Assembly: GCA_947494435.1 (NCBI GenBank)
Contig: CANLUY010000002.1
Location: 744,001-808,000 of the forward strand
Direction: 5' to 3'
From: an uncultured Litoreibacter sp.
Lineage (GTDB): Bacteria; Pseudomonadota; Alphaproteobacteria; Rhodobacterales; Rhodobacteraceae
DNA length: 64,000 bases
The translations under genes were made by a program, and so were the position numbers. This document shows, piece after piece, positions 1 to 64,000 of the stretch. Under the pieces are notes generated by a model, which was given only the letters and a program-made list of their open reading frames with translations, searched no databases and was not told the DNA's origin. Position 1 is the stretch's first letter, and every line of letters begins with the position of its first letter.

Positions 1-1079
1 GGCACTTGTTCGCCCGCGACGCCATAACGTTCAGGCCAACGGTCTTCAGGCATATGATGTGTCCCAAAGATTTTATCGAGAACCGGAAAGTGAATAGCGT
101 AGTTGATATCAATCGCTTCAGGTTCAGCACCGTGATGCCAATGGTGAAAACGTGGCGTTACAACCCATGGTTCCGCGCGCGTAAGATTCCAGCCGATATT
201 GGAGTGGATGAAAGAGCTGTAGAAGTAGACGATCAATACATAGCCTTGGATCGCCGCAGGGTCGAAGCCTAATGTGAACATTGGAATAGCTGTCATGGAT
301 CGCAGAATTGCTATCTCCACGAAATGCATCCGCGCACCTGACATCCAGTCCATCGACTTGGCTGAGTGATGGATTGCGTGGAACCGCCAAAGGGCAGGGA
401 CCATGTGAAAGACCCTGTGCACCCAATATTGCACCAGATCTGAAGCCAACATGATCAAACCAAGTTGAACAAGAAATGGCAGGTTAAAGATCCAACTTTG
501 AACGGGACCAAGGTCCACATAAGTCGTAATTAGATTTGATGGCAGTAACGTGATGAAAGTCAGCACCTGCACCAGTAGCGATGAGACAAGATAATAAAAC
601 ATGTCCTCCTGCCATTCAGGGCGAAAGACTGTTTGATCCTCATAATTGGGAAAGTAGCGTTCCAAAGGGATGAACAGAAAACCTACGAAAAGCGCATTAA
701 GGATGAAGAAATCCAGGCCGAAATACAGCGGGGCTGTGTAGGTTGACCCGTCATCCGGCGGCCCGATCAAAGAGGCAAAGATGACTAAGAAAAGTGCTGT
801 CCAGCCCAGTATTTTGTCACGGGACAAGAGAAGGGAGGTCAAGGCGAAAGCGTAACCGAGCAATAGCACGACCTGCAAAACAAGCCGTAAATGTGACTCC
901 GTAATGAATTCTGCAAGGTCAGGTGTCTGAAAGATGCCCGGGTAGTGCATGACCAACAGCAAGAGGCAGCCCGTGATACCGGCGAGTAAAGCGCCGCTAC
1001 CTGATAGCCACCCGGACCCAAACGGACGTTCTTGGCGCGGCCGGTCGAGATTTTGTTTGAGTCTTTTGATAAATGACAT
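1..1079 (-). CDS. Sterol desaturase / fatty acid hydroxylase family membrane protein (3' end outside window)
   Basis: I translated this minus-strand frame from the ATG at 1077-1079; it stays open to base 1 and has no stop inside the window, so the C-terminus is missing. The protein (about 359 residues visible) has several hydrophobic helices in its first 200 residues. It then shows the histidine boxes of the di-iron fatty acid hydroxylase superfamily: HRVFH, HAIHHS and HHWHHG. Such enzymes are membrane-bound and use O2 to hydroxylate or desaturate sterols, fatty acyl chains or carotenoids. The substrate cannot be told from sequence. It points the same way as the methyltransferase operon to its right but is separated from it by about 90 bases, so co-transcription is uncertain. 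Confidence 0.85.
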   Translation of the reverse strand, partial: MSFIKRLKQNLDRPRQERPFGSGWLSGSGALLAGITGCLLLLVMHYPGIFQTPDLAEFITESHLRLVLQVVLLLGYAFALTSLLLSRDKILGWTALFLVIFASLIGPPDDGSTYTAPLYFGLDFFILNALFVGFLFIPLERYFPNYEDQTVFRPEWQEDMFYYLVSSLLVQVLTFITLLPSNLITTYVDLGPVQSWIFNLPFLVQLGLIMLASDLVQYWVHRVFHMVPALWRFHAIHHSAKSMDWMSGARMHFVEIAILRSMTAIPMFTLGFDPAAIQGYVLIVYFYSSFIHSNIGWNLTRAEPWVVTPRFHHWHHGAEPEAIDINYAIHFPVLDKIFGTHHMPEDRWPERYGVAGEQV

Positions 1080-1171
1080 GCGCAAATTTCCTATCTGCCC
1101 GCCAGCCGCATTTTGGCATCTCGGTCATATCAACATATTGGCATGTGCTGTTCGTTACCAGTTATTTGCGA

Positions 1172-2260
1172 TCATCCGCGCCGACGGCGTCCCGACCGAC
1201 CCGCACGACCACCCCGCGCGGCGGCTTCGGTCCCATCGGCATTCTTGGGCTTGTTGAACTTGATCCATTCCCCGCCAGACGGGTCATTGTCGGTTAGGAA
1301 ATTAGCAGCCCGTATGGCTTCCATCTCTTTACCCGCTTGGGGTTTGGTGGAGCCGAGGCCCGTCAGCTGAGACAACAGCTCAGGGTCTATATCGTCCGGC
1401 ACGATGATGCCCGCAGCAGCAAGAGCGTCCCGCTTTTCTTGAAGTTTCTTTGGACCGACAGGCAGGGCTACGGGGTTCATAATTGCAGAAGTCATGCCAG
1501 CGGCCATAGCCATGGGCAAAAACGCATTATTGATGCCATGGCGGTTTGGCAGTCCGAAAGAGATGTTCGACGCGCCACAGGTCGTGTTCACGCCAAGCTC
1601 TTCACGGAGACGGCGCACAAGCGTGAAGACTTGCAAGCCAGCAGTGCCCATAGCCCCGATAGGCATGACAAGCGGATCCACAACAATATCATGAGCCGGG
1701 ATCCCGAAGTCTGCAGCGCGTTCGACAATCTTTTTTGCCACTGCAAAGCGGACATCCGGATCTTCGCTGATGCCAGTATCATCGTTTGAAATTGCCACGA
1801 CAGGCACATTGTATTTTTTGACCAGCGGCAGAACGAGTTCCAGACGCTCTTCCTCTCCCGTAACTGAGTTTAGAAGGGGCCGGCCTTCAGCAGCGGCAAG
1901 ACCGTTTTCCAAGGCTCCCGGAACAGAACTATCGATGCACAACGGTATGTCAGAGACTTTCTGGACCCGTTCGACCAATTCCTTCATCAACATCGGCTCG
2001 ACAAAGTTATTATCCGCATAGCGCGGGTCTTCAGCCATTTTGTTCGAGAAAACCGCGCCTGAGTTAATGTCGAGGACATTGGCACCGGCTTCTGTCTGCG
2101 CAATTGCATCGGACTCAACCCGCGAGAAATCACCAGCTTCTAGTTCCTCATTCAAAATCTTGCGCCCTGTGGGATTGATGCGCTCGCCAATCACGCAAAA
2201 CGGTTCGTCAAAGCCAATGACGACAGTTTTTGTTTTTGATTCCAGTACCGTGCGGGTCAT
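1172..2260 (-). CDS. Pterin-binding (dihydropteroate synthase-like) methyltetrahydrofolate:corrinoid methyltransferase
   Basis: A 362-residue protein with the TIM-barrel pterin-binding fold shared by MetH, AcsE and MtgA-type enzymes. Visible motifs are GERINPTGRK near residue 25, VLDINSG, CIDSS, NSVTGE, NDDTGI, DPLVMPIG and GASNISFGLPNR. The family moves the methyl group of methyl-tetrahydrofolate to or from a cobalamin protein. No cobalamin or homocysteine domain is fused. In Rhodobacteraceae methionine synthase is known to be split into separate polypeptides, so this may be its folate module, or it may act in C1 catabolism. The tail is unusually basic (GRAGRSGRRRRG). It is the last gene of an operon with the MetF-like protein, whose stop codon lies 12 bases upstream of this start. 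Confidence 0.85.
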   Translation of the reverse strand: MTRTVLESKTKTVVIGFDEPFCVIGERINPTGRKILNEELEAGDFSRVESDAIAQTEAGANVLDINSGAVFSNKMAEDPRYADNNFVEPMLMKELVERVQKVSDIPLCIDSSVPGALENGLAAAEGRPLLNSVTGEEERLELVLPLVKKYNVPVVAISNDDTGISEDPDVRFAVAKKIVERAADFGIPAHDIVVDPLVMPIGAMGTAGLQVFTLVRRLREELGVNTTCGASNISFGLPNRHGINNAFLPMAMAAGMTSAIMNPVALPVGPKKLQEKRDALAAAGIIVPDDIDPELLSQLTGLGSTKPQAGKEMEAIRAANFLTDNDPSGGEWIKFNKPKNADGTEAAARGGRAGRSGRRRRG

Positions 2261-2272
2261 TCTTGATCTTTC

Positions 2273-3199
2273 TTACGCGTTCGCTGCTGGAACGGTGGAG
2301 GAGCCGCCATGCGTGATGGCCCAGTTTGCATTGGTTTTGATCCCGCCCAGCGGGAAGAAATGGACGGATTCTATGTTGAAGTCGGGATTGGCGGCCTTGT
2401 GACCTGAAAGTTCCGTCAGAACTTCAGTTGGCTCGTAGGGCAGCAGAAGCTTCGTGACATCCATTGCTCGCTTCTGAAGAACCTTCAGTGACGGACCAAC
2501 GCCGCAAGCGATTGCAAATTTGATCAGAGTTTGTAGCTTTGCAGGGCCCGCGATGCCAATATGGACCGGCAATTCAATACCATTCGCTTTAAGTGCATTC
2601 GCCCAGTCAATAATCGGCGCTGCCTCAAACGCAAACTGCGTTGCCAGGGCCATCTTTGCGTTCGTGCGCTCAGAGAATTTTTGTTTCCATACAAGAGCTT
2701 CTTCAACATTTTTCATGCTGCCATCAGGATCAATATCCCGGTTGCCCTCGGGGTGGCCTGCAACGTGAAGCCGCTCAAACCCGGCTTTGTCGAAAAGACC
2801 GGTTTCTAGCAATTGCATAGAGCTGTCGAACGCGCCATGCGGAACAGACACACCGCCTGCAAGCAACAACGCCTGCTTCACATCGGCTTCGCCCTGATAT
2901 CTTGAGATCCAGTCGCTCAGTGTATTTTCATCTTTGATGATACGCGCAGGAAAATGCGGCATCACTTTGTATCCGTCCTTCGCAAGGCGCGAAGCGGTGG
3001 CGACCATTTCCTCGATCGGGGTGCCCTCAATATGCGCAATATAGACACGTGTCCCGGCGGGTAGCAGTTCGCGAAAGTCATCCACTTTTTCAGCGGTCCG
3101 TGGCATGACCTCAATCGAATAGTTCTTGAGAAATGCTTCTACGTCTGGGTTGACCGTAGTCGGTTCAGCATTCGACCGCTTAAAGTTCAATAGGGCCAT
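2273..3199 (-). CDS. Methylenetetrahydrofolate reductase-like protein (MetF family)
   Basis: A member of the PF02219 methylenetetrahydrofolate reductase family, which interconverts 5,10-methylene- and 5-methyl-tetrahydrofolate with a flavin. Features such as VMPHFPAR, ALLLAGG, HVAGHPEGN, LATQFAFEA and HIGIAGPA follow the family pattern (NVT and DD regions are altered compared with enteric MetF). I prefer the ATG at 3197-3199 because AAAGGA lies at the right distance before it; in-frame ATGs at 3238 and 3250 would overlap the end of the upstream gene. That gives 308 residues. Its position between the PF13769 protein and the methyltransferase suggests the three make or use methyl-tetrahydrofolate together. 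Confidence 0.82.
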   Translation of the reverse strand: MALLNFKRSNAEPTTVNPDVEAFLKNYSIEVMPRTAEKVDDFRELLPAGTRVYIAHIEGTPIEEMVATASRLAKDGYKVMPHFPARIIKDENTLSDWISRYQGEADVKQALLLAGGVSVPHGAFDSSMQLLETGLFDKAGFERLHVAGHPEGNRDIDPDGSMKNVEEALVWKQKFSERTNAKMALATQFAFEAAPIIDWANALKANGIELPVHIGIAGPAKLQTLIKFAIACGVGPSLKVLQKRAMDVTKLLLPYEPTEVLTELSGHKAANPDFNIESVHFFPLGGIKTNANWAITHGGSSTVPAANA

Positions 3200-3230
3200 G
3201 ATCTTGTCCTTTATTCCGCTAAAGCCAGCG

Positions 3231-3530
3231 TCAGCCATTGTGGCCGTCATTGGCGATCAGAGCTTTGATCTTCTCGTTGTCGTATTCAGTATCAATACGC
3301 GCCGCTTCGGCTTTTGCGACCTCATCTGGCGCGCCCTCGACACTGTAAGGCGGCGCTTTACGCCAAGAGGCCATATAGGCATCATCATCTTTCGCACCGA
3401 CTTTCATCGCACAGCGGTCAATGGCTTGCTCAAATCTCTCGGGCAGGGGGGCTTTGGACCCACGCCGTCCCTTTCCAACAATCACTTGTGCAGGAATATC
3501 GCGCCAATAAACAATTGTGACATCTGGCAT
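3231..3530 (-). CDS. PF13769 'virulence factor' family small protein
   Basis: A 99-residue soluble protein starting MPDVTIVYWRDIPAQV. It matches what I know as the 'virulence factor' family, which in Rhodobacterales is commonly placed beside a MetF-like reductase and a methyltetrahydrofolate methyltransferase. No catalytic motif, signal peptide or membrane helix is visible. The name is historical and does not describe a known activity. It is the first gene of the three-gene operon, with a 262-base gap to the divergent phosphatase gene. An accessory or subunit role in the C1 reaction is inference from context only. Confidence 0.75.
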   Translation of the reverse strand: MPDVTIVYWRDIPAQVIVGKGRRGSKAPLPERFEQAIDRCAMKVGAKDDDAYMASWRKAPPYSVEGAPDEVAKAEAARIDTEYDNEKIKALIANDGHNG

Positions 3531-3792
3531 AGTCGTAGTCCTTCAAAGTGAGTCCGTGTTTTCTCGACCATACGCGCCAAGCGGCGGCTGCAGGGTTTAT
3601 TTTCGACAAAACTCAGATCGGTTGCGACGGAGCCTACTTAACCTGCACGATTTCCACTCGAAACCCCGGCTCAGTTCAATAATTCTCACCAAGTTTATGA
3701 AATGCTACGAGCCTGACTTGCCACAAAGCTTGCGTGAGACCGTCGTCATCCCTAGGCTCATACCAACCAAAGAATTGTGAGGCCAAAGTGTC

Positions 3793-4935
3793 ATGGCGAA
3801 AATTCCGCCAAAACATGGCCGTAGCCACGTGCGACCAGTGCCAGACGCTGGCACCGCAACCGGTGCGGATCCGCGCATAAGCGAACGCCCTGATCCGGCG
3901 GACCTTTATGCTGCGTTGGATCTTGGAACGAACTCTTGTCGGATGCTGATTGCTCAACCCAAAGGTAGTCAGTTTCACGTGGTGGATAGTTTCTCCAAAT
4001 CTGTGCAGCTGGGGGCTGGGCTAGAGGCGACAGGTCAGCTTAGTCGGTCCTCCATGGCGCGCACGGTCGGCGCACTCAAAATTTGTCAGAAAAAGCTGCG
4101 CCATCATTCTGTAAAGCGGATGCGTCTTGTCGCAACAGAAGCGTGCAGGCGCGCGAGCAACGCGTCTGACTTTATTAAGCTTGTTACGCGCGAAACTGGT
4201 CTTGATCTTGAAATTATCAAACCAGAAGAAGAAGCGCGTCTTGCCGTAATATCATGCGCACCGCTTGTCTCCGTCAAAACCGAACAATTGCTGGTCGTGG
4301 ATATCGGCGGGGGATCAACAGAATTGGTTTGGATTGACCTCAGCCGCGTGCCCCGTGTCGATCGCCCACGCGCAATCATGCGGCTTCACACTGGCTTTGA
4401 TCCTGAAGACACAAGCTTTCCGGCAGCCAAAGTTGTCGACTGGATATCTGTGCCGTTAGGCGTGGCGACGTTGCGTGATCAATTCAATGATGTTGACGAT
4501 GATGCCGCGCGCTTTGCCCTTATGTCTTGGTTCTTTGAAGAGAACCTTGCCGAATTCACACCTTATCAAGATACGGATCAGGTGCGCGAAGGTTTTCAGA
4601 TTGTTGGCACCAGCGGGACAGTGACAACTGTCGCTGCGTCTCATCTGGGATTGCGCCGCTATGATCGCAACAAGGTGGATGGTCTTCGTATGACTTCCGA
4701 TCAAATTGATCACGTGATCCAAGGGTATTTGCATCTTGGTCCACACGGGCGTCGCGACGACCCCCGCATTGGACGTGACCGCCACGCGTTGATCATGTCT
4801 GGTTCGGCGATTTTACAGGCGCTTTTGCGGATTTGGCCAACGGATCGCTTGACCGTTGCGGATCGTGGACTGCGCGAAGGGTTGCTTTACGCTCAAATGT
4901 CGACTGATGGGGTGCTTGAAGAAGGGCCTTACTAG
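3793..4935 (+). CDS. ppx: Ppx/GppA family phosphatase
   Basis: Exopolyphosphatase / guanosine pentaphosphate phosphatase family (ASKHA fold). The first nucleotide-binding loop is AALDLGTNSCRMLIA near residue 41, and the second is VVDIGGGSTELVW near residue 172; LVATEACRRASN and GTSGTVTTVAA also fit. At 380 residues it lacks the C-terminal HD-like domain of the roughly 500-residue enteric enzymes, as is usual in Rhodobacterales. A low-complexity N-terminal stretch of about 35 residues precedes the fold, so translation could begin later. It probably hydrolyses polyphosphate or pppGpp in the cytoplasm. rlmE follows 73 bases downstream; the pair is commonly adjacent in related genomes. Confidence 0.88.
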   Translation: MAKIPPKHGRSHVRPVPDAGTATGADPRISERPDPADLYAALDLGTNSCRMLIAQPKGSQFHVVDSFSKSVQLGAGLEATGQLSRSSMARTVGALKICQKKLRHHSVKRMRLVATEACRRASNASDFIKLVTRETGLDLEIIKPEEEARLAVISCAPLVSVKTEQLLVVDIGGGSTELVWIDLSRVPRVDRPRAIMRLHTGFDPEDTSFPAAKVVDWISVPLGVATLRDQFNDVDDDAARFALMSWFFEENLAEFTPYQDTDQVREGFQIVGTSGTVTTVAASHLGLRRYDRNKVDGLRMTSDQIDHVIQGYLHLGPHGRRDDPRIGRDRHALIMSGSAILQALLRIWPTDRLTVADRGLREGLLYAQMSTDGVLEEGPY

Positions 4936-4954
4936 TCTGGCCTTCTTGCGTTTT
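4919..4954 (+). terminator. Possible weak terminator overlapping the ppx stop codon
   Basis: The arms AAGAAGGGCC (4919-4928) and GGCCTTCTT (4939-4947) pair with one bulged G, and TTTT follows at 4951-4954 after a short gap. The stop codon lies in the loop. The broken T-run makes termination doubtful, so read-through into rlmE is possible. Confidence 0.35.
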
Positions 4955-5008
4955 GAGGCGTAGGAGCCTCCGGCAGACGTATTTTGACAACAATGATGGA
5001 GATCATCC

Positions 5009-5743
5009 ATGGCGCGGTCACCGACCGGACCTAAGGGACGAAAAGGCGGCAACACCTCCGGCCGCGGTCAGCGTGACCTTCATGTGAAAGTCAAGACCGC
5101 GCGCGGGCGCAAGTTGTCTTCAACCCTTTGGCTCCAACGGCAATTGAACGATCCTTATGTAAAACGCGCCCAAGCTGAGGGGATGCGCGGGCGCGCGGCG
5201 TATAAGATTTCTGAGATTGACGACAAGTATCGCTTTCTTGTGCCTGGTGCGCGCGTGGTTGATTTGGGGTGCGCCCCAGGTGGCTGGTGTCAGGTGGCCG
5301 TACAACGTGTCAATGCACTTGGCGAACGGGCTGGTAAGAAAGTCGGCCGCGTTCTGGGCATTGATCTACAAGAGGTCGAACCTATCGCCGGGGCAGAAAT
5401 TCACGTGCAGGATTTTCTTGATGAAGGCGCAGATACGGAACTGATGGGCTGGCTCGACGGAAAAGCGGATGTGGTGATGAGTGACATGGCTGCGTCTTCC
5501 TCCGGTCACAAACAGACGGATCACCTTCGGATTATCGCTTTGTGCGAGGCCGCCGCATATTTTGCGTTTGATGTGCTTGAAGAGGACGGAACTTTCGTGG
5601 CCAAGGTTTTGGCAGGCGGCGCAGAAGGTGAATTGCAACACGTTCTGAAGCAGCGCTTCAAAAAGGTCTCGAACTTCAAGCCAAGTGCGAGCCGGCAAGA
5701 TAGCTCTGAAAAATTTGTCGTTGCGCAAGGCTTTAAGGGTTAG
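5009..5743 (+). CDS. rlmE: 23S rRNA (uridine-2'-O-)-methyltransferase RlmE
   Basis: RlmE (FtsJ/RrmJ) methylates U2552 in the A loop of 23S rRNA late in 50S assembly, using S-adenosylmethionine. The Rossmann SAM site is [15 protein letters not shown] near residue 84. Elements of the catalytic K-D-K-E tetrad are seen in [22 protein letters not shown] and [11 protein letters not shown]. The 244-residue length is family-typical with a basic, Gly/Arg-rich N-terminal extension ([12 protein letters not shown]). The gene ends in an 11-base convergent overlap with the DUF188 gene on the minus strand. Confidence 0.95.
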
Positions 5744-6191
5744 CGCGGATCAGACGACCTAGCTCTCTATCCAGAGCATTTAAAAACTGCGATCTATCTT
5801 TGTTCGAGAATGGGGCAGGCCCACCTGTTTGCTCTAGCCCCGCGCGCAAATCAGCCATGATCGCCCGGGTCGCAATTGCACCGCCAATATTGGAGCTGTT
5901 GAATGGTTTGCCAGTTGGTGCCAACACTGTGGCATCAACTTCGATACAGCGCCCGGCCAATAGGATGTCTGCCGTCACAACAAGACTTTGAGCCGTCGCT
6001 TGATCAGCAATCCAATCATCCGCAGCATCGAAACCGTCAGAAACGATTTGCATCTGAATGAGCGGATGCTCCGGTGTCCGCAGATAGCTGTTTGCCACAA
6101 GCGTGACCGGTGTTTTGAGACGATAGGCGGTCTTGTAGATTTCCTCTTTGACGGGGCAGGCATCCGCATCCACAAGGACATGCACACTCAT
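5733..6191 (-). CDS. YaiI/YqxD family protein (DUF188)
   Basis: A 152-residue protein of the DUF188 family, which adopts a PIN-like fold. [16 protein letters not shown] at the N-terminus, VVTADILLA and the glycine/serine-rich [13 protein letters not shown] are the family hallmarks. No activity is established for the family, although the aspartates suggest metal-dependent nucleic-acid chemistry. Its ATG overlaps the stop of the agmatinase gene by four bases, so the two are translationally coupled. Function remains unknown. Confidence 0.88.
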
Positions 6192-7147
6192 GCTTTTGAC
6201 TTTTCATGAAAGATGAAGCCGAGGAAATTCAAAAGGACTTGAGCCGCAAGGATCGCGGTACTTTCCGTGGGATCATAAGCTGGCGCAACCTCAACCAGAT
6301 CAATTCCAACAACGTCATGACGTTTTGCAACCTGCTGCAGGATCTCCAAAACGTCATAATACAAAAAGCCACCATGAGACGGCGTCCCCGTGCCGGGTGC
6401 GATTGATGGGCAAAAAGCGTCGATGTCGATTGTAACGTAAACGCGGGCGCGATCGGGTATGCGATTTACCAGCTTTTCAGGCCCGAGCGCTCGACACTGC
6501 CGCACAGAAAGAATGTCTGATCCCATTTTACGCCCATCGTCATATCCTTCTTTCGCGGTCGAGCTGACATTGCGAATGCCAAGTTGTGTCAGGCCCGTTA
6601 CATAATGTTTCTCCGCGGCGCGACGCATGGGGTTACCATGCCCGTTACGTACACCATGACGTTCATCCACAAAATCCAGGTGCGCATCAATTTGCAGGAC
6701 ATGGATATCGCCCTGATCGTCGAACGCGTTAATACAAGGAATATTGATCGAGTGATCGCCGCCGATCGTAACAGGGATCGCACCTGCTTTCAGCGCAGCC
6801 CGCACACCCACCTCAATTCCGCGATGCGACCCATCTGTGTCTGTATGAATGATGTCAGCGTCACCAAGATCGACAATGCGCACGTCCGCAGGAAGGTATG
6901 TCGCATCGTCTTCGTGATCATACGCGCCCGCATGTCCAAAGCTGAACAGTGTGGACGCTTCGCGAACCGCACGTGGACCAAACCGCGCACCGGAGCGATA
7001 TTGAGTGCCTGAGTCAAACGGTGCCCCGAGAACCGCAACATCTGCGTTAATCTTCGACCAGTCCTCAATATAAGGACGTTTGCCAAAGGTCGCGATCCCC
7101 ACGAAAGGCAGGTTCAATCGTCCCGTCTCATATCCATGCGCGCTCAT
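6188..7147 (-). CDS. speB: Agmatinase / ureohydrolase family enzyme
   Basis: A 319-residue manganese ureohydrolase. The metal ligands are in place: His132 in GGDHS, Asp154/His156/Asp158 in DAHLD, and Asp241/Asp243 in DIDAF. The family hydrolyses agmatine, guanidinobutyrate or similar guanidines to urea and an amine. One deviation is DIDAFCPSIAPGTGTP, where the usual 'LDP' after the metal ligands reads 'FCP'; the cysteine is not a metal ligand, but substrate preference could differ from enteric agmatinase. It is the first gene of an operon with the DUF188 gene and is divergent from guaB. Confidence 0.85.
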   Translation of the reverse strand: MSAHGYETGRLNLPFVGIATFGKRPYIEDWSKINADVAVLGAPFDSGTQYRSGARFGPRAVREASTLFSFGHAGAYDHEDDATYLPADVRIVDLGDADIIHTDTDGSHRGIEVGVRAALKAGAIPVTIGGDHSINIPCINAFDDQGDIHVLQIDAHLDFVDERHGVRNGHGNPMRRAAEKHYVTGLTQLGIRNVSSTAKEGYDDGRKMGSDILSVRQCRALGPEKLVNRIPDRARVYVTIDIDAFCPSIAPGTGTPSHGGFLYYDVLEILQQVAKRHDVVGIDLVEVAPAYDPTESTAILAAQVLLNFLGFIFHEKSKA

Positions 7148-7220
7148 ATGTTTCCTTCCCGTAGTGGCTTCAAACCGCTAAAGCACAAAATCCGGCCTTT
7201 CGCACCCCCTCGATCCATGA

Positions 7221-8716
<1,496 letters not shown>

Positions 8717-8717
<1 letters not shown>

Positions 8718-9901
8718 TGCAACCAGCGGCACGGCTATCGGCAGCAATTGAAATTCTCGACATCTACCTTTCAGGTCAGCCGGTTGAAAAAGTCTTAACC
8801 ACGTGGGCGCGTCGTTCGCGGTTCGCTGGGTCGAAAGATCGCGCAGCAATACGCGACATCGTTTTTGATTGCTTGAGACGCCGAAAGAGTTTTGCAGCCA
8901 TTGCGGGTGCTGAGACGGGACGGGGTCTTGTGTTTGCTCACACTCTCACGAACCAGTCACAGGATGCAGCCAAGGATCTGTTTTCCGGAGCGAGACATGC
9001 GCCGAGTGAATTAACCGAAGCTGAACTACGGCCGCCCGCACTGCAGAAAACTCTTGCTTGGGAGGCCCAGCACGACCTTCCACTGTGGCTAAAAGATGAG
9101 TTGGATGCATCGTTGGGCGATCAACTTGCTACAGTTAGTTCTGAACTGAAAAAGCGCGCCCCGGTGTTCTTACGTGTGAACTTGGCAAGGGTTAGTCGAG
9201 AAGAGGCACAACAGGCCCTAGCAACCGAAGAGATTTCTGCTGAACCACATCCTTACGTTCATACAGCCTTACAAATTACTCATAATCATCGAAAAATTCA
9301 AAGCTCAGATACATTCAAGAATGGGTTAGTTGAGCTTCAGGACGCACATTCGCAACAAATCTGTCTAGATCTACCGCGGGCATCTCGCATGTTGGACTAC
9401 TGTGCAGGAGGCGGGGGTAAAGTTCTTGCTTATGGTGCGCTTCACAATGCAGAGCTATTTGCGCATGATGCCAACGCAGCACGACTAAACGACATTCCTG
9501 ATCGGGCCAAACGTGGCGGTCTGACGGTCCAGTTGTTGGGTGACGCTGAATGCCAAAAACAAGCGCCATTTGATCTGGTTATTTGTGATGTGCCCTGTTC
9601 CGGCAGCGGATCATGGCGACGTGGGCCTGAGGGGAAATGGTCGACTACCTCGGATCGACTAATTGCTTTGCACATGACACAGGCAGAAATTTTAGACAAA
9701 GCATCCCAATATGTCAGCAACGATGGGACGCTTGCTTACATCACCTGTTCTTTTCTAAACTCCGAAAATACAGATCAAATACAAAGATTTACCTGTCGAA
9801 ATTCAGAATTTTCGCAGGTCTACAGTAAGGCTTACTTGCCCGACGCAGCGGGTGACGGATTTTTTGTATCTCACTTGACGCGGAACAAGGGCGAACTCTA
9901 G
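8717..9901 (+). CDS. RsmB/RsmF-type RNA (cytosine-5-)-methyltransferase
   Basis: A 394-residue Nol1/Nop2/Sun family m5C methyltransferase, probably acting on 16S rRNA. The SAM-binding motif is LDYCAGGGGKVLA near residue 226. Two active-site cysteines are visible: motif IV DVPCSGSGSW and motif VI ITCSFLNSEN. The N-terminal part (residues 1-130) resembles the short helical domain of alphaproteobacterial RsmB proteins rather than the full NusB domain. It is translationally coupled to guaB by a TGATG overlap. The exact target cytosine cannot be assigned from sequence. Confidence 0.88.
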
Positions 9902-9928
9902 GCTTTTCCTTGTGATCAAAATCAGCGG

Positions 9929-9944
9929 TTAAGAGTAGGTTAAC
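9929..9944 (+). promoter_or_regulatory. CtrA-type binding box upstream of cckA
   Basis: TTAA (9929-9932), seven bases (GAGTAGG), TTAAC (9940-9944) is an exact match to the full CtrA consensus TTAA-N7-TTAAC. It ends 47 bases before the cckA start. CckA feeds phosphate to CtrA, so the site suggests feedback of CtrA on its own kinase. Confidence 0.7.
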
Positions 9945-9991
9945 GGTTTTGCCATAAGCGTGTTGATATTGACGATTTAGGAGGATCCAGC

Positions 9992-12310
9992 GTGATGCAA
10001 AGCGCAGACGCGGATGACAGTGGTGCCAGAAAGAGGGCGATCCCGCATCTCAGCACTTGTTTTGTATTTGTTGGGATGATTGCATTCCTAACCGCTGTTT
10101 ATTTTTCCGACAAAACCATATCTTTCATACTGGCTGGCTTGGGATGCGCTTTCGTTTTGTTTGGGACTTACAAGGGCAGAACCGGCGGCCCCAGAGGATC
10201 AAGTAGTGTCGGTGCTGATCTCAAAGACCTGATCTTCCACGATGAACGCAGCGTATTCGTTACCGCATCCTCTGGTGAAGTATTAAGCCGCAATTTGGCT
10301 GCCCGAAAAATGTTTGGGGATGCCGGCGGCGATGTATTGGAGCAAGTCATCGGAAAGTCATTTCCGAATGCCAATGCGCTCATTTTTCGCCTACAAACAA
10401 AGGCTACACGCGCGAATGCGGCACGTGAAGATATCGTCACAAGAAACGCGAAATTTTTGGTAAGCGTCCACCGGTTGCCGGATGATCAAATCTTGTGGGC
10501 TATTGAAGAGAATGAGGAACCAAACACAGCATCGCGTGGGTCACACAAAGTGAGCTTGCCGATGCTGACGGCCAGCGGATCTGGCACGATCCTTTACATG
10601 AATGAGGCGATGCGGGGCCTTGTTGGAGAACGGATTAAATCGCTGGATCGGTTGTTTGTAGATATCCCCAAAGTAAGCGGAGAATGCCAAACCATTAAAA
10701 CGAAAGACGGAAGCATTTCTGTACAGGTCATCATTGTTGCAGGATCGGCTGGCCGTTCCGAGTATTTCCTTGCACCCACTGTAGCGGAGCCGCAGGCCGA
10801 GACTGTTCGTAGTTTCAAGTTGTTGGAAGACTTTCCCGTTGCGTTGTTGAGGATAAAACCCGATGGCCAAATTGATGAAGCCAATCGACTGGCCCGGAAT
10901 TTGCTTGGGATGTCCGAAGAAGAGAACGGGCGTCTTTCAGACCTGATTGGTGGACTTGGGCGACCAATTTCAGATTGGTTGGCTGATGCCGCAGAGGGAC
11001 GTGCGTTACATCAACCAGAAGTCCTAAGAGCCCGCGCAGGCGGCGAAGAGACGTATCTGCAAGTCACATTGGGTCGTGTTATCGAGAATGGCGTCGTTAC
11101 ATTGGTTGCAATGGTCACAGATGCGACCGAGCTAAAGACGTTAGAAGCGCAGTTCGTACAAAGCCAGAAAATGCAGGCCATTGGACAACTTGCTGGCGGC
11201 GTTGCACATGATTTCAACAATTTGCTCACCGCAATTTCCGGGCATTGCGATCTATTGATGCTGCGGCATGACCCCGGCGATATGGATTACGGTGATCTGG
11301 AGCAAATCAACCAAAACGCAAATCGGGCAGCCTCTCTCGTTGGGCAGCTCTTGGCATTCTCGCGCAAACAGAACCTTCAACTAGAAGTATTAGACATGCG
11401 TGACACGCTGTCAGACCTAACACATTTGCTGAACAGGTTGGTCGGTGCACAAATTTCTCTCAATCTATCACACGATCCACAGTTGCTGTCAGTGCGCGCT
11501 GACAGAAGACAACTCGAACAGGTTATCATGAACCTTGTTGTCAATGCACGCGACGCCATGGACGGATCAGGTGGTGAAATTTCGATTGAGACGCGAAATG
11601 CAAAACTGCAAAGCGATCTCAAGCGTGACAGGGCCATTGTGCCGCGTGGTGACTATGTCGTCGTCAAAGTCCGCGACAATGGCAATGGGATTGCAAAAGA
11701 CGAGCTGCCCAAGATATTCGAGCCGTTCTACACAACCAAGCGCACGGGCGAGGGGACAGGGCTGGGCCTTTCGACTGCCTATGGAATCATTAAGCAATCC
11801 GGTGGCTTTATCTTTGTCGATAGCACCGAAGGCAAAGGCACAGAGTTCACCATTTTCTTCCCAACATTTGACCGCCCCGAAGTTGCCGAAGAAGCAGCTC
11901 GTCAAGCTCCTGCTACTGCCGAAATCGGTCCTGTCGATGGGGTCGTGTTACTTGTTGAAGATGAAGCCCCTGTTAGAGCTTTTGCCAGTAGAGCGCTGAA
12001 ATTAAGAGGGTTTAAAGTTCTGGAAGCTGAGTCAGGTGAAGAAGCCCTCGATATGCTCGGAGACAGCAATCTATTTGTTGATATCGTCGTAACTGACGTG
12101 GTCATGCCAGGCTTGGACGGCCCGACATGGGTAAAACAAGCGCGAGAAGACCGACCAGAAATGAAGGTCGTCTTCGTATCGGGATATGCTGAAGAAAACT
12201 TCAATCAGGATAAATCAGAGATTCCGAATTCAATTTTCCTGCCCAAACCATTTTCGCTCAACGAGTTGACTGCGACAGTGCGTGGGCAGCTTTCGGAGCT
12301 TGCAGCGTGA
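9992..12310 (+). CDS. cckA: Hybrid sensor histidine kinase CckA
   Basis: CckA is the membrane-bound bifunctional kinase/phosphatase that drives the CckA-ChpT-CtrA phosphorelay. Two hydrophobic helices lie at about residues 20-39 and 43-60. PAS-like regions follow, then a HisKA domain with the phospho-acceptor His406 in GGVAHDFNNLL. The ATPase domain has VMNLVVNARDAM, VKVRDNGNGI and GTGLGLSTAYG. A C-terminal receiver carries Asp702 in VVTDVVMPGLDGP. At 772 residues the length is family-typical. Start is GTG at 9992 or ATG at 9995; TAGGAGGA at 9978-9985 serves either. A CtrA box lies just upstream. The gene is monocistronic and convergent with the sulfotransferase gene. Confidence 0.93.
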   Translation: MMQSADADDSGARKRAIPHLSTCFVFVGMIAFLTAVYFSDKTISFILAGLGCAFVLFGTYKGRTGGPRGSSSVGADLKDLIFHDERSVFVTASSGEVLSRNLAARKMFGDAGGDVLEQVIGKSFPNANALIFRLQTKATRANAAREDIVTRNAKFLVSVHRLPDDQILWAIEENEEPNTASRGSHKVSLPMLTASGSGTILYMNEAMRGLVGERIKSLDRLFVDIPKVSGECQTIKTKDGSISVQVIIVAGSAGRSEYFLAPTVAEPQAETVRSFKLLEDFPVALLRIKPDGQIDEANRLARNLLGMSEEENGRLSDLIGGLGRPISDWLADAAEGRALHQPEVLRARAGGEETYLQVTLGRVIENGVVTLVAMVTDATELKTLEAQFVQSQKMQAIGQLAGGVAHDFNNLLTAISGHCDLLMLRHDPGDMDYGDLEQINQNANRAASLVGQLLAFSRKQNLQLEVLDMRDTLSDLTHLLNRLVGAQISLNLSHDPQLLSVRADRRQLEQVIMNLVVNARDAMDGSGGEISIETRNAKLQSDLKRDRAIVPRGDYVVVKVRDNGNGIAKDELPKIFEPFYTTKRTGEGTGLGLSTAYGIIKQSGGFIFVDSTEGKGTEFTIFFPTFDRPEVAEEAARQAPATAEIGPVDGVVLLVEDEAPVRAFASRALKLRGFKVLEAESGEEALDMLGDSNLFVDIVVTDVVMPGLDGPTWVKQAREDRPEMKVVFVSGYAEENFNQDKSEIPNSIFLPKPFSLNELTATVRGQLSELAA

Positions 12311-12335
12311 ACGGTGCCTTCCAGCCACGTTAATT

Positions 12336-12968
12336 TTAGCTGATCGACAGCGGGCCGTCATCTAAGGCGGCGTGGATCTGGAAATCTAAAACGAGTCGGT
12401 CTTCAAGCTCTTTTTGTAACGTCTTTGACAGGCTTAAGTCGGATTTCGGCGACTTATTGACCGTCTTGAGCTTAATATCCGCACCAAGACGACGTTGAAG
12501 AAATTCGATGAATGGATCGAATTGTTCGTACTGAAAAAGATGATTTACCAGCAGATCACTTTTCTCATCTGTTACAAACCGGCCTTGTGATCCCACCTCA
12601 GCGAAGGGTGGCTGTTTGTCACTTAGATAAGCTGCGATAAAGCTGTCGAACGTCAGGCCTTCAGTGCTGTTTTGATGACCAGAGAGCGCCGGTCTTTGTC
12701 GGTACCGAAACCAACTTCCCAACCAATCCACAGGCTCTCGCATTACCGCAACCGTTTGAATAGGCTTCAGATTTCCGCGCTCGAACATTGCGCGAAATTT
12801 ACGTTCATATCCGGCCGCATTTGTGTGTTTCAGTCCGGGCGGGTCGCGAAGCACAGCAGAGGCCCGCCTATGCAGAGCACGTTCGACAGCACTGGTTCCG
12901 GTCTTGGGTACAGCCAAATACGCGAGGCGCTCTTTGAAGAAAATCATCATATCGGTTTGATCTATCAC
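12336..12968 (-). CDS. Sulfotransferase family protein
   Basis: A 210-residue protein with the PAPS-dependent sulfotransferase fold. The 5'-phosphosulfate loop is LAVPKTGTSAVE near residue 16, and the 3'-phosphate segment is VAVMREPVDWLGSWFRYR near residue 76. The family moves sulfate from 3'-phosphoadenosine-5'-phosphosulfate to hydroxyl or amino groups of glycans, lipids or small molecules. No signal peptide is visible, so it is probably cytoplasmic. The acceptor is unknown. It sits alone between cckA and recA and shares the upstream region with recA, but SOS control of this gene is not shown. Confidence 0.8.
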   Translation of the reverse strand: MIDQTDMMIFFKERLAYLAVPKTGTSAVERALHRRASAVLRDPPGLKHTNAAGYERKFRAMFERGNLKPIQTVAVMREPVDWLGSWFRYRQRPALSGHQNSTEGLTFDSFIAAYLSDKQPPFAEVGSQGRFVTDEKSDLLVNHLFQYEQFDPFIEFLQRRLGADIKLKTVNKSPKSDLSLSKTLQKELEDRLVLDFQIHAALDDGPLSIS

Positions 12969-13003
12969 TTATCCGGGCTTCTGCCCGTTTCTAATCTTCT
13001 GCT

Positions 13004-13042
13004 CTCAACACTTCTTTAACCGAGTTCAGCAAAAGTGTTGAG
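13004..13042. repeat. 10-base perfect inverted repeat between sulfotransferase gene and recA
   Basis: CTCAACACTT (13004-13013) is repeated inverted as AAGTGTTGAG (13033-13042) with 19 bases between. It lies 36 bases upstream of the sulfotransferase start and is separate from the LexA boxes. No T-run follows on either strand, so it looks more like an operator for the minus-strand gene than a terminator. Confidence 0.4.
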
Positions 13043-13059
13043 CAGAAATTTCTTGTAAT

Positions 13060-13074
13060 GTTCTTATTTTGATC
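13060..13074 (+). promoter_or_regulatory. LexA (SOS) box 1 upstream of recA
   Basis: GTTC (13060-13063), seven bases (TTATTTT), GATC (13071-13074). The GTTC-N7-GATC form is the SOS box described for recA in Rhodobacter sphaeroides, a relative of this organism. It lies 77 bases upstream of the recA start codon. Confidence 0.75.
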
Positions 13075-13085
13075 TCATAAGGTGA

Positions 13086-13100
13086 GAACAAGATGCGAAC
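13086..13100 (+). promoter_or_regulatory. LexA (SOS) box 2 upstream of recA
   Basis: GAAC (13086-13089), seven bases (AAGATGC), GAAC (13097-13100) is an exact alphaproteobacterial direct-repeat LexA site, located 12 bases after box 1 and 50 bases before the recA start. It overlaps an upstream in-frame GTG, which supports translation beginning at the later ATG. Confidence 0.75.
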
Positions 13101-13150
13101 AAACGCAGCGATTGCCCCTGTCATGGTGGCGTGAAATAAGGGTTGGAAAG

Positions 13151-14245
13151 ATGGCAACAGCAGAACTTTTGAGCATGAATAAAAACGACGCAAACAAACA
13201 AAAAGCGCTGGATTCTGCGCTTGCACAAATTGAGCGCCAATTTGGCAAAGGCTCAATTATGAAGCTCGGTGATGAAAACGCCGTACAAGAAATTGAAGCT
13301 ACGTCTACGGGTTCTTTGGGATTGGATATCGCCCTTGGCATAGGTGGCTTGCCAAAGGGACGGATCGTAGAAATCTACGGCCCTGAGAGTTCAGGTAAAA
13401 CCACGCTCACATTGCATACCGTTGCAGAAGAGCAGAAAAAAGGTGGGGTTTGCGCCTTTGTCGATGCCGAGCACGCGTTAGACCCTCAATATGCCCGCAA
13501 ACTAGGTGTCGATCTTGATGAACTGTTGATCTCGCAACCTGATACGGGTGAGCAGGCCCTCGAAATTGTTGACACATTGGTGCGCTCCGGTGCTGTAAAC
13601 ATGATTGTTGTCGACTCTGTTGCCGCCTTGACGCCAAAGTCTGAGCTTGAAGGTGATATGGGCGACAGTTCAGTTGGTGTGCATGCACGTCTGATGTCGC
13701 AAGCGATGCGTAAGTTGACCGGCTCTATTTCGCGCTCTAACTGTATGGTTATTTTCATCAACCAAATCAGAATGAAGATTGGCGTGATGTTTGGTTCCCC
13801 CGAGACAACGACAGGCGGTAACGCGCTGAAGTTCTATTCTTCAGTCCGTCTTGATATCCGCCGGATCGGTGCGATCAAGGACCGTGACGAAGTGGTTGGA
13901 AACGCCACCCGTGTCAAAGTTGTAAAAAACAAAGTGGCACCACCGTTCAAGCAGGTCGAATTCGACATTATGTATGGCGAAGGCATCTCAAAAATGGGTG
14001 AATTGCTCGATTTGGGGGTCAAAGCTGGCGTTGTTGATAAATCAGGTGCTTGGTTCAGCTATGGTGATGAGCGCATTGGGCAAGGGCGTGAAAATGCCAA
14101 AACCTTCTTGAGAGAGAACTCACACTTCGCGCTGGAGATCGAAGACAAGATCCGCGCCGCACATGGGCTGGATTTTGAGATGCCGCAAGGCGGCGCAGAT
14201 GGTGACGTTTTAGAAGACGGTGATGATACACCGAACGACGAGTGA
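13151..14245 (+). CDS. recA: Recombinase RecA
   Basis: RecA forms filaments on single-stranded DNA, drives homologous pairing and stimulates LexA self-cleavage. Walker A is GPESSGKTT starting at about residue 77; [11 protein letters not shown] is Walker B, and the loop [27 protein letters not shown] is standard RecA. The start at ATG 13151 ([10 protein letters not shown]) matches Roseobacter RecA N-termini; an upstream GTG at 13082 lies inside the promoter region. The protein has 364 residues with a typical acidic tail (DGDDTPNDE). Two LexA boxes precede it and a strong intrinsic terminator follows. Confidence 0.97.
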
Positions 14246-14286
14246 TGTGACTGATATGTATTGATGCCTCGGCATAGTTACAGTTC

Positions 14287-14320
14287 AAAAAGGGCGGGCC
14301 AACTGGACCGCCCTTTTTAT
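14287..14320 (+). terminator. Rho-independent terminator of recA
   Basis: GGGCGG (14292-14297) pairs with CCGCCC (14308-14313), extended by an A-run before and TTTTTAT (14314-14320) after. It lies 42 bases past the recA stop. Confidence 0.9.
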
Positions 14321-14412
14321 ATGAGCGTTCTCAAGGCAGAGGATGTGGACAGTCGTAGATCTCAGGGCTAAACCCGATGTAACGCTAGATTTTCCGCAAA
14401 TGGACTCGCTAA

Positions 14413-17061
<2,649 letters not shown>

Positions 17062-17065
17062 TCAG

Positions 17066-17356
17066 ATGCCGACAGCATTATGGATCGCACATGTAAAGGT
17101 CACAGACCCTGACAGCTATGCGAAGTATGCTCGGCTTGCGACAGGTGCAATTGCCGATCACGGTGGGGTATTCCTCGCACGCAACGGCGCCTACGAGCAG
17201 CTTGAAGGAAACGATCGCAAGCGGAACGTTGTTGCACGTTTTCCATCGTTAGAGGCCGCTCATAAGTGTTATCATTCAGATGCTTATCAGGAAGCGCTGA
17301 GCCATGCGCGCAATGCCTCTGAACGAGACTTGGTGATTGTTGAAGAGCTGGAGTAA
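17066..17356 (+). CDS. DUF1330 family protein
   Basis: A 96-residue dimeric alpha-beta barrel (ferredoxin-like) protein of the DUF1330 family. Typical features are MPTALWIAHVKVTDPDSYAKYAR and the central FLARNGAYEQLEG, followed by RFPSLEAAHKCYHSDAYQEA. No enzymatic activity is established for the family. It lies four bases behind alaS and is therefore probably co-transcribed, though a functional link to tRNA charging is not implied. Confidence 0.88.
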   Translation: MPTALWIAHVKVTDPDSYAKYARLATGAIADHGGVFLARNGAYEQLEGNDRKRNVVARFPSLEAAHKCYHSDAYQEALSHARNASERDLVIVEELE

Positions 17357-17379
17357 GGCTGAGCTTATAAAGATTAGAC

Positions 17380-19788
17380 CTAGCCGCGCATACGGGTACC
17401 GCTGATGTCAAAAAGCGGTTCCGTCACTAATGTCGCATTTCGCAACTCCCCGAGGATCTCGATCTGGACGATCATGTTTTGCGCCACTCTGCCTCTGGGC
17501 AAAAAGCCTTGTGCGACAGATTTTTGAGCGAAATGTGAATAGCCGCCAGATGTACAAAATCCGACAACATCCGCATCGATAAAAATCGGTTCATACCCGG
17601 TCACATCCGCATTTTTTGCATCGACTATGAAAGCACAAAGCTGCCTGTCAGGCGGAGAGGCGCGTTCTGCTTCAGCCACAGCCCGACCAATGAAATCGCC
17701 TTCTTTATCGAAGGCAATAAATCGGTCCATCCCCGTTTCCGCAGCAGTGTAGTCGGGGGAGAACTCGCTTAGCCATGATCCAAAGAACTTATCCAACCGC
17801 AGGCTCATCATCGCGCGCATGCCAAATGGGGTCAGGCCATAAGGTTGTCCTGCGTTCCACAGGGTTCGCCACAAGCTGCGTTGGTGCATTGGATCGCAGT
17901 AGATCTCGAACCCGAGATCTCCGGTATAGCTGACGCGTTGAACGACACAGGCCACTTGTCCAACTGTCATCCGCCGCACATCCATAAAGGACATATCTGA
18001 GAGATCGGCGCGCGTGCAGCTTTGTAAAATATCGCGCGCTTTTGGACCCGCAATCTGAAAACCAGTCAGACTATCGGAGATATTTTCCACCACCACATCT
18101 TGTGACACTTGCTTTGCAAACCAGCGCGTATGAAAGGCCTGACTGCCATAGCTGGCGGTGAGCTGGAACTCCGTCTCACTCAGGCAAGAAATCGTAAAGT
18201 CACCAATCAACCTGCCCTTGGGCGAAAGCATCGGTGTTAGCGTAAGCCGCCCCGGTTTAGGAACACGGCCCGCCATGACATAGTCTAACCACGCTCGCGC
18301 ATTGGCTCCCGAAACGCGATACTTGCCGAAGTTGTGCACCTCATTGATACCTGCCGCGTTCCGGACTGCGGAAACTTCGCGCGCTGTCGCCTTAAACGCA
18401 TTTGAGCGTCGGAATGAGGGTGTTTCAAACCGGGGTTCATCCCCTTTGGCAAAATAATTCGGAACTTCTAGCCCGAATTGATGCCCCCAAACGGCACCCA
18501 TCTCCGAGAAGATGTCATACATCGGCGTGGTCGCGTGGGGCCGCGCCGCCGGAAGCTCTTCGTTGGGGTAAGAGACAGAGAAACGACGTTGATAGTTTTC
18601 TATGACCTTTGGACGTGTGTACCCGGGAGATATCCAGTCGCCAAACCGAGCGACGTCCATTGCAAACGTATCGCGCTCTGGCTCACCTTCGATCATCCAT
18701 TGCGCCAACATGAGGCCGACGCCACCTCCTTGGCTGAAGCCTGCCATCACACCACATGCCGACCAATAATTGCGTTTTCCCGGGACCGGGCCAACCAGCG
18801 GATTGCCGTCCGGGGCAAAGGTAAAGGGCCCATGAATGATTGATTTGATCCCAGCCCGTTCTAGCATCGGAAAGCGCTTATATGCGAAGGCGACTGAGGC
18901 TTCGATCTTATCGAGGTTATCTGGCAGCAGTTCATGGCCAAAATCCCATGGCGTCCCGTCGACGGCCCAAGGCTTACAAGGCTGCTCGTAAAACCCTATG
19001 CAAAGCCCACGTCCTTCCTGACGTAGATAGCTTTCACCTGCCGGATCCATAACATGGGGGTGTTCTTCCGAGCGCTCGTATATCTCAGGCACATCTTCGG
19101 TGACGAGATACTGATGTTCCATTGGGTGCAAAGGCAAATAGACGCCCGCCATTGCCCCGACCTCGCGCGCCCAAAGACCGCCTGCATTCACAACATGCTC
19201 GGCATGGATGGCGCCCTTGTTGGTGACAACGTCCCATGTGCCGTCGCCACGCTGATTTGTCTCCTGCACCATGCAATGAGTCTCGATCGTCGCGCCGCCC
19301 ATACGTGCGGCTTTTGCGTATGCGTGTGTGGTGCCGGACGGATCAAGGTGGCCATCGAGGGGGTCAAAAAGCCCACCAAGGATGCCGTCCGTGTTGGTCA
19401 CAGGTGCAATTTTGGCAATCTCTTCGGGTCCAACGATCTCAGTCTCCAACCCCATGTAGCGGTGCTTGGCCCGTTCCGCGATCAGCATGTCAAATCGGTC
19501 TTGATCATCAGCCAACGTTACACCGCCAACGTGGTGCAAACCGCAGGACATGCCCGTAATTTCTTCCAGCTCTTTGTACAGCTTAATCGTGTAGCCCTGC
19601 AGAGCTGCCATATTGGTATCGCCATTGAGCGTATGAAACCCGCCCGCGGCGTGCCAAGTTGAGCCTGATGTAAGCTCCGAGCGCTCGATCAGCATCACGT
19701 CCGACCAACCGAGTTTTGTCAGATGATAAAGAACAGAACATCCCACGACACCGCCGCCAATCACGGCTACTCTTGTGGTGGTTTTCAT
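17380..19788 (-). CDS. FAD-dependent oxidoreductase fused to GcvT domain (dimethylglycine/sarcosine dehydrogenase family)
   Basis: An 802-residue two-part enzyme. Residues 1-400 are a DAO-type flavoprotein with the dinucleotide fold VAVIGGGVVGCSVLYHL. GSTWHAAGG contains the histidine that carries covalent FAD in dimethylglycine dehydrogenase. The C-terminal half is a GcvT-like aminomethyltransferase domain (FGKYRVSGANARAWLD, VSYTGDLGFEIY) that hands the released formaldehyde unit to tetrahydrofolate as 5,10-methylene-THF. Substrate is probably an N-methylated glycine. It starts after GGGAG spaced for ATG 19788. The HpcH/HpaI aldolase gene lies upstream on the same strand, and a paralogue is transcribed divergently. 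Confidence 0.88.
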   Translation of the reverse strand: MKTTTRVAVIGGGVVGCSVLYHLTKLGWSDVMLIERSELTSGSTWHAAGGFHTLNGDTNMAALQGYTIKLYKELEEITGMSCGLHHVGGVTLADDQDRFDMLIAERAKHRYMGLETEIVGPEEIAKIAPVTNTDGILGGLFDPLDGHLDPSGTTHAYAKAARMGGATIETHCMVQETNQRGDGTWDVVTNKGAIHAEHVVNAGGLWAREVGAMAGVYLPLHPMEHQYLVTEDVPEIYERSEEHPHVMDPAGESYLRQEGRGLCIGFYEQPCKPWAVDGTPWDFGHELLPDNLDKIEASVAFAYKRFPMLERAGIKSIIHGPFTFAPDGNPLVGPVPGKRNYWSACGVMAGFSQGGGVGLMLAQWMIEGEPERDTFAMDVARFGDWISPGYTRPKVIENYQRRFSVSYPNEELPAARPHATTPMYDIFSEMGAVWGHQFGLEVPNYFAKGDEPRFETPSFRRSNAFKATAREVSAVRNAAGINEVHNFGKYRVSGANARAWLDYVMAGRVPKPGRLTLTPMLSPKGRLIGDFTISCLSETEFQLTASYGSQAFHTRWFAKQVSQDVVVENISDSLTGFQIAGPKARDILQSCTRADLSDMSFMDVRRMTVGQVACVVQRVSYTGDLGFEIYCDPMHQRSLWRTLWNAGQPYGLTPFGMRAMMSLRLDKFFGSWLSEFSPDYTAAETGMDRFIAFDKEGDFIGRAVAEAERASPPDRQLCAFIVDAKNADVTGYEPIFIDADVVGFCTSGGYSHFAQKSVAQGFLPRGRVAQNMIVQIEILGELRNATLVTEPLFDISGTRMRG

Positions 19789-19857
19789 AGGAATGCTCCC
19801 TCTCGTTTAAGGGAGAGCCTTTCTTTTCACCCCAACGACATCAAGTCCAAAACCGAC

Positions 19858-20619
19858 CTATTGCGTCGCATCTTCAGCCCATGTCTGAGCCTCAGTCACA
19901 CAGTGCTGCAACCAAAGCAGGTCAACACCTGCGATCACGCGGTATCCTCGAGAAAAAAGCGCATTGGCTTGCTCTTTTTGGAGGCCAATACCCCCCAGTG
20001 GACGACCCGCGCGTTTCGCGGTCTCTTCGATTTTAGTGACGGCGGATATAAAGTCGGGATGATCGAATTGCCCTGAAATTCCTAGATCCGTTGATAGGTC
20101 GAATGGAGCTGGGATCAGCAAGTCAATTCCATCAATCGCGCATATCTCCTCAATGTTTTCAACGGCGTCAGCCGTTTCCACCAAAAGAACACAGCAGAGC
20201 TTGTCTTCCATCTCATCGCGGTAAGACATCAAGCCCGTTTGCCATCTGGCTTGAGCCATGAAGGGGCCAAAGCCGCGCGTTCCGTTTGGCGGATAACGCA
20301 TATGCGCGACTGCTTTTTCGGCATCCTCTGCTGTACGGATGAGGGGAAAAACAATACCTTCCGCGCCGAGGTCTAGTGCACGTTTCGTTTGAGCCGCGGT
20401 ATTCTCTGTAATGCGGACAAGCGGCGCGCACGCAAAGCCGGAAGTAGCGGCAATCATGGCATGTGCGCTTTCGTAGTCAATTGCTCCATGCTCGAGATCA
20501 ACGAATACGGCGTCGGCTCCGGCTGCCGCCATGGCTTGCGTGATCGCTGCAGAAGGGATCGTACACATATGCATCGTTATTTTGTCGGTGCCTTGCAGCT
20601 TCGTTTTGAGAGTTGGCAT
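19858..20619 (-). CDS. HpcH/HpaI aldolase / citrate lyase beta family protein
   Basis: A class II pyruvate-dependent aldolase-type TIM barrel of 253 residues, resembling 2-keto-3-deoxy-rhamnonate or 4-hydroxy-2-oxo-heptanedioate aldolases. VFVDLEHGAIDYE, EGIVFPLIRTAEDAEKAV, LLVETADAVENI and LIPAPFDLSTDLGI cover the pyruvate and metal sites. I place the start at ATG 20617-20619, five bases after AGGAG, rather than at an in-frame ATG 84 bases upstream that would collide with the divergent gene. Lying between two methylamine-type flavoproteins, it might cleave a hydroxy-keto acid made during their pathway; that link is inference. Confidence 0.83.
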   Translation of the reverse strand: MPTLKTKLQGTDKITMHMCTIPSAAITQAMAAAGADAVFVDLEHGAIDYESAHAMIAATSGFACAPLVRITENTAAQTKRALDLGAEGIVFPLIRTAEDAEKAVAHMRYPPNGTRGFGPFMAQARWQTGLMSYRDEMEDKLCCVLLVETADAVENIEEICAIDGIDLLIPAPFDLSTDLGISGQFDHPDFISAVTKIEETAKRAGRPLGGIGLQKEQANALFSRGYRVIAGVDLLWLQHCVTEAQTWAEDATQ

Positions 20620-20749
20620 GTAAGCTCCTGTCGTTTTCAGAAGGTTTGCATCAATGTCGCCTTGAGGAAAGCTTTTGTCGGCGAGCGGGTAGGAAATAAT
20701 CATGGTCCACAGCTACGTTGTCTCAGAAAGCACTGAAGGGAAGATCAGG

Positions 20750-23161
20750 ATGAAGACGCATGCTCAAGCGGTTGTCATCGGCGGCGGCGTCATTGGATGC
20801 TCTATCCTTTATCACCTTACAAAGCTCGGGTGGACCGATGTCGTTTTGTTGGAAAGAGATGAGTTAACCTCTGGGTCCACATGGCACGCGGCGGCCAACA
20901 TTCATGGGCTTCACGACAATAACAACATTACCAGAATCCAGAACTACACGATGGATTTATACAATGCGTTGGAAGCTGAAACGGGGCAAAGCTGCGGTGT
21001 TTTTCAACCGGGGTCTTTGTATCTTGCACAGACCGAAGCACGTGAGCACCAACTGCGTTTGCAGGCTGCTAAGGCGAAGTATTATGGACTGAATTTCCAT
21101 GAAGTCGATCGCGCCGAAGCAGAACGCTTGCACCCTTTGGTCGACTATGACGGCATCAGATGCATCATGTTTGAGCCGTCTGGTGGCAATGTTGATCCAT
21201 CGGGTGTGACCAATGCCTACGCCGGTGGCGCACGCCAGAACGGGGCGGAAATTTACCGTTTCACTCCAGTCACCGCGACAGACCAGCAAACTGATGGTAC
21301 TTGGGTTGTGAAGACAACTAAGGGCGATATCGTCACACCGGTCGTGGTCAATGCGGCGGGACTGTGGGGACGTGAAGTTGCTGCCATGGCCGGAATTGAT
21401 CTACCATTGCAGCCGACGGAACATCAGTACTTTGTCACTGAAACGATAGCGGAAATCGCCGAAATGGAGGAGCGTTTGCCCTCTGTCGCCGACCGCGACG
21501 GAGAATACTACTTGCGCCAGGAGGGGCAGGGCCTCTTGGTTGGCGCCTATGAAAAGGATCTTCGCTTCTGGGCAGAAGAAGGCACACCGCAAGGGTTCGG
21601 TCACGAGTTGTTCGCCGATGATCTAGAACGGATCGAGCCAAATATGATGCGTGCCATTGACCGGGTGCCAGCAGTCGGTACAGCCGGGATAAAGCGCGTC
21701 ATCAATGGGCCGATGATATGGTCACCGGACTCCAATGCGCTGTTTGGTCCCGTGCCAGAACTAAAGGGCTATTTCTGCTGCAATGGGATTATCCCGGGAT
21801 TTTCGCAATCGGGTGGGCTTGGATCGCTAACGGCTGAATGGATCGTAACAGGCGAGCCGCATCTGGATATGTTCCCATGGGATATGTCGCGTTTTGGTGC
21901 ATGGGCTGATAAGACGTTCACCAAGGCGAGGGTAGGGGATCAATATGCAAACCGCTTCTCTATTCACTTCCCCAACGAAGAACGCAGCGCCGGACGGCCC
22001 GCCAGAACGCGGCCGATTTATGAAACCCAAAAATCCATGGGAGCCGTTTTCGGTTTGAACTACGGGTGGGAGCATCCTCTTTGGTTTGCGGATACGCCCG
22101 GGACTGTCGACACCAATGGCTTCACGCGACAAAACTGGTTCGAGCCCGTTCGCGTTGAATGCCGCATGTTACGCGAAAAGGCTGGTATCATTGATATCTC
22201 AAACTTCGCAAAGTACCGCGTCAGAGGTGAAGGGGCATCTGATTGGCTCAATCGTGTTTTCGCCAACAATATGCCCGAAACAGCCGGCCGGTCTTGCCTC
22301 ACACCGCTGATTGGCGTGCGTGGAGGGATCGCCGGAGACTTCACCGTCACAAAGCTAGATGACGAGGATTTTCTCGTAATCGGGTCGGGCATGGCTGAGC
22401 GATACCATCTTCGCTTTTTCAATGGAGTCAAACGCCCGGAGAGTGTTCGGTTCGACAGCCAAACCGAAGCCATGTGCGGGTTTAGTGTTGCAGGTCCAGA
22501 GAGCCGCGCATTGTTGGAACGTCTGACCAATACCGATCTGAGCACAGATGCGTTTCCGTTCATGCGCTCTCAGAAAATTACTTTAGCGGGCGTCGACCTT
22601 ATCGCGTTGCGGGTGTCTTTCACCGGTGATTTGGGTTGGGAGCTGCATTGCAAAACAGAAGATCAACCTCGGTTGTATCAAGCGTTGATCGAAACCGGTC
22701 GGGAAGTCGGCGCGGGCCCTGTTGGATCGCGCGCTTTGATGTCATTGCGGGTTGAAAAAGGGTATGGCTCTTGGAGCCGTGAATACTCTCCTGAATACTG
22801 GCCGCAAGAGGTCGGGCTTGATCGCTTGATTAAACTGGACAAGGACTTCTTGAACAAAGCGGCTTATGTGGAACTTAAAGACAAAGCCCCACGGGAGCAC
22901 TTGAGTATTCTCGAAGTTCTGGACGTGGAAGATGCGGATGCCTCAGGCGGTGAGCCTATCTTTAAGCCCGATGGAACGCCGGTGGGACGCGTCAGTTCCG
23001 GGACTTTTGGCTATAGCGTCAACAAGTCGCTGGCTCTGGGCTTTCTGAAGGACCCCACACCAGGCACTGAGGTCCATGTGATGATCCTCGGCCGTCCACA
23101 CCGCGCTGTTGTCTTGGCAGAGCCTCCCTTCGATCCCGAGGGCAAACGACTGCGCGCTTAA
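20750..23161 (+). CDS. FAD-dependent oxidoreductase fused to GcvT domain (second paralogue)
   Basis: Same architecture as the enzyme at 17380-19788: an N-terminal DAO flavoprotein (AVVIGGGVIGCSILYHLTKLGW), a putative FAD-linking histidine in GSTWHAAAN, and a C-terminal folate-binding GcvT domain (FAKYRVRGEGASDWLNR, VSFTGDLGWELHCK). The two clearly share ancestry but differ in many substrate-site positions, so they probably oxidise different N-methyl compounds. I place the start at ATG 20750 (803 residues), where the flavoprotein fold begins; an in-frame ATG at 20702 adds 16 residues of poor quality. It overlaps the DUF1304 gene convergently by four bases. Confidence 0.87.
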   Translation: MKTHAQAVVIGGGVIGCSILYHLTKLGWTDVVLLERDELTSGSTWHAAANIHGLHDNNNITRIQNYTMDLYNALEAETGQSCGVFQPGSLYLAQTEAREHQLRLQAAKAKYYGLNFHEVDRAEAERLHPLVDYDGIRCIMFEPSGGNVDPSGVTNAYAGGARQNGAEIYRFTPVTATDQQTDGTWVVKTTKGDIVTPVVVNAAGLWGREVAAMAGIDLPLQPTEHQYFVTETIAEIAEMEERLPSVADRDGEYYLRQEGQGLLVGAYEKDLRFWAEEGTPQGFGHELFADDLERIEPNMMRAIDRVPAVGTAGIKRVINGPMIWSPDSNALFGPVPELKGYFCCNGIIPGFSQSGGLGSLTAEWIVTGEPHLDMFPWDMSRFGAWADKTFTKARVGDQYANRFSIHFPNEERSAGRPARTRPIYETQKSMGAVFGLNYGWEHPLWFADTPGTVDTNGFTRQNWFEPVRVECRMLREKAGIIDISNFAKYRVRGEGASDWLNRVFANNMPETAGRSCLTPLIGVRGGIAGDFTVTKLDDEDFLVIGSGMAERYHLRFFNGVKRPESVRFDSQTEAMCGFSVAGPESRALLERLTNTDLSTDAFPFMRSQKITLAGVDLIALRVSFTGDLGWELHCKTEDQPRLYQALIETGREVGAGPVGSRALMSLRVEKGYGSWSREYSPEYWPQEVGLDRLIKLDKDFLNKAAYVELKDKAPREHLSILEVLDVEDADASGGEPIFKPDGTPVGRVSSGTFGYSVNKSLALGFLKDPTPGTEVHVMILGRPHRAVVLAEPPFDPEGKRLRA

Positions 23162-23520
23162 GAAAAAACCATGGCGCCCATCGCGAGCGTGGCAGGCAAC
23201 GTCTGAACATAGATAATTTTGCGCGCTGCTGTCGCCGCGCCGTAGATACCGGCAATCGCTACACAGGCCAAAAAGAAGGTTGCGACATAGAGCTGCCAAA
23301 CAGAGTCAGAAATTAGAAGCGACCAAAACAAACCAGCAGCCAAAAAGCCATTGTAGAGACCTTGGTTCGCGGCGAGACCTTTGGTCGGTTCAAATAATTC
23401 CTTTGGCAACATGGTGAAGATCTTCGGCCCGCGTGTTGTCCAAGCAAACATCTCGAACCACATGATATAAAGATGGAGCAGTCCAATCAGAAACACCAAT
23501 ATCATCGCCGCGTAAGACAT
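23158..23520 (-). CDS. DUF1304 family membrane protein
   Basis: A 120-residue protein with four predicted transmembrane helices and the DUF1304 signature: LIGLLHLYIMWFEMFAWTT near the start and the cytoplasmic loop TKGLAANQGLYNGFLAAGL in the middle. The family is widespread and has no established function. It precedes livM on the minus strand by 16 bases downstream spacing, so it may be transcribed as the last gene of the liv operon. Confidence 0.85.
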   Translation of the reverse strand: MSYAAMILVFLIGLLHLYIMWFEMFAWTTRGPKIFTMLPKELFEPTKGLAANQGLYNGFLAAGLFWSLLISDSVWQLYVATFFLACVAIAGIYGAATAARKIIYVQTLPATLAMGAMVFS

Positions 23521-23536
23521 GCTCGCTCTCCTGTGG

Positions 23537-24841
23537 TTATTTCTCCGGTATTAACCCGCGTGGACTGAATCTAAGCACAAGTAGCAGCACAAGTCCCATT
23601 GTCAGCAAGCGCATATGTGCCGCAGAGTCCAACAAATGCTCCTTAAGAGCTGATCCGTCGGCCATACCTGCCGTGATCAAGTTCATCAATGCAAGGCCCA
23701 TCGGTTCCACTTGAACCCAGAGGAACCAGATCAAGAACCCGCCGAGGACAGCTCCGAAATTATTGCCAGAACCGCCGACGATCACCATGACCCAAATCAG
23801 GAAGGTAAAGCGCAGCGGTTGGTATGTTCCAGGCGTCAATTGTCCGTCCAACGTCGTCATCATTGCGCCGGCGATCCCGCAAACAGCAGAGCCAAGAACA
23901 AAGACCTGCAAGTGGCGCGCGGTGACATCTTTACCCATCGCCTCTGCCGCCACTTCATTGTCACGGATCGCGCGCAACATACGGCCCCAAGGGGAATTCC
24001 ACGCAGTCTGCGCCAGCCACAACAAAATCAACAGCACGACGGTGAAGAGTAGCGCGTACATACCTTTCACGTAGAGCGTCGAAGCAAGTGTCGGGTCCAA
24101 TCCCCAGCTTGCTGCACTCTCCACAAAAGACGGGCTGTTCTGTAGATCGATCTCCTTCGGAACAACAACAGGGCGATCAAGGCCAACCACGTTTTTCACG
24201 CCACGCCCCAGCCAATCCTCATTTTTCATCACGATGATGATGATTTCAGCGATGCCGAGCGTTGCGATTGCAAGGTAATCAGACCGAAGTCCAAGGGCCG
24301 TTTTTCCGATAACCCAGGCTGCACCTGCAGCCAAAAGCCCACCAACAGGCCATGAGATCAGAATGGGCAAATTCAAGCCACCCAAGTAGCCTGTCGCAGC
24401 GGGATCAACCGCTTCGACGGCTGCGACCCCACCATCAAAGACGGTGCGGAAGATGATAAAGCCCAATAGAATTGCAGCAGCAACGACAAACCCACGGGTT
24501 TTTCCAGCTCGCATTTTGGACCAGATCAAGATGGCTGCGACGATAGTCGCCGCCCCCAGTATCAGTCCTAAGATGACACGCAAACCGCCAGCCGCCCATG
24601 CCTCAGTTGTTGGGGGCATCGAGATCAGAACAGACGCCAATCCGCCAAGGGCGACAAAGCCCATGACGCCCACATTGAACAGACCCGCATAGCCCCATTG
24701 GATGTTCACACCCAGCGCCATGATGGCCGAAATCAATCCCATGTTCAGGATCAGAAGGGCAGAGTTCCAAGATTGTAGGAACCCAGTCCCAATGATCAGG
24801 GCTGCAACAAAGCCGAAAAGAAGAAAGTTGCGCATGCTCAT
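23537..24841 (-). CDS. livM: Branched-chain amino acid ABC transporter permease LivM
   Basis: A 434-residue inner-membrane permease of the LivHM family with about ten hydrophobic segments. GYAGLFNVGVMGFVALGG is the conserved LivM N-terminal motif. The EAA-type loop is MLRAIRDNEVAAEAMGKDVTARHLQVF, and PGTYQPLRFTFLIWVMVIVGGSGNNFGAVLGG follows. It is longer than enteric LivM because of a loop near residues 95-170. It pairs with LivH to form the channel. Its ATG overlaps the livH stop by four bases. Confidence 0.92.
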   Translation of the reverse strand: MSMRNFLLFGFVAALIIGTGFLQSWNSALLILNMGLISAIMALGVNIQWGYAGLFNVGVMGFVALGGLASVLISMPPTTEAWAAGGLRVILGLILGAATIVAAILIWSKMRAGKTRGFVVAAAILLGFIIFRTVFDGGVAAVEAVDPAATGYLGGLNLPILISWPVGGLLAAGAAWVIGKTALGLRSDYLAIATLGIAEIIIIVMKNEDWLGRGVKNVVGLDRPVVVPKEIDLQNSPSFVESAASWGLDPTLASTLYVKGMYALLFTVVLLILLWLAQTAWNSPWGRMLRAIRDNEVAAEAMGKDVTARHLQVFVLGSAVCGIAGAMMTTLDGQLTPGTYQPLRFTFLIWVMVIVGGSGNNFGAVLGGFLIWFLWVQVEPMGLALMNLITAGMADGSALKEHLLDSAAHMRLLTMGLVLLLVLRFSPRGLIPEK

Positions 24842-25848
24842 ACTGATTGCCCTTTAAAGAGCCCCGTTGGTTTAAACAGGAGCACGATGATCAAGATAAC
24901 GAATGAGACGGCCAACTTGTAATCCGTGCTCATCAACTGCGCCAAACCATCCGGCGCGAGGCTTTCTGGCAGCGCATAATTGGCGACCTTCTTCCATGCG
25001 TAAGTGACTGTGACCTCGGAAAATGCGATCAGGAAACCACCGGCAATGGCCCCAAGTGGATTACCCAAGCCGCCCACGATGGCAGAGGCGAAAATCGGCA
25101 GAAGCAGTTGGAAATAGGTGAACGGCTTGAAAGATTTATCTAACCCATAAAGCGTGCCAGCAATGGTCGCGAGTGCGGCTACGATCAACCATGTGTACAT
25201 CACAACCCGCTCAGGGTTGATGCCGGAAAGCAGCGCTAAATCCTCGTTGTCCGAGAAAGCTCGCATCGACTTACCGGTTCTCGTTTTGTTGAGAAACCAG
25301 AATAACAGCGCCACCACGATTACGGCTGTGATGACAGTGATGCCTTGCGTCGTTTTAATCGCAAGGCCTTCTTTCAACCCTGTCATGGCCTTGAAGTCAC
25401 GGGCAGAAATGATGAAGCGCTCGCCATCAGCAAACCGTTGATCACCCGGCCCGATGATGAAGCGGGTCAGGCCATTCATGATGAACATGACCCCAAGTGA
25501 GACCATCACCAAAACCACCGGCTTCACCCGCGTCCGTCGATAAAACTGATAGACAACTTTGTCAGTCCCCAGCAAAAAAACGCCCGTCAGTACGATCCCA
25601 AACGGTAGGGCGAGCAGTGCTGTGGGTAGTGGTCCGGCACTGATACCGACGCTCTGAAAGCCCCAAGTGATCAAGATGACAAACATTGTCCCGAAGGCCA
25701 TCGTGTCGCCATGCGCGAAGTTTGAGAAACGCAGGATCCCATACACAAGCGTGACGCCCAAAGCACCAAGGGCAAGTTGCGCGCCATAGGCGAAACCTGG
25801 CACAAACACAAAATTGGCAAAAGCCACTATCGCGTTGAGATAATCCAT
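24838..25848 (-). CDS. livH: Branched-chain amino acid ABC transporter permease LivH
   Basis: A 336-residue inner-membrane permease with about eight helices. Family motifs are LGVTLVYGILRFSNFAHGDTMAFG near the N-terminus, MRAFSDNEDLALLSGINPERV in the cytoplasmic coupling loop, and LPIFASAIVGGLGNPLGAIAGG. It forms the heteromeric channel with LivM. It follows the small exported protein gene with a one-base overlap. Confidence 0.93.
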   Translation of the reverse strand: MDYLNAIVAFANFVFVPGFAYGAQLALGALGVTLVYGILRFSNFAHGDTMAFGTMFVILITWGFQSVGISAGPLPTALLALPFGIVLTGVFLLGTDKVVYQFYRRTRVKPVVLVMVSLGVMFIMNGLTRFIIGPGDQRFADGERFIISARDFKAMTGLKEGLAIKTTQGITVITAVIVVALLFWFLNKTRTGKSMRAFSDNEDLALLSGINPERVVMYTWLIVAALATIAGTLYGLDKSFKPFTYFQLLLPIFASAIVGGLGNPLGAIAGGFLIAFSEVTVTYAWKKVANYALPESLAPDGLAQLMSTDYKLAVSFVILIIVLLFKPTGLFKGQSV

Positions 25849-26201
25849 TACTTACAGGTCCCTAGATAATTCACCATCAATGGTCCGTCGAACAAATGTG
25901 TGGAGTAACGCGCCTCGGCACCCACTTTGCGTGTCAAAACGTGGAACGCGGATGATGTGTAGCCGACGAACACGTTCACAGTTTCCGAGCCGCCCGACGT
26001 TACAGGGATCGTCTCTGCATCTGTAATCAACGCGCCATCAGCAATCTCCATGGAGAAGTCAGTGTCACTACAGCCTTCTCCTTCAAAGCACTCCGTGGTG
26101 AACACGCATGTCTCTGCCAAGGCGGCGATGGGGCCGAACATAGCCGCCCCAAACAGAAATGCTCTCAGAACTTTTCGGCCAGAGGCTTTCCAAATTCCCA
26201 T
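25848..26201 (-). CDS. Small exported protein inside the liv operon, unknown function
   Basis: A 117-residue protein that I do not recognise. Residues 1-30 form a clear Sec signal peptide: basic start (MGIWKASGRK), a hydrophobic core and a cleavage site at ALA-ET. The mature part is about 88 residues with four cysteines (two near its start, one in EGEGCSD and one at the C-terminus), suggesting disulfides in the periplasm. It lies between livF and livH with tight spacing on both sides (3 bases from livF, 1-base overlap with livH), so it is part of the operon. It might assist the periplasmic binding protein; that is inference. Confidence 0.75.
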   Translation of the reverse strand: MGIWKASGRKVLRAFLFGAAMFGPIAALAETCVFTTECFEGEGCSDTDFSMEIADGALITDAETIPVTSGGSETVNVFVGYTSSAFHVLTRKVGAEARYSTHLFDGPLMVNYLGTCK

Positions 26202-26204
26202 CTC

Positions 26205-27041
26205 TCAACCTCCCAAGAACGATTTACGCACTTCAGGGTCTGCCAACAGTGCGGCGCCCGTATCTGTGAAGCGGTTGCGACCCTGCACAAGCACATAGCC
26301 CTTGTCAGCAATGGCCAGCGCTTGACGCGCATTTTGTTCAACCATCAGGATCGAGATGCCAGTGCGTGCTACCTCGATAATCCTGTCGAACAACTCATCC
26401 ATCACGATGGGCGAAACGCCCGCCGTAGGCTCGTCCAACATCAGAACCTTTGGCTGCGTCATCAATGCGCGCCCAACAGCCACCTGTTGTCGTTGCCCAC
26501 CAGACAATTCGCCTGCGGCCTGATTGCGTTTCTCGCGCAGGATCGGAAACAGCTCGTAGACCTGCTCAATGGTTTTCTGGATGTCATCGCGGCGCAGGAA
26601 AGCGCCCATTTCCAAGTTCTCTTCCACCGTCATCGACGTAAAGATGTTGGAGGTCTGCGGCACAAAAGCCATGCCTTCAGCGACACGTGCCTGCGGTGTC
26701 AGCTTGGTGATATCCCGACCGTTCAGTCGCACAGCGCCTTGGCGCACATCCAACATGCCGAACACGGCCTTCATTGCCGTCGATTTCCCGGCGCCGTTAG
26801 GACCAACGATCACGGCGATCTCGCCTTCATTCACGGCAATGGTGCAATCATGAAGAATGTCGGGACCTTTGCCATAACCACCTGACATCGTATCACCAAT
26901 CAGAAATGGCTCGCCCGGTTTTCCGGCAGTATCGACGTGAGGCGTCTTCTGCATTTCTGCACTGTTTCCAATTGGTTGCCCAGGGTTCTTACCGATTGAA
27001 GCGTCTTTGTTGCCGCGGCTTGGATAAGGGTCATTCGTCAT
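26205..27041 (-). CDS. livF: Branched-chain amino acid ABC transporter ATPase LivF
   Basis: ABC ATPase with Walker A GPNGAGKST, signature LSGGQRQQVAVGRAL and Walker B VLMLDEPTAGVSP. It is 278 residues, longer than the 235-residue norm because of a 50-residue, low-complexity N-terminal extension; related Roseobacter LivF proteins have the same kind of extension, and the four-base overlap with livG supports the long form. It energises transport together with LivG at the cytoplasmic face of LivHM. Confidence 0.92.
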   Translation of the reverse strand: MTNDPYPSRGNKDASIGKNPGQPIGNSAEMQKTPHVDTAGKPGEPFLIGDTMSGGYGKGPDILHDCTIAVNEGEIAVIVGPNGAGKSTAMKAVFGMLDVRQGAVRLNGRDITKLTPQARVAEGMAFVPQTSNIFTSMTVEENLEMGAFLRRDDIQKTIEQVYELFPILREKRNQAAGELSGGQRQQVAVGRALMTQPKVLMLDEPTAGVSPIVMDELFDRIIEVARTGISILMVEQNARQALAIADKGYVLVQGRNRFTDTGAALLADPEVRKSFLGG

Positions 27042-27817
27042 GCCGAGGCCACCTTGTTTTTCAATCCAGTTCCAAGATAGGCTTCGATAACTTGTTCATT
27101 TGCTTTGATTTCATCGAGCGTACCTTCGGCAAGAACCTTACCCTCTGCCATGCATATAACGGGATCACAGAGGCGCCCGATAAAGTCCATATCATGCTCA
27201 ATCACGCAAAACGTGTAACCGCGTTCTTTGTTGAGCCGGATGATCGCGTCACCAATAGTATTCAGCAAGGTGCGGTTCACGCCCGCGCCAACTTCGTCCA
27301 GAAATACGATTTTTGCGTCGACCATCATCGTACGGCCCAACTCAAGCAGCTTCTTTTGACCGCCAGAGATATTCCCCGCGCGTTCGTCGCTGATGTGATC
27401 AATGGTCAGGAACTCCAGCACCTCGTCGGCCTTCGCAGCCAATGCACGTTCTTCGTCCGCAATGCGCTTTCGGCCAAACCATGTGTTCCACAGCTTCTCG
27501 CCCGATTGTCCGCCGGGAACCATCATCAGGTTCTCGCGCAGTGTCATTGAATGAAATTCATGTGCGATTTGGAATGTGCGCAGCAAGCCTTTGCCGAACA
27601 GTTCATGCGGCGGCATGCCAGTGATATCTTCACCATCCATATCAACGCGGCCGCTGGTTGGTTTAAGAACCCCAGCTATCGCGTTGAAGAGGGTGGTTTT
27701 TCCGGCGCCGTTTGGGCCAATCAATCCAGTGATAGAGCCTGTTTCAATTTTCAGGGTTGCCCCGTCCACAGCGTGAAACCCGCCGAAATGCTTGTGCAGA
27801 TCGTGTACTTCGATCAT
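27038..27817 (-). CDS. livG: Branched-chain amino acid ABC transporter ATPase LivG
   Basis: A 259-residue ABC ATPase. Walker A is GPNGAGKTTLFN, the signature is ISGGQKKLLELGR and Walker B is IVFLDEVGAGVN; note Glu-Val in place of the usual Glu-Pro. The C-terminal branched-chain extension NEQVIEAYLGTGL is typical of LivG. It lies downstream of livJ, separated by an intrinsic terminator-like hairpin that would let only part of the transcripts continue. Confidence 0.92.
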   Translation of the reverse strand: MIEVHDLHKHFGGFHAVDGATLKIETGSITGLIGPNGAGKTTLFNAIAGVLKPTSGRVDMDGEDITGMPPHELFGKGLLRTFQIAHEFHSMTLRENLMMVPGGQSGEKLWNTWFGRKRIADEERALAAKADEVLEFLTIDHISDERAGNISGGQKKLLELGRTMMVDAKIVFLDEVGAGVNRTLLNTIGDAIIRLNKERGYTFCVIEHDMDFIGRLCDPVICMAEGKVLAEGTLDEIKANEQVIEAYLGTGLKNKVASA

Positions 27818-27836
27818 CTCGCGATGCCCCTTTGCA

Positions 27837-27864
27837 AAACAGCCCGGATTTCTCCGGGCTGTTT
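27837..27864 (-). terminator. Attenuating terminator between livJ and livG
   Basis: On the minus strand AAACAGCCCGG pairs perfectly with CCGGGCTGTTT over 11 bases (27837-27847 with 27854-27864) around a six-base loop; the T-run is short. It is placed right after livJ, which fits partial termination giving excess binding protein. Confidence 0.8.
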
Positions 27865-27886
27865 CAAAACGTCAGTTCAAATGATC

Positions 27887-29080
27887 TTAGCGATACTGAG
27901 CGGTCATTTCCTTGCCGCCTTCGTATTTAACTTCACGGTAGTTACCGGCTGACTCACCGGGGCCGATCAGCTCAACAGCGGATGCACCTACATAGTCGAT
28001 GTCTTCACCGGCTTTGATCAGCTCAAGCGCTTTGCCAAGCTCGCCCGGGAAGATTTCGGTGCCAGGAGCGTTTGCGACATCCATGATTTTGGATTTGTAG
28101 TCGCCCGGTTCCATGGAACCTGCAGCCTGCATGGCCAGCATGATCAGCGCCGCCGCGTCATAGCTTTCTGGTGAGAAAGGAGATGTCGCGTCAAATGCAC
28201 CGTCAACCAATGCTGTGTATTTCGCAGCACCTGGGCTGTCTGTGCCGGGATGTTGGCCGGAGGAGCCGTCGATTTCAGCACCGAAGTTCTCGACCAATTT
28301 CGCGGAGATCATACCGTCAGGGAAGTGGAACGTATCAAACGCGCCTGTGTCGAGTGCCGCGCGGACAACGCCGGAGCCGCCTTGGTCAACGTAACCTGCG
28401 ACGACCAAACGGTCGCCACCGGCAGCAGCCAATGCACCAACTTCAGCAGAATAGTCTGCTTTACCATCTTCATGCGCTGCAGAGATGGTAACTTCGCCGC
28501 CAGCCGCTTCATATGCGGATTGGAACGCGTCAGCCAAACCTTTGCCGTAGTCGTTGTTTGTGTAAGTCAGAGCGACTGACTTGATCCCTTGATCCATCAG
28601 CACTTCGGTCATCACGACGCCTTGGCGCGCATCAGACGGTGCTGTGCGGAAGAACAGACCATCATCTTCGGCAGTCGACAGACCGGGCGACGTTGCGGAC
28701 GGCGATACCATGACAACGCCGTTGGCCAAAGCCACGTTTGCCAAGATCGCACCTGTGACACCAGAACAGTCTGCGCCCATGATACCTTTGACGCCATCGG
28801 ATGTGATCAGGCGTTCAGCTGCTGCGGTCGCAGCGGATGCGTCAACGCATGTGGAATCAGCGCGTACAGGCGTGACTTTTGCACCATCAAGCAGCATGCC
28901 GGACTCGGTAACTTCAGCCATAGCGACTTCAGCGCCATCAGCCATCATTGGTGTGATCGATTCAATTGGCCCTGTGAAACCAAGGATGATCCCAATTTTC
29001 ACTTCTTTCGCGTGACCGTCTGCAAGTGCAGCACCTGTCATCATCGCCATTGCGCTTGTCGCAAGAAGCAGCTTTTTCAT
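27887..29080 (-). CDS. livJ: Branched-chain amino acid ABC transporter substrate-binding protein
   Basis: A 397-residue periplasmic type I binding protein with a signal peptide (MKKLLLATSAMAMMTGAALA-DG). EVKIGIILGFTGPIESITPMM is the start of the first lobe. DGVKGIMGADCSGVTGAILANVALANGVVMVSPSATSPGLS carries the usual amino-acid-binding serines and threonines, although the extra cysteine in DCSG is less common. It delivers substrate to LivHM. It is the first gene of the operon and is followed by a terminator-like hairpin. Confidence 0.9.
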   Translation of the reverse strand: MKKLLLATSAMAMMTGAALADGHAKEVKIGIILGFTGPIESITPMMADGAEVAMAEVTESGMLLDGAKVTPVRADSTCVDASAATAAAERLITSDGVKGIMGADCSGVTGAILANVALANGVVMVSPSATSPGLSTAEDDGLFFRTAPSDARQGVVMTEVLMDQGIKSVALTYTNNDYGKGLADAFQSAYEAAGGEVTISAAHEDGKADYSAEVGALAAAGGDRLVVAGYVDQGGSGVVRAALDTGAFDTFHFPDGMISAKLVENFGAEIDGSSGQHPGTDSPGAAKYTALVDGAFDATSPFSPESYDAAALIMLAMQAAGSMEPGDYKSKIMDVANAPGTEIFPGELGKALELIKAGEDIDYVGASAVELIGPGESAGNYREVKYEGGKEMTAQYR

Positions 29081-29266
29081 ATGTCTATTCTCCCAGTTAG
29101 ACGTAGTTTATTATTTGTGCGGCAGAGCCTAGGGGTAACCTGCGCTCTTGAAAAGGCCAACTTTGCGGCAACCGGCAGAGAAATTCACTGTTCACAACTG
29201 GGTTATGGTGGTTTTTGACGCCGTTAATCGACCTATAGTCATACCGATCAACAAGAGAGGTTTCCC

Positions 29267-30358
29267 ATGTCTTTACGCGCAGTTGCAATTTCAGCTTGTT
29301 TGGCATTTCCCGGGCTTGGAGTCGCGATGGAAACATCCGCCGGAAAAGTGACCGTCACCAAGGTCGCAGGAGCGCTGAAACAACCTTGGGCGATCGGGCA
29401 TCTACCGGATGGCGGCATCTTAATCACAGAACGCGCGGGCAAGATCGTTCATCTCATGGCAGATGGAACGCGTCTTGATCTCGGCGGTGTGCCGCGTGTC
29501 GTGAACAAAGGGCAGGGCGGTTTGCTCGATGTGATGATCCCGCGTGATTTCTCCAAATCGCGGCAAGTGTATTTGAGCTATGCGTCTGTCAAAGACGGCG
29601 TGCCCGGGACAGCGCTTGGTGTCGGTAAGCTGAGCGCAGATGGCACGCAGCTTAAAGGGTTCAAGAAGCTCTGGCAGATGGCCACACCCTCTAATGCGGC
29701 GAAACACTTTGGATCACGCATTGTCGAGGCAAAGGATGGAACGTTGTTTCTAACGATAGGCGATCGGGGTGATAGGCCCGAAGCGCAGAATCTCAGAAAC
29801 CACAATGGCGCGATCGTGCGCATAACGCGCACAGGTACTCCGCCGACCGACAACCCATGGGCTGGACGCGCGGGCGCTGAGCCTGAAATTTACTCCTACG
29901 GTCATAGAAACCCACAGGGCGCGGCTTTGGATTTGAATGGAAACCTTTGGATCGCCGAGCATGGCGCAAAAGGTGGTGATGAGGTGAACAAGATTAAGCC
30001 GGGTGCGAATTACGGCTGGCCGGTCATCAGCTATGGGCGCCACTACTCTGGCTTCAAAATCGGGGAGGGCACGTCCAAGCAAGGAATGGAGCAACCAGAG
30101 CACTATTGGGACCCATCCATGGCGCCATCAGGTATGATGATCTATTCGGGAAAACTCTGGCCGGAATGGAAAGGCGACATTTTTGTGGGTTCGCTGAAAT
30201 TCGACTATATCTCCCGATTGGACGGCGCACCGTTAACAGAGGTTGAACAGCTCAAGAGCAAACAAACAGCGCGCGTGCGAGATGTGGTTGAGGGCCCCGA
30301 TGGTGCAATCTGGTTCCTCTCAGTCGATAGCGATGCGCTTTACAGGATCACGCCTTAG
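29267..30358 (+). CDS. PQQ-dependent sugar dehydrogenase (glucose/sorbosone dehydrogenase family)
   Basis: A 363-residue secreted six-bladed beta-propeller of the YliI/Asd type. It has a signal peptide ending near residue 20, and the family motifs QPWAIGHLPDGGILITERAGK, GQGGLLDV, YGHRNPQGAALD, IAEHGAKGGDEVN and GANYGWPVISYG, which line the PQQ and calcium sites. These enzymes oxidise aldoses at C1 in the periplasm and pass electrons to a soluble or membrane acceptor. PQQ synthesis genes are not in this window. It overlaps the dctM stop by four bases convergently. Confidence 0.88.
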   Translation: MSLRAVAISACLAFPGLGVAMETSAGKVTVTKVAGALKQPWAIGHLPDGGILITERAGKIVHLMADGTRLDLGGVPRVVNKGQGGLLDVMIPRDFSKSRQVYLSYASVKDGVPGTALGVGKLSADGTQLKGFKKLWQMATPSNAAKHFGSRIVEAKDGTLFLTIGDRGDRPEAQNLRNHNGAIVRITRTGTPPTDNPWAGRAGAEPEIYSYGHRNPQGAALDLNGNLWIAEHGAKGGDEVNKIKPGANYGWPVISYGRHYSGFKIGEGTSKQGMEQPEHYWDPSMAPSGMMIYSGKLWPEWKGDIFVGSLKFDYISRLDGAPLTEVEQLKSKQTARVRDVVEGPDGAIWFLSVDSDALYRITP

Positions 30359-31752
30359 ACGAGGGACGGAAGCCACAAAACAATGCCCGGGAATGCGACC
30401 AGCAATGCGATTGTGATCCCGTCCGCGATGAAGAATGGGGTCACACCCTTGAACACGTCTTGTACGGTTAAATCGTCGCGCACACCGGCAACGACGAAGC
30501 AGTTGAGGCCGATCGGGGGCGTGATCAGACAGAACTCTGCCATCTTCACGACCAAAATCCCGAACCAGATGGCACACATTGTGCCCGACATGCCGAACGC
30601 GCTGTCTGCAGCGGCGACGGTTTCGCCACCGTTCAACGCCATAACGGCAGGGTAGACGACAGGAAGTGTCAGAAGCAGCATCCCGATGGCGTCCATGAAC
30701 ATCCCCAAGACAGCATAGGCCAGGAGGATGCAAATCAGGATAAGCATCGGTGACATCTCAAGCGATGTAATCCATGCGGCAAATGCGTCCGGAAGTTCTG
30801 CAAATCCAAGGAAGCGGACATAGATCAACACGCCCCAGATTATCGAGAAGATCATGACCGTCAGCTTAGCTGTCTCCAGCAGGGCCTCTTTAAGCTTGGC
30901 CCACCGCATACCTTTGTAAAGCGCCATCAGAAAAACGATGAATGCCCCAACCGCGCCGCCTTCTGTCGGCGTACCCCAAGCATCGCCGAACGGATTGTAA
31001 ACGAAGAAGATGATGATCACGACGACAGCAACAATAGGGAGAGCTGGAGGCAGGGACTCGAGGCGTTCTTTCCACGTGAAGCCGGTTACGGGCGGCCCCA
31101 CGGTTTTGAATATCACGGCCATGCCAATGATAAGCCCGGCATAGACCACCGCAGAAAACGCGCCGGGAATAAATCCGGCTAACAAGAGCTTTCCAACGTC
31201 TTGCTCCACGATAATTGCATAGATCACCAAGATCGCGGATGGCGGGATGAGGGATGCCAACGTGCCACCGGCCGCAACAACGCCAGCAGCGAACTGCTTG
31301 TTGTAGCCCACTTTCAGCATTTCAGGGATGGCTATGCGTGCAAAGACAGCCGCCGTGGCCACCGAAGCGCCGGAGACGGCAGCAAATCCTGCAGTTGCAA
31401 ACACCGTTGAAACAGCCAACCCACCGGGCACCCAAGCAAACCAACGTTTGCAAGCTTCAAACAGGGCGGTTGTCAACTTCGCATGGTAGGCCAGATAACC
31501 GATCATAATGAAAACGGGGATCAGGCTCAGCACATGGGCCGAGACTTTCGAATGCGGCGTCAAACCTGCGATTTTGACGCTGATCTCAACCGCTTTCCAA
31601 AACCGCTCGGGATCATAATCAAATCCGTTCCAACGCAGCCAGACTAGGCCGACAAACCCCGCAAGACCCGCCGCAAACGCAACACGCATCCCAAGTATAA
31701 CAAAGACCAGCATGCCCCCGGACACCCAGAGGCCAATGGTAATTGGTTCCAT
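30355..31752 (-). CDS. TRAP transporter large permease (DctM type)
   Basis: A 465-residue inner-membrane protein with about 12 helices, the channel subunit of a tripartite ATP-independent transporter. Features include GVASVFATAGFAAVSGASVATAAVFARIAIPEM-type repeats (here VSTVFATAGFAAVSGASVAT), GTLASLIPPSAILVIYA and FMDAIGMLLLTLPVVYP, plus LITPPIGLNCFVVAGV. It uses a sodium gradient to import an organic acid. It starts one base overlapping the DctQ stop. Confidence 0.93.
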   Translation of the reverse strand: MEPITIGLWVSGGMLVFVILGMRVAFAAGLAGFVGLVWLRWNGFDYDPERFWKAVEISVKIAGLTPHSKVSAHVLSLIPVFIMIGYLAYHAKLTTALFEACKRWFAWVPGGLAVSTVFATAGFAAVSGASVATAAVFARIAIPEMLKVGYNKQFAAGVVAAGGTLASLIPPSAILVIYAIIVEQDVGKLLLAGFIPGAFSAVVYAGLIIGMAVIFKTVGPPVTGFTWKERLESLPPALPIVAVVVIIIFFVYNPFGDAWGTPTEGGAVGAFIVFLMALYKGMRWAKLKEALLETAKLTVMIFSIIWGVLIYVRFLGFAELPDAFAAWITSLEMSPMLILICILLAYAVLGMFMDAIGMLLLTLPVVYPAVMALNGGETVAAADSAFGMSGTMCAIWFGILVVKMAEFCLITPPIGLNCFVVAGVRDDLTVQDVFKGVTPFFIADGITIALLVAFPGIVLWLPSLV

Positions 31753-32381
31753 CAGTCAGCCCCTTCCAGCGCTTCGGCTTCAAGGCGCGCTTGCTCGGCA
31801 ACAGAGAGGGTCAGCGGAACCGCAACCGGGTTTTCGAGCCCAAGGATGAAGGCGCGGCCATAGCCCCAGACCTGCAGAAGCAATCGCAAAACCAGCACAC
31901 CGAACGCAATGGGGACAATCAGCTTACTGGGCCAGATCGGGATACCGACATCGATGGAGCTGTCCCGGCTCCAAAGGGGTTTGGTCATATCAAAGGAGCG
32001 GTCAAAATGCGCCCAGCTGCCCCATATGAGCGCCACGATCAACAGCAGGATCAACAAGACCGACACGAGCTCGAAGAACCATAACATCCGGCCTTTGAGC
32101 GCGCCGACCAGCATGTCCATCCGGATGTGGCTGCCATCCCGCTGGACATAGGACACGCCCATAATAGCGATGATCGGCATTGCGGCCTCGATATAGTCCA
32201 CATATCCCATCATGGGCGATGCGAAGAATTTGCGACCTGTTACGGAAAAGGCAGCTAAAAACATGAGAGAGAACACGGCGAGGCCCGAGAGCAGAGCGCA
32301 AAACCGCTCCAACGGCAGAAGCATTCGGTCGAGACGACTGAGCAGGCTGGAATCTTCCAACACCGCGGATGAACCGGCCAT
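31752..32381 (-). CDS. TRAP transporter small permease (DctQ type)
   Basis: A 209-residue membrane protein with four helices, of the DctQ family. FSVTGRKFFASPMMGYVDYIEAAMPIIAIMG and YVQRDGSHIRMDMLV show the family pattern (R-K-F and H-I-R-M motifs). It docks with the large permease and the binding protein. Its start is 59 bases after the dctP stop, with a hairpin between. Confidence 0.9.
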   Translation of the reverse strand: MAGSSAVLEDSSLLSRLDRMLLPLERFCALLSGLAVFSLMFLAAFSVTGRKFFASPMMGYVDYIEAAMPIIAIMGVSYVQRDGSHIRMDMLVGALKGRMLWFFELVSVLLILLLIVALIWGSWAHFDRSFDMTKPLWSRDSSIDVGIPIWPSKLIVPIAFGVLVLRLLLQVWGYGRAFILGLENPVAVPLTLSVAEQARLEAEALEGAD

Positions 32382-32403
32382 GGTGAGCCTCCCCCCAAAG
32401 ATA

Positions 32404-32434
32404 GAAAATGGGCCGCGCTAAATCGCGCGACCCA
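32404..32434 (-). terminator. Hairpin between dctP and dctQ
   Basis: On the minus strand a ten-base-pair stem with one G-T pair (32409-32418 with 32425-32434, six-base loop) is followed by ATTTTCT. It follows the binding-protein gene by six bases and could partly terminate transcription or protect the dctP message. Confidence 0.65.
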
Positions 32435-32439
32435 AGAGT

Positions 32440-33453
32440 TTAGCTGCCGCGTTTCTCAGCGAGCGTATTGACCACAAGGTCATAAAGTTCTTGGCCCGGC
32501 AGGCCTTGCGCTTCCATATCCTTGATCCATGCATCGCGAATCGGGTCAGCCGCTTTGGCGCGGAATTCATCGATGACGGATTGCTCGATCTCGACTTTCT
32601 TGACGCCTTTTTCTTCCAGCACGCTGTCCCACTTTTGAAGCAGTTCGGCGTAGTTGGCGAGGTAGTGATCCAGAGCCTCGTCGATGGAGCTGTCCAGCGC
32701 TGCGCGATGCTCGTCACTCAGGCTTTCATAGGCGTCGATATTTGCCACAACAGGGCAGTTCACGGTGCCGGGGTTCAGGTTGGCGGTCCACCAATCGGCT
32801 TGGTTGATTGTGCCAAAAGACAGGTGCGCGTGTTGTGCGAAGGCGACTGTGTCAACGACGCCCGACTCCATTGCTTGGTAAGCCTCAGTTGCGGTCACCG
32901 ATGTCGGGACCGCGCCAACGGCTTCAAAGGCTTTGCCCAAACCACCAGTTGCGCGTACGCGCATGCCTGCCATATCGGCCAGCGTCATACGTGGATCGCC
33001 TGTGCCGACGATGTTGTATTGCGGCATTGGCGAGGTCATCAGCAGTTTTGCGTTCCACTGCTCCATCTCCTCGGCCGCCGCAGGGTGGGCGTAAACGGCT
33101 TTCGAAACAGCGACTTCTTCCTCAAGATTTGCTACGCCCAAGAAAGGCAACTCAAGTACAGTGACGACACGGTTCTTGTCACGGTGATATCCGGCGCAGA
33201 ATTGCGCCATTTCGAATGCACCAATTGAGATACCGTCGAGGTTTTCGCGGTTTTTCGACAAGCCACCATATGAGACGTTCATTGTGAACTCGCCACCGGT
33301 CTTCTCAGACACAAGCTCAGCAAGTTTCTCCACATGCTCTGTGAATGCACGGCGTTTGCCCCAGACAGAGACGTTCCATTCTGTTGCTGCAGCTTCGGCC
33401 ACGAATGTCGCGCTGAGTGCCAGACCGCATGCGGTCGTCATTAATTTATTCAT
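32440..33453 (-). CDS. TRAP transporter substrate-binding protein (DctP type)
   Basis: A 337-residue periplasmic protein starting at ATG 33451-33453, six or seven bases after GGGAGG, with a signal peptide (MNKLMTTACGLALSATFVAEA). An in-frame upstream start would add 26 residues without a leader. RVRATGGLGKAFEAVGAVPTSVTATEAYQAMESGVVDTVAF is the ligand-binding region; the arginine in MRVRATGG is the usual carboxylate-binding arginine of the family. The ligand is therefore likely an organic acid, but its identity is unknown. It heads the operon dctP-dctQ-dctM. Confidence 0.9.
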   Translation of the reverse strand: MNKLMTTACGLALSATFVAEAAATEWNVSVWGKRRAFTEHVEKLAELVSEKTGGEFTMNVSYGGLSKNRENLDGISIGAFEMAQFCAGYHRDKNRVVTVLELPFLGVANLEEEVAVSKAVYAHPAAAEEMEQWNAKLLMTSPMPQYNIVGTGDPRMTLADMAGMRVRATGGLGKAFEAVGAVPTSVTATEAYQAMESGVVDTVAFAQHAHLSFGTINQADWWTANLNPGTVNCPVVANIDAYESLSDEHRAALDSSIDEALDHYLANYAELLQKWDSVLEEKGVKKVEIEQSVIDEFRAKAADPIRDAWIKDMEAQGLPGQELYDLVVNTLAEKRGS

Positions 33454-33620
33454 CGATAGTCCTCCCAGAAATGCGCCACTTAGGCAGCGCTTTTGTGCAA
33501 TGAGTTTTGAATGTGACGCAACGGAGCGCAACAGGTGTCACACAAAAAATTTTGGAAGCAGTGTAAGCCGATGAATTAGATATATTTTATGGTGGTTCCG
33601 TGTTCTTGCGCAGTAAGAGA

Positions 33621-33638
33621 TGTGTGAAAATTCGCACA
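33621..33638. promoter_or_regulatory. Imperfect palindrome in the dctP-gloB intergenic region
   Basis: TGTGTGAA (33621-33628), AA, TTCGCACA (33631-33638) matches its inverse at seven of eight positions. It lies between the divergent TRAP operon and gloB, 168 bases upstream of the dctP start, and could be an operator of an unidentified regulator. Confidence 0.3.
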
Positions 33639-33708
33639 GCACAAGCCGTTGCCTCATCTTTTGGGCCGTGCGACCGTATATTTCTGGAAATAGGAAAGGG
33701 TGCCATCC

Positions 33709-34464
33709 ATGTCTCTGCAATTTCATCAATTTGCGTATAACTCGGACAACTATGGTGTCCTCATCCACGATGCATCAACCGGCGCAACTGCTTGCGTAGA
33801 TGCAGGCGATGCGAAGGCCATATCGGCTGCCTTGGCCGAAACAGGTTGGTCGCTAAGCCATCTGTGGATCACACATCACCATTGGGACCACACTGACGGT
33901 TTGGCGGAAATCAAAAGAGACACAGGGTGCGTGGTTGTCGGGCCGGAAGGCATAGATGGGGTTGATGATGCACTGAAAGGCGGCGACCAGTTTGAATTTG
34001 CCGGTCACAAAGTTGAGGTCATCCATACGCCAGGCCACACGTTAGATATGCTGAATTTCCACGTTCCAGCGGCAGAAGTCGTATTCACAGGGGACACAAT
34101 GTTCGTCATGGGGTGCGGACGATTATTCGAGGGTGACGGCCCTATGATGTGGGAGAGCATGCAGAAATTGATGAAACTGCCGCTCGACACCAAGGTCTAT
34201 TGCGCACATGAATACACGCTGGCGAGCTTGGATTTTGCCCTTAGCATTGATCCCACAAATGACGCGTTACACGCTCAGGCAGATCGCGTTCGGATGATGC
34301 GGGCAGCTGGGGAACCTACTGTGCCTACCGATATGAAGACTGAGATGGCAACCAATCCGTTCTTGAGACCAGACGATCCGGCAATCCGATCTCAACTTGG
34401 CATGGCAAACGCGACAAACGCAGACGTCTTCACCGAAATTCGCAAGCGAAAAGATACCTTCTGA
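33709..34464 (+). CDS. gloB: Hydroxyacylglutathione hydrolase (glyoxalase II)
   Basis: A 251-residue metallo-beta-lactamase-fold enzyme that hydrolyses S-lactoylglutathione to lactate and glutathione in methylglyoxal detoxification. The zinc motif is THHHWDHTDG. Further ligands are in HTPGHTLDM, TGDTMFVMGCGRLFEG and YCAHEYTLASLDFA, the last of which also contacts glutathione. I chose the ATG at 33709, eight bases after AGGAAAGG, over a GTG at 33700 that lies inside that ribosome-binding site. It has its own region between the TRAP and peptide transporter genes. Confidence 0.92.
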   Translation: MSLQFHQFAYNSDNYGVLIHDASTGATACVDAGDAKAISAALAETGWSLSHLWITHHHWDHTDGLAEIKRDTGCVVVGPEGIDGVDDALKGGDQFEFAGHKVEVIHTPGHTLDMLNFHVPAAEVVFTGDTMFVMGCGRLFEGDGPMMWESMQKLMKLPLDTKVYCAHEYTLASLDFALSIDPTNDALHAQADRVRMMRAAGEPTVPTDMKTEMATNPFLRPDDPAIRSQLGMANATNADVFTEIRKRKDTF

Positions 34465-34533
34465 CGGCTTGCGCTCCGCTTCCGTCAAACTCATACTCCC
34501 CCCAATCATAACACTTTAGGGGAGTTCCTTCAC

Positions 34534-36111
34534 ATGAAGACGATAACCGCTTTAACGGCTGTCTTGATGGCAACGACAACTGTCGCCGCCTCAGCAGAAA
34601 CATTGCGCTGGGCGCGTGCCGGCGACGCACTTACGCTTGATCCGCATGCTCAAAACGAAGGGCCAACGTCTGCTCTGGCTCATCAAATCATGGAAACACT
34701 CGTGATGCGTGACCACGAAGGCGCGTTGGTTCCAAGTCTTGCGACAGAGTGGAACCCGTCCGAGAGCAATCCTAATATCTGGATTTTCAAGCTGCGCGAA
34801 GGCGTCACTTATCATGACGGATCAGCTTTCACCGCTGAAGATGTTGTCTTCTCCCTTAACCGTGCGATGACGACTGAAAGTGACTACAAAGAACTGCTGG
34901 CCTCGGTCAAAGAAGTGCGCGCCGACGGCGACTACACAATCGAGATTGAGACCAACGGCCCGAACCCGATCATGCCGAACAATCTGACGAACATGTTTAT
35001 CATGGACAAGACATGGGCGGAGGCAAACAACGCTGTCAAAGTACAAGACTATGAAGGTGGCGAAGACACGTTTGCGGCAAAAAATGCCAATGGTACAGGC
35101 GCATATAAACTGGTCAGCCGTGAGCCTGATGTCAAAACCGTTCTAGCCGCAAACGAGAACTACTGGGGCAAAGCTGAGTTCCCGCTGGAAGTTAGCGAGA
35201 TCATCTATACGCCGATCCAAAACCCTGCGACACGCGTGGCTGCGCTGTTATCTGGCGAAGTGGATTTCATTCAAGACGTTCCTGTTCAGGATTTGGCGCG
35301 CGTGAATGACACAGCCGGCCTAGAGGTGCGCACAGCTCCACAAAACCGTGTCATCTTCTTTGGTATGAACATGGGTGACGAGGACCTTAAGAACGATAAC
35401 GTCGACGGCAAGAACCCGTTTGCTGACGTCCGCGTCCGTAAAGCGATGAACCTTGCAATCAACCGTGACGCGATCAAGCAGGTTGTTATGCGCGGCCAAT
35501 CAGAGCCTGCGGGTATGATCGCCCCACCATTTGTGAATGGTTGGAATGCTGAGATGGACGGCGCGTCCAAAACAGACATCGACGCCGCCAAGGCGTTGCT
35601 GGCTGAAGCAGGGTATGCAGACGGTTTTACAATCCAACTGGACTGTCCAAACGACCGCTACGTCAACGATGAAGGCATCTGTCAGGCGGCCGTGGGCATG
35701 TTCGCTCAAATTGGTGTTACCGTTAATTTGGATGCGAAACCCAAAGCACAACACTTCCCGCTGCTGTCGAACTACGAGACAGATTTCTACATGCTCGGCT
35801 GGGGCGTTCCGACCTACGACTCTGAATATATCTTCAACTTCCTTGTTCATGGTCGTGACGAAAAATACGGCTCATGGAATGCAGTGCGCTATAACAATCC
35901 TGAGTTGAACGAAAAGATCGTAAGCCTTGCGTCAAACACCGATCTTGAGGCACGTAACGCGGATATCAATGCAATCTGGCAAGTGGTTCAAGACGAAGCG
36001 CTTTATATTCCAATTCACCACCAAGTGCTGAACTGGGGCATGAAAGAGGGCGTCGGCACAATCGTTGAGCCGGAAGACAGCCCGAAGTTTAAGTACTTCA
36101 CAATGAACTAA
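34534..36111 (+). CDS. Peptide-type ABC transporter substrate-binding protein 1 (SBP family 5)
   Basis: A 525-residue periplasmic protein with a signal peptide (MKTITALTAVLMATTTVAASA-ET). LRWARAGDALTLDPHAQNEGP and PSLATEWNPSESNP match the dipeptide/oligopeptide binding family, with FKLREGVTYHDGSAFTAEDVVFS the family signature. Family members bind di- or oligopeptides, nickel or other solutes; the ligand cannot be predicted. SBP 2 at 37601 is a diverged paralogue. The cognate permeases and ATPases are probably those at 40616-44956, on the same strand but not contiguous. An intrinsic terminator follows. Confidence 0.9.
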   Translation: MKTITALTAVLMATTTVAASAETLRWARAGDALTLDPHAQNEGPTSALAHQIMETLVMRDHEGALVPSLATEWNPSESNPNIWIFKLREGVTYHDGSAFTAEDVVFSLNRAMTTESDYKELLASVKEVRADGDYTIEIETNGPNPIMPNNLTNMFIMDKTWAEANNAVKVQDYEGGEDTFAAKNANGTGAYKLVSREPDVKTVLAANENYWGKAEFPLEVSEIIYTPIQNPATRVAALLSGEVDFIQDVPVQDLARVNDTAGLEVRTAPQNRVIFFGMNMGDEDLKNDNVDGKNPFADVRVRKAMNLAINRDAIKQVVMRGQSEPAGMIAPPFVNGWNAEMDGASKTDIDAAKALLAEAGYADGFTIQLDCPNDRYVNDEGICQAAVGMFAQIGVTVNLDAKPKAQHFPLLSNYETDFYMLGWGVPTYDSEYIFNFLVHGRDEKYGSWNAVRYNNPELNEKIVSLASNTDLEARNADINAIWQVVQDEALYIPIHHQVLNWGMKEGVGTIVEPEDSPKFKYFTMN

Positions 36112-36119
36112 ATGAAATT

Positions 36120-36148
36120 GGCCTCCGGAATTGCCGGGGGCCTTTTTT
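36120..36148 (+). terminator. Rho-independent terminator after SBP 1
   Basis: GGCCTCCGG pairs with CCGGGGGCC (36120-36128 and 36134-36142) with one internal T-G pair and is followed by TTTTTTCT. It abuts the stop codon of the TTC38-like gene on the other strand. Confidence 0.88.
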
Positions 36149-37429
36149 CTATGAATAGAGACCAACCACAGGGGCGGTCTCGTCAAAAACTGGACGGCGC
36201 ATCTTTACCATACGTTGCGCTTCGTCGCGCCGGCCAAGCTTCATCAGAATGTTAAGATAGGTTAGTTCCAGTATGTCGCGTTGTGCGCGGCTGCCCCCCA
36301 GACGCGCATGATCTGACATAACCGGGGTCAATTCATCCATTGCATCGCTCCAATCCTGTTGCGCGATTGCTTGCCAACATCGCGCAACAGGCGCTACCAA
36401 GTCGCCCGCATAGCCGTTTGACGTGCATGCGAGCGTCGCGAGCTGCGCACCTTCACCCGCCATTGCATGGCTCAGCGCAGCATGGATATCGGCAAAACTC
36501 TGACCAGGGTTTGGGAACGTTTCCGCGGCATAACGGCTGAGAACCTGCCACCTTTCGGGGGCGACCTCAACGCCTGCCAACTCAGCCCGCCAGTACAATG
36601 CTGCAGTGTCCGTCAGCACATTGATCGGCAAGCTTTCAGACGCACCGGGCGCAATCGCACGATCTACTGTGCCCCACATCAAATCAACATCCCCTTGCTG
36701 CAGCGCCCAAAGCGCAAGGTGCCACGACAGATGCCCATGCAAGACCCCACGCCGGTCGTAGTCTGGCATCCATGTCTTCAAATATGAAAGGCCATCAGAA
36801 GTAAGACCGGCCTCATACTGCGCATGCGCCTTGAAATGAGATGCGTTTGCATTTGCATTATTCAATTCCAAAGAACGTTCCATCAATTCCAATGCGGGCC
36901 AAGTGTGACCTGTTTCGCAAAGAGAGAGTGAATGCATGCTCATCATCCACCAGTCTTCTCCGTAATGAGGCGACAGCCATGCCGTGTAGGCGAGTAAATC
37001 TGCTTCTCTACCGGGACAGCCAGAAAACCCAATCAGGCCAAACACGTTTGTACAGGCCTGAGCTGCAAGAGCGTCGCGTGGATGCTCTATCACATGCGCC
37101 ATAATTTTTTCGCGTGCGTCTACTGGCTTGCCAGACAGCATATCGCCGAAGATAGCGATATGTTGTTGCTCGCGCGGGGTTAGTGTTGATTTGACTTCCG
37201 ATGCGCGCTGGATAGCTGCCTTCGCTCCACCCATATCGCCTTCATACATTAAGGCGCGCGCCGATCCTGCTTCCGCCAACGCAAACTCAGGATCGGATTT
37301 CAGCGCCGAAGCGAAGGCCTCACTCGCGCCATATGTGGCTGCAAGAATGTGATCAACGCCTTCGACATAGGCGGCGCAGGCGTCGTCAGACGATGTTGAA
37401 ATGGCATTTCCGTAACGGTCTTCACGCAT
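36149..37429 (-). CDS. TTC38-like tetratricopeptide-repeat protein
   Basis: A 426-residue soluble protein that resembles the bacterial relatives of human TTC38. Helical pairs of TPR type are visible, e.g. DPEFALAEAGSARALMYEGDMGGAKAAIQRA and GRRDEAQRMV. The segment GEDWWMMSMHSLSLCETGHTWPALELMERSLELNNANANASHFKAHAQYEAG is the characteristic TTC38 core (HxxAH region variant), followed by HGHLSWHLALWALQQGD. No signal peptide or catalytic motif is seen, so the role is unknown. It lies opposite and between the two peptide-binding protein genes; the neighbours do not define its job. Confidence 0.75.
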   Translation of the reverse strand: MREDRYGNAISTSSDDACAAYVEGVDHILAATYGASEAFASALKSDPEFALAEAGSARALMYEGDMGGAKAAIQRASEVKSTLTPREQQHIAIFGDMLSGKPVDAREKIMAHVIEHPRDALAAQACTNVFGLIGFSGCPGREADLLAYTAWLSPHYGEDWWMMSMHSLSLCETGHTWPALELMERSLELNNANANASHFKAHAQYEAGLTSDGLSYLKTWMPDYDRRGVLHGHLSWHLALWALQQGDVDLMWGTVDRAIAPGASESLPINVLTDTAALYWRAELAGVEVAPERWQVLSRYAAETFPNPGQSFADIHAALSHAMAGEGAQLATLACTSNGYAGDLVAPVARCWQAIAQQDWSDAMDELTPVMSDHARLGGSRAQRDILELTYLNILMKLGRRDEAQRMVKMRRPVFDETAPVVGLYS

Positions 37430-37600
37430 CTTAAATCTCCAGTATTGGCGTCAAGCCTAACAGGCCAAACCACCCCTGCATAAGTTTTTACGTGCCAGCT
37501 TGCAGATAGATTTGAAGTGTCGCAACCACGTGCTAGGGTCCGCAAGACAACATCGCGCAGGGCATTCTCGCTTTGCCATAATACCGAAAGGACGACTTAC

Positions 37601-39166
37601 ATGTTGAGACTGACCTCCGTCTCAGCGCTGGTATTGGCTCTCGCCATGCCTGCCGCTGCCGCTGAATTCCGCTGGGCAGGCACGACCGATCCCCAAACGA
37701 TGGATCCGCATGCCGTAAACTCTGCCCCTGTTCTAGGTTTCCTGAACAACGTTTACGAAGGGCTCGTCCGTCGCGGTAAGGATATGGCGATCGAGCCTGC
37801 CTTGGCCGAAAGCTGGGAGCCTATTGGCGACGGCGAGGGCTGGCGCTTCAATATTCGCAAAGGCGTCAAATTCCATGACGGGAGCGACCTGACGGCGGAA
37901 GACGTCATGTTCTCCTACGAACGTGCATCCTCCGAACAGGCCGACACGTCTAGCTGGTTTGCGCCGGTCTCAGAGGTGAAAATGGTCGATGATTACACAA
38001 TCGACATCATGACAACGGCACCAAACCCGATTTTTCCAGACAGCATTGCCAACTGGATGATCATGGACAGCGGCTGGGCCATGTCGAATGGCGCAGAGCG
38101 TCCGGCAAAAGATGCCGAGAACCACGCAACATTGAATACGAATGGCACTGCAGCCTTCAAACTGGTTGAGCGTCAGCCGGGTCTGAAGACAGTCCTTGAG
38201 CCGTTCGACGGATGGTGGGGTGAAGCCGAGCACAACGTGACACGTGCCGAGTTCACACCGATCCAGAACCCTGCAACCGCCGTAGCCGCGTTGTTGTCCG
38301 GCGATGTTGACATGATCAACCCGGTCCCCATTCAAGATGCCGGACGTATGTCCGCGGCAGGCAATGTCAAAGTCATCAAAGGCATTGAAGCGCGCGTCAT
38401 CATGCTTGGCTTTCCACATCAAGCGGACGAACTGAAATACACCGCCGACGCGGGCAAGCCGAACCCTTTCAAAGACGTCAAAGTCCGTGAGGCCGTTGCG
38501 AAGGCTGTAAATGTACCGGCCATCTTGCAAACCATCATGCGCGGCAATGCGGAAGAGGCCAGCCAATTGGTAAGTCCCGCAATGCGCGGCTATTCACGCG
38601 CGCTGGGGGACCGCCCTGTATTCGACATCGACGGCGCGAAAGCGCTGTTGGCCGAAGCTGGATATCCGGATGGGTTCTCCTTTGGACTGAAATGCCCCAA
38701 TGATCGGTATCTCAATGATGAGGCTGTGTGTCAGGCCATCACAGGTATGCTGGCACAAATCGGCCTGAATGCTGAACTTGATGCAATGCCGGTGCAAAAC
38801 TATTGGCCTGAGTTGCGCGAAGATAACTATGACATGTATCTCCTCGGCTGGTCACCAGGGACATTTGATGCAGAGCACCCAATCCGTTTCTTGGCATCCA
38901 CACCAAACGCTGAGAAAAAGCTGGGAAGCTGGAACTTTGGCGATTTCTCAAATGCCCGTGTCGATGAATTGTTGCCACTGATGCAGTCAGAAATCGACGA
39001 CACAAAACGGCAGGCCTACATTGATGAGGCGACAAAGATCATCCAGGACGAGCATGCCTATGTGCCGATGTATGTCCAACCGTTGGTTTGGGGCACGGGT
39101 GCAAATATCGAGCTGACACAACGGCCGGATAACTTCTTTATCCTACGGTGGGTTACAGTGAACTGA
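37601..39166 (+). CDS. Peptide-type ABC transporter substrate-binding protein 2 (SBP family 5)
   Basis: A 521-residue periplasmic protein with a signal peptide (MLRLTSVSALVLALAMPAAA-AE), translated from ATG 37601 behind AAAGGA; an upstream in-frame start would add a non-leader segment of 28 residues. It is clearly related to SBP 1: FRWAGTTDPQTMDPHAVNSAP, GWRFNIRKGVKFHDGSDLTAEDVMFSYERA and SLKCPNDRYLNDEAVCQAITGMLAQIG occur in both at the same places. The two may share one permease-ATPase set with different ligands. Its terminator lies inside the following minus-strand gene. Confidence 0.9.
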   Translation: MLRLTSVSALVLALAMPAAAAEFRWAGTTDPQTMDPHAVNSAPVLGFLNNVYEGLVRRGKDMAIEPALAESWEPIGDGEGWRFNIRKGVKFHDGSDLTAEDVMFSYERASSEQADTSSWFAPVSEVKMVDDYTIDIMTTAPNPIFPDSIANWMIMDSGWAMSNGAERPAKDAENHATLNTNGTAAFKLVERQPGLKTVLEPFDGWWGEAEHNVTRAEFTPIQNPATAVAALLSGDVDMINPVPIQDAGRMSAAGNVKVIKGIEARVIMLGFPHQADELKYTADAGKPNPFKDVKVREAVAKAVNVPAILQTIMRGNAEEASQLVSPAMRGYSRALGDRPVFDIDGAKALLAEAGYPDGFSFGLKCPNDRYLNDEAVCQAITGMLAQIGLNAELDAMPVQNYWPELREDNYDMYLLGWSPGTFDAEHPIRFLASTPNAEKKLGSWNFGDFSNARVDELLPLMQSEIDDTKRQAYIDEATKIIQDEHAYVPMYVQPLVWGTGANIELTQRPDNFFILRWVTVN

Positions 39167-40330
39167 TCACCACATCTGCTTGTAGAGCGAAACGATTTCA
39201 GCCCCCGTGGGAACACGGGGGTTATTTTGTGGGGAACCCGATGCAAGGGCCTGTTCCGCCATCAACTGCAACATCTCCTCGTTAGCCGCGTGCCCCAGAC
39301 TTGATGGTGTCGGTACTGCAAGATCCTCATTAAGGCGCTGCAAAGCCTCAACCAGTTTACCGCAGGCCAGTTGATCACTGTCCTGATCTGAAACGATCTC
39401 CATGACACGTGCACAATCGGCATATCGTTTCGGAGAGGCATCGACTGAGAACTCAGTCACTGTTGGCAAAAGCATCGCATTCGACAAACCATGCGCCACA
39501 TGAAAATGGGCACCGATTGGTCGGCTCATTCCATGAACCAAGGCCACTGACGCATTTGAGAACGCCATGCCTGCCTGTGACGCCGCAAGCATCAACGCTT
39601 CTCGTGCCGGGCCATCTTCGGGATCAGCATAAGCGCGCCTGACATTTTTGAAAATGAGCGGCATAGCCGACAACGCGAATGTATCTGTATACGCAAAAGC
39701 ACGTCGCGACACGTATGCTTCGATGGCGTGCGTCAAACTATCGACTGCCGTATCAGCCGTAATGCGAGCGGGTAGGGTGGTGGTAAAGCTCCAGTCAATA
39801 AGAGCTGCGGTTGCGACGCATCCAAGGCCTGAAAGGTTGTATTTCTCGGGGCTCTTTGTATCGGTGATCACGCACCAGCGGGTCAGCTCTGATCCCGTGC
39901 CGCCTGTGGTCGGAATGCAGATCACAGGAACCCCACATTTATCAATTTGTGTCGGCGCCTTGTAATCACGTACGTGGCCTTCATTCACACTCATGAAACT
40001 GATTGCCTTTGCCGCGTCCATCGGCGAGCCACCTCCGAACCCAATGATGCAATCAAAAGGTTGCGCGCGAAATGCTTCAAGCCCAGCTTCTACGCAGGCA
40101 TCTGTTGGATCGGGCATGACCCCGTCAAAGACGCTCCATTTCACACCGGCATTTGTTAAACGACCGGTGATGACATCCAGATGCCCGATCTCACGCAAGA
40201 CGGTATCCGTCACAATCAACGGATGTGACAGCCCGAGTTGGTCAAGAACATCTGGAAGCTCCAAGGCCGCGCCGCGCCCAATTCTAATGATGCGCGGGCT
40301 TTGAACCCGTCCTAAAAGTGCCTCACTCAT
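39167..40330 (-). CDS. Iron-containing alcohol dehydrogenase
   Basis: A 387-residue group III (Fe-ADH) dehydrogenase. NAD-binding elements are GFGGGSPMDAAKAIS and PTTGGTGSELTRWCVITD; the metal-binding residues are in DSLTHAIEAYVSRR and VHGMSRPIGAHFHVAHGLSNAMLLP. The family reduces or oxidises small alcohols, aldehydes or related hydroxy compounds, and the substrate here is open. ATG 40330 is preceded by GGGAAAG. The leader upstream contains an isolated minus-strand terminator (40430-40467), so expression may be controlled by transcription attenuation. Confidence 0.88.
   Translation of the reverse strand: MSEALLGRVQSPRIIRIGRGAALELPDVLDQLGLSHPLIVTDTVLREIGHLDVITGRLTNAGVKWSVFDGVMPDPTDACVEAGLEAFRAQPFDCIIGFGGGSPMDAAKAISFMSVNEGHVRDYKAPTQIDKCGVPVICIPTTGGTGSELTRWCVITDTKSPEKYNLSGLGCVATAALIDWSFTTTLPARITADTAVDSLTHAIEAYVSRRAFAYTDTFALSAMPLIFKNVRRAYADPEDGPAREALMLAASQAGMAFSNASVALVHGMSRPIGAHFHVAHGLSNAMLLPTVTEFSVDASPKRYADCARVMEIVSDQDSDQLACGKLVEALQRLNEDLAVPTPSSLGHAANEEMLQLMAEQALASGSPQNNPRVPTGAEIVSLYKQMW
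39202..39228 (+). terminator. Plus-strand terminator of SBP 2, embedded in the 3' end of the alcohol dehydrogenase gene
   Basis: CCCCCGTG (39202-39209) pairs perfectly with CACGGGGG (39214-39221) around GGAA, followed by TTATTTT. It lies 35 bases past the SBP 2 stop but within the coding sequence of the convergent gene, where it encodes part of its C-terminal NNPRVPTGAE. Confidence 0.85.
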
Positions 40331-40429
40331 GATCTTTCCCTTCGCTCTACCGTCGACTGTGGCAGGTTACGTATCCGGAACAAGCTGATTTCTGAGCTTT
40401 TCTGCGAAGTGGAGGTCAGAACTAAAACG

Positions 40430-40467
40430 GAAAAACCACAGCTTGCTCCCCAAAACCAAGCTGTGGT
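40430..40467 (-). terminator. Isolated minus-strand terminator in the leader of the Fe-ADH gene
   Basis: The arms ACCACAGCTTG (40435-40445) and CAAGCTGTGGT (40457-40467) are perfectly complementary over 11 bases with an 11-base loop. On the minus strand the stem is followed by TTTTT, the T-run of an intrinsic terminator. No minus-strand gene lies to its right before 40616. It may end a short RNA or attenuate the Fe-ADH transcript. Confidence 0.7.
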
Positions 40468-40615
40468 GACACAAATTAACCGTATTTACTGCATCCTTTT
40501 GGCATAATTCCGAACTTCGGGGCGACTGAAAAGTTGGAAACACACTGTTGATATCGAAGCAAAACTAGATGTCGATCTGCTTGACCCCATAGGGGAAGTC
40601 AGCGAAGTTGATCCA

Positions 40616-41593
40616 ATGATTGCCTACATCATCCGCCGCGTCTTCCAATCCCTCATTGTGCTTCTTGTCGTCGGGCTCGTGGCGTTCTCGATGTTTCGTT
40701 TTGTGGGCGATCCGATCGACAACATGTTGGGGCAAGAGCGCACGCAAGAAGATATTGAGCGTTTGCGGACGACGTTGGGCTTGGATCAACCGTTCCCCGT
40801 GCAATATGCGAAGTTCTTGGCGAATGCGGCGCAGGGCAATTTCGGTGTGAGTTACCGGCAGGGCCGGCCCGTCGCAACGATTATCGCTGAACGTGCACCG
40901 GCAACGCTGGAACTCGCTCTCGTGTCTGGTGTTTTGGCACTTGTTTTCGGCATCGGACTAGGGGTGTTCACGGCTATCCGGCGAAACGGCATTGCCTCTA
41001 ATGTCATCATGACAACAAGCTTGATTGGCGTCTCACTTCCCACTTTCCTGATCGGAATTTTGCTGATCTACGTCTTTTCAGTCTCGCTTGGCTGGTTGCC
41101 GTCCTTCGGGCGTGGGGAAACAACAAAAATAGGCGGATGGAGCACCGGTTTTCTGACAGGATCAGGCCTTAAGGCATTGATATTGCCATCAATTACACTT
41201 GGGCTGTATCAGATGACTTTGATCATGCGATTGGTTAGATCAGAAATGCTGGAAGTGCTTCGACAAGACTACATACGCTTCGCACGTGCACGCGGACTTC
41301 GCGAGCGGTCGGTCAATTTCCGTCATGCGCTGAAGAACACGATGGTCCCCGTCATTACGGTCGTTGGTCTTCAGCTTGGGGCGATTATCGCATTCGCGAT
41401 TATCACTGAAACCGTTTTCCAATGGCCTGGCGTGGGCTTGCTGTTCATTAATGCAATCCAGTTTGTCGACATTCCGGTCATGGCAGCCTACCTGATGCTA
41501 ATCTCGGTGATGTTTGTCGCGATCAATTTGATCGTTGATCTGCTGTATTTTGCAATTGACCCGCGCCTACGCATCGACGGGAGACACGCATGA
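40616..41593 (+). CDS. dppB: Peptide-type ABC transporter permease (DppB/OppB family)
   Basis: A 325-residue inner-membrane permease with six helices. MIAYIIRRVFQSLIVLLVVG, GLDQPFPVQYAKFLANAAQGNFGVSYRQGRPV and the coupling loop DYIRFARARGLRERSVNFRHALKNTMVPVITV are diagnostic of DppB/OppB. It pairs with the DppC-type permease, whose ATG overlaps its stop by four bases. A 285-base gap precedes it, with no gene seen except the leader elements of the opposite strand. Confidence 0.92.
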   Translation: MIAYIIRRVFQSLIVLLVVGLVAFSMFRFVGDPIDNMLGQERTQEDIERLRTTLGLDQPFPVQYAKFLANAAQGNFGVSYRQGRPVATIIAERAPATLELALVSGVLALVFGIGLGVFTAIRRNGIASNVIMTTSLIGVSLPTFLIGILLIYVFSVSLGWLPSFGRGETTKIGGWSTGFLTGSGLKALILPSITLGLYQMTLIMRLVRSEMLEVLRQDYIRFARARGLRERSVNFRHALKNTMVPVITVVGLQLGAIIAFAIITETVFQWPGVGLLFINAIQFVDIPVMAAYLMLISVMFVAINLIVDLLYFAIDPRLRIDGRHA

Positions 41594-42525
41594 GTTCCGC
41601 GCAGACTGACCCCTCCCGTATCCGCAAGATGTGGGACAGCGACTTCGCGTGGGCGTTTCGGCAGTCTCCGGTCGCTATGATCTCAACGGCTGTGACGCTG
41701 ACGCTGATCCTTGCAGCGGTGTTTGCGCCTTTAATCGCTCCGTTTAACCCGTTTGATCCCGGCAGTCTGAACCTGATGAACGGCTTCACGCCACCGTCGA
41801 CCCCTAATCAATTCACACAAGACACGTTCCTTCTTGGCACCGATGATCAGGGCAGGGACGTCTATTCAACGATCCTGTATGGCATGCGTATCTCATTGTT
41901 CGTGGGTTTTTCCGCCGTGGCCTTCGCGATGATCCTCGGGATCACACTGGGACTGGTCGCGGGGTATGTCGGAGGATGGACAGAAACGATCATTATGCGC
42001 ATCGCGGATGTCCAACTGACTTTCCCAAGTATTCTGGTCGCGATGCTGATCACAGGGGTCGCTAAGGGGTTTACGCCTGTTGAATACCGCGACTCCATGG
42101 CGATTATCGTGTTGATTGTGGCGATTGGCCTGTCTGACTGGGTGCAATTTGCGCGCGTTGTCCGTGGGTCCACTCTGGTTGAGAAAAATAAGGAATACGT
42201 CCAAGCCGCCAAGCTTATTGGACGCAAACCGTTCTTCATCATGCTGCGCCACATCTTACCGAATGTCCTAAGTCCCGTGCTCGTCATCGCAACTATCAGC
42301 TTGGCGCTTGCAATCATCGCTGAGGCCACACTCAGCTTTCTTGGCGTCGGGGCGCCACCGACACAGCCCTCGCTTGGAACCCTCATTCGGATCGGGCAAG
42401 GATATCTCTACTCTGGGGAGTGGTGGATCCTGCTCTTCCCATCCATCACGCTTCTGGCGCTTGCTTTGGCAGTCAACCTTCTGGGCGACTGGCTGCGGGA
42501 CGCGCTCAATCCAAAACTGCGCTAA
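41590..42525 (+). CDS. dppC: Peptide-type ABC transporter permease (DppC/OppC family)
   Basis: A 311-residue inner-membrane permease. PFNPFDPGSLNLMNGFTPPS and FLLGTDDQGRDVYSTILYGMRISLFVG form the family N-terminal region. The coupling loop is EYVQAAKLIGRKPFFIMLRHILPNVLSPVLV, and EATLSFLGVGAPPTQPSLGTLIRIGQ closes the second membrane part. A DUF2059 protein gene follows 11 bases downstream, between this permease and the ATPases. Confidence 0.93.
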   Translation: MSSAQTDPSRIRKMWDSDFAWAFRQSPVAMISTAVTLTLILAAVFAPLIAPFNPFDPGSLNLMNGFTPPSTPNQFTQDTFLLGTDDQGRDVYSTILYGMRISLFVGFSAVAFAMILGITLGLVAGYVGGWTETIIMRIADVQLTFPSILVAMLITGVAKGFTPVEYRDSMAIIVLIVAIGLSDWVQFARVVRGSTLVEKNKEYVQAAKLIGRKPFFIMLRHILPNVLSPVLVIATISLALAIIAEATLSFLGVGAPPTQPSLGTLIRIGQGYLYSGEWWILLFPSITLLALALAVNLLGDWLRDALNPKLR

Positions 42526-42536
42526 AGGAATTTTTC

Positions 42537-42986
42537 ATGAAACCGATCTTTACAATCGCAGCAGCTGCTTGTTTCGCTTTGCCTGCATTTGCAGACGAAG
42601 CCACAGATGCCGCTGCTGCGTTCATAAATTCGCCGGTTCAGCAAAAGCTGATGGATGACATGCTAAGCCCAGATATGATCATGACACAGATGCAGACAGT
42701 TGCCGCGCAACTGCCCGAGGACAAGGTCGAAATACTGGTCAAAATCGTCACGGAAGAGCTGGAAGACATCCGCCCCAAAATGGAAGATGCGATGATTGCG
42801 GGCGCGGCCCAATCCTTCACAATTGACGAGATCAACGCGTTAACCGCATTCTACAACTCACCCCTCGGGGCCTCAGCAATGAGCAAGATGACCCCCTATA
42901 TGCAGCAAACGATGAGCGCTTTGGGGCCATCGATGCAGGAGATGCAGCGCAACATCATGACGCGTGCGCAGAAAGAGCTGCAATAA
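42537..42986 (+). CDS. DUF2059 family exported protein in the peptide transporter operon
   Basis: A 149-residue protein with a signal peptide (MKPIFTIAAAACFALPAFA-DE), translated from ATG 42537 after AAAGGAA; an in-frame upstream ATG inside dppC lacks that leader. The body is helical with the DUF2059 pattern IDEINALTAFYNSPLGASAMSKMTPYMQQTM. The family is periplasmic with no known activity. It is placed inside the operon: 11 bases after dppC, and its stop is directly followed by the GTG of dppD. A second DUF2059 gene lies at 45228. Its presence suggests an accessory role in uptake, which is unproven. Confidence 0.82.
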   Translation: MKPIFTIAAAACFALPAFADEATDAAAAFINSPVQQKLMDDMLSPDMIMTQMQTVAAQLPEDKVEILVKIVTEELEDIRPKMEDAMIAGAAQSFTIDEINALTAFYNSPLGASAMSKMTPYMQQTMSALGPSMQEMQRNIMTRAQKELQ

Positions 42987-43979
42987 GTGAGCCAGCCTGT
43001 CCTTTCCGTTCGCGATCTTGTCGTTGAAATCCCGACGCGCCACGGCCTTCTGAAGCCGGTCGATGGTGTAAGCTATGACATCATGCCAGGTGAAATTCTG
43101 GGCGTAGTCGGCGAAAGTGGCGCGGGAAAGTCGATGACAGGCAACGCGGTGATCGGACTGCTGGACAGGCCTGCACGCATTTCGGAAGGTGAAATTCATC
43201 TCAATGGCGAGCGGATCGACAATTTGTCATTGCGTGAACTGCGCCGCTACCGAGGCAAACAGATTGGCATGGTTTTTCAAGACCCGCTGACATCATTGAA
43301 CCCGCTTCTGCCAATTGGCGACCAACTAACCGAGACCATTCAAGAACATCTCTCCGTCTCAAACTCTGAAGCTCACAATCGGGCTGTTGCAGCATTGGAA
43401 GAGGTTGGGATCCCGGCAGCGGCGGAACGTATTGGTAGCTATCCGCACGAGTTTTCGGGCGGTATGCGGCAACGCGTTGTGATCGCACTAGCCCTTTGTG
43501 CGGAGCCGACTTTGGTCATCGCAGACGAGCCCACCACCGCATTGGATGTATCTGTGCAAGCGCAGATTACGGCACTGCTTAAGCGGCTTTGCCGAGAGCG
43601 CGGCATGGCTGTTATGCTGGTCACGCATGATATGGGCGTCATCGCAGAAACGGCAGACCGGGTCGCGGTTATGTATGCAGGAAAGCTAGCAGAGCTTGGC
43701 CCTGTTCGGGACGTCATCGGTTCGCCGCGTCACCCTTATACGGACGGCCTGATGGGGTCCACGCCGCTCGCCTCAAAAGGCAAACGACGCCTGCACCAAA
43801 TTCCAGGCAACATGCCACGACTGGGTAATCTACCAGATGGCTGTGCTTTTCACCCGCGCTGCCCATACACACAAGAAAAGTGTCTTCAAAATCCGGGCCC
43901 ACGACTAAAGACGACAGACGGGCGCGCCGCCTGTTGGTTCCCACTAGACGCGCCGGCGGCGGCAAAAGGGGTGGCCTGA
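42987..43979 (+). CDS. dppD: Peptide-type ABC transporter ATPase (DppD/OppD family)
   Basis: A 330-residue cytoplasmic ATPase. Walker A GESGAGKS, signature FSGGMRQRVVIALAL, Walker B LVIADEPTTALD, and the OppD/DppD C-terminal extension with CAFHPRCPYTQEKC, the conserved cysteine-rich segment. It starts with GTG directly after the DUF2059 stop, the tight spacing supporting translational coupling. It pairs with DppF, whose ATG overlaps its TGA by one base. Confidence 0.92.
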   Translation: MSQPVLSVRDLVVEIPTRHGLLKPVDGVSYDIMPGEILGVVGESGAGKSMTGNAVIGLLDRPARISEGEIHLNGERIDNLSLRELRRYRGKQIGMVFQDPLTSLNPLLPIGDQLTETIQEHLSVSNSEAHNRAVAALEEVGIPAAAERIGSYPHEFSGGMRQRVVIALALCAEPTLVIADEPTTALDVSVQAQITALLKRLCRERGMAVMLVTHDMGVIAETADRVAVMYAGKLAELGPVRDVIGSPRHPYTDGLMGSTPLASKGKRRLHQIPGNMPRLGNLPDGCAFHPRCPYTQEKCLQNPGPRLKTTDGRAACWFPLDAPAAAKGVA

Positions 43980-44956
43980 TGTCTGTCATCGTTTCCGTCA
44001 AAAACCTGACCCGCAATTTCGACGTCTCAAAGCCGTGGCTTAACCGTGTCATTGAGCGTTTGTCAAAGCGGAATTTGACCGCGGTTTCCGACGTCTCCTT
44101 CGATGTTGAGGAAAACACCGTATACGCATTGGTAGGAGAGTCAGGATCCGGCAAATCCACCATCGGCAAAATGATCGTGGGTTTGCTCAACCCATCCCAA
44201 GGCACCGTCGAAATTGAAGGCGTAAACCTCGCAACAGAGACGGATGAAGACAAGATCGCAACAGTTCGCTCGGATATCCAGATGGTGTTCCAAGACCCCT
44301 ATGCCTCGCTCAACCCACGCTGGAAAGTGCGTGACATCATCGCAGAACCCGCCGCCGCACAAGGTGAGGCCACAGAAGGTCTCTCCGAAAAACTGCTGGA
44401 GCAAGTCGGCCTGAGCGCCTCGGATGCAAACAAATTTCCGCATGAATTTTCTGGTGGGCAACGCCAACGGATATGCGTCGCGCGTGCACTGGCGTCCGAG
44501 CCTAATCTAATCGTATGCGACGAACCCACATCTGCGCTGGACGTCTCCGTCCAAGCTCAGGTCCTTAATCTGATGTCGGATCTCAAAGATGAGTTTGGAC
44601 TGACGTATCTTTTCATTTCACACGATTTGACCGTCATCCAGCACATGGCGGACAAAATTGGAGTTCTTTATTTGGGACGGTTGGTCGAAGAGGCCGCGCC
44701 GACCGATCTTTTCGGAAACCCTCAACATCCCTATACGCAGATGCTGTTGGAAGCCGCGCCGCGCATGGATGGTTTTGGCCGTGAAGTTGAACCGCCCGAA
44801 GGGGAGATCCCTGACCCCATTAGCCCACCGTCAGGCTGTGCGTTCCATCCGCGCTGCCCATTGGCAATTGACCGTTGCGCAAAAGAAAGACCTGAGCTGA
44901 CCGTGAAAGACAGCACGCGCGTTGCATGCTTCAAACCCGGCGAAAAAGCTGTTTAG
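43979..44956 (+). CDS. dppF: Peptide-type ABC transporter ATPase (DppF/OppF family)
   Basis: A 325-residue ATPase starting at ATG 43979, which overlaps the dppD TGA by one base; a longer in-frame reading into dppD is not supported. Walker A GESGSGKSTIGKMIVGL, signature FSGGQRQRICVARAL, Walker B LIVCDEPTSALD and the C-terminal CAFHPRCPLAIDRC are present. NPYASLNPRWKVRDI-type sequence (here DPYASLNPRWKVRDI) is typical of OppF. It is the last gene of the operon; the tRNA-Ser gene lies convergent just after it. Confidence 0.93.
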   Translation: MSVIVSVKNLTRNFDVSKPWLNRVIERLSKRNLTAVSDVSFDVEENTVYALVGESGSGKSTIGKMIVGLLNPSQGTVEIEGVNLATETDEDKIATVRSDIQMVFQDPYASLNPRWKVRDIIAEPAAAQGEATEGLSEKLLEQVGLSASDANKFPHEFSGGQRQRICVARALASEPNLIVCDEPTSALDVSVQAQVLNLMSDLKDEFGLTYLFISHDLTVIQHMADKIGVLYLGRLVEEAAPTDLFGNPQHPYTQMLLEAAPRMDGFGREVEPPEGEIPDPISPPSGCAFHPRCPLAIDRCAKERPELTVKDSTRVACFKPGEKAV

Positions 44957-44966
44957 AATTCTTTGA

Positions 44967-45056
44967 TGGCGGAGAGACAGGGATTCGAACCCTGGGAACC
45001 CTCTCGAGCTCAACGGTTTTCGAAACCGTCCCGTTCGACCACTCCGGCACCTCTCC
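44967..45056 (-). tRNA. tRNA-Ser (anticodon CGA)
   Basis: Read on the minus strand it folds as a class II tRNA: a seven-pair acceptor stem (GGAGAGG with TCTCTCC, one G-T pair), a long variable arm, T arm GGTTCGAATCC and an anticodon stem ACGGT/ACCGT with loop TTCGAAA, giving anticodon CGA for UCG codons. The discriminator base is G, as required for serine tRNAs, and CCA is encoded (44967-44969). Confidence 0.95.
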
Positions 45057-45227
45057 GCGCCACTGATGTGTGATCAGGTGCGCGGGGTTTAGCGAAGGGG
45101 CAGGGGGGGTGCAAGGGGCTTTGTGAAACGGTGTTTTTCCGCGTTTTTCAAAATAGTTTTAACCGCCAGATTGTCGAAAGTGACTTAGAGACCTAGTATG
45201 AGGGTAAGAAAAAGTGAGGTTTTATCT

Positions 45228-46049
45228 ATGCGCGTATTCGCATCCACAGTCTTGATGACGCTGAGCATCGCTCTTCCCGCAGTTGCGGAGAGCGGCGCTA
45301 TGGTCAATCGTTATTTCACCGCATTGAAGATGCAGGACGTATTTGAGATTTTACGCGATGAAGGCGTCAAGGCAGGTCTGGATATTGCTGAAGAAGAAGA
45401 TGGGATCAACGCGTCACCGGCTTGGACGGCCCGGATTAAAAGTATCTATGCTATCGACAAGATGGACGCCGCTTTCCGACACGCTTTGAGTGAGGCCAGC
45501 GACCTGGATGCGTCAGAGGAAGCAGTTGCGTTCTTTGAAACTGAGTTTGGTCAACGTGTTGTAAATATCGAGTTGGATGCACGGCGCGCGCTGAGCGACG
45601 AGTCGATTGAAGACGCCGTACGCGAACAGGCGAACGCCTTAAAGGAAGAAGACCCGAACCGGTTAGAGCTCTACGATCAATTCATCAAAGTAAACGATCT
45701 GATCGACAGCAACGTTATGGGCGCGCTAAATGCAAACCTCGCATTTTACCAAGGTCTGGGGGCCAACCCGCTTTTTAGCGGAATGGATGAAGGCGCGATG
45801 CTCTCGCAGGTCTATGGCCAAGAAGCTGAAATTCGTGAGGACATGGAAGACTGGACCCGCAACTTCTCCGTGCTTGCATATGGGTTGCTGACAGATGAAG
45901 AGATCGAGCAATATATTGCGATCTCCGATACGAAGGCTGGCCAACTGTTGAATACAGCGCTCTTTTCGGGTTTCGACAAAGTGTTCGAGTTGCAAAGCTT
46001 TGAGTTGGGTCGCGCCATGGCTGAATTCCTCGTTGGCGACGACACTTAA
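45228..46049 (+). CDS. DUF2059 family exported protein
   Basis: A 273-residue protein with a signal peptide (MRVFASTVLMTLSIALPAVA-ES) and the DUF2059-type helical body. EEAVAFFETEFGQRVVNIE and LTDEEIEQYIAISDTKAGQLLNTALFSGFDKVFE repeat the family pattern (a helix ending in 'F...S..G'), apparently twice, suggesting an internal duplication. ATG 45228 follows AGTGAGG; an ATG at 45198 would put ten polar residues before the leader. The gene is about 180 bases downstream of the tRNA-Ser and about 180 upstream of rplU. Function unknown. Confidence 0.8.
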   Translation: MRVFASTVLMTLSIALPAVAESGAMVNRYFTALKMQDVFEILRDEGVKAGLDIAEEEDGINASPAWTARIKSIYAIDKMDAAFRHALSEASDLDASEEAVAFFETEFGQRVVNIELDARRALSDESIEDAVREQANALKEEDPNRLELYDQFIKVNDLIDSNVMGALNANLAFYQGLGANPLFSGMDEGAMLSQVYGQEAEIREDMEDWTRNFSVLAYGLLTDEEIEQYIAISDTKAGQLLNTALFSGFDKVFELQSFELGRAMAEFLVGDDT

Positions 46050-46087
46050 TCGCTTGACTTAAACAGGTCAGTCACGCATATGCGCGG

Positions 46088-46107
46088 TTCCAGCCATGGG
46101 GCTGGAA
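46088..46107 (+). other. Hairpin in the leader of rplU-rpmA
   Basis: TTCCAGCC (46088-46095) and GGCTGGAA (46100-46107) are perfectly complementary with a four-base loop. It is 40-60 bases past the DUF2059 stop and 120 bases before rplU. No T-run follows, so it may be a leader element for ribosomal-protein autoregulation or a Rho-type boundary. Confidence 0.4.
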
Positions 46108-46226
46108 TTATGAAACAGACGCTCCGATCCGGGGGCGCGCAGTCCGAGGTAGCTTAACCTTTTGATAGGTAAGCAAAAACGCCGCCCAGCGGGACCACAG
46201 GACGCGGATGAAAAAAGGTATGCGAT

Positions 46227-46928
46227 ATGTTCGCGGTTCTAAAAACCGGCGGCAAGCAATATAAAGTCGCCTCTGGCGATGTTTTGCGCGTCGAAAAACT
46301 TGATGCCGCCGCTGGCGACAAAGTTCAATTCAACGAAATCTTGATGGTCGGCGACCAAATCGGTGCGCCACTTGTCGAAGACGCTGGCGTTCAAGCCGAA
46401 GTCATTGACCAGATTAAAGGCATCAAAACAATCAACTTCGTAAAGCGTCGCCGGAAGCACTCTTCTAAGCGCACCAAAGGTCACCGTCAGCAACTGACGC
46501 TTCTGCGCGTGACAGACATCCTCGCCAAAGGCGCAGGTAAATCTGGCGTTAAAGCTGCCATTGGTGGTGCAGGCGTATCTGTTGCAGCTTTGGATGCTGC
46601 GGCTCCTAAGAAAGCTGCTCCGAAGAAAGCAAAGCCTGCTGCAAAAATCGAAAAGGCTGAAGCACCAAAGGCTGAAAAGAAAGCCACACCGAAAAAAGCA
46701 GCTCCGAAGAAGGCCGCTGCGAAGTCAGAAGCTGATGATCTGACACAGATCAGTGGCGTTGGTCCGGTCATCGTCAAGAAGCTGAACGATCTTGGCGTTA
46801 CAACATTCGCTGAAATCGCGGCATGGTCAAAAGACGATATCGCTGCTATGGACGAGAAACTGAATTTCAAAGGCCGTATTGAGCGTGACGATTGGCTCAA
46901 GCAAGCCAAGAAACTCGCTAAAGGCTAA
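46227..46928 (+). CDS. rplU: 50S ribosomal protein bL21 with C-terminal linker and helix-hairpin-helix extension
   Basis: Residues 1-103 are a standard bL21 ([56 protein letters not shown]). Beyond this comes an Ala/Lys/Pro-rich linker of about 60 residues, similar to histone H1 tails. It ends in a helix-hairpin-helix-like domain ([29 protein letters not shown] ... [13 protein letters not shown]). The protein has 233 residues against about 103 in enteric bacteria. Similar tails are found in Rhodobacterales L21 and NuoE. The extension may bind RNA; that role is inference. rpmA follows 12 bases downstream. Confidence 0.95.
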
Positions 46929-46940
46929 GGAGAACACGAG

Positions 46941-47210
46941 ATGGCACATAAAAAAGCAGGTGGTTCGTCCCGTAACGGTCGCGATTCCGCAGGTCGCCGC
47001 CTTGGCGTCAAAAAATACGGCGGCGAAGCCGTGATCCCCGGCAACATCATCGTGCGTCAGCGCGGTACGGTCAAATGGCCGGGTGAGGGCGTTGGCATGG
47101 GCAAAGATCACACGATCTTCGCAACCGTCGAAGGCAACGTGCAATTCCATAAGGGCCTCAAAGGCCGCATGTTTGTATCGGTCCTCCCAGTGGCGGAGGC
47201 CGCTGAGTAA
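46941..47210 (+). CDS. rpmA: 50S ribosomal protein bL27
   Basis: The 89-residue bL27 with the expected N-terminus [28 protein letters not shown] and the conserved [12 protein letters not shown]. Its N-terminal tail reaches the peptidyl-transferase centre. It is co-transcribed with rplU (AAGGAG in the 12-base gap) and followed by a strong terminator. Confidence 0.97.
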
Positions 47211-47235
47211 ACCGAAAGCTTCAAGCAAATTTTGA

Positions 47236-47264
47236 GGGGATCGGTGCAGACCGGTCCCCTTTTT
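47236..47264 (+). terminator. Rho-independent terminator of rplU-rpmA
   Basis: GGGGATCGGT (47236-47245) pairs with ACCGGTCCCC (47250-47259), one T-G pair, loop GCAG, then TTTTTC. Confidence 0.9.
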
Positions 47265-47288
47265 CGTTTCATCTGAGGACGCATCATC

Positions 47289-47891
47289 ATGAGCGTCGCG
47301 ATCACATCTTTTGCGGTATTTGCCGCCAGTCAGGTGGGCACGCCCGGACCTGCGAACATGGCCTTGCTTGCGACCGGCGCGCGCTATGGGCTTCGAGCGG
47401 CTTTGCCGTTTGTTGCGGGCGTAGCCTTAGGCAAACAGCTAGTGATCTGGCCAGTAGGCTTCGGCCTGATGCAATTGGCCGAGAGTGCGCCGTGGATCTT
47501 TATCGCTCTTAAATATGTTTCTGCGGCATACATTGTCTATCTGGCATGGCGCGTCGCAAACATGCGCTTGAAGACAGATATTGAGGCAAAGGCACCCGGC
47601 TTTGTCGCCGGGCTAGTCGTCCACCCCCTCAACCCGAAAGCATGGGCAATGATCACCGCGGGTTTCACTGCGTTTACGGCGCCAGAGACACCCGTGTTCG
47701 AGGCAACCTTAACAATTGCTGCTATTTTGCTCGCCGTCCAAGCCGTTCTGCACCCGATGTGGACATATGGCGGGGAGCGTATTGCGCGGATCGTCGCGGG
47801 CACAGCAATGGAAAAGTATTTGATGTGGACGTTGGCAGCGCTGACCGTCGCCTCTGTTCTCTTCGTGTTGTTTGGAGGAGCAACAAAATGA
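47289..47891 (+). CDS. LysE family amino-acid exporter
   Basis: A 200-residue membrane protein with about six helices and the LysE/RhtB signature SQVGTPGPANMALLATGARYGLRAALPFVAGV. The motif LVVHPLNPKAWAMI also fits (the P-N-P-K-A element). The family exports amino acids, homoserine or similar compounds; the substrate is unknown. Its TGA overlaps the ATG of the acetyltransferase gene (ATGA), so the pair is co-translated. Confidence 0.88.
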   Translation: MSVAITSFAVFAASQVGTPGPANMALLATGARYGLRAALPFVAGVALGKQLVIWPVGFGLMQLAESAPWIFIALKYVSAAYIVYLAWRVANMRLKTDIEAKAPGFVAGLVVHPLNPKAWAMITAGFTAFTAPETPVFEATLTIAAILLAVQAVLHPMWTYGGERIARIVAGTAMEKYLMWTLAALTVASVLFVLFGGATK

Positions 47892-48424
47892 GTAAAACTG
47901 AGATATTCACTCAGCCCGTCATCCAAACTGACCGTTTCGTCCTGCGCCCAATCGCACGTTCGGATGCCGGGCAGATCAAGCTGTATGGTGGTGATAAACG
48001 TGTGGCAGAAGCCACGAGTACAATTCCACATCCTCTGCCTGACGGTGTGACAGAGACCTTCATTGAAAGGGCGCTCGCGCCTGACCGGACAGAGGATGTT
48101 TGGGTTATTGATCCGTCTGATGATGGTTCTGAAGTGCTTGGTGCTATCGGTCTGCGCCGCCTAGACCGTAATCAATCTGAGATCGGATACTGGGTGGCAC
48201 CAGCCGCATGGAATAACGGGTTCGCCTCAGCGGCCGTGGCCGCGATGGTGGAGGCCAATCCACAAGCCTGCCGAACAATCTTCGGGTCGGTTTTTCAGGA
48301 CAATCCCGCATCGGCCCGCGTTTTGACCAATTGTGGCTTTGACTACATTGGAGAGGCTGAAAGCTTTTCCGTCGCGCGCGGCGTCACTGTCCCCACATGG
48401 ACCTACATTAAGAAACTCGATTGA
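47888..48424 (+). CDS. GNAT family N-acetyltransferase
   Basis: A 178-residue GNAT protein starting at ATG 47888, four bases inside the LysE end; longer readings into lysE lack a ribosome site. The acetyl-CoA fold is RFVLRPIARSDAGQIKLYGGD with IGYWVAPAAWNNGFASAAVAAMVEA and a C-terminal FQDNPASARVLTNCGF. It resembles ribosomal-protein or small-molecule acetyltransferases of the RimJ/RimL kind. Target not known. Confidence 0.88.
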   Translation: MSKTEIFTQPVIQTDRFVLRPIARSDAGQIKLYGGDKRVAEATSTIPHPLPDGVTETFIERALAPDRTEDVWVIDPSDDGSEVLGAIGLRRLDRNQSEIGYWVAPAAWNNGFASAAVAAMVEANPQACRTIFGSVFQDNPASARVLTNCGFDYIGEAESFSVARGVTVPTWTYIKKLD

Positions 48425-48447
48425 GCAGCAAAGACACTTTGCGCTAA

Positions 48448-50588
<2,141 letters not shown>

Positions 50589-50626
50589 CAAAACAACTTC
50601 CAAGACAAAGACCGAGGCTTATCCGG

Positions 50627-51892
50627 ATGAAAGATATGGACAATATTCCCGCTCTTATGGCCGAGATTGGTCAACGTGCAAAAGCCGCGTCAGTCAAACT
50701 CGCGACTGCGTCGGCTGAACGCAAACACGCCGCATTGATAGGTGCCGCAGACGCCGTTTGGGCATCACGTGCCGAGATTATCGCAGCAAACCAAAAGGAC
50801 CTTTCTTATGGTCGTGAAAAAGGTCTCAGCGCCGCGATGATGGACCGTTTGATGCTTGATGAAGATCGTATCCAAAGCATCGTGGACGGCCTGTGCGCCG
50901 TGGCAGAACAGACCGATCCTGTCGGCGCCGTGATGTCCGAATGGGGCCGCCCGTCCGGATTACATATCAAACGGATCAGAACGCCTTTGGGGGTCATCGG
51001 TGTGATCTATGAAAGCCGTCCAAATGTCACAGCTGACGCGGGCGCACTTTGTCTGAAGTCCGGTAATGCGGTAATCCTGCGCGGCGGCTCAGAGGGGTTC
51101 AATAGCTCCCAGATGATCCATCGCTGCCTTCAAAAAGGGCTGGAGCAAGCGAACCTGCCTGCCGATGCCGTTCAACTGGTTCCAACCCGAGACCGGCAAG
51201 CTGTCACGGAAATGTTGCACGCCACGCAGTATATTGACGTCATTGTGCCACGTGGCGGCAAAGGGCTGGTGGGTCTCGTTCAACGTGAGGCGCGCGTTCC
51301 TGTTTTCGCACATCTTGAGGGTATTGTGCATATCTATATCGACAAAGCCGCAGATCCTGAAAAGACCATGCGTGTCGTGTTGAATGCGAAGATCCGGCGT
51401 ACTGGGATTTGTGGTGCTGCTGAATGTTTGTTGATCCATGAAGATGTTGCCAACACAATAGGCCAAGACGTGATCCAAGCCTTGCTCGATAAAGGCGTCA
51501 CTGTCGATGCGGATATGAAATTGAACGCCATTGAAGGCACCCAAGCCGCAACACCAGAAAGCTGGGGGCACGAGTATTTGGACATGTCAATCGCCGCTAA
51601 AACTGTCGCCGACTTGGATGACGCGATGGCGCATATTCGCACCTACGGGTCTAACCATACGGATTGCATTATGACCGAAGATCAAGCTGCAGCGGACCGG
51701 TTCACGGGTGAGCTAGACAGTGCAATTCTGATGCACAATGCGTCTACGCAATTCGCTGATGGTGGGGAGTTCGGCATGGGGGCGGAAATTGGCATTGCGA
51801 CTGGAAAGATGCACGCGCGCGGACCGGTCGGCGCTGAGCAACTGACCAGCTTCAAATATGTTGTGACCGGTGATGGAACGATCCGCACATGA
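50627..51892 (+). CDS. proA: Glutamate-5-semialdehyde dehydrogenase
   Basis: ProA reduces glutamyl phosphate to the semialdehyde with NADPH. The catalytic cysteine is in [18 protein letters not shown]. Other landmarks are [28 protein letters not shown] and [28 protein letters not shown] 50627 or ATG 50636 may be the start (MKDMDN or MDN). The proline pathway is completed elsewhere by ProC. It overlaps the downstream PLP enzyme gene by four bases. Confidence 0.96.
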
Positions 51893-53067
51893 CAAAAGAT
51901 GTTCCCGATAATCTCGTCCGGCGGACGGCCTTCCCAGAGTCTGTCAGTCGCGCAGTGGCGACGCCCCTGCAGCCCTCTGTTGTCTATGCTTCGCCGGACC
52001 CAGATACGCTTGATGCGCAGTATGAAGGATCAGAGTTCGGGTACACTTATTCGCGTGAAGGGCATCCCAACGCTTCCGTCCTTGCGGCGAAGATCGACGC
52101 CCTCGAAGGGTGTGAAGGGGGCTTTATTACCTCTACTGGAATGTCCGCGGTAACAGCCACCCTTCTAGGGCTATTGCAGCAGGGGGATCATGTAATCGGC
52201 GGCAATCAGCTTTATGGTCGATCCTTGCGGATGATGACATCTGAATTGCCGCGCTTTGGCATTTCGCACACTCTGGCTGATCCAACCGACGCGGCGGCCA
52301 TTGAAAAAGCGATCACCGCGCAGACTAAAATGATCTTGGTAGAGGTGGTTTCTAATCCGACGCTGCGTGTTGCGGATATGAACGGTATTGCGCAAGTCGC
52401 GAAAGCGCATGGGTTGATCCTTGTTGTCGACAATACATTCACCACGCCGCGCGGTTATCAGCCGTTTGCGCATGGGGCGGATGTTGTGATCCATTCGATC
52501 ACCAAGCTTTTGGCCGGTCATTCGGATGCAATGTTGGGCTACGTCGCCGCGCGTGACCCTGCCCATAGGGCTGCGATTGAGGGAACGATCATTACGCTTG
52601 GCCTGTCCGGTAGCCCTTATGATTGCTGGATGGCAGAGCGTGGATTGATGTCTTTTCATCTGCGTTATGATCGCGCCGAAGAAAACGCGGCGGCATTGGC
52701 CGACCATATTGCAGGTCTCAAAGGCGTCAAACGGGTTCTCTATCCTGGTCGGCCGGATCATCCTGATCACAACAGGGCAGGGGCGCTTCTTGGACCTCGG
52801 TTCGGGAATATGGTTAGTTTTGAGGTTGAAGGCACACGCGCTGCTGCGAACGCGCTCACCCGTGCCATGCCGAATATGGCTTTTGCCCCCACGCTCGGCG
52901 ACATCGGAACGACTGTCAGTCACGCGGCCTCCTCGTCGCATCGTGGTCTGACACCGCAAGCCCGCGCGGCACTGGGGATGAGTGAGGGGTTCTTCCGTGT
53001 CTCCGTTGGGGTCGAGGACATCGAATTGCTGAAAACAGAATTTTCGAAAGGGTTTGAGGCTTTGTGA
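51889..53067 (+). CDS. PLP-dependent transsulfuration-type enzyme (Cys/Met metabolism family)
   Basis: A 392-residue fold type I enzyme of the cystathionine gamma-synthase / beta-lyase / gamma-lyase / O-acylhomoserine sulfhydrylase group. The PLP lysine is K206 in [43 protein letters not shown] and [25 protein letters not shown] are family landmarks, and [17 protein letters not shown] lies near the C-terminus in place of the more usual 'THPASMTH' region. The exact reaction is not predictable from this. It follows proA in an overlapping operon and is itself overlapped by phoR. Confidence 0.82.
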
Positions 53068-54119
53068 GTGTGTTTGACACAAAACAAATTCTTGCCGGTC
53101 TGCCGGTCCCCGTCATGGTTGTTGATACGGATTATCGTATCGCGCTGACCAACCCTCCACTGCTTGAGTTGTTCGGATATGACCCCTACGGCATGAATGC
53201 AGTGACTCTACTAAGGCAAGCTCCGGTTCTCGCGGCTATTGATCAGTCTATTGTGGACGCAGTCGCCAGCGACGCGCGGTTTATATTCAACGGGGTATCA
53301 GGCGAGATCACTTATCATTTCTGCGCATATCCGCTGACCGAAAACGGCAAAGTCACAGGGGCGGTTCTGAGCTTTGAGGATAAGTCCCAAGCGGAAGCCT
53401 CAGATATCATCCGACGAGATTTTGTGGCCAATATCAGCCATGAGCTTCGCACGCCTTTGACAGGGTTGACGGGCTTTATCGAAACACTGCGTACCACAGC
53501 GCGCGATGATCCAGACGCACGCGAGCGCTTTCTTGGCATCATGGAAGCAGAAGCACACCGGATGTCGCGGATGGTGACAGATCTTTTGTCTTTAAGCCGT
53601 GTGCAAACGGATGAACGGGTGAGACCGCGGAACAAAACCGATGTCTGTGCTGTTTTGCGATCCGTCATCGCGACTTTGGAAGGAAAACTCAAAGACGCCT
53701 CGGTGACCGTCGTCACCAACGGCATAGACAAAACAGCGGTAATTCTGGGAGACAGGGATCAATTGATTCAGCTGTTTTTGAATTTGATTGAAAACGCAAT
53801 CAAGTATGGCGGGTCAGCTAAGTCTATACATGTCAGCATGTCCGCCGTTGAATATGATCGAGCATTGCGAACCTCTGCCTTTCGAATTGATGTGCAAGAT
53901 GAGGGTGAGGGAATCGATCCGTTACACTTGCCCCGTCTGACCGAAAGATTTTACCGCGTAGATGACCATCGCAGCCGCGAAATGGGCGGCACGGGACTAG
54001 GATTGGCGATCGTGAAACACATTATTAACCGCCATCGAGGGCGGCTTAAAATATCATCAAATCAGGATGTTGGAAGCTGCTTCTCAGTCATATTGCCGAC
54101 AATTCAGTCGGAAAAATAA
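53064..54119 (+). CDS. phoR: PhoR-type sensor histidine kinase, no membrane helices
   Basis: A 351-residue kinase for PhoB. It has an N-terminal PAS domain (ILAGLPVPVMVVDTDYRIALTN), a HisKA domain with His126 in VANISHELRTPLTG, and an ATPase domain (LFLNLIENAIKYGG, DEGEGIDPLHLPRL, MGGTGLGLAIVKHI). No transmembrane segment is seen, unlike enteric PhoR, so it is probably cytoplasmic and senses phosphate status through PstSCAB-PhoU. GTG 53064 overlaps the upstream TGA. It lies upstream of, but outside, the Pho-boxed operon. Confidence 0.9.
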   Translation: MSVFDTKQILAGLPVPVMVVDTDYRIALTNPPLLELFGYDPYGMNAVTLLRQAPVLAAIDQSIVDAVASDARFIFNGVSGEITYHFCAYPLTENGKVTGAVLSFEDKSQAEASDIIRRDFVANISHELRTPLTGLTGFIETLRTTARDDPDARERFLGIMEAEAHRMSRMVTDLLSLSRVQTDERVRPRNKTDVCAVLRSVIATLEGKLKDASVTVVTNGIDKTAVILGDRDQLIQLFLNLIENAIKYGGSAKSIHVSMSAVEYDRALRTSAFRIDVQDEGEGIDPLHLPRLTERFYRVDDHRSREMGGTGLGLAIVKHIINRHRGRLKISSNQDVGSCFSVILPTIQSEK

Positions 54120-54122
54120 GCA

Positions 54123-54151
54123 CTGTCATAAATCTCTTACAAATCTGTCAC
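54123..54151 (+). promoter_or_regulatory. PhoB-binding Pho box (three tandem repeats) upstream of pstS
   Basis: CTGTCAT (54123-54129), AAAT, CTCTTAC (54134-54140), AAAT, CTGTCAC (54145-54151), AAAA. These are three seven-base direct repeats with four-base A/T spacers and an 11-base period, the exact design of PhoB sites. The box starts three bases after the phoR stop and ends 84 bases before the pstS start, so PhoB-P would activate the pstSCAB-phoU-phoB operon. Confidence 0.9.
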
Positions 54152-54235
54152 AAAAGACCAACGTGGCAGGCTTAGGCCTGTCTGCATCGACACATCAAAG
54201 GGGTGTGTCGGACGCAAACTTTAGGGAGTGACATC

Positions 54236-55219
54236 ATGTCGTTCATCAAAACCGCTGCCTCCGCTGCCATTCTAATCGCCGCTGCTTCATCCGTTGCAAC
54301 TGCGCGCGACCAAATCCGGATCGTTGGCTCTTCTACTGTTTTCCCATTCTCCACTGCTGTGGCAGAGCAATTTGGCCGCTCCACAGAGTTCCAGACACCC
54401 GTCGTAGAATCGACTGGCTCAGGTGGTGGATTGAAGCTGTTCTGCTCTGGTGTCGGTACGGATCATCCGGACATCACCAATGCATCGCGTCGCATGAAAG
54501 AGAAGGAATTCAAGCTGTGTGGTGAAAACGGTGTCACAGACGTCACTGAAGCCATTATCGGGTATGACGGCATTGTTGTTGCAAACGCAAAAGGTGGCCC
54601 AGCTTTTGAACTTACACTCGACCAAATTGTGACTGCACTGGCTGCCGAAGGCCCGCTGCCAACGACTTGGGACGAAGTTGATCCATCCTTGCCTGCGATC
54701 AAAATTGAGGTGCTTGGCCCGCCACCATCATCCGGCACACGGGACGCCTTCGAAGAGCTGGTCATGGAAGAAGCCTGTGAAGCGGCAGAGATCGAGTGCG
54801 AAGGCATCTCCATCCGCGAAGATGGCGCCTACATCGAAGCTGGCGAGAACGACAACCTGATCGTCTCAAAACTTGAAGCCAACCCGAATGCTCTAGGCAT
54901 TTTCGGCTTCTCCTTCCTCGACCAGAACTCTGACGCGCTACAAGGCTCGTTGATTGACGGCGTAGAGCCTGAGTTCGAGGCAATTGCAGCAGGTGACTAT
55001 CCCGTCTCACGTTCACTTTACTTCTACATCAAGACGGCTCACGTCGGCGTTGTTCCTGGCCTTCAGGAATTCGCAAACGAGTTCATGTCTGAGGGTGCCG
55101 CTGGCGAAGAAGGGTACTTGGTCGACAAAGGCTTGATCCCACTTCCAGCTGACATGTTCGAAACAGTGTCGGGCGACGTCACATCGTTGAAGACAATGAC
55201 TGGCGAAGAGTGGAAATAA
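54236..55219 (+). CDS. pstS: Phosphate ABC transporter substrate-binding protein PstS
   Basis: A 327-residue periplasmic phosphate-binding protein. ATG 54236 follows AGGGAG and opens a signal peptide (MSFIKTAASAAILIAAASSV...ATA-RD). GSSTVFPFSTAVAEQFG and ESTGSGGGLKLFCSGVG carry the phosphate-binding serines and threonine; PPPSSGTRDAFEELV is the second phosphate loop. It delivers phosphate to PstCA and is first in the Pho-boxed operon. A stable hairpin follows before pstC. Confidence 0.95.
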   Translation: MSFIKTAASAAILIAAASSVATARDQIRIVGSSTVFPFSTAVAEQFGRSTEFQTPVVESTGSGGGLKLFCSGVGTDHPDITNASRRMKEKEFKLCGENGVTDVTEAIIGYDGIVVANAKGGPAFELTLDQIVTALAAEGPLPTTWDEVDPSLPAIKIEVLGPPPSSGTRDAFEELVMEEACEAAEIECEGISIREDGAYIEAGENDNLIVSKLEANPNALGIFGFSFLDQNSDALQGSLIDGVEPEFEAIAAGDYPVSRSLYFYIKTAHVGVVPGLQEFANEFMSEGAAGEEGYLVDKGLIPLPADMFETVSGDVTSLKTMTGEEWK

Positions 55220-55241
55220 GTATACAACGCTAAGAACAATG

Positions 55242-55270
55242 GGCGCAGGCTGATCATGTCAGTCTGTGCC
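55242..55270 (+). other. Stable hairpin between pstS and pstC
   Basis: Twelve base pairs, including two G-T pairs, join 55242-55253 and 55259-55270 around the loop TCATG, followed by TTCT. Like the hairpins after livJ and dctP it would protect or partly terminate the binding-protein message. Confidence 0.6.
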
Positions 55271-55316
55271 TTCTGCAAGACACGCGTCACTTGCGCAAAG
55301 AACTGACGGGGGACGG

Positions 55317-56693
55317 ATGTTCGGACTTTCTTTAATCGCTGTGCTCATCTGCGGAGTTGTTTTCTATTTCTCCGCACGAGGCAAGGCGCGGTCCTTGGCC
55401 GGCGAAAACTACGCCGCGCTCCACTCCCGCCCGAACTACCACGGATTTCTTGCATTTTTGGTCTCGACGCTTGTCGGGGTTGCGGTACTGGTCGTGGTCT
55501 GGGTTGCGTGGGGGAGCTTTATCGAAAGCCGTTTTGTTACACATATCACTGATGCACAACCTGACTTGAGCCCTATCGAAGTCGAGCTTGTGATCAACGA
55601 TGCCCGCGCCTTGTCAGAAGGCGGCATCGCTTCAAAAACGGACGCGCTTAGGACGCAAATCGCCTCAGAGATGCGCGGACAGACAGCGCTTCATCATTAT
55701 GGCACAATGGTCCTTGCGCTCATCGCGGCTGTCTTTGGCGGTCTGTGGTGCCTGAAAAACGGGGCTCTAGGGTGGCGCGCCCGAAATCGGTCTGAGACGA
55801 TTGTGAGGCGGCTTCTGGCGCTTATGGCGGTTATCGCGGTTGCGACGACGGCAGGGATCATCCTGTCTTTGATTTTTGAAACCTTAAACTTCTTCAACAA
55901 TATCGGGTGGCAGGTCCACAAGTTTCTCTTTGGCACGACATGGTCGCCTCTATCAGGCGTGCATGATGGCAAGCTAGACGCGGATAAGGTTGGGGCAATT
56001 CCACTCTTTGCCGGAACGCTTTTGATCACTGTGATTGCGATGCTCGTGGCCACACCGATTGGATTATTCGCGGCCATCTATCTCTCCGACTTTGCAAGCG
56101 CACGAGTACGCGCTTGGGCAAAGCCGATGCTGGAGATCTTGGCGGGGATCCCGACCGTGGTCTATGGTTTTTTTGCTGCGATTACTTTGGCCCCGTTCTT
56201 ACGAAACACGGGCGAGAGCATTGGGCTGTCTATCGCGTCTGAATCTGCTCTTGCTGCAGGTATCGTCATGGGGATCATGATTATTCCCTTCATCTCTTCA
56301 CTATCAGATGATGTCATCAACGCTGTGCCGCAATCGCTGCGTGACGGATCATATGGCCTTGGCGCAACCAAGGCAGAGACCATCCGGCAGGTTGTTCTAC
56401 CAGCCGCTTTGCCCGGCATCGTCTCAGCAGTCTTGCTTGGCATCTCTCGCGCAGTGGGTGAAACGATGATCGTCGTGATGGCGGCGGGGCAAGGCGCAAA
56501 CCTAACTGCCAACCCGCTTGAAGCCGTGACCACCGTTACAGTGCAAATCGTGATGCTGATCACCGGTGATACGGAGGCGTCTACCGCCGCCGGTCCAGCC
56601 TTCACGCTCGGTTTCACGCTGTTCTGCGTGACGCTTCTGATGAACGTCGTTGCACAACGCATCGTGCGCAAATACCGTGAATTGTACGACTAG
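55317..56693 (+). CDS. pstC: Phosphate ABC transporter permease PstC
   Basis: A 458-residue permease translated from ATG 55317 behind GGGGGA; an in-frame ATG at 55266 falls in the intergenic hairpin. The N-terminal 150 residues hold two membrane helices and a periplasmic loop not found in the 320-residue enteric protein. The permease core has KPMLEILAGIPTVVYGFFAAITLAPF and the coupling loop SLRDGSYGLGATKAETIRQVVLPAALPGIVSAVLLG, then GETMIVVMAAGQGANLTANP. It forms the channel with PstA. Confidence 0.92.
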   Translation: MFGLSLIAVLICGVVFYFSARGKARSLAGENYAALHSRPNYHGFLAFLVSTLVGVAVLVVVWVAWGSFIESRFVTHITDAQPDLSPIEVELVINDARALSEGGIASKTDALRTQIASEMRGQTALHHYGTMVLALIAAVFGGLWCLKNGALGWRARNRSETIVRRLLALMAVIAVATTAGIILSLIFETLNFFNNIGWQVHKFLFGTTWSPLSGVHDGKLDADKVGAIPLFAGTLLITVIAMLVATPIGLFAAIYLSDFASARVRAWAKPMLEILAGIPTVVYGFFAAITLAPFLRNTGESIGLSIASESALAAGIVMGIMIIPFISSLSDDVINAVPQSLRDGSYGLGATKAETIRQVVLPAALPGIVSAVLLGISRAVGETMIVVMAAGQGANLTANPLEAVTTVTVQIVMLITGDTEASTAAGPAFTLGFTLFCVTLLMNVVAQRIVRKYRELYD

Positions 56694-56704
56694 GAGCCTG
56701 AATA

Positions 56705-58483
56705 ATGGTTGATATGACAGCATTGACAGGCATGCATGCAGGCGAGGGGGCACGTAAGCGTGTCAAGAAACGCCGCGCTGCCGAAGTTCGGCTGCAGGCC
56801 TACGGTATCATTGCGATTTCGCTGGCAGGCTTGGCGTTGATCAGCCTCCTCTGGTCAGTCGTCGGTAAAGCCACAGGCGCACTGACAGAAACCTACATTG
56901 AACTGCCAGTCACCCTGTCTGCAGAAGAACTTGATCCCGACGGCACGAAAGACCCACGGATCATTCGACGTGCTGATTTTGAAGGGTTGACCAAGGACGT
57001 CCTAAAAGACGCATTCCCGCAGGTGACCGGCAGGAAAGAAAAGCGCGCCCTTTACGACCTCAAATCGTCAGGCGCTGCATTTGAACTGGCGGACATGGTT
57101 GCCGCAAACCCTTCGCTGTTGGACACGACCATTGACTACCGTTTCCTCGCCTCTGACGTGACGGACCTTTATCTCAAGGGTGATTTTGGCAAGCTTATGC
57201 AAGAAGCGCCCGAAGGTGACCTTACGCTCACACCAGATGGCAAGAGCGTTGTCGTCACGTCTTCCTCAGCCGACTTCTCTCCTGCCTTGGAGCGGGTCAA
57301 AGACGGACTGGTCGACTTAGCAGCGCTCGTCAGGCGTCAGGCCGCTTTGCAGGAGAACGGTGTTGTCGAATTCACAAGGCGTGCGGAAGCCGCAGAAGAT
57401 GACGCAACGCGCGAGAAGAACACCAAACTTGCCGAAGCGCGCGCGAAGAAGCGCGATGTTTTGTTGGCAGAGGCGGACGATCTTGAAGCGCGCTCAGCAT
57501 CCGAGGGCGGCAATGAGGAACTGAGCGACGAAAACCGATCCGTTTTCATTCAGGTTGCGGGTGGTTGGCTGAAGATGCTCGAGATCACACCAGAAGGTGG
57601 AACCGCAGAAGCCATAATCGCGCCGACATCAGCTGTAGAATCGGCAACCGATTGGAAGGTCTTTGTGACCGAGTTGCCAGAAGCGTCGCGCAAAATCTCC
57701 GACGAACAGATTATCTGGATCGAACAGCTGAAAGAAGATGGACATATTTCTACAGTATTCAACACTCGGTTCTTCACAGCCGGCGACAGTCGCGAACCTG
57801 AACTGGCTGGTATTCTTGGCGCGGCTGTAGGCTCTTTTTGGACAATGCTGGTTACGTTTTGCCTCGCATTTCCCATAGGCGTCGCAGCAGCGATCTACCT
57901 TGAAGAGTTCGCACCAAAGAACAAGTTTACCGACTTCGTTGAGGTAAATATCAACAACCTCGCAGCGGTGCCGTCTATCGTATTCGGGCTGTTGGGATTG
58001 TCATTGTTTCTCGGCGTTTTCGGCGTCCCACGCTCTGCACCAATCGCAGGTGGTTTGGTTCTGGCCCTCATGACGCTTCCGACGATTATTATCGCATCCC
58101 GCGCCGCGATCCGAGCGGTGCCACCTTCCATTCGTGATGCCGCGGTTGGGCTGGGTGCAAGTCCGCTGCAGGCCTCTTTCCACCATGTTTTGCCTCTTGC
58201 TATGCCCGGCATTTTGACAGGTACAATCATTGGGATGGCGCAGGCATTGGGCGAAACTGCCCCGCTTATTATGATCGGCATGGTCGCTTTTATCGTCGAT
58301 ATCCCCTCAGGCATTACAGACAGCGCATCGGTCTTGCCCGTGCAGGTCTTTCGCTGGTCCGATTTTCCGGAGCGGGCGTTTGAGGCACGAACGGCGGCGG
58401 CAATCTGCGTGCTATTGCTCTTCTTGGTGATCATGAATGCAATCGCGGTCTTTCTGCGCAAACGCTTCGAGCGGCGCTGGTAA
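56705..58483 (+). CDS. pstA: Phosphate ABC transporter permease PstA with enlarged N-terminal domain (DUF3333)
   Basis: A 592-residue permease, roughly twice the enteric length. One helix at residues 33-53 is followed by a long periplasmic region (about 55-365) of the DUF3333 type. Within it, residues 195-280 form a charged, Ala/Glu/Arg-rich segment (AEAAEDDATREKNTKLAEAR) with strong coiled-coil character. The permease core begins near residue 370 (GSFWTMLVTFCLAFPIGVAAAIYLEEFAP) and has NLAAVPSIVFGLLGL and SIRDAAVGLGASPLQASFHHVLPLAMPGILTG. It pairs with PstC. The insert could contact PstS or PhoR partners; unproven. Confidence 0.9.
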   Translation: MVDMTALTGMHAGEGARKRVKKRRAAEVRLQAYGIIAISLAGLALISLLWSVVGKATGALTETYIELPVTLSAEELDPDGTKDPRIIRRADFEGLTKDVLKDAFPQVTGRKEKRALYDLKSSGAAFELADMVAANPSLLDTTIDYRFLASDVTDLYLKGDFGKLMQEAPEGDLTLTPDGKSVVVTSSSADFSPALERVKDGLVDLAALVRRQAALQENGVVEFTRRAEAAEDDATREKNTKLAEARAKKRDVLLAEADDLEARSASEGGNEELSDENRSVFIQVAGGWLKMLEITPEGGTAEAIIAPTSAVESATDWKVFVTELPEASRKISDEQIIWIEQLKEDGHISTVFNTRFFTAGDSREPELAGILGAAVGSFWTMLVTFCLAFPIGVAAAIYLEEFAPKNKFTDFVEVNINNLAAVPSIVFGLLGLSLFLGVFGVPRSAPIAGGLVLALMTLPTIIIASRAAIRAVPPSIRDAAVGLGASPLQASFHHVLPLAMPGILTGTIIGMAQALGETAPLIMIGMVAFIVDIPSGITDSASVLPVQVFRWSDFPERAFEARTAAAICVLLLFLVIMNAIAVFLRKRFERRW

Positions 58484-58493
58484 GGAATAAATA

Positions 58494-59291
58494 ATGTTAG
58501 ACAATCTGAAAACGGAGCGTGTCATGGCTGAAGAAGATATCAAGATTTCGGCCAAAGGCGTCGATGTATTCTACGCCGATACGCATGCGATCAAAGACGT
58601 TGACGTGGACATCCAGAATAGAGCCGTAACTGCCTTTATCGGTCCGTCCGGTTGCGGCAAGTCGACCTTTTTGCGGTGTTTGAACCGCATGAACGATACA
58701 ATCGATATTTGTCGGATCACTGGTGATATCCACCTTGATGGCAATGATATCTACGCAAAGGACGTCGACCCCGTTCAATTGCGTGCTCGGGTCGGAATGG
58801 TGTTTCAAAAACCAAACCCATTCCCTAAGTCAATTTATGACAACGTCGCTTATGGCCCCAAGATTCATGGGCTTGCGAAGAACAAAGTGGAACTCGATGA
58901 AATCGTTGAAAAATCTCTGCGTCGCGCAGCTATCTGGGATGAAGTAAAAGATCGCCTTGAAGCGCCCGGGACCGGATTGTCTGGCGGACAGCAACAACGC
59001 TTGTGCATCGGCCGTGCCATTGCCACGGCGCCAGAAGTCCTGTTGATGGACGAACCATGCTCTGCGCTGGACCCGATTGCCACTGCGCAGGTCGAAGAAC
59101 TGATCGACGAGTTGCGCCAAACTTTCACCGTGGTGATCGTCACGCACTCCATGCAGCAAGCCGCGCGGGTAAGCCAGAAAACAGCATTCTTTCACCTCGG
59201 TAATCTCGTTGAATATGGCGACACTGATAAGATTTTCACCAATCCAGTAGATCCACGCACCGAAAGTTACATCACCGGCCGGATCGGATAA
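58494..59291 (+). CDS. pstB: Phosphate ABC transporter ATPase PstB
   Basis: A 265-residue ATPase with Walker [20 protein letters not shown], signature [15 protein letters not shown] and Walker [17 protein letters not shown]. Two starts are plausible: ATG 58494 behind AAGGAA, and ATG 58524 ([12 protein letters not shown]) behind GGAG; both have good spacing. It powers phosphate import and is part of the signalling complex with PhoU. Confidence 0.95.
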
Positions 59292-59302
59292 GGACTTTTT
59301 CA

Positions 59303-60016
59303 ATGACTGATACCACACACATCGCCTCAGCTTTTGATCGGGATCTCGAAGCAATCCAGGCACTGATCATGAAGATGGGCGGCCTCGTTGAAACCGCCAT
59401 CTCGGATGCTTCAAAAGCGCTAGAGAACCGCGATACTGATCTCGCAGAAACAGTGCGTAAGAACGACAAACTGATTGACGCCTTAGAGGAAGAAGTCGCG
59501 ACTGAGGTGGCCCGTGTGATCGCAATGCGGTCGCCCACGGCCAGCGATCTGCGGACCGTGCTCTCTGTATTGAAGATATCGGGCAATCTGGAGCGGGTAG
59601 GGGACTACTCCAAGAACCTTGCGAAGCGCACCTCCGTCCTTGCAGAGATGACGCCGGTGAATGGGACCGGCGCGTCTATCAGACGGATGGCAAAGCTAGT
59701 CTCAATGATGCTGAAAGACGCTCTCGATGCGTATGTGCACCGTGACGCTGACCTTGCTATGGATGTGCGGGCCCGCGACACAGAGGTTGATCAGATGTAC
59801 AACGCTCTATTCCGTGAATTTCTAACCCATATGATGGAAGATCCGCGCAACATCACTCCTTGTATGCATTTGCATTTCATTGCCAAAAATACGGAACGCA
59901 TGGGGGACCATGTCACGTCGATCGCCGAGCAGGTGATTTACCTCGTCACTGGCGAAATTCCAGATGAAGATCGTGATAAAGCGGATAAAACAGCATTTGT
60001 TTCCTCACCAGATTAG
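59303..60016 (+). CDS. phoU: Phosphate signalling protein PhoU
   Basis: A 237-residue protein of two similar three-helix bundles. The metal-binding E/D-rich motifs are typical: NLERVGDYSKNLAKR in the first repeat and NTERMGDHVTSIAEQVIYLVTG in the second. PhoU links the Pst transporter to PhoR and keeps the regulon off when phosphate is plentiful. It lies 11 bases after pstB and 12 before phoB. Confidence 0.95.
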   Translation: MTDTTHIASAFDRDLEAIQALIMKMGGLVETAISDASKALENRDTDLAETVRKNDKLIDALEEEVATEVARVIAMRSPTASDLRTVLSVLKISGNLERVGDYSKNLAKRTSVLAEMTPVNGTGASIRRMAKLVSMMLKDALDAYVHRDADLAMDVRARDTEVDQMYNALFREFLTHMMEDPRNITPCMHLHFIAKNTERMGDHVTSIAEQVIYLVTGEIPDEDRDKADKTAFVSSPD

Positions 60017-60028
60017 GTTAGCTGCGAC

Positions 60029-60709
60029 ATGGAACCTCTTGTATTAATTGTAGAAGACGACCCATCGCAACGTGAAGTGCTGGCTTATAATGTGCGCGCT
60101 GAAGGGTACTCCGTTGTCACAGCCGAAAACGGGGACGAGGCCCTGCTTTACATTCGTGACGAGCAGCCGGACCTCGTTGTCCTGGACTGGATGTTGCCGA
60201 ATGTCTCCGGCATAGAAGTTTGCCGGCAGATCAAGAAAGACATCTCTCTTGCAAAAACCCCGGTGATTATGCTGTCCGCACGCTCCGAAGAGGATGATCG
60301 TGTGCGCGGCCTTGAAACCGGCGCAGATGACTACATCGTCAAACCGTATTCCGTCGCAGAATTGCTCGCGCGGATCAGGACCCAATTGCGCCGAACCCGT
60401 CCTGCCGCATTAGGCGTGCAGTTGATCTACGACGATATTATCGTAGACGTGGAACAACATAAGGTGACACGGTCCGGAACCTTGCTCAAGCTCGGGCCGA
60501 CAGAGTACCGGCTGTTGTCCACCTTCATGGAACGTCCCGGACGGGTCTGGAGCCGCGAACAGTTGCTTGACCGTGTCTGGGGCCGCGATATTTTCGTCGA
60601 TACCCGCACTGTCGATGTGCATGTTGGACGTTTGCGTAAGGTCCTCACTCGCAACGGCGGTGACGATCCGCTGCGCACAGTGCGTGGCGCGGGTTACGCG
60701 TTAGGGTAG
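60029..60709 (+). CDS. phoB: Phosphate regulon response regulator PhoB
   Basis: A 226-residue OmpR-family regulator. Asp53 in LVVLDWMLPNVSG accepts phosphate; the receiver also shows EDDPSQREVLAYNV and KPYSVAELLARI. The winged-helix DNA-binding domain ends in VDTRTVDVHVGRLRKVLTRNGGDDPLRTVRGAGYAL. It should bind the triple Pho box at 54123. Being last of the pst genes it can amplify its own operon. Confidence 0.95.
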   Translation: MEPLVLIVEDDPSQREVLAYNVRAEGYSVVTAENGDEALLYIRDEQPDLVVLDWMLPNVSGIEVCRQIKKDISLAKTPVIMLSARSEEDDRVRGLETGADDYIVKPYSVAELLARIRTQLRRTRPAALGVQLIYDDIIVDVEQHKVTRSGTLLKLGPTEYRLLSTFMERPGRVWSREQLLDRVWGRDIFVDTRTVDVHVGRLRKVLTRNGGDDPLRTVRGAGYALG

Positions 60710-60716
60710 GGACATC

Positions 60717-61247
60717 ATGAAGGGCTCGAGACCGGAGCAGGCGATCCTTAGCCGTGACACAGACCTGTCAAAAACAGAAGCGACGCGGGCCGTCATTGAA
60801 GGCATGGTCGATGGGCTGAATGATCATCGGATCGCAGATATTGGTGATTTCTTCTCAGAGACATTCCGCTGGATGGGCAATACAGGCTGTGGCACTAAGG
60901 AAGGTATTCGCGAATTTCAGGATAACTGGCAGAAACCTTTTCAAGCGGCCTTTCATGACAAGGTGTGCGTGGATGAAGCTCGTCTCTATATGGGGGAGTG
61001 GGCGGCGGCATTTGGACGACAGGAAGCAACGCATGGTGGTCCATTCATGGGCATTGCTGCCACCGGAAAACGGATAGAAATCCGCTATATGGACTTTTGG
61101 AAAGTCGTTGATGGCAAGATCGTCGACAATTGGGTCATGGTTGATTTTCCCCATGTTCTCGCACAGCTTGGTGTAGATGTTTTCAATGGCGAGGGTTGGG
61201 AAGCTTTTGATCGACGTGAGAAAGCGCCACCAGAGACAAATAAATAA
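60717..61247 (+). CDS. SnoaL-like / NTF2-fold protein in the pho operon
   Basis: A 176-residue NTF2-like protein of the SnoaL 'ester cyclase' kind. TEATRAVIEGMVDGLNDHRIADIGDFFSETFRWMGN and ATGKRIEIRYMDFWKVVDGKIVDNWVMVD give the cone-shaped fold; no catalytic identity can be assigned. It begins seven bases after the phoB stop, so it is very likely transcribed with the pho genes and may be phosphate-regulated. Confidence 0.75.
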   Translation: MKGSRPEQAILSRDTDLSKTEATRAVIEGMVDGLNDHRIADIGDFFSETFRWMGNTGCGTKEGIREFQDNWQKPFQAAFHDKVCVDEARLYMGEWAAAFGRQEATHGGPFMGIAATGKRIEIRYMDFWKVVDGKIVDNWVMVDFPHVLAQLGVDVFNGEGWEAFDRREKAPPETNK

Positions 61248-61271
61248 TAAGACCCAATATCAGGTATTTAC

Positions 61272-61670
61272 ATGACGAAGTTAAAAGTCTCAGCAGCGCA
61301 AATGGTCGCCGCCGCCCGTGCGAAAATTGAAGAGATAGAGACACCTGACGCGATAGAGATGGTGAGCGATCCAAACGTTGTCATCGTTGACATCCGTGAC
61401 ATCAGGGAACGCCAGAAAGGTTTCATTCCAGGTAGTATTCATTGCCCGCGCGGTATGCTCGAATTCTGGATTGATCCTGACAGCCCGTATTTTAAAGAAA
61501 TATTCGGACAGCCAGACAAGAAGTTTGTTTTTCATTGCGCATCGGGCTGGCGATCTGCGCTTTCAGTCGCCACGCTTCAGGACATGGGTTTCGACGCCGC
61601 TCATTTGAAAGAAGGCTTTTCGACGTGGAAAGCTCAGGGCGGACCGGTCGACATGCCAGAGGCAAATTAA
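61272..61670 (+). CDS. Rhodanese-like domain protein
   Basis: A 132-residue single-domain rhodanese. The active-site cysteine is in VFHCASGWRSALSVATL; VVIVDIRDIRERQKGFIPGSIHCPRGMLEFWID is the family N-terminal region. The loop length is of the sulfurtransferase type. It is 24 bases after the SnoaL-like gene and is probably co-transcribed with it at the end of the pho operon. Donor and acceptor are unknown. Confidence 0.85.
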   Translation: MTKLKVSAAQMVAAARAKIEEIETPDAIEMVSDPNVVIVDIRDIRERQKGFIPGSIHCPRGMLEFWIDPDSPYFKEIFGQPDKKFVFHCASGWRSALSVATLQDMGFDAAHLKEGFSTWKAQGGPVDMPEAN

Positions 61671-61869
61671 CTTGGTTTGCTGCAATGCGCGGTGCGAAAG
61701 GCTACTATGCAAGTAGGTGTAGCCGCAACATATCGCATACTAAACCATCCACAAGGCGAATAATCAGTATTATGTAAATATTGGTGGGAGTGATTAGAGG
61801 CGTCGACCGGCTTAAATGCTTGGAAAATTCCACGTCAACGGGTCGACAGCCGAACTATCGAGGCGTACT

Positions 61870-61894
61870 GTTCTTGCGATTAATCAATAAGAAC
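61870..61894. repeat. Inverted repeat directly upstream of aroQ
   Basis: GTTCTT (61870-61875) and AAGAAC (61889-61894) flank 13 bases that include GATTAATC, a second palindrome. It ends eight bases before the aroQ start. Either an operator or an RNA stem that shields the start region. Confidence 0.35.
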
Positions 61895-61902
61895 ACCTCC
61901 TA

Positions 61903-62346
61903 ATGCCCTCTTTACTTGTCTTGAATGGCCCAAACCTTAACCTGCTTGGAACACGCCAACCCGAAGTGTACGGGCGTGTTACCTTGACAGACATCGAAGA
62001 GATGTGCGTGGCACACGCCAAACTCCGTGACGTTGGTTTGAGTTTTCAACAGTCGAACCATGAAGGCGTCTTGCTCGATGCGATCCATGACGCCAAAGGC
62101 AAACATGACGCGATCATTTTGAATGCTGGCGCTTACACCCATACATCTATCGCGCTTATGGACGCCGTGAGTTCTGTTGAGCTTCCGATGATTGAGCTGC
62201 ACCTATCCAATGTTCACGCTCGCGAAGACTTCCGGCACAGCTCGTATATCTCAAAGGTTGCGCTGGGTGTTATCTGTGGTTTTGGTGCGCGTGGATATAC
62301 GCTCGCGATGGACGCCGCGATTTCACATTTGGGACATAGCGCATGA
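61903..62346 (+). CDS. aroQ: Type II 3-dehydroquinate dehydratase
   Basis: A 147-residue AroQ of the shikimate pathway (3-dehydroquinate to 3-dehydroshikimate), normally a dodecamer. LVLNGPNLNLLGTRQPEVYG carries the catalytic tyrosine and arginine; QSNHEGVLLDAIHDA, ILNAGAYTHTSIAL and IELHLSNVHARE complete the site. The N-terminus is unambiguous, yet no Shine-Dalgarno precedes ATG 61903; CACCTCCT, the anti-Shine-Dalgarno sequence, is there instead. Its stop overlaps the luxR start by four bases. Confidence 0.95.
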   Translation: MPSLLVLNGPNLNLLGTRQPEVYGRVTLTDIEEMCVAHAKLRDVGLSFQQSNHEGVLLDAIHDAKGKHDAIILNAGAYTHTSIALMDAVSSVELPMIELHLSNVHAREDFRHSSYISKVALGVICGFGARGYTLAMDAAISHLGHSA

Positions 62347-63098
62347 TTGAGCGGTATCTTCATCAGATGACCGACGCGAACTCTATCGAGGACGCGTGGG
62401 ACATTCATACAAAACAAATGGCGGGATACGGGTTCGACCGCCTGCTCTACGCCTATACCCGATATGGCACGGGTACATCGTTGGGCGACCTTCAAGACGC
62501 GCTTATCCTGACCAATCACGATCCTGCTTATGTCGATGTCTTTATCGGTGAAGGCATGTATTCCAAAGGCCCAATGGTCGCTTGGGCCACTGCGAATACC
62601 GGTGCGTGTAGTTGGAATATGATCCACAAACAGATCGCGACAGGAAATGTAACGCCCGAAATGATGGAAGCTATGGCGCTTAATCAACGCCTTGACGTTG
62701 TTGCTGGCTACACAATCAGCTTTCACGAAGTCTCGCTACGAGCGAAAGGCGCGATCGGTTTGACTGCAAAGCGCGGCATGACCCAAGACGATGTTGACCA
62801 ACTCTGGGCGGAAAGTGGCTCCGACATTGAGTTGGCGAATAAGATCCTACACTTAAAAGTCGTTCAGCTACCGCATACCACCGGCCAAAGACGCAAGCTG
62901 ACAGCGCGGCAACGTGAAGTATTGGAATGGGTTGCGGATGGAAAGACGATCCAAGACACCGCGACAATTATGGGCCTGAACCCTGCCACTATCGAAAAGC
63001 ATTTGAGACTGGCACGAGAGTCTCTTGACGTTGACACGACAGCGCAAGCGATTCTGAAGGCCTCCTCTCAGAACCAGTTCTTCCTAATAGAGCGATAA
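62343..63098 (+). CDS. LuxR family transcriptional regulator (autoinducer-type, no luxI nearby)
   Basis: A 251-residue protein with an N-terminal autoinducer-binding-type domain and a C-terminal LuxR helix-turn-helix (KLTARQREVLEWVADGKTIQDTATIMGLNPATIEKHLRLARESL, about residues 184-228). Of the usual acyl-homoserine lactone contacts, the tryptophan is kept (CSWN, Trp91), but the Asp-Pro pair is replaced by Gly76-Pro77 in MYSKGPMVAW, so lactone binding is in doubt. No synthase gene is in the window. It is translationally coupled to aroQ. Two overlapping CtrA boxes begin one base after its stop codon. Confidence 0.88.
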   Translation: MIERYLHQMTDANSIEDAWDIHTKQMAGYGFDRLLYAYTRYGTGTSLGDLQDALILTNHDPAYVDVFIGEGMYSKGPMVAWATANTGACSWNMIHKQIATGNVTPEMMEAMALNQRLDVVAGYTISFHEVSLRAKGAIGLTAKRGMTQDDVDQLWAESGSDIELANKILHLKVVQLPHTTGQRRKLTARQREVLEWVADGKTIQDTATIMGLNPATIEKHLRLARESLDVDTTAQAILKASSQNQFFLIER

Positions 63099-63125
63099 TT
63101 AACAGAGTGTTAACAAAGTGTTAAC
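63099..63125 (+). promoter_or_regulatory. Tandem CtrA-type boxes: TTAA-N7-TTAA-N7-TTAAC
   Basis: TTAA (63099-63102), CAGAGTG, TTAA(C) (63110-63114), AAAGTG after the shared C, TTAAC (63121-63125): three elements 11 bases apart, giving two overlapping exact matches to TTAA-N7-TTAAC. Read on the other strand the same block has CTGTTAA/TTGTTAA repeats resembling a Pho box. No known gene lies behind it on the plus strand before tsf. Confidence 0.7.
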
Positions 63126-63131
63126 AGGCTC

Positions 63132-63149
63132 GGTAAGGGTTCCCTTACC
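63132..63149. repeat. Perfect 8+8 palindrome GGTAAGGG-TT-CCCTTACC
   Basis: GGTAAGGG (63132-63139) and CCCTTACC (63142-63149) are perfectly complementary across TT. It follows the tandem CtrA boxes by six bases. It could be an operator (its symmetry and length resemble a lux-type box) or the first hairpin of a small RNA. Confidence 0.55.
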
Positions 63150-63420
63150 TTGCATCTGCAGCATTTTTTGGCAGAATAAATGGTGTTCCGTGAGTGGTGG
63201 CTTTTGCCATGGGACTTTCGTCGGAGAGGACTTTCTTGGGTTTACAAGAAAGGATTCTTCGATCCGGTTTTCCGGTTCGTTGCCTGCTGCGCCTATAGTC
63301 GACGTGGCAGGCAACATCATTTCACCAAAGAGGCCCCCGACCCGGCTCCCCGGCTCGTCTTACGGGGCTTTGGAATGGAAAAGGCGGCGCCAGAGTCCTT
63401 CTGGCGCCGCCATTTATTTT
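63150..63420 (+). ncRNA. Candidate structured small RNA between luxR and tsf
   Basis: The 339-base gap after luxR holds no convincing protein. It has a chain of strong stems: CTTTCTTG/CAAGAAAG (63231-63252), CCGG-TTTT-CCGG (63264-63275), GTTGCCTGC/GCAGGCAAC (63279-63315) and the 12-base-pair terminator at 63383-63411. GGACTTTC occurs twice near 63212-63236. With the tandem CtrA boxes upstream this looks like a regulated RNA gene of about 250 bases. It shows none of the signature sequences of tmRNA, RNase P RNA, 6S or SRP RNA that I could recognise. The 5' end is only a guess. Confidence 0.4.
63383..63411. terminator. Terminator of tsf, probably bidirectional
   Basis: GGCGGCGCCAGA (63383-63394) pairs perfectly with TCTGGCGCCGCC (63400-63411), loop of five. 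On the minus strand TTTT follows, ending tsf; on the plus strand ATTTATTTT follows, so it can also end a transcript coming from the luxR side. Confidence 0.88.
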
Positions 63421-63437
63421 CGTTCGAACTAAACCAC

Positions 63438-64000
63438 TTAGCCTTTCAGCGCAGCAGCCACTTCCTCAGCGAAGTTTTCTTCTTTTTTCTCAATGCCTTC
63501 GCCGACTTCAAGGCGTGTGAAACCAGTGATTTCTACACCGGCTTCTTTTGCTGCAGCGCCGACCGTCAAGTCAGGGTTCACAACAAAGGATTGGTTCAAA
63601 AGCGTGACTTCAGCCATGTATTTCTTCATACGGCCAACGATCATCTTTTCAATAACAGCTTCAGGTTTGCCGCTCTCGCGCGCAATGTCCATTTGAACCT
63701 GCTTTTCTTTTTCAACAACAGCAGGGTCCAAATCATCTTCGGACAGCGAGGCCGGATTGACGGCAGCAACATGCATTGCAACCTGCTTACCAAACTCTTC
63801 ATTGGCCGCTGAAAGCGCAACCAGAACGCCGATCTTGCCCATACCCGGAGCCGCTGCGTTGTGGACATAAGACACAACAGATGAGCCTTCCAGACGCGCC
63901 ATGCGGCGGACGGACATATTCTCACCAATCGTCGCAACTTTGTCCTTAACAGTGTCTTCGACAGACTTGCCGCCCATGTCAGCTGCTTTCAACGCATCAA
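63438..64000 (-). CDS. tsf: Translation elongation factor Ts (5' part outside window)
   Basis: The C-terminal 187 residues of EF-Ts, open to the right edge of the window (reads ...[17 protein letters not shown]). EF-Ts is the guanine nucleotide exchange factor of EF-Tu. [51 protein letters not shown] and [15 protein letters not shown] follow the family well. An apparent internal TTG start at 63992 is not a true start. The gene ends before the strong hairpin at 63383-63411. Confidence 0.95.

What the first reader, a model, noticed from the sequence alone, without database searches (positions are those of the whole stretch)
63099..63437. Candidate CtrA-controlled structured RNA gene between luxR and tsf
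Directly seen: three TTAA elements with exact 11-base spacing (two overlapping exact TTAA-N7-TTAAC boxes), a perfect 8+8 palindrome, at least three further stems and a 12-base-pair terminator with T-rich tails on both strands, all in 339 bases without a plausible gene. Known: in alphaproteobacteria CtrA binds this motif to control promoters, and in roseobacters it acts on motility, gene transfer agent and quorum-sensing genes. Inference: a small RNA is transcribed rightward from here, possibly linking the CckA-CtrA relay to the adjacent LuxR regulator. The boxes lie where no annotated plus-strand gene needs them.
Basis: partly seen in the sequence, partly recalled or inferred. Interest (0 to 1): 0.72.

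Follow-up and report, generated by a model that had tools for sequence, protein, structure and literature searches.

The report
LuxR-paired small RNA gene in Rhodobacteraceae
The gap after a LuxR-type regulator gene encodes a small regulatory RNA that is absent from the RNA family catalogue and conserved in many related genera; its promoter carries a palindrome where a LuxR protein would be expected to bind, so these bacteria may turn an unknown signal directly into an RNA regulator.

Summary
Window 63185-63411 is a multi-hairpin small RNA ending in a 12-bp terminator. P1-P4 show strong covariation: 25 of 42 pairs change on both sides in 13 relatives, 36 of 42 in 55 (model-fitted), with 0 of 500 shuffles as high. 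G-U pairs outnumber A-C 81 to 9, so the plus strand is the RNA. The 17-nt start of the RNA (up to 1 mismatch) occurs in 164 of 295 sampled family genomes and 0 of 113 from other families. All 30 loci fetched by that motif lie 3' of a luxR orthologue on the same strand. No Rfam family matched at gathering level. CtrA is not the main story: TTAA-N7-TTAA lies upstream in 7 of 70 loci, six in the window's genus. The widespread element is an 18-bp palindrome (63132-63149), 51-54 nt upstream of the RNA in 69 of 70 loci, the LuxR class II position. Best reading: an atypical LuxR solo, lacking the AHL-contacting aspartate in 22 of 22 homologues, activates this small RNA, which acts through a C-rich loop. 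LuxR binding, expression and targets are inferred, not shown.

The parts
62343..63098 (+). luxR-type regulator gene (autoinducer-binding domain plus LuxR/GerE HTH), 251 aa; the probable regulator of the RNA
   Evidence: Pfam PF03472 E 7.7e-23 and PF00196 E 4.5e-9; an orthologue lies 5' of the RNA in 30 of 30 motif-fetched loci
63099..63125 (+). three TTAAC elements = two overlapping CtrA-type boxes (TTAAC-N5-GTTAAC)
   Evidence: 3 TTAA-N7-TTAA in window against 0.29 expected; TTAA-N7-TTAA in 7 of 70 loci, six of the window's genus
63132..63149 (.). 18-bp palindrome GGTAAGGG-TT-CCCTTACC, proposed LuxR-type box centred about -43.5 to -44.5 from the RNA start
   Evidence: box 51-54 nt upstream of the RNA in 69 of 70 loci; box-like site 3' of luxR in 67 of 80 loci against 11 of 609 background windows
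63149..63177 (+). proposed core promoter: -35 CTTGCA 63149-63154, -10 CAGAAT 63172-63177
   Evidence: in 68 aligned loci the A (position 2) and T (position 6) of a -10 hexamer and a G before it stand out most between box and RNA; in the window they sit one base further upstream; exact positions are inferred
63185..63412 (+). small RNA, about 228 nt (transcription start about 63184-63185, inferred)
   Evidence: covariation, covariance-model matches, G-U 81 against A-C 9
63185..63215 (+). P1 hairpin: GUUCC / near-invariant bulge GUGAGUG / GUGGC-loop-GCCAU / GGGAC
   Evidence: motif in 164 of 295 family genomes; per-position conservation; hardly varies in the 13-sequence set, so supported there by conservation, not covariation
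63220..63263 (+). P2 two-part hairpin
   Evidence: 14 of 14 pairs with changes on both sides (helices 3-4)
63264..63275 (+). P3 CCGG-UUUU-CCGG hairpin
   Evidence: 97.2% of cells paired (helix 5)
63279..63315 (+). P4 long hairpin, loop often UAUAGUC in close relatives
   Evidence: 14 of 14 pairs with changes on both sides (helix 6)
63318..63377 (+). P5 arm carrying the C-rich motif (GCUCCCC here; CAUCCCCA in part of the relatives), proposed mRNA-pairing loop
   Evidence: TCCCC invariant in 13 aligned relatives; TCCCCA in 42 of 70 loci against 3.1 in mononucleotide shuffles; fold; P5 pairing itself was not tested for covariation
63383..63411 (+). intrinsic terminator, 12-13 bp, terminator-like in both directions

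Best explanation
63185-63412 is the gene for a trans-acting small regulatory RNA that forms a module with the LuxR-type protein encoded just upstream. Proposed steps. (1) The LuxR protein, an atypical solo that probably senses something other than an ordinary acyl-homoserine lactone, binds the palindrome at 63132-63149 (inferred from position and co-conservation). (2) From there, beside or overlapping the -35, it activates transcription from about 63185, as class II LuxR activators do (inferred). (3) The RNA folds into P1-P5 and ends at the terminator shared with tsf (P1-P4 supported by covariation; transcription not shown). (4) Its C-rich P5 loop pairs with the ribosome-binding regions of mRNAs, and the P1 bulge serves as a second pairing or protein-binding site (inferred from conservation only). 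In part of the Litoreibacter lineage CtrA boxes further upstream would add input from the CckA-ChpT-CtrA relay (inferred from motif only).
For: RNA: 25 of 42 pairs with double-sided changes in 13 sequences, 0/500 shuffles, sliding control collapses; 36 of 42 in 55 sequences (alignment fitted to the model); G-U 81 against A-C 9. Spread: 164 of 295 family genomes, reversed-pattern control in about 15 by my count; 0 of 113 other-family genomes. Link to luxR: 30 of 30 loci returned for the RNA motif have luxR 5' on the same strand, 27 of 30 have convergent tsf. Box: 69 of 70 at 51-54 nt, a conserved island in otherwise unconserved DNA; 67 of 80 luxR loci against 11 of 609 windows; in 10 loci both box and RNA are missing, 8 of which still have tsf beside luxR. 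C-rich motif: TCCCCA 42 of 70 against 3.1; TCATCCCC in 11 of 19 box-bearing loci without a model match, against 0.17 expected. LuxR pocket: the residue aligned with the RhlR aspartate is G, A, S or T in 22 of 22 homologues.
Against: No expression, DNA-binding or target data. The box could belong to another regulator. The reverse complement of the 12-nt P1 bulge region occurs exactly 17 times in 21 genus genomes and 14 of these are the RNA gene itself, so it is not a long perfect antisense seed. Duplex energies to the luxR start showed no clear self-regulation (cognate mean -60.0, non-cognate -57.5, 35 loci). In the window itself the C-rich run reads UCCCCG and is partly paired in the fold. Three of 51 RNA-bearing luxR loci had no box at 9 of 12 positions, and 19 of 80 luxR loci had a box but no model match. 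A looser C-rich pattern (18 of 19) is expected in 7.9 of 19 by chance.
Confidence: 0.72

Rival explanations
1. The RNA is primarily a CtrA-regulon small RNA; the palindrome is secondary.
For: Two exact TTAAC-N5-GTTAAC boxes in the window; motif form as quoted in PMC7232146 (passage); TTAA-N7-TTAA in 6 of 12 same-genus loci examined.
Against: TTAA-N7-TTAA in only 7 of 70 RNA loci, while the palindrome is in 69 of 70 (a partly different set of 70). The boxes lie about 60-86 nt upstream of the inferred start, not at the -35.
Confidence: 0.12
2. The RNA is a 3'-UTR-derived small RNA processed from the aroQ-luxR transcript rather than made from its own promoter.
For: No terminator-like site was found between the luxR stop and the RNA; the RNA follows luxR on the same strand in 30 of 30 loci.
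Against: Box, -10-like positions and near-fixed spacing to the RNA start are conserved, while the luxR-RNA gap varies from about 70 to 390 nt.
Confidence: 0.12
3. The RNA acts by binding a protein (decoy or scaffold) through the near-invariant P1 bulge, not by pairing with mRNAs.
For: P1 and its bulge GUGAGUG are the most conserved part; only 3 of 17 exact 12-nt complements in 21 genus genomes lie outside the RNA gene.
Against: In 19 box-bearing loci where the model finds no RNA, TCATCCCC still follows in 11, which suggests that the C-rich part outlasts P1. Short seeds would not be seen by an exact 12-nt search.
Confidence: 0.22
4. The palindrome is the site of a regulator other than the adjacent LuxR.
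For: It differs in its half-sites from the 22-bp GtaR motif RACMTGTCYWWWWRGACAKGTY given in PMC11655674 (passage). LuxR sites are described there as highly degenerate.
Against: It tracks luxR: present 3' of luxR in 67 of 80 loci, centred near the class II lux-box position, and only 2-4 sites per genome at up to 1 mismatch in 5 genomes (the reversed control pattern is commoner, 12-17, so this rarity partly reflects composition).
Confidence: 0.2

Closest known systems
Regulator-adjacent small RNAs such as OxyR/OxyS, SgrR/SgrS, GcvA/GcvB (recalled)
   Same: A transcription factor gene beside the small RNA gene that it is thought to activate; intrinsic terminator; putative mRNA-pairing loops.
   Different: Here the regulator is a LuxR solo, the RNA lies 3' of it on the same strand, and targets are unknown.
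Vibrio Qrr small RNAs (recalled)
   Same: Small RNAs downstream of a cell-signalling type regulator.
   Different: Qrr RNAs depend on LuxO and sigma-54; this RNA has a sigma-70-like promoter with a lux-type box. No Qrr match came up in the Rfam scans.
GtaR/LuxR1/CerM quorum regulators of Rhodobacterales (PMC11655674: passages, outline and section 3.1 read)
   Same: LuxR family, palindromic site with an A/T-rich centre (GtaR), quorum-sensing and CtrA cross-talk in related bacteria.
   Different: All six C. sphaeroides LuxR homologues listed there keep D70 (W57 and Y61 are each replaced in one). The 22 homologues here have G/A/S/T at D70, Y (21) or H (1) at W57, and F (16) or Y (6) at Y61. Half-site AGTANGG instead of the GtaR ACMTGTC.
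CcsR1 (Rfam RF02791) and C-rich anti-Shine-Dalgarno small RNAs of alphaproteobacteria (the latter recalled)
   Same: C-rich exposed motif near a terminator hairpin.
   Different: Score 21.3 bits against a gathering threshold of 65.3, over 63357-63415, mainly the terminator.

Membership tests
Independent small RNA gene | conserved secondary structure with compensatory changes | tested here: met
   (P1-P4), with shuffle and sliding controls
Independent small RNA gene | intrinsic terminator | tested here: met
   63383-63411
Independent small RNA gene | no conserved open reading frame | tested here: met
   no Pfam match for the three gap ORFs tested; P1 loop length varies by 1-2 bases
Independent small RNA gene | own transcript with a primary 5' end | not testable with these tools
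   no RNA-seq held; only promoter-like conservation
LuxR-type box, class II promoter | dyad centred about -42 relative to the start, at the -35 | tested here: met
   box start 51-54 nt before P1 in 69 of 70; the start itself is inferred and the -42 rule is recalled
LuxR-type box, class II promoter | bound by the LuxR protein | not testable with these tools
   co-conservation only
CtrA regulon | TTAAC-N5-GTTAAC site | tested here: met
   two overlapping sites in the window
CtrA regulon | site conserved with the gene across the family | tested here: not met
   7 of 70 loci
AHL quorum-sensing receptor (canonical LuxR) | autoinducer-binding plus LuxR HTH domains | tested here: met
   22 of 22 aligned homologues
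AHL quorum-sensing receptor (canonical LuxR) | six pocket residues W57 Y61 D70 P71 W85 G113 | tested here: not met
   P, W and G kept in all 22; D70 position G/A/S/T in all 22; W57 position Y or H; Y61 position F in 16, Y in 6 (alignment to RhlR)
Any Rfam 15 family | gathering score | tested here: not met
   window best 21.3 bits against 65.3; in 20 related loci only three tRNAs
Riboswitch or mRNA leader | gene downstream on the same strand | tested here: not met
   tsf is convergent in the window and in 27 of 30 motif-fetched loci and 73 of 80 luxR-fetched loci
Anti-Shine-Dalgarno trans-acting small RNA | pairs with mRNA ribosome-binding sites | not tested
   only the C-rich motif is shown; pairing to the luxR start alone was tried and was inconclusive

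The most novel reading that the evidence does not exclude
A LuxR solo with a non-AHL pocket has, as its one broadly conserved target, the small RNA gene beside it: a private two-gene relay from an unknown signal to post-transcriptional control, kept across much of the Rhodobacteraceae and additionally wired to the CtrA cell-cycle relay in part of Litoreibacter.
Probability: 0.5. Interest if true: 0.78.

Novelty: new variant of a known kind. Interest (0 to 1): 0.64.

Why it matters
Roseobacters and their relatives carry many orphan LuxR genes whose ligands and targets are mostly unknown. This finding would give one widespread orphan a concrete, testable output, add an RNA family that no Rfam 15 model matched here and that is present in 163 of 294 sampled genera, and supply a promoter usable as a reporter to search for the unknown signal.

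Tried and rejected
Coding gene: the gap ORFs tested (within 63118-63429 +, 63180-63320 +, 63099-63320 -) have no Pfam match; P1 loop indels break a frame there. Known RNA family: none at gathering level. Second copies: one core match in the own genome at up to 1 mismatch and one R1 match (which scored only 150 of 1031 candidates). Perfect antisense seed for the P1 bulge: 14 of 17 exact complements in 21 genus genomes are the RNA gene itself. Self-regulation of luxR by pairing: inconclusive. Wider box regulon: 2-4 sites per genome in 5 genomes at up to 1 mismatch, fewer than the reversed control (12-17); the RNA-promoter site is among them in 4 of the 5, not in the window's genome, where it has 2 mismatches to that pattern. 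Among the site flanks compared (17 loci) the only shared non-coding site lies upstream of ybgC-tolQ; it reaches 10-12 of 12 positions in 3 of 21 same-genus genomes (30 loci, 3 without a recognised ybgC). Papers: searches. No listing or passage that I saw describes an RNA between luxR and tsf, but one lead stays open: PMC4809877 lists a 188-nt candidate 'riboswitch82' marked antisense to SPO1974, a LuxR-family autoinducer-binding gene of R. pomeroyi (passage), which I could not match by sequence. Passages only were seen of PMC9426580, PMC4809877, PMC5107571, PMC8632094, PMC2864571, PMC3824088 and PMC7232146; of PMC11655674 passages, outline with abstract and section 3.1. The library is open-licence PMC only, so an earlier description elsewhere is not excluded. 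Rows dropped: L078 and L073 from the second model's hits; loci with fewer than 15 of 17 core matches (41 of 111).

Full report
Where it lies. The window is G000:C2:744001-808000. The order is aroQ (61903-62346), luxR-type gene (62343-63098), the gap 63099-63437, then tsf on the minus strand. The closest named relatives by the LuxR protein are Litoreibacter.

The observation. TTAA-N7-TTAA occurs 3 times in 64 kb against 0.29 expected, twice here. The 8+8 palindrome is 63132-63149, the terminator 63383-63411. Rfam gives nothing at gathering level; the best weak hit is CcsR1, 21.3 of 65.3 bits, over the terminator region. Twenty related loci scanned at gathering level gave three tRNAs only.

It is a structured RNA. 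A DNA search with the gap found matches in 16 of 61 genomes, several reduced to a stretch of about 31-48 nt around GTTCCGTGAGTGGTGGC. I aligned 13 relatives over P1-P4 and tested a structure of 42 pairs in 6 helices, obtained with RNAalifold with P1 forced. 25 pairs change on both sides, covariation score 0.457 against 0.217 shuffled, 0 of 500 shuffles as high, and every slide of 1-3 columns lowers the score to 0.08-0.18. Because the structure was derived from these sequences it is favoured over its slid versions on cells paired. P1 hardly varies there, so it is supported by conservation rather than covariation in that set. A model built from it gave 53 matches in 85 sources, 13 of which were its own seeds. 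Of the five sources not chosen by luxR, four (L003, L014-L016) have luxR beside the RNA and one (L006) starts inside the gap at a contig end. The larger alignment of 55 matches, which leans to the model by construction, has 36 of 42 pairs with double-sided changes. A second model finds the RNA in 51 of 80 luxR-selected loci at E up to 0.01; I dropped two weaker rows, L078 (E 0.13) and L073 (E 0.46, far from luxR). G-U cells outnumber A-C cells 81 to 9 on the MAFFT alignment, so the plus strand is the RNA strand.

How widespread. The 17-nt motif with up to one mismatch occurs in 164 of 295 genomes (163 of 294 genera) of the family; the reversed control pattern occurs in about 15 genomes by my count, so a few of the one-mismatch matches will be chance. 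In a class-wide draw of 115 genomes only the 2 from this family match; 113 from other families do not.

With luxR. To avoid selecting on luxR I used the 30 loci returned for the motif alone (30 of the matches in 164 genomes; at least L146 and L154 look like species already seen as L067 and L052). All 30 have a luxR orthologue (worst E 1.7e-64) on the same strand 5' of the motif, about 70-390 nt away; 27 of 30 have tsf convergent on the other side. From the luxR side, 73 of 80 loci have convergent tsf.

The promoter. In 70 loci with at least 15 of 17 core matches, out of 111 examined, an element like AGTANGG-N4-CCNTACT starts 51-54 nt before the RNA in 69. Anchored profiles from 68 loci show an island of mostly 1-2 bits at this element in otherwise unconserved DNA; downstream the A and T of a -10 hexamer and a preceding G stand out most, the T 7 nt before P1. 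The dyad centre is about -43.5 from the RNA start, close to where class II LuxR activators sit (position recalled). A match at 9 of 12 positions is found 3' of luxR in 67 of 80 luxR loci against 11 of 609 background windows. In 19 of these the covariance model finds no RNA, in 10 loci neither is found, and in 3 RNA loci the element was below threshold. Of the 10, 8 still have tsf beside luxR, five of them Thioclava, and L053 is a second luxR of the genome that gave L035. In the 19, TCATCCCC follows in 11 against 0.17 in mononucleotide shuffles; a looser C-rich pattern follows in 18 against 7.9. This suggests a diverged form of the same RNA in Rhodobacter/Tabrizicola-type genomes.

CtrA. TTAA-N7-TTAA lies upstream of the RNA in 7 of 70 loci (a set partly different from that): the window, five other same-genus loci, and one distant locus; the full TTAAC-N5-GTTAAC form is in 5. 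The motif form is quoted in PMC7232146 (passage). CtrA input is therefore plausible in this lineage and not a property of the RNA family.

The LuxR protein. All 22 aligned homologues have both domains. A profile search aligns them with RhlR and CviR. The residue before the invariant proline, an aspartate in RhlR, is G, A, S or T in all 22; the W57 position is Y in 21 and H in one, the Y61 position F in 16 and Y in 6; P, W and G are kept. PMC11655674 (section 3.1) lists the six LuxR homologues of C. sphaeroides, all with D70. So this is a distinct solo whose ligand is probably not a standard AHL (inference). The own genome has one luxI-like gene, elsewhere at C1:255734.

Targets. The exact reverse complement of the 12-nt P1 bulge region is found 17 times in 21 genus genomes, 14 of them the RNA gene itself, so a long perfect seed is unlikely. 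The C-rich motif TCCCCA is in 42 of 70 loci against 3.1 in mononucleotide shuffles, as expected of a pairing loop against ribosome-binding sites; no target beyond the luxR start was tested, and that was inconclusive.

Judgement. A conserved small RNA gene: about 0.95. Control by the adjacent LuxR through the palindrome: about 0.75. Action by pairing through the C-rich loop: about 0.6. The regulator-beside-small-RNA plan is known from other systems (recalled); I saw no description of a LuxR solo with its own small RNA conserved across a bacterial family in the searches named in Tried and rejected.

Noticed in passing
L194 (G000:C1 near 58091), L213 (G009), L197 (G005): The same palindrome (10-12 of 12 informative positions) lies 108-120 bp upstream of a conserved motif in ybgC, ahead of tolQ, in 3 of 21 same-genus genomes: a possible second LuxR target.
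   Followed up: partly
G000:C2:1418466-1418484 (L102) and G000:C1:1743872-1743891 (L112): Two further perfect palindromes GGTAAGGAATTCCTTACC, one beside a low-molecular-weight tyrosine phosphatase-like gene, one between a carB-like gene and an unidentified ORF beside an RTX-like protein gene (gene names recalled from sequence, not searched).
   Followed up: no
L029-L034, 3' of luxR: In one Litoreibacter subgroup P1 changes to GTCTC..GAGAC or GCCTT..GAGGC with GAGTGACGG kept, and a CTCCTCCC run appears: a diverged version of the RNA.
   Followed up: partly
L041, L044, L059, L064, L066: Five Thioclava loci keep luxR beside convergent tsf but show neither palindrome nor RNA, natural comparisons.
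   Followed up: partly
window 9929-9943: A third TTAA-N7-TTAA site in the window.
   Followed up: no
G000:C1:255734-256138: Single luxI-like synthase match of this genome, unlinked to the luxR described here.
   Followed up: no
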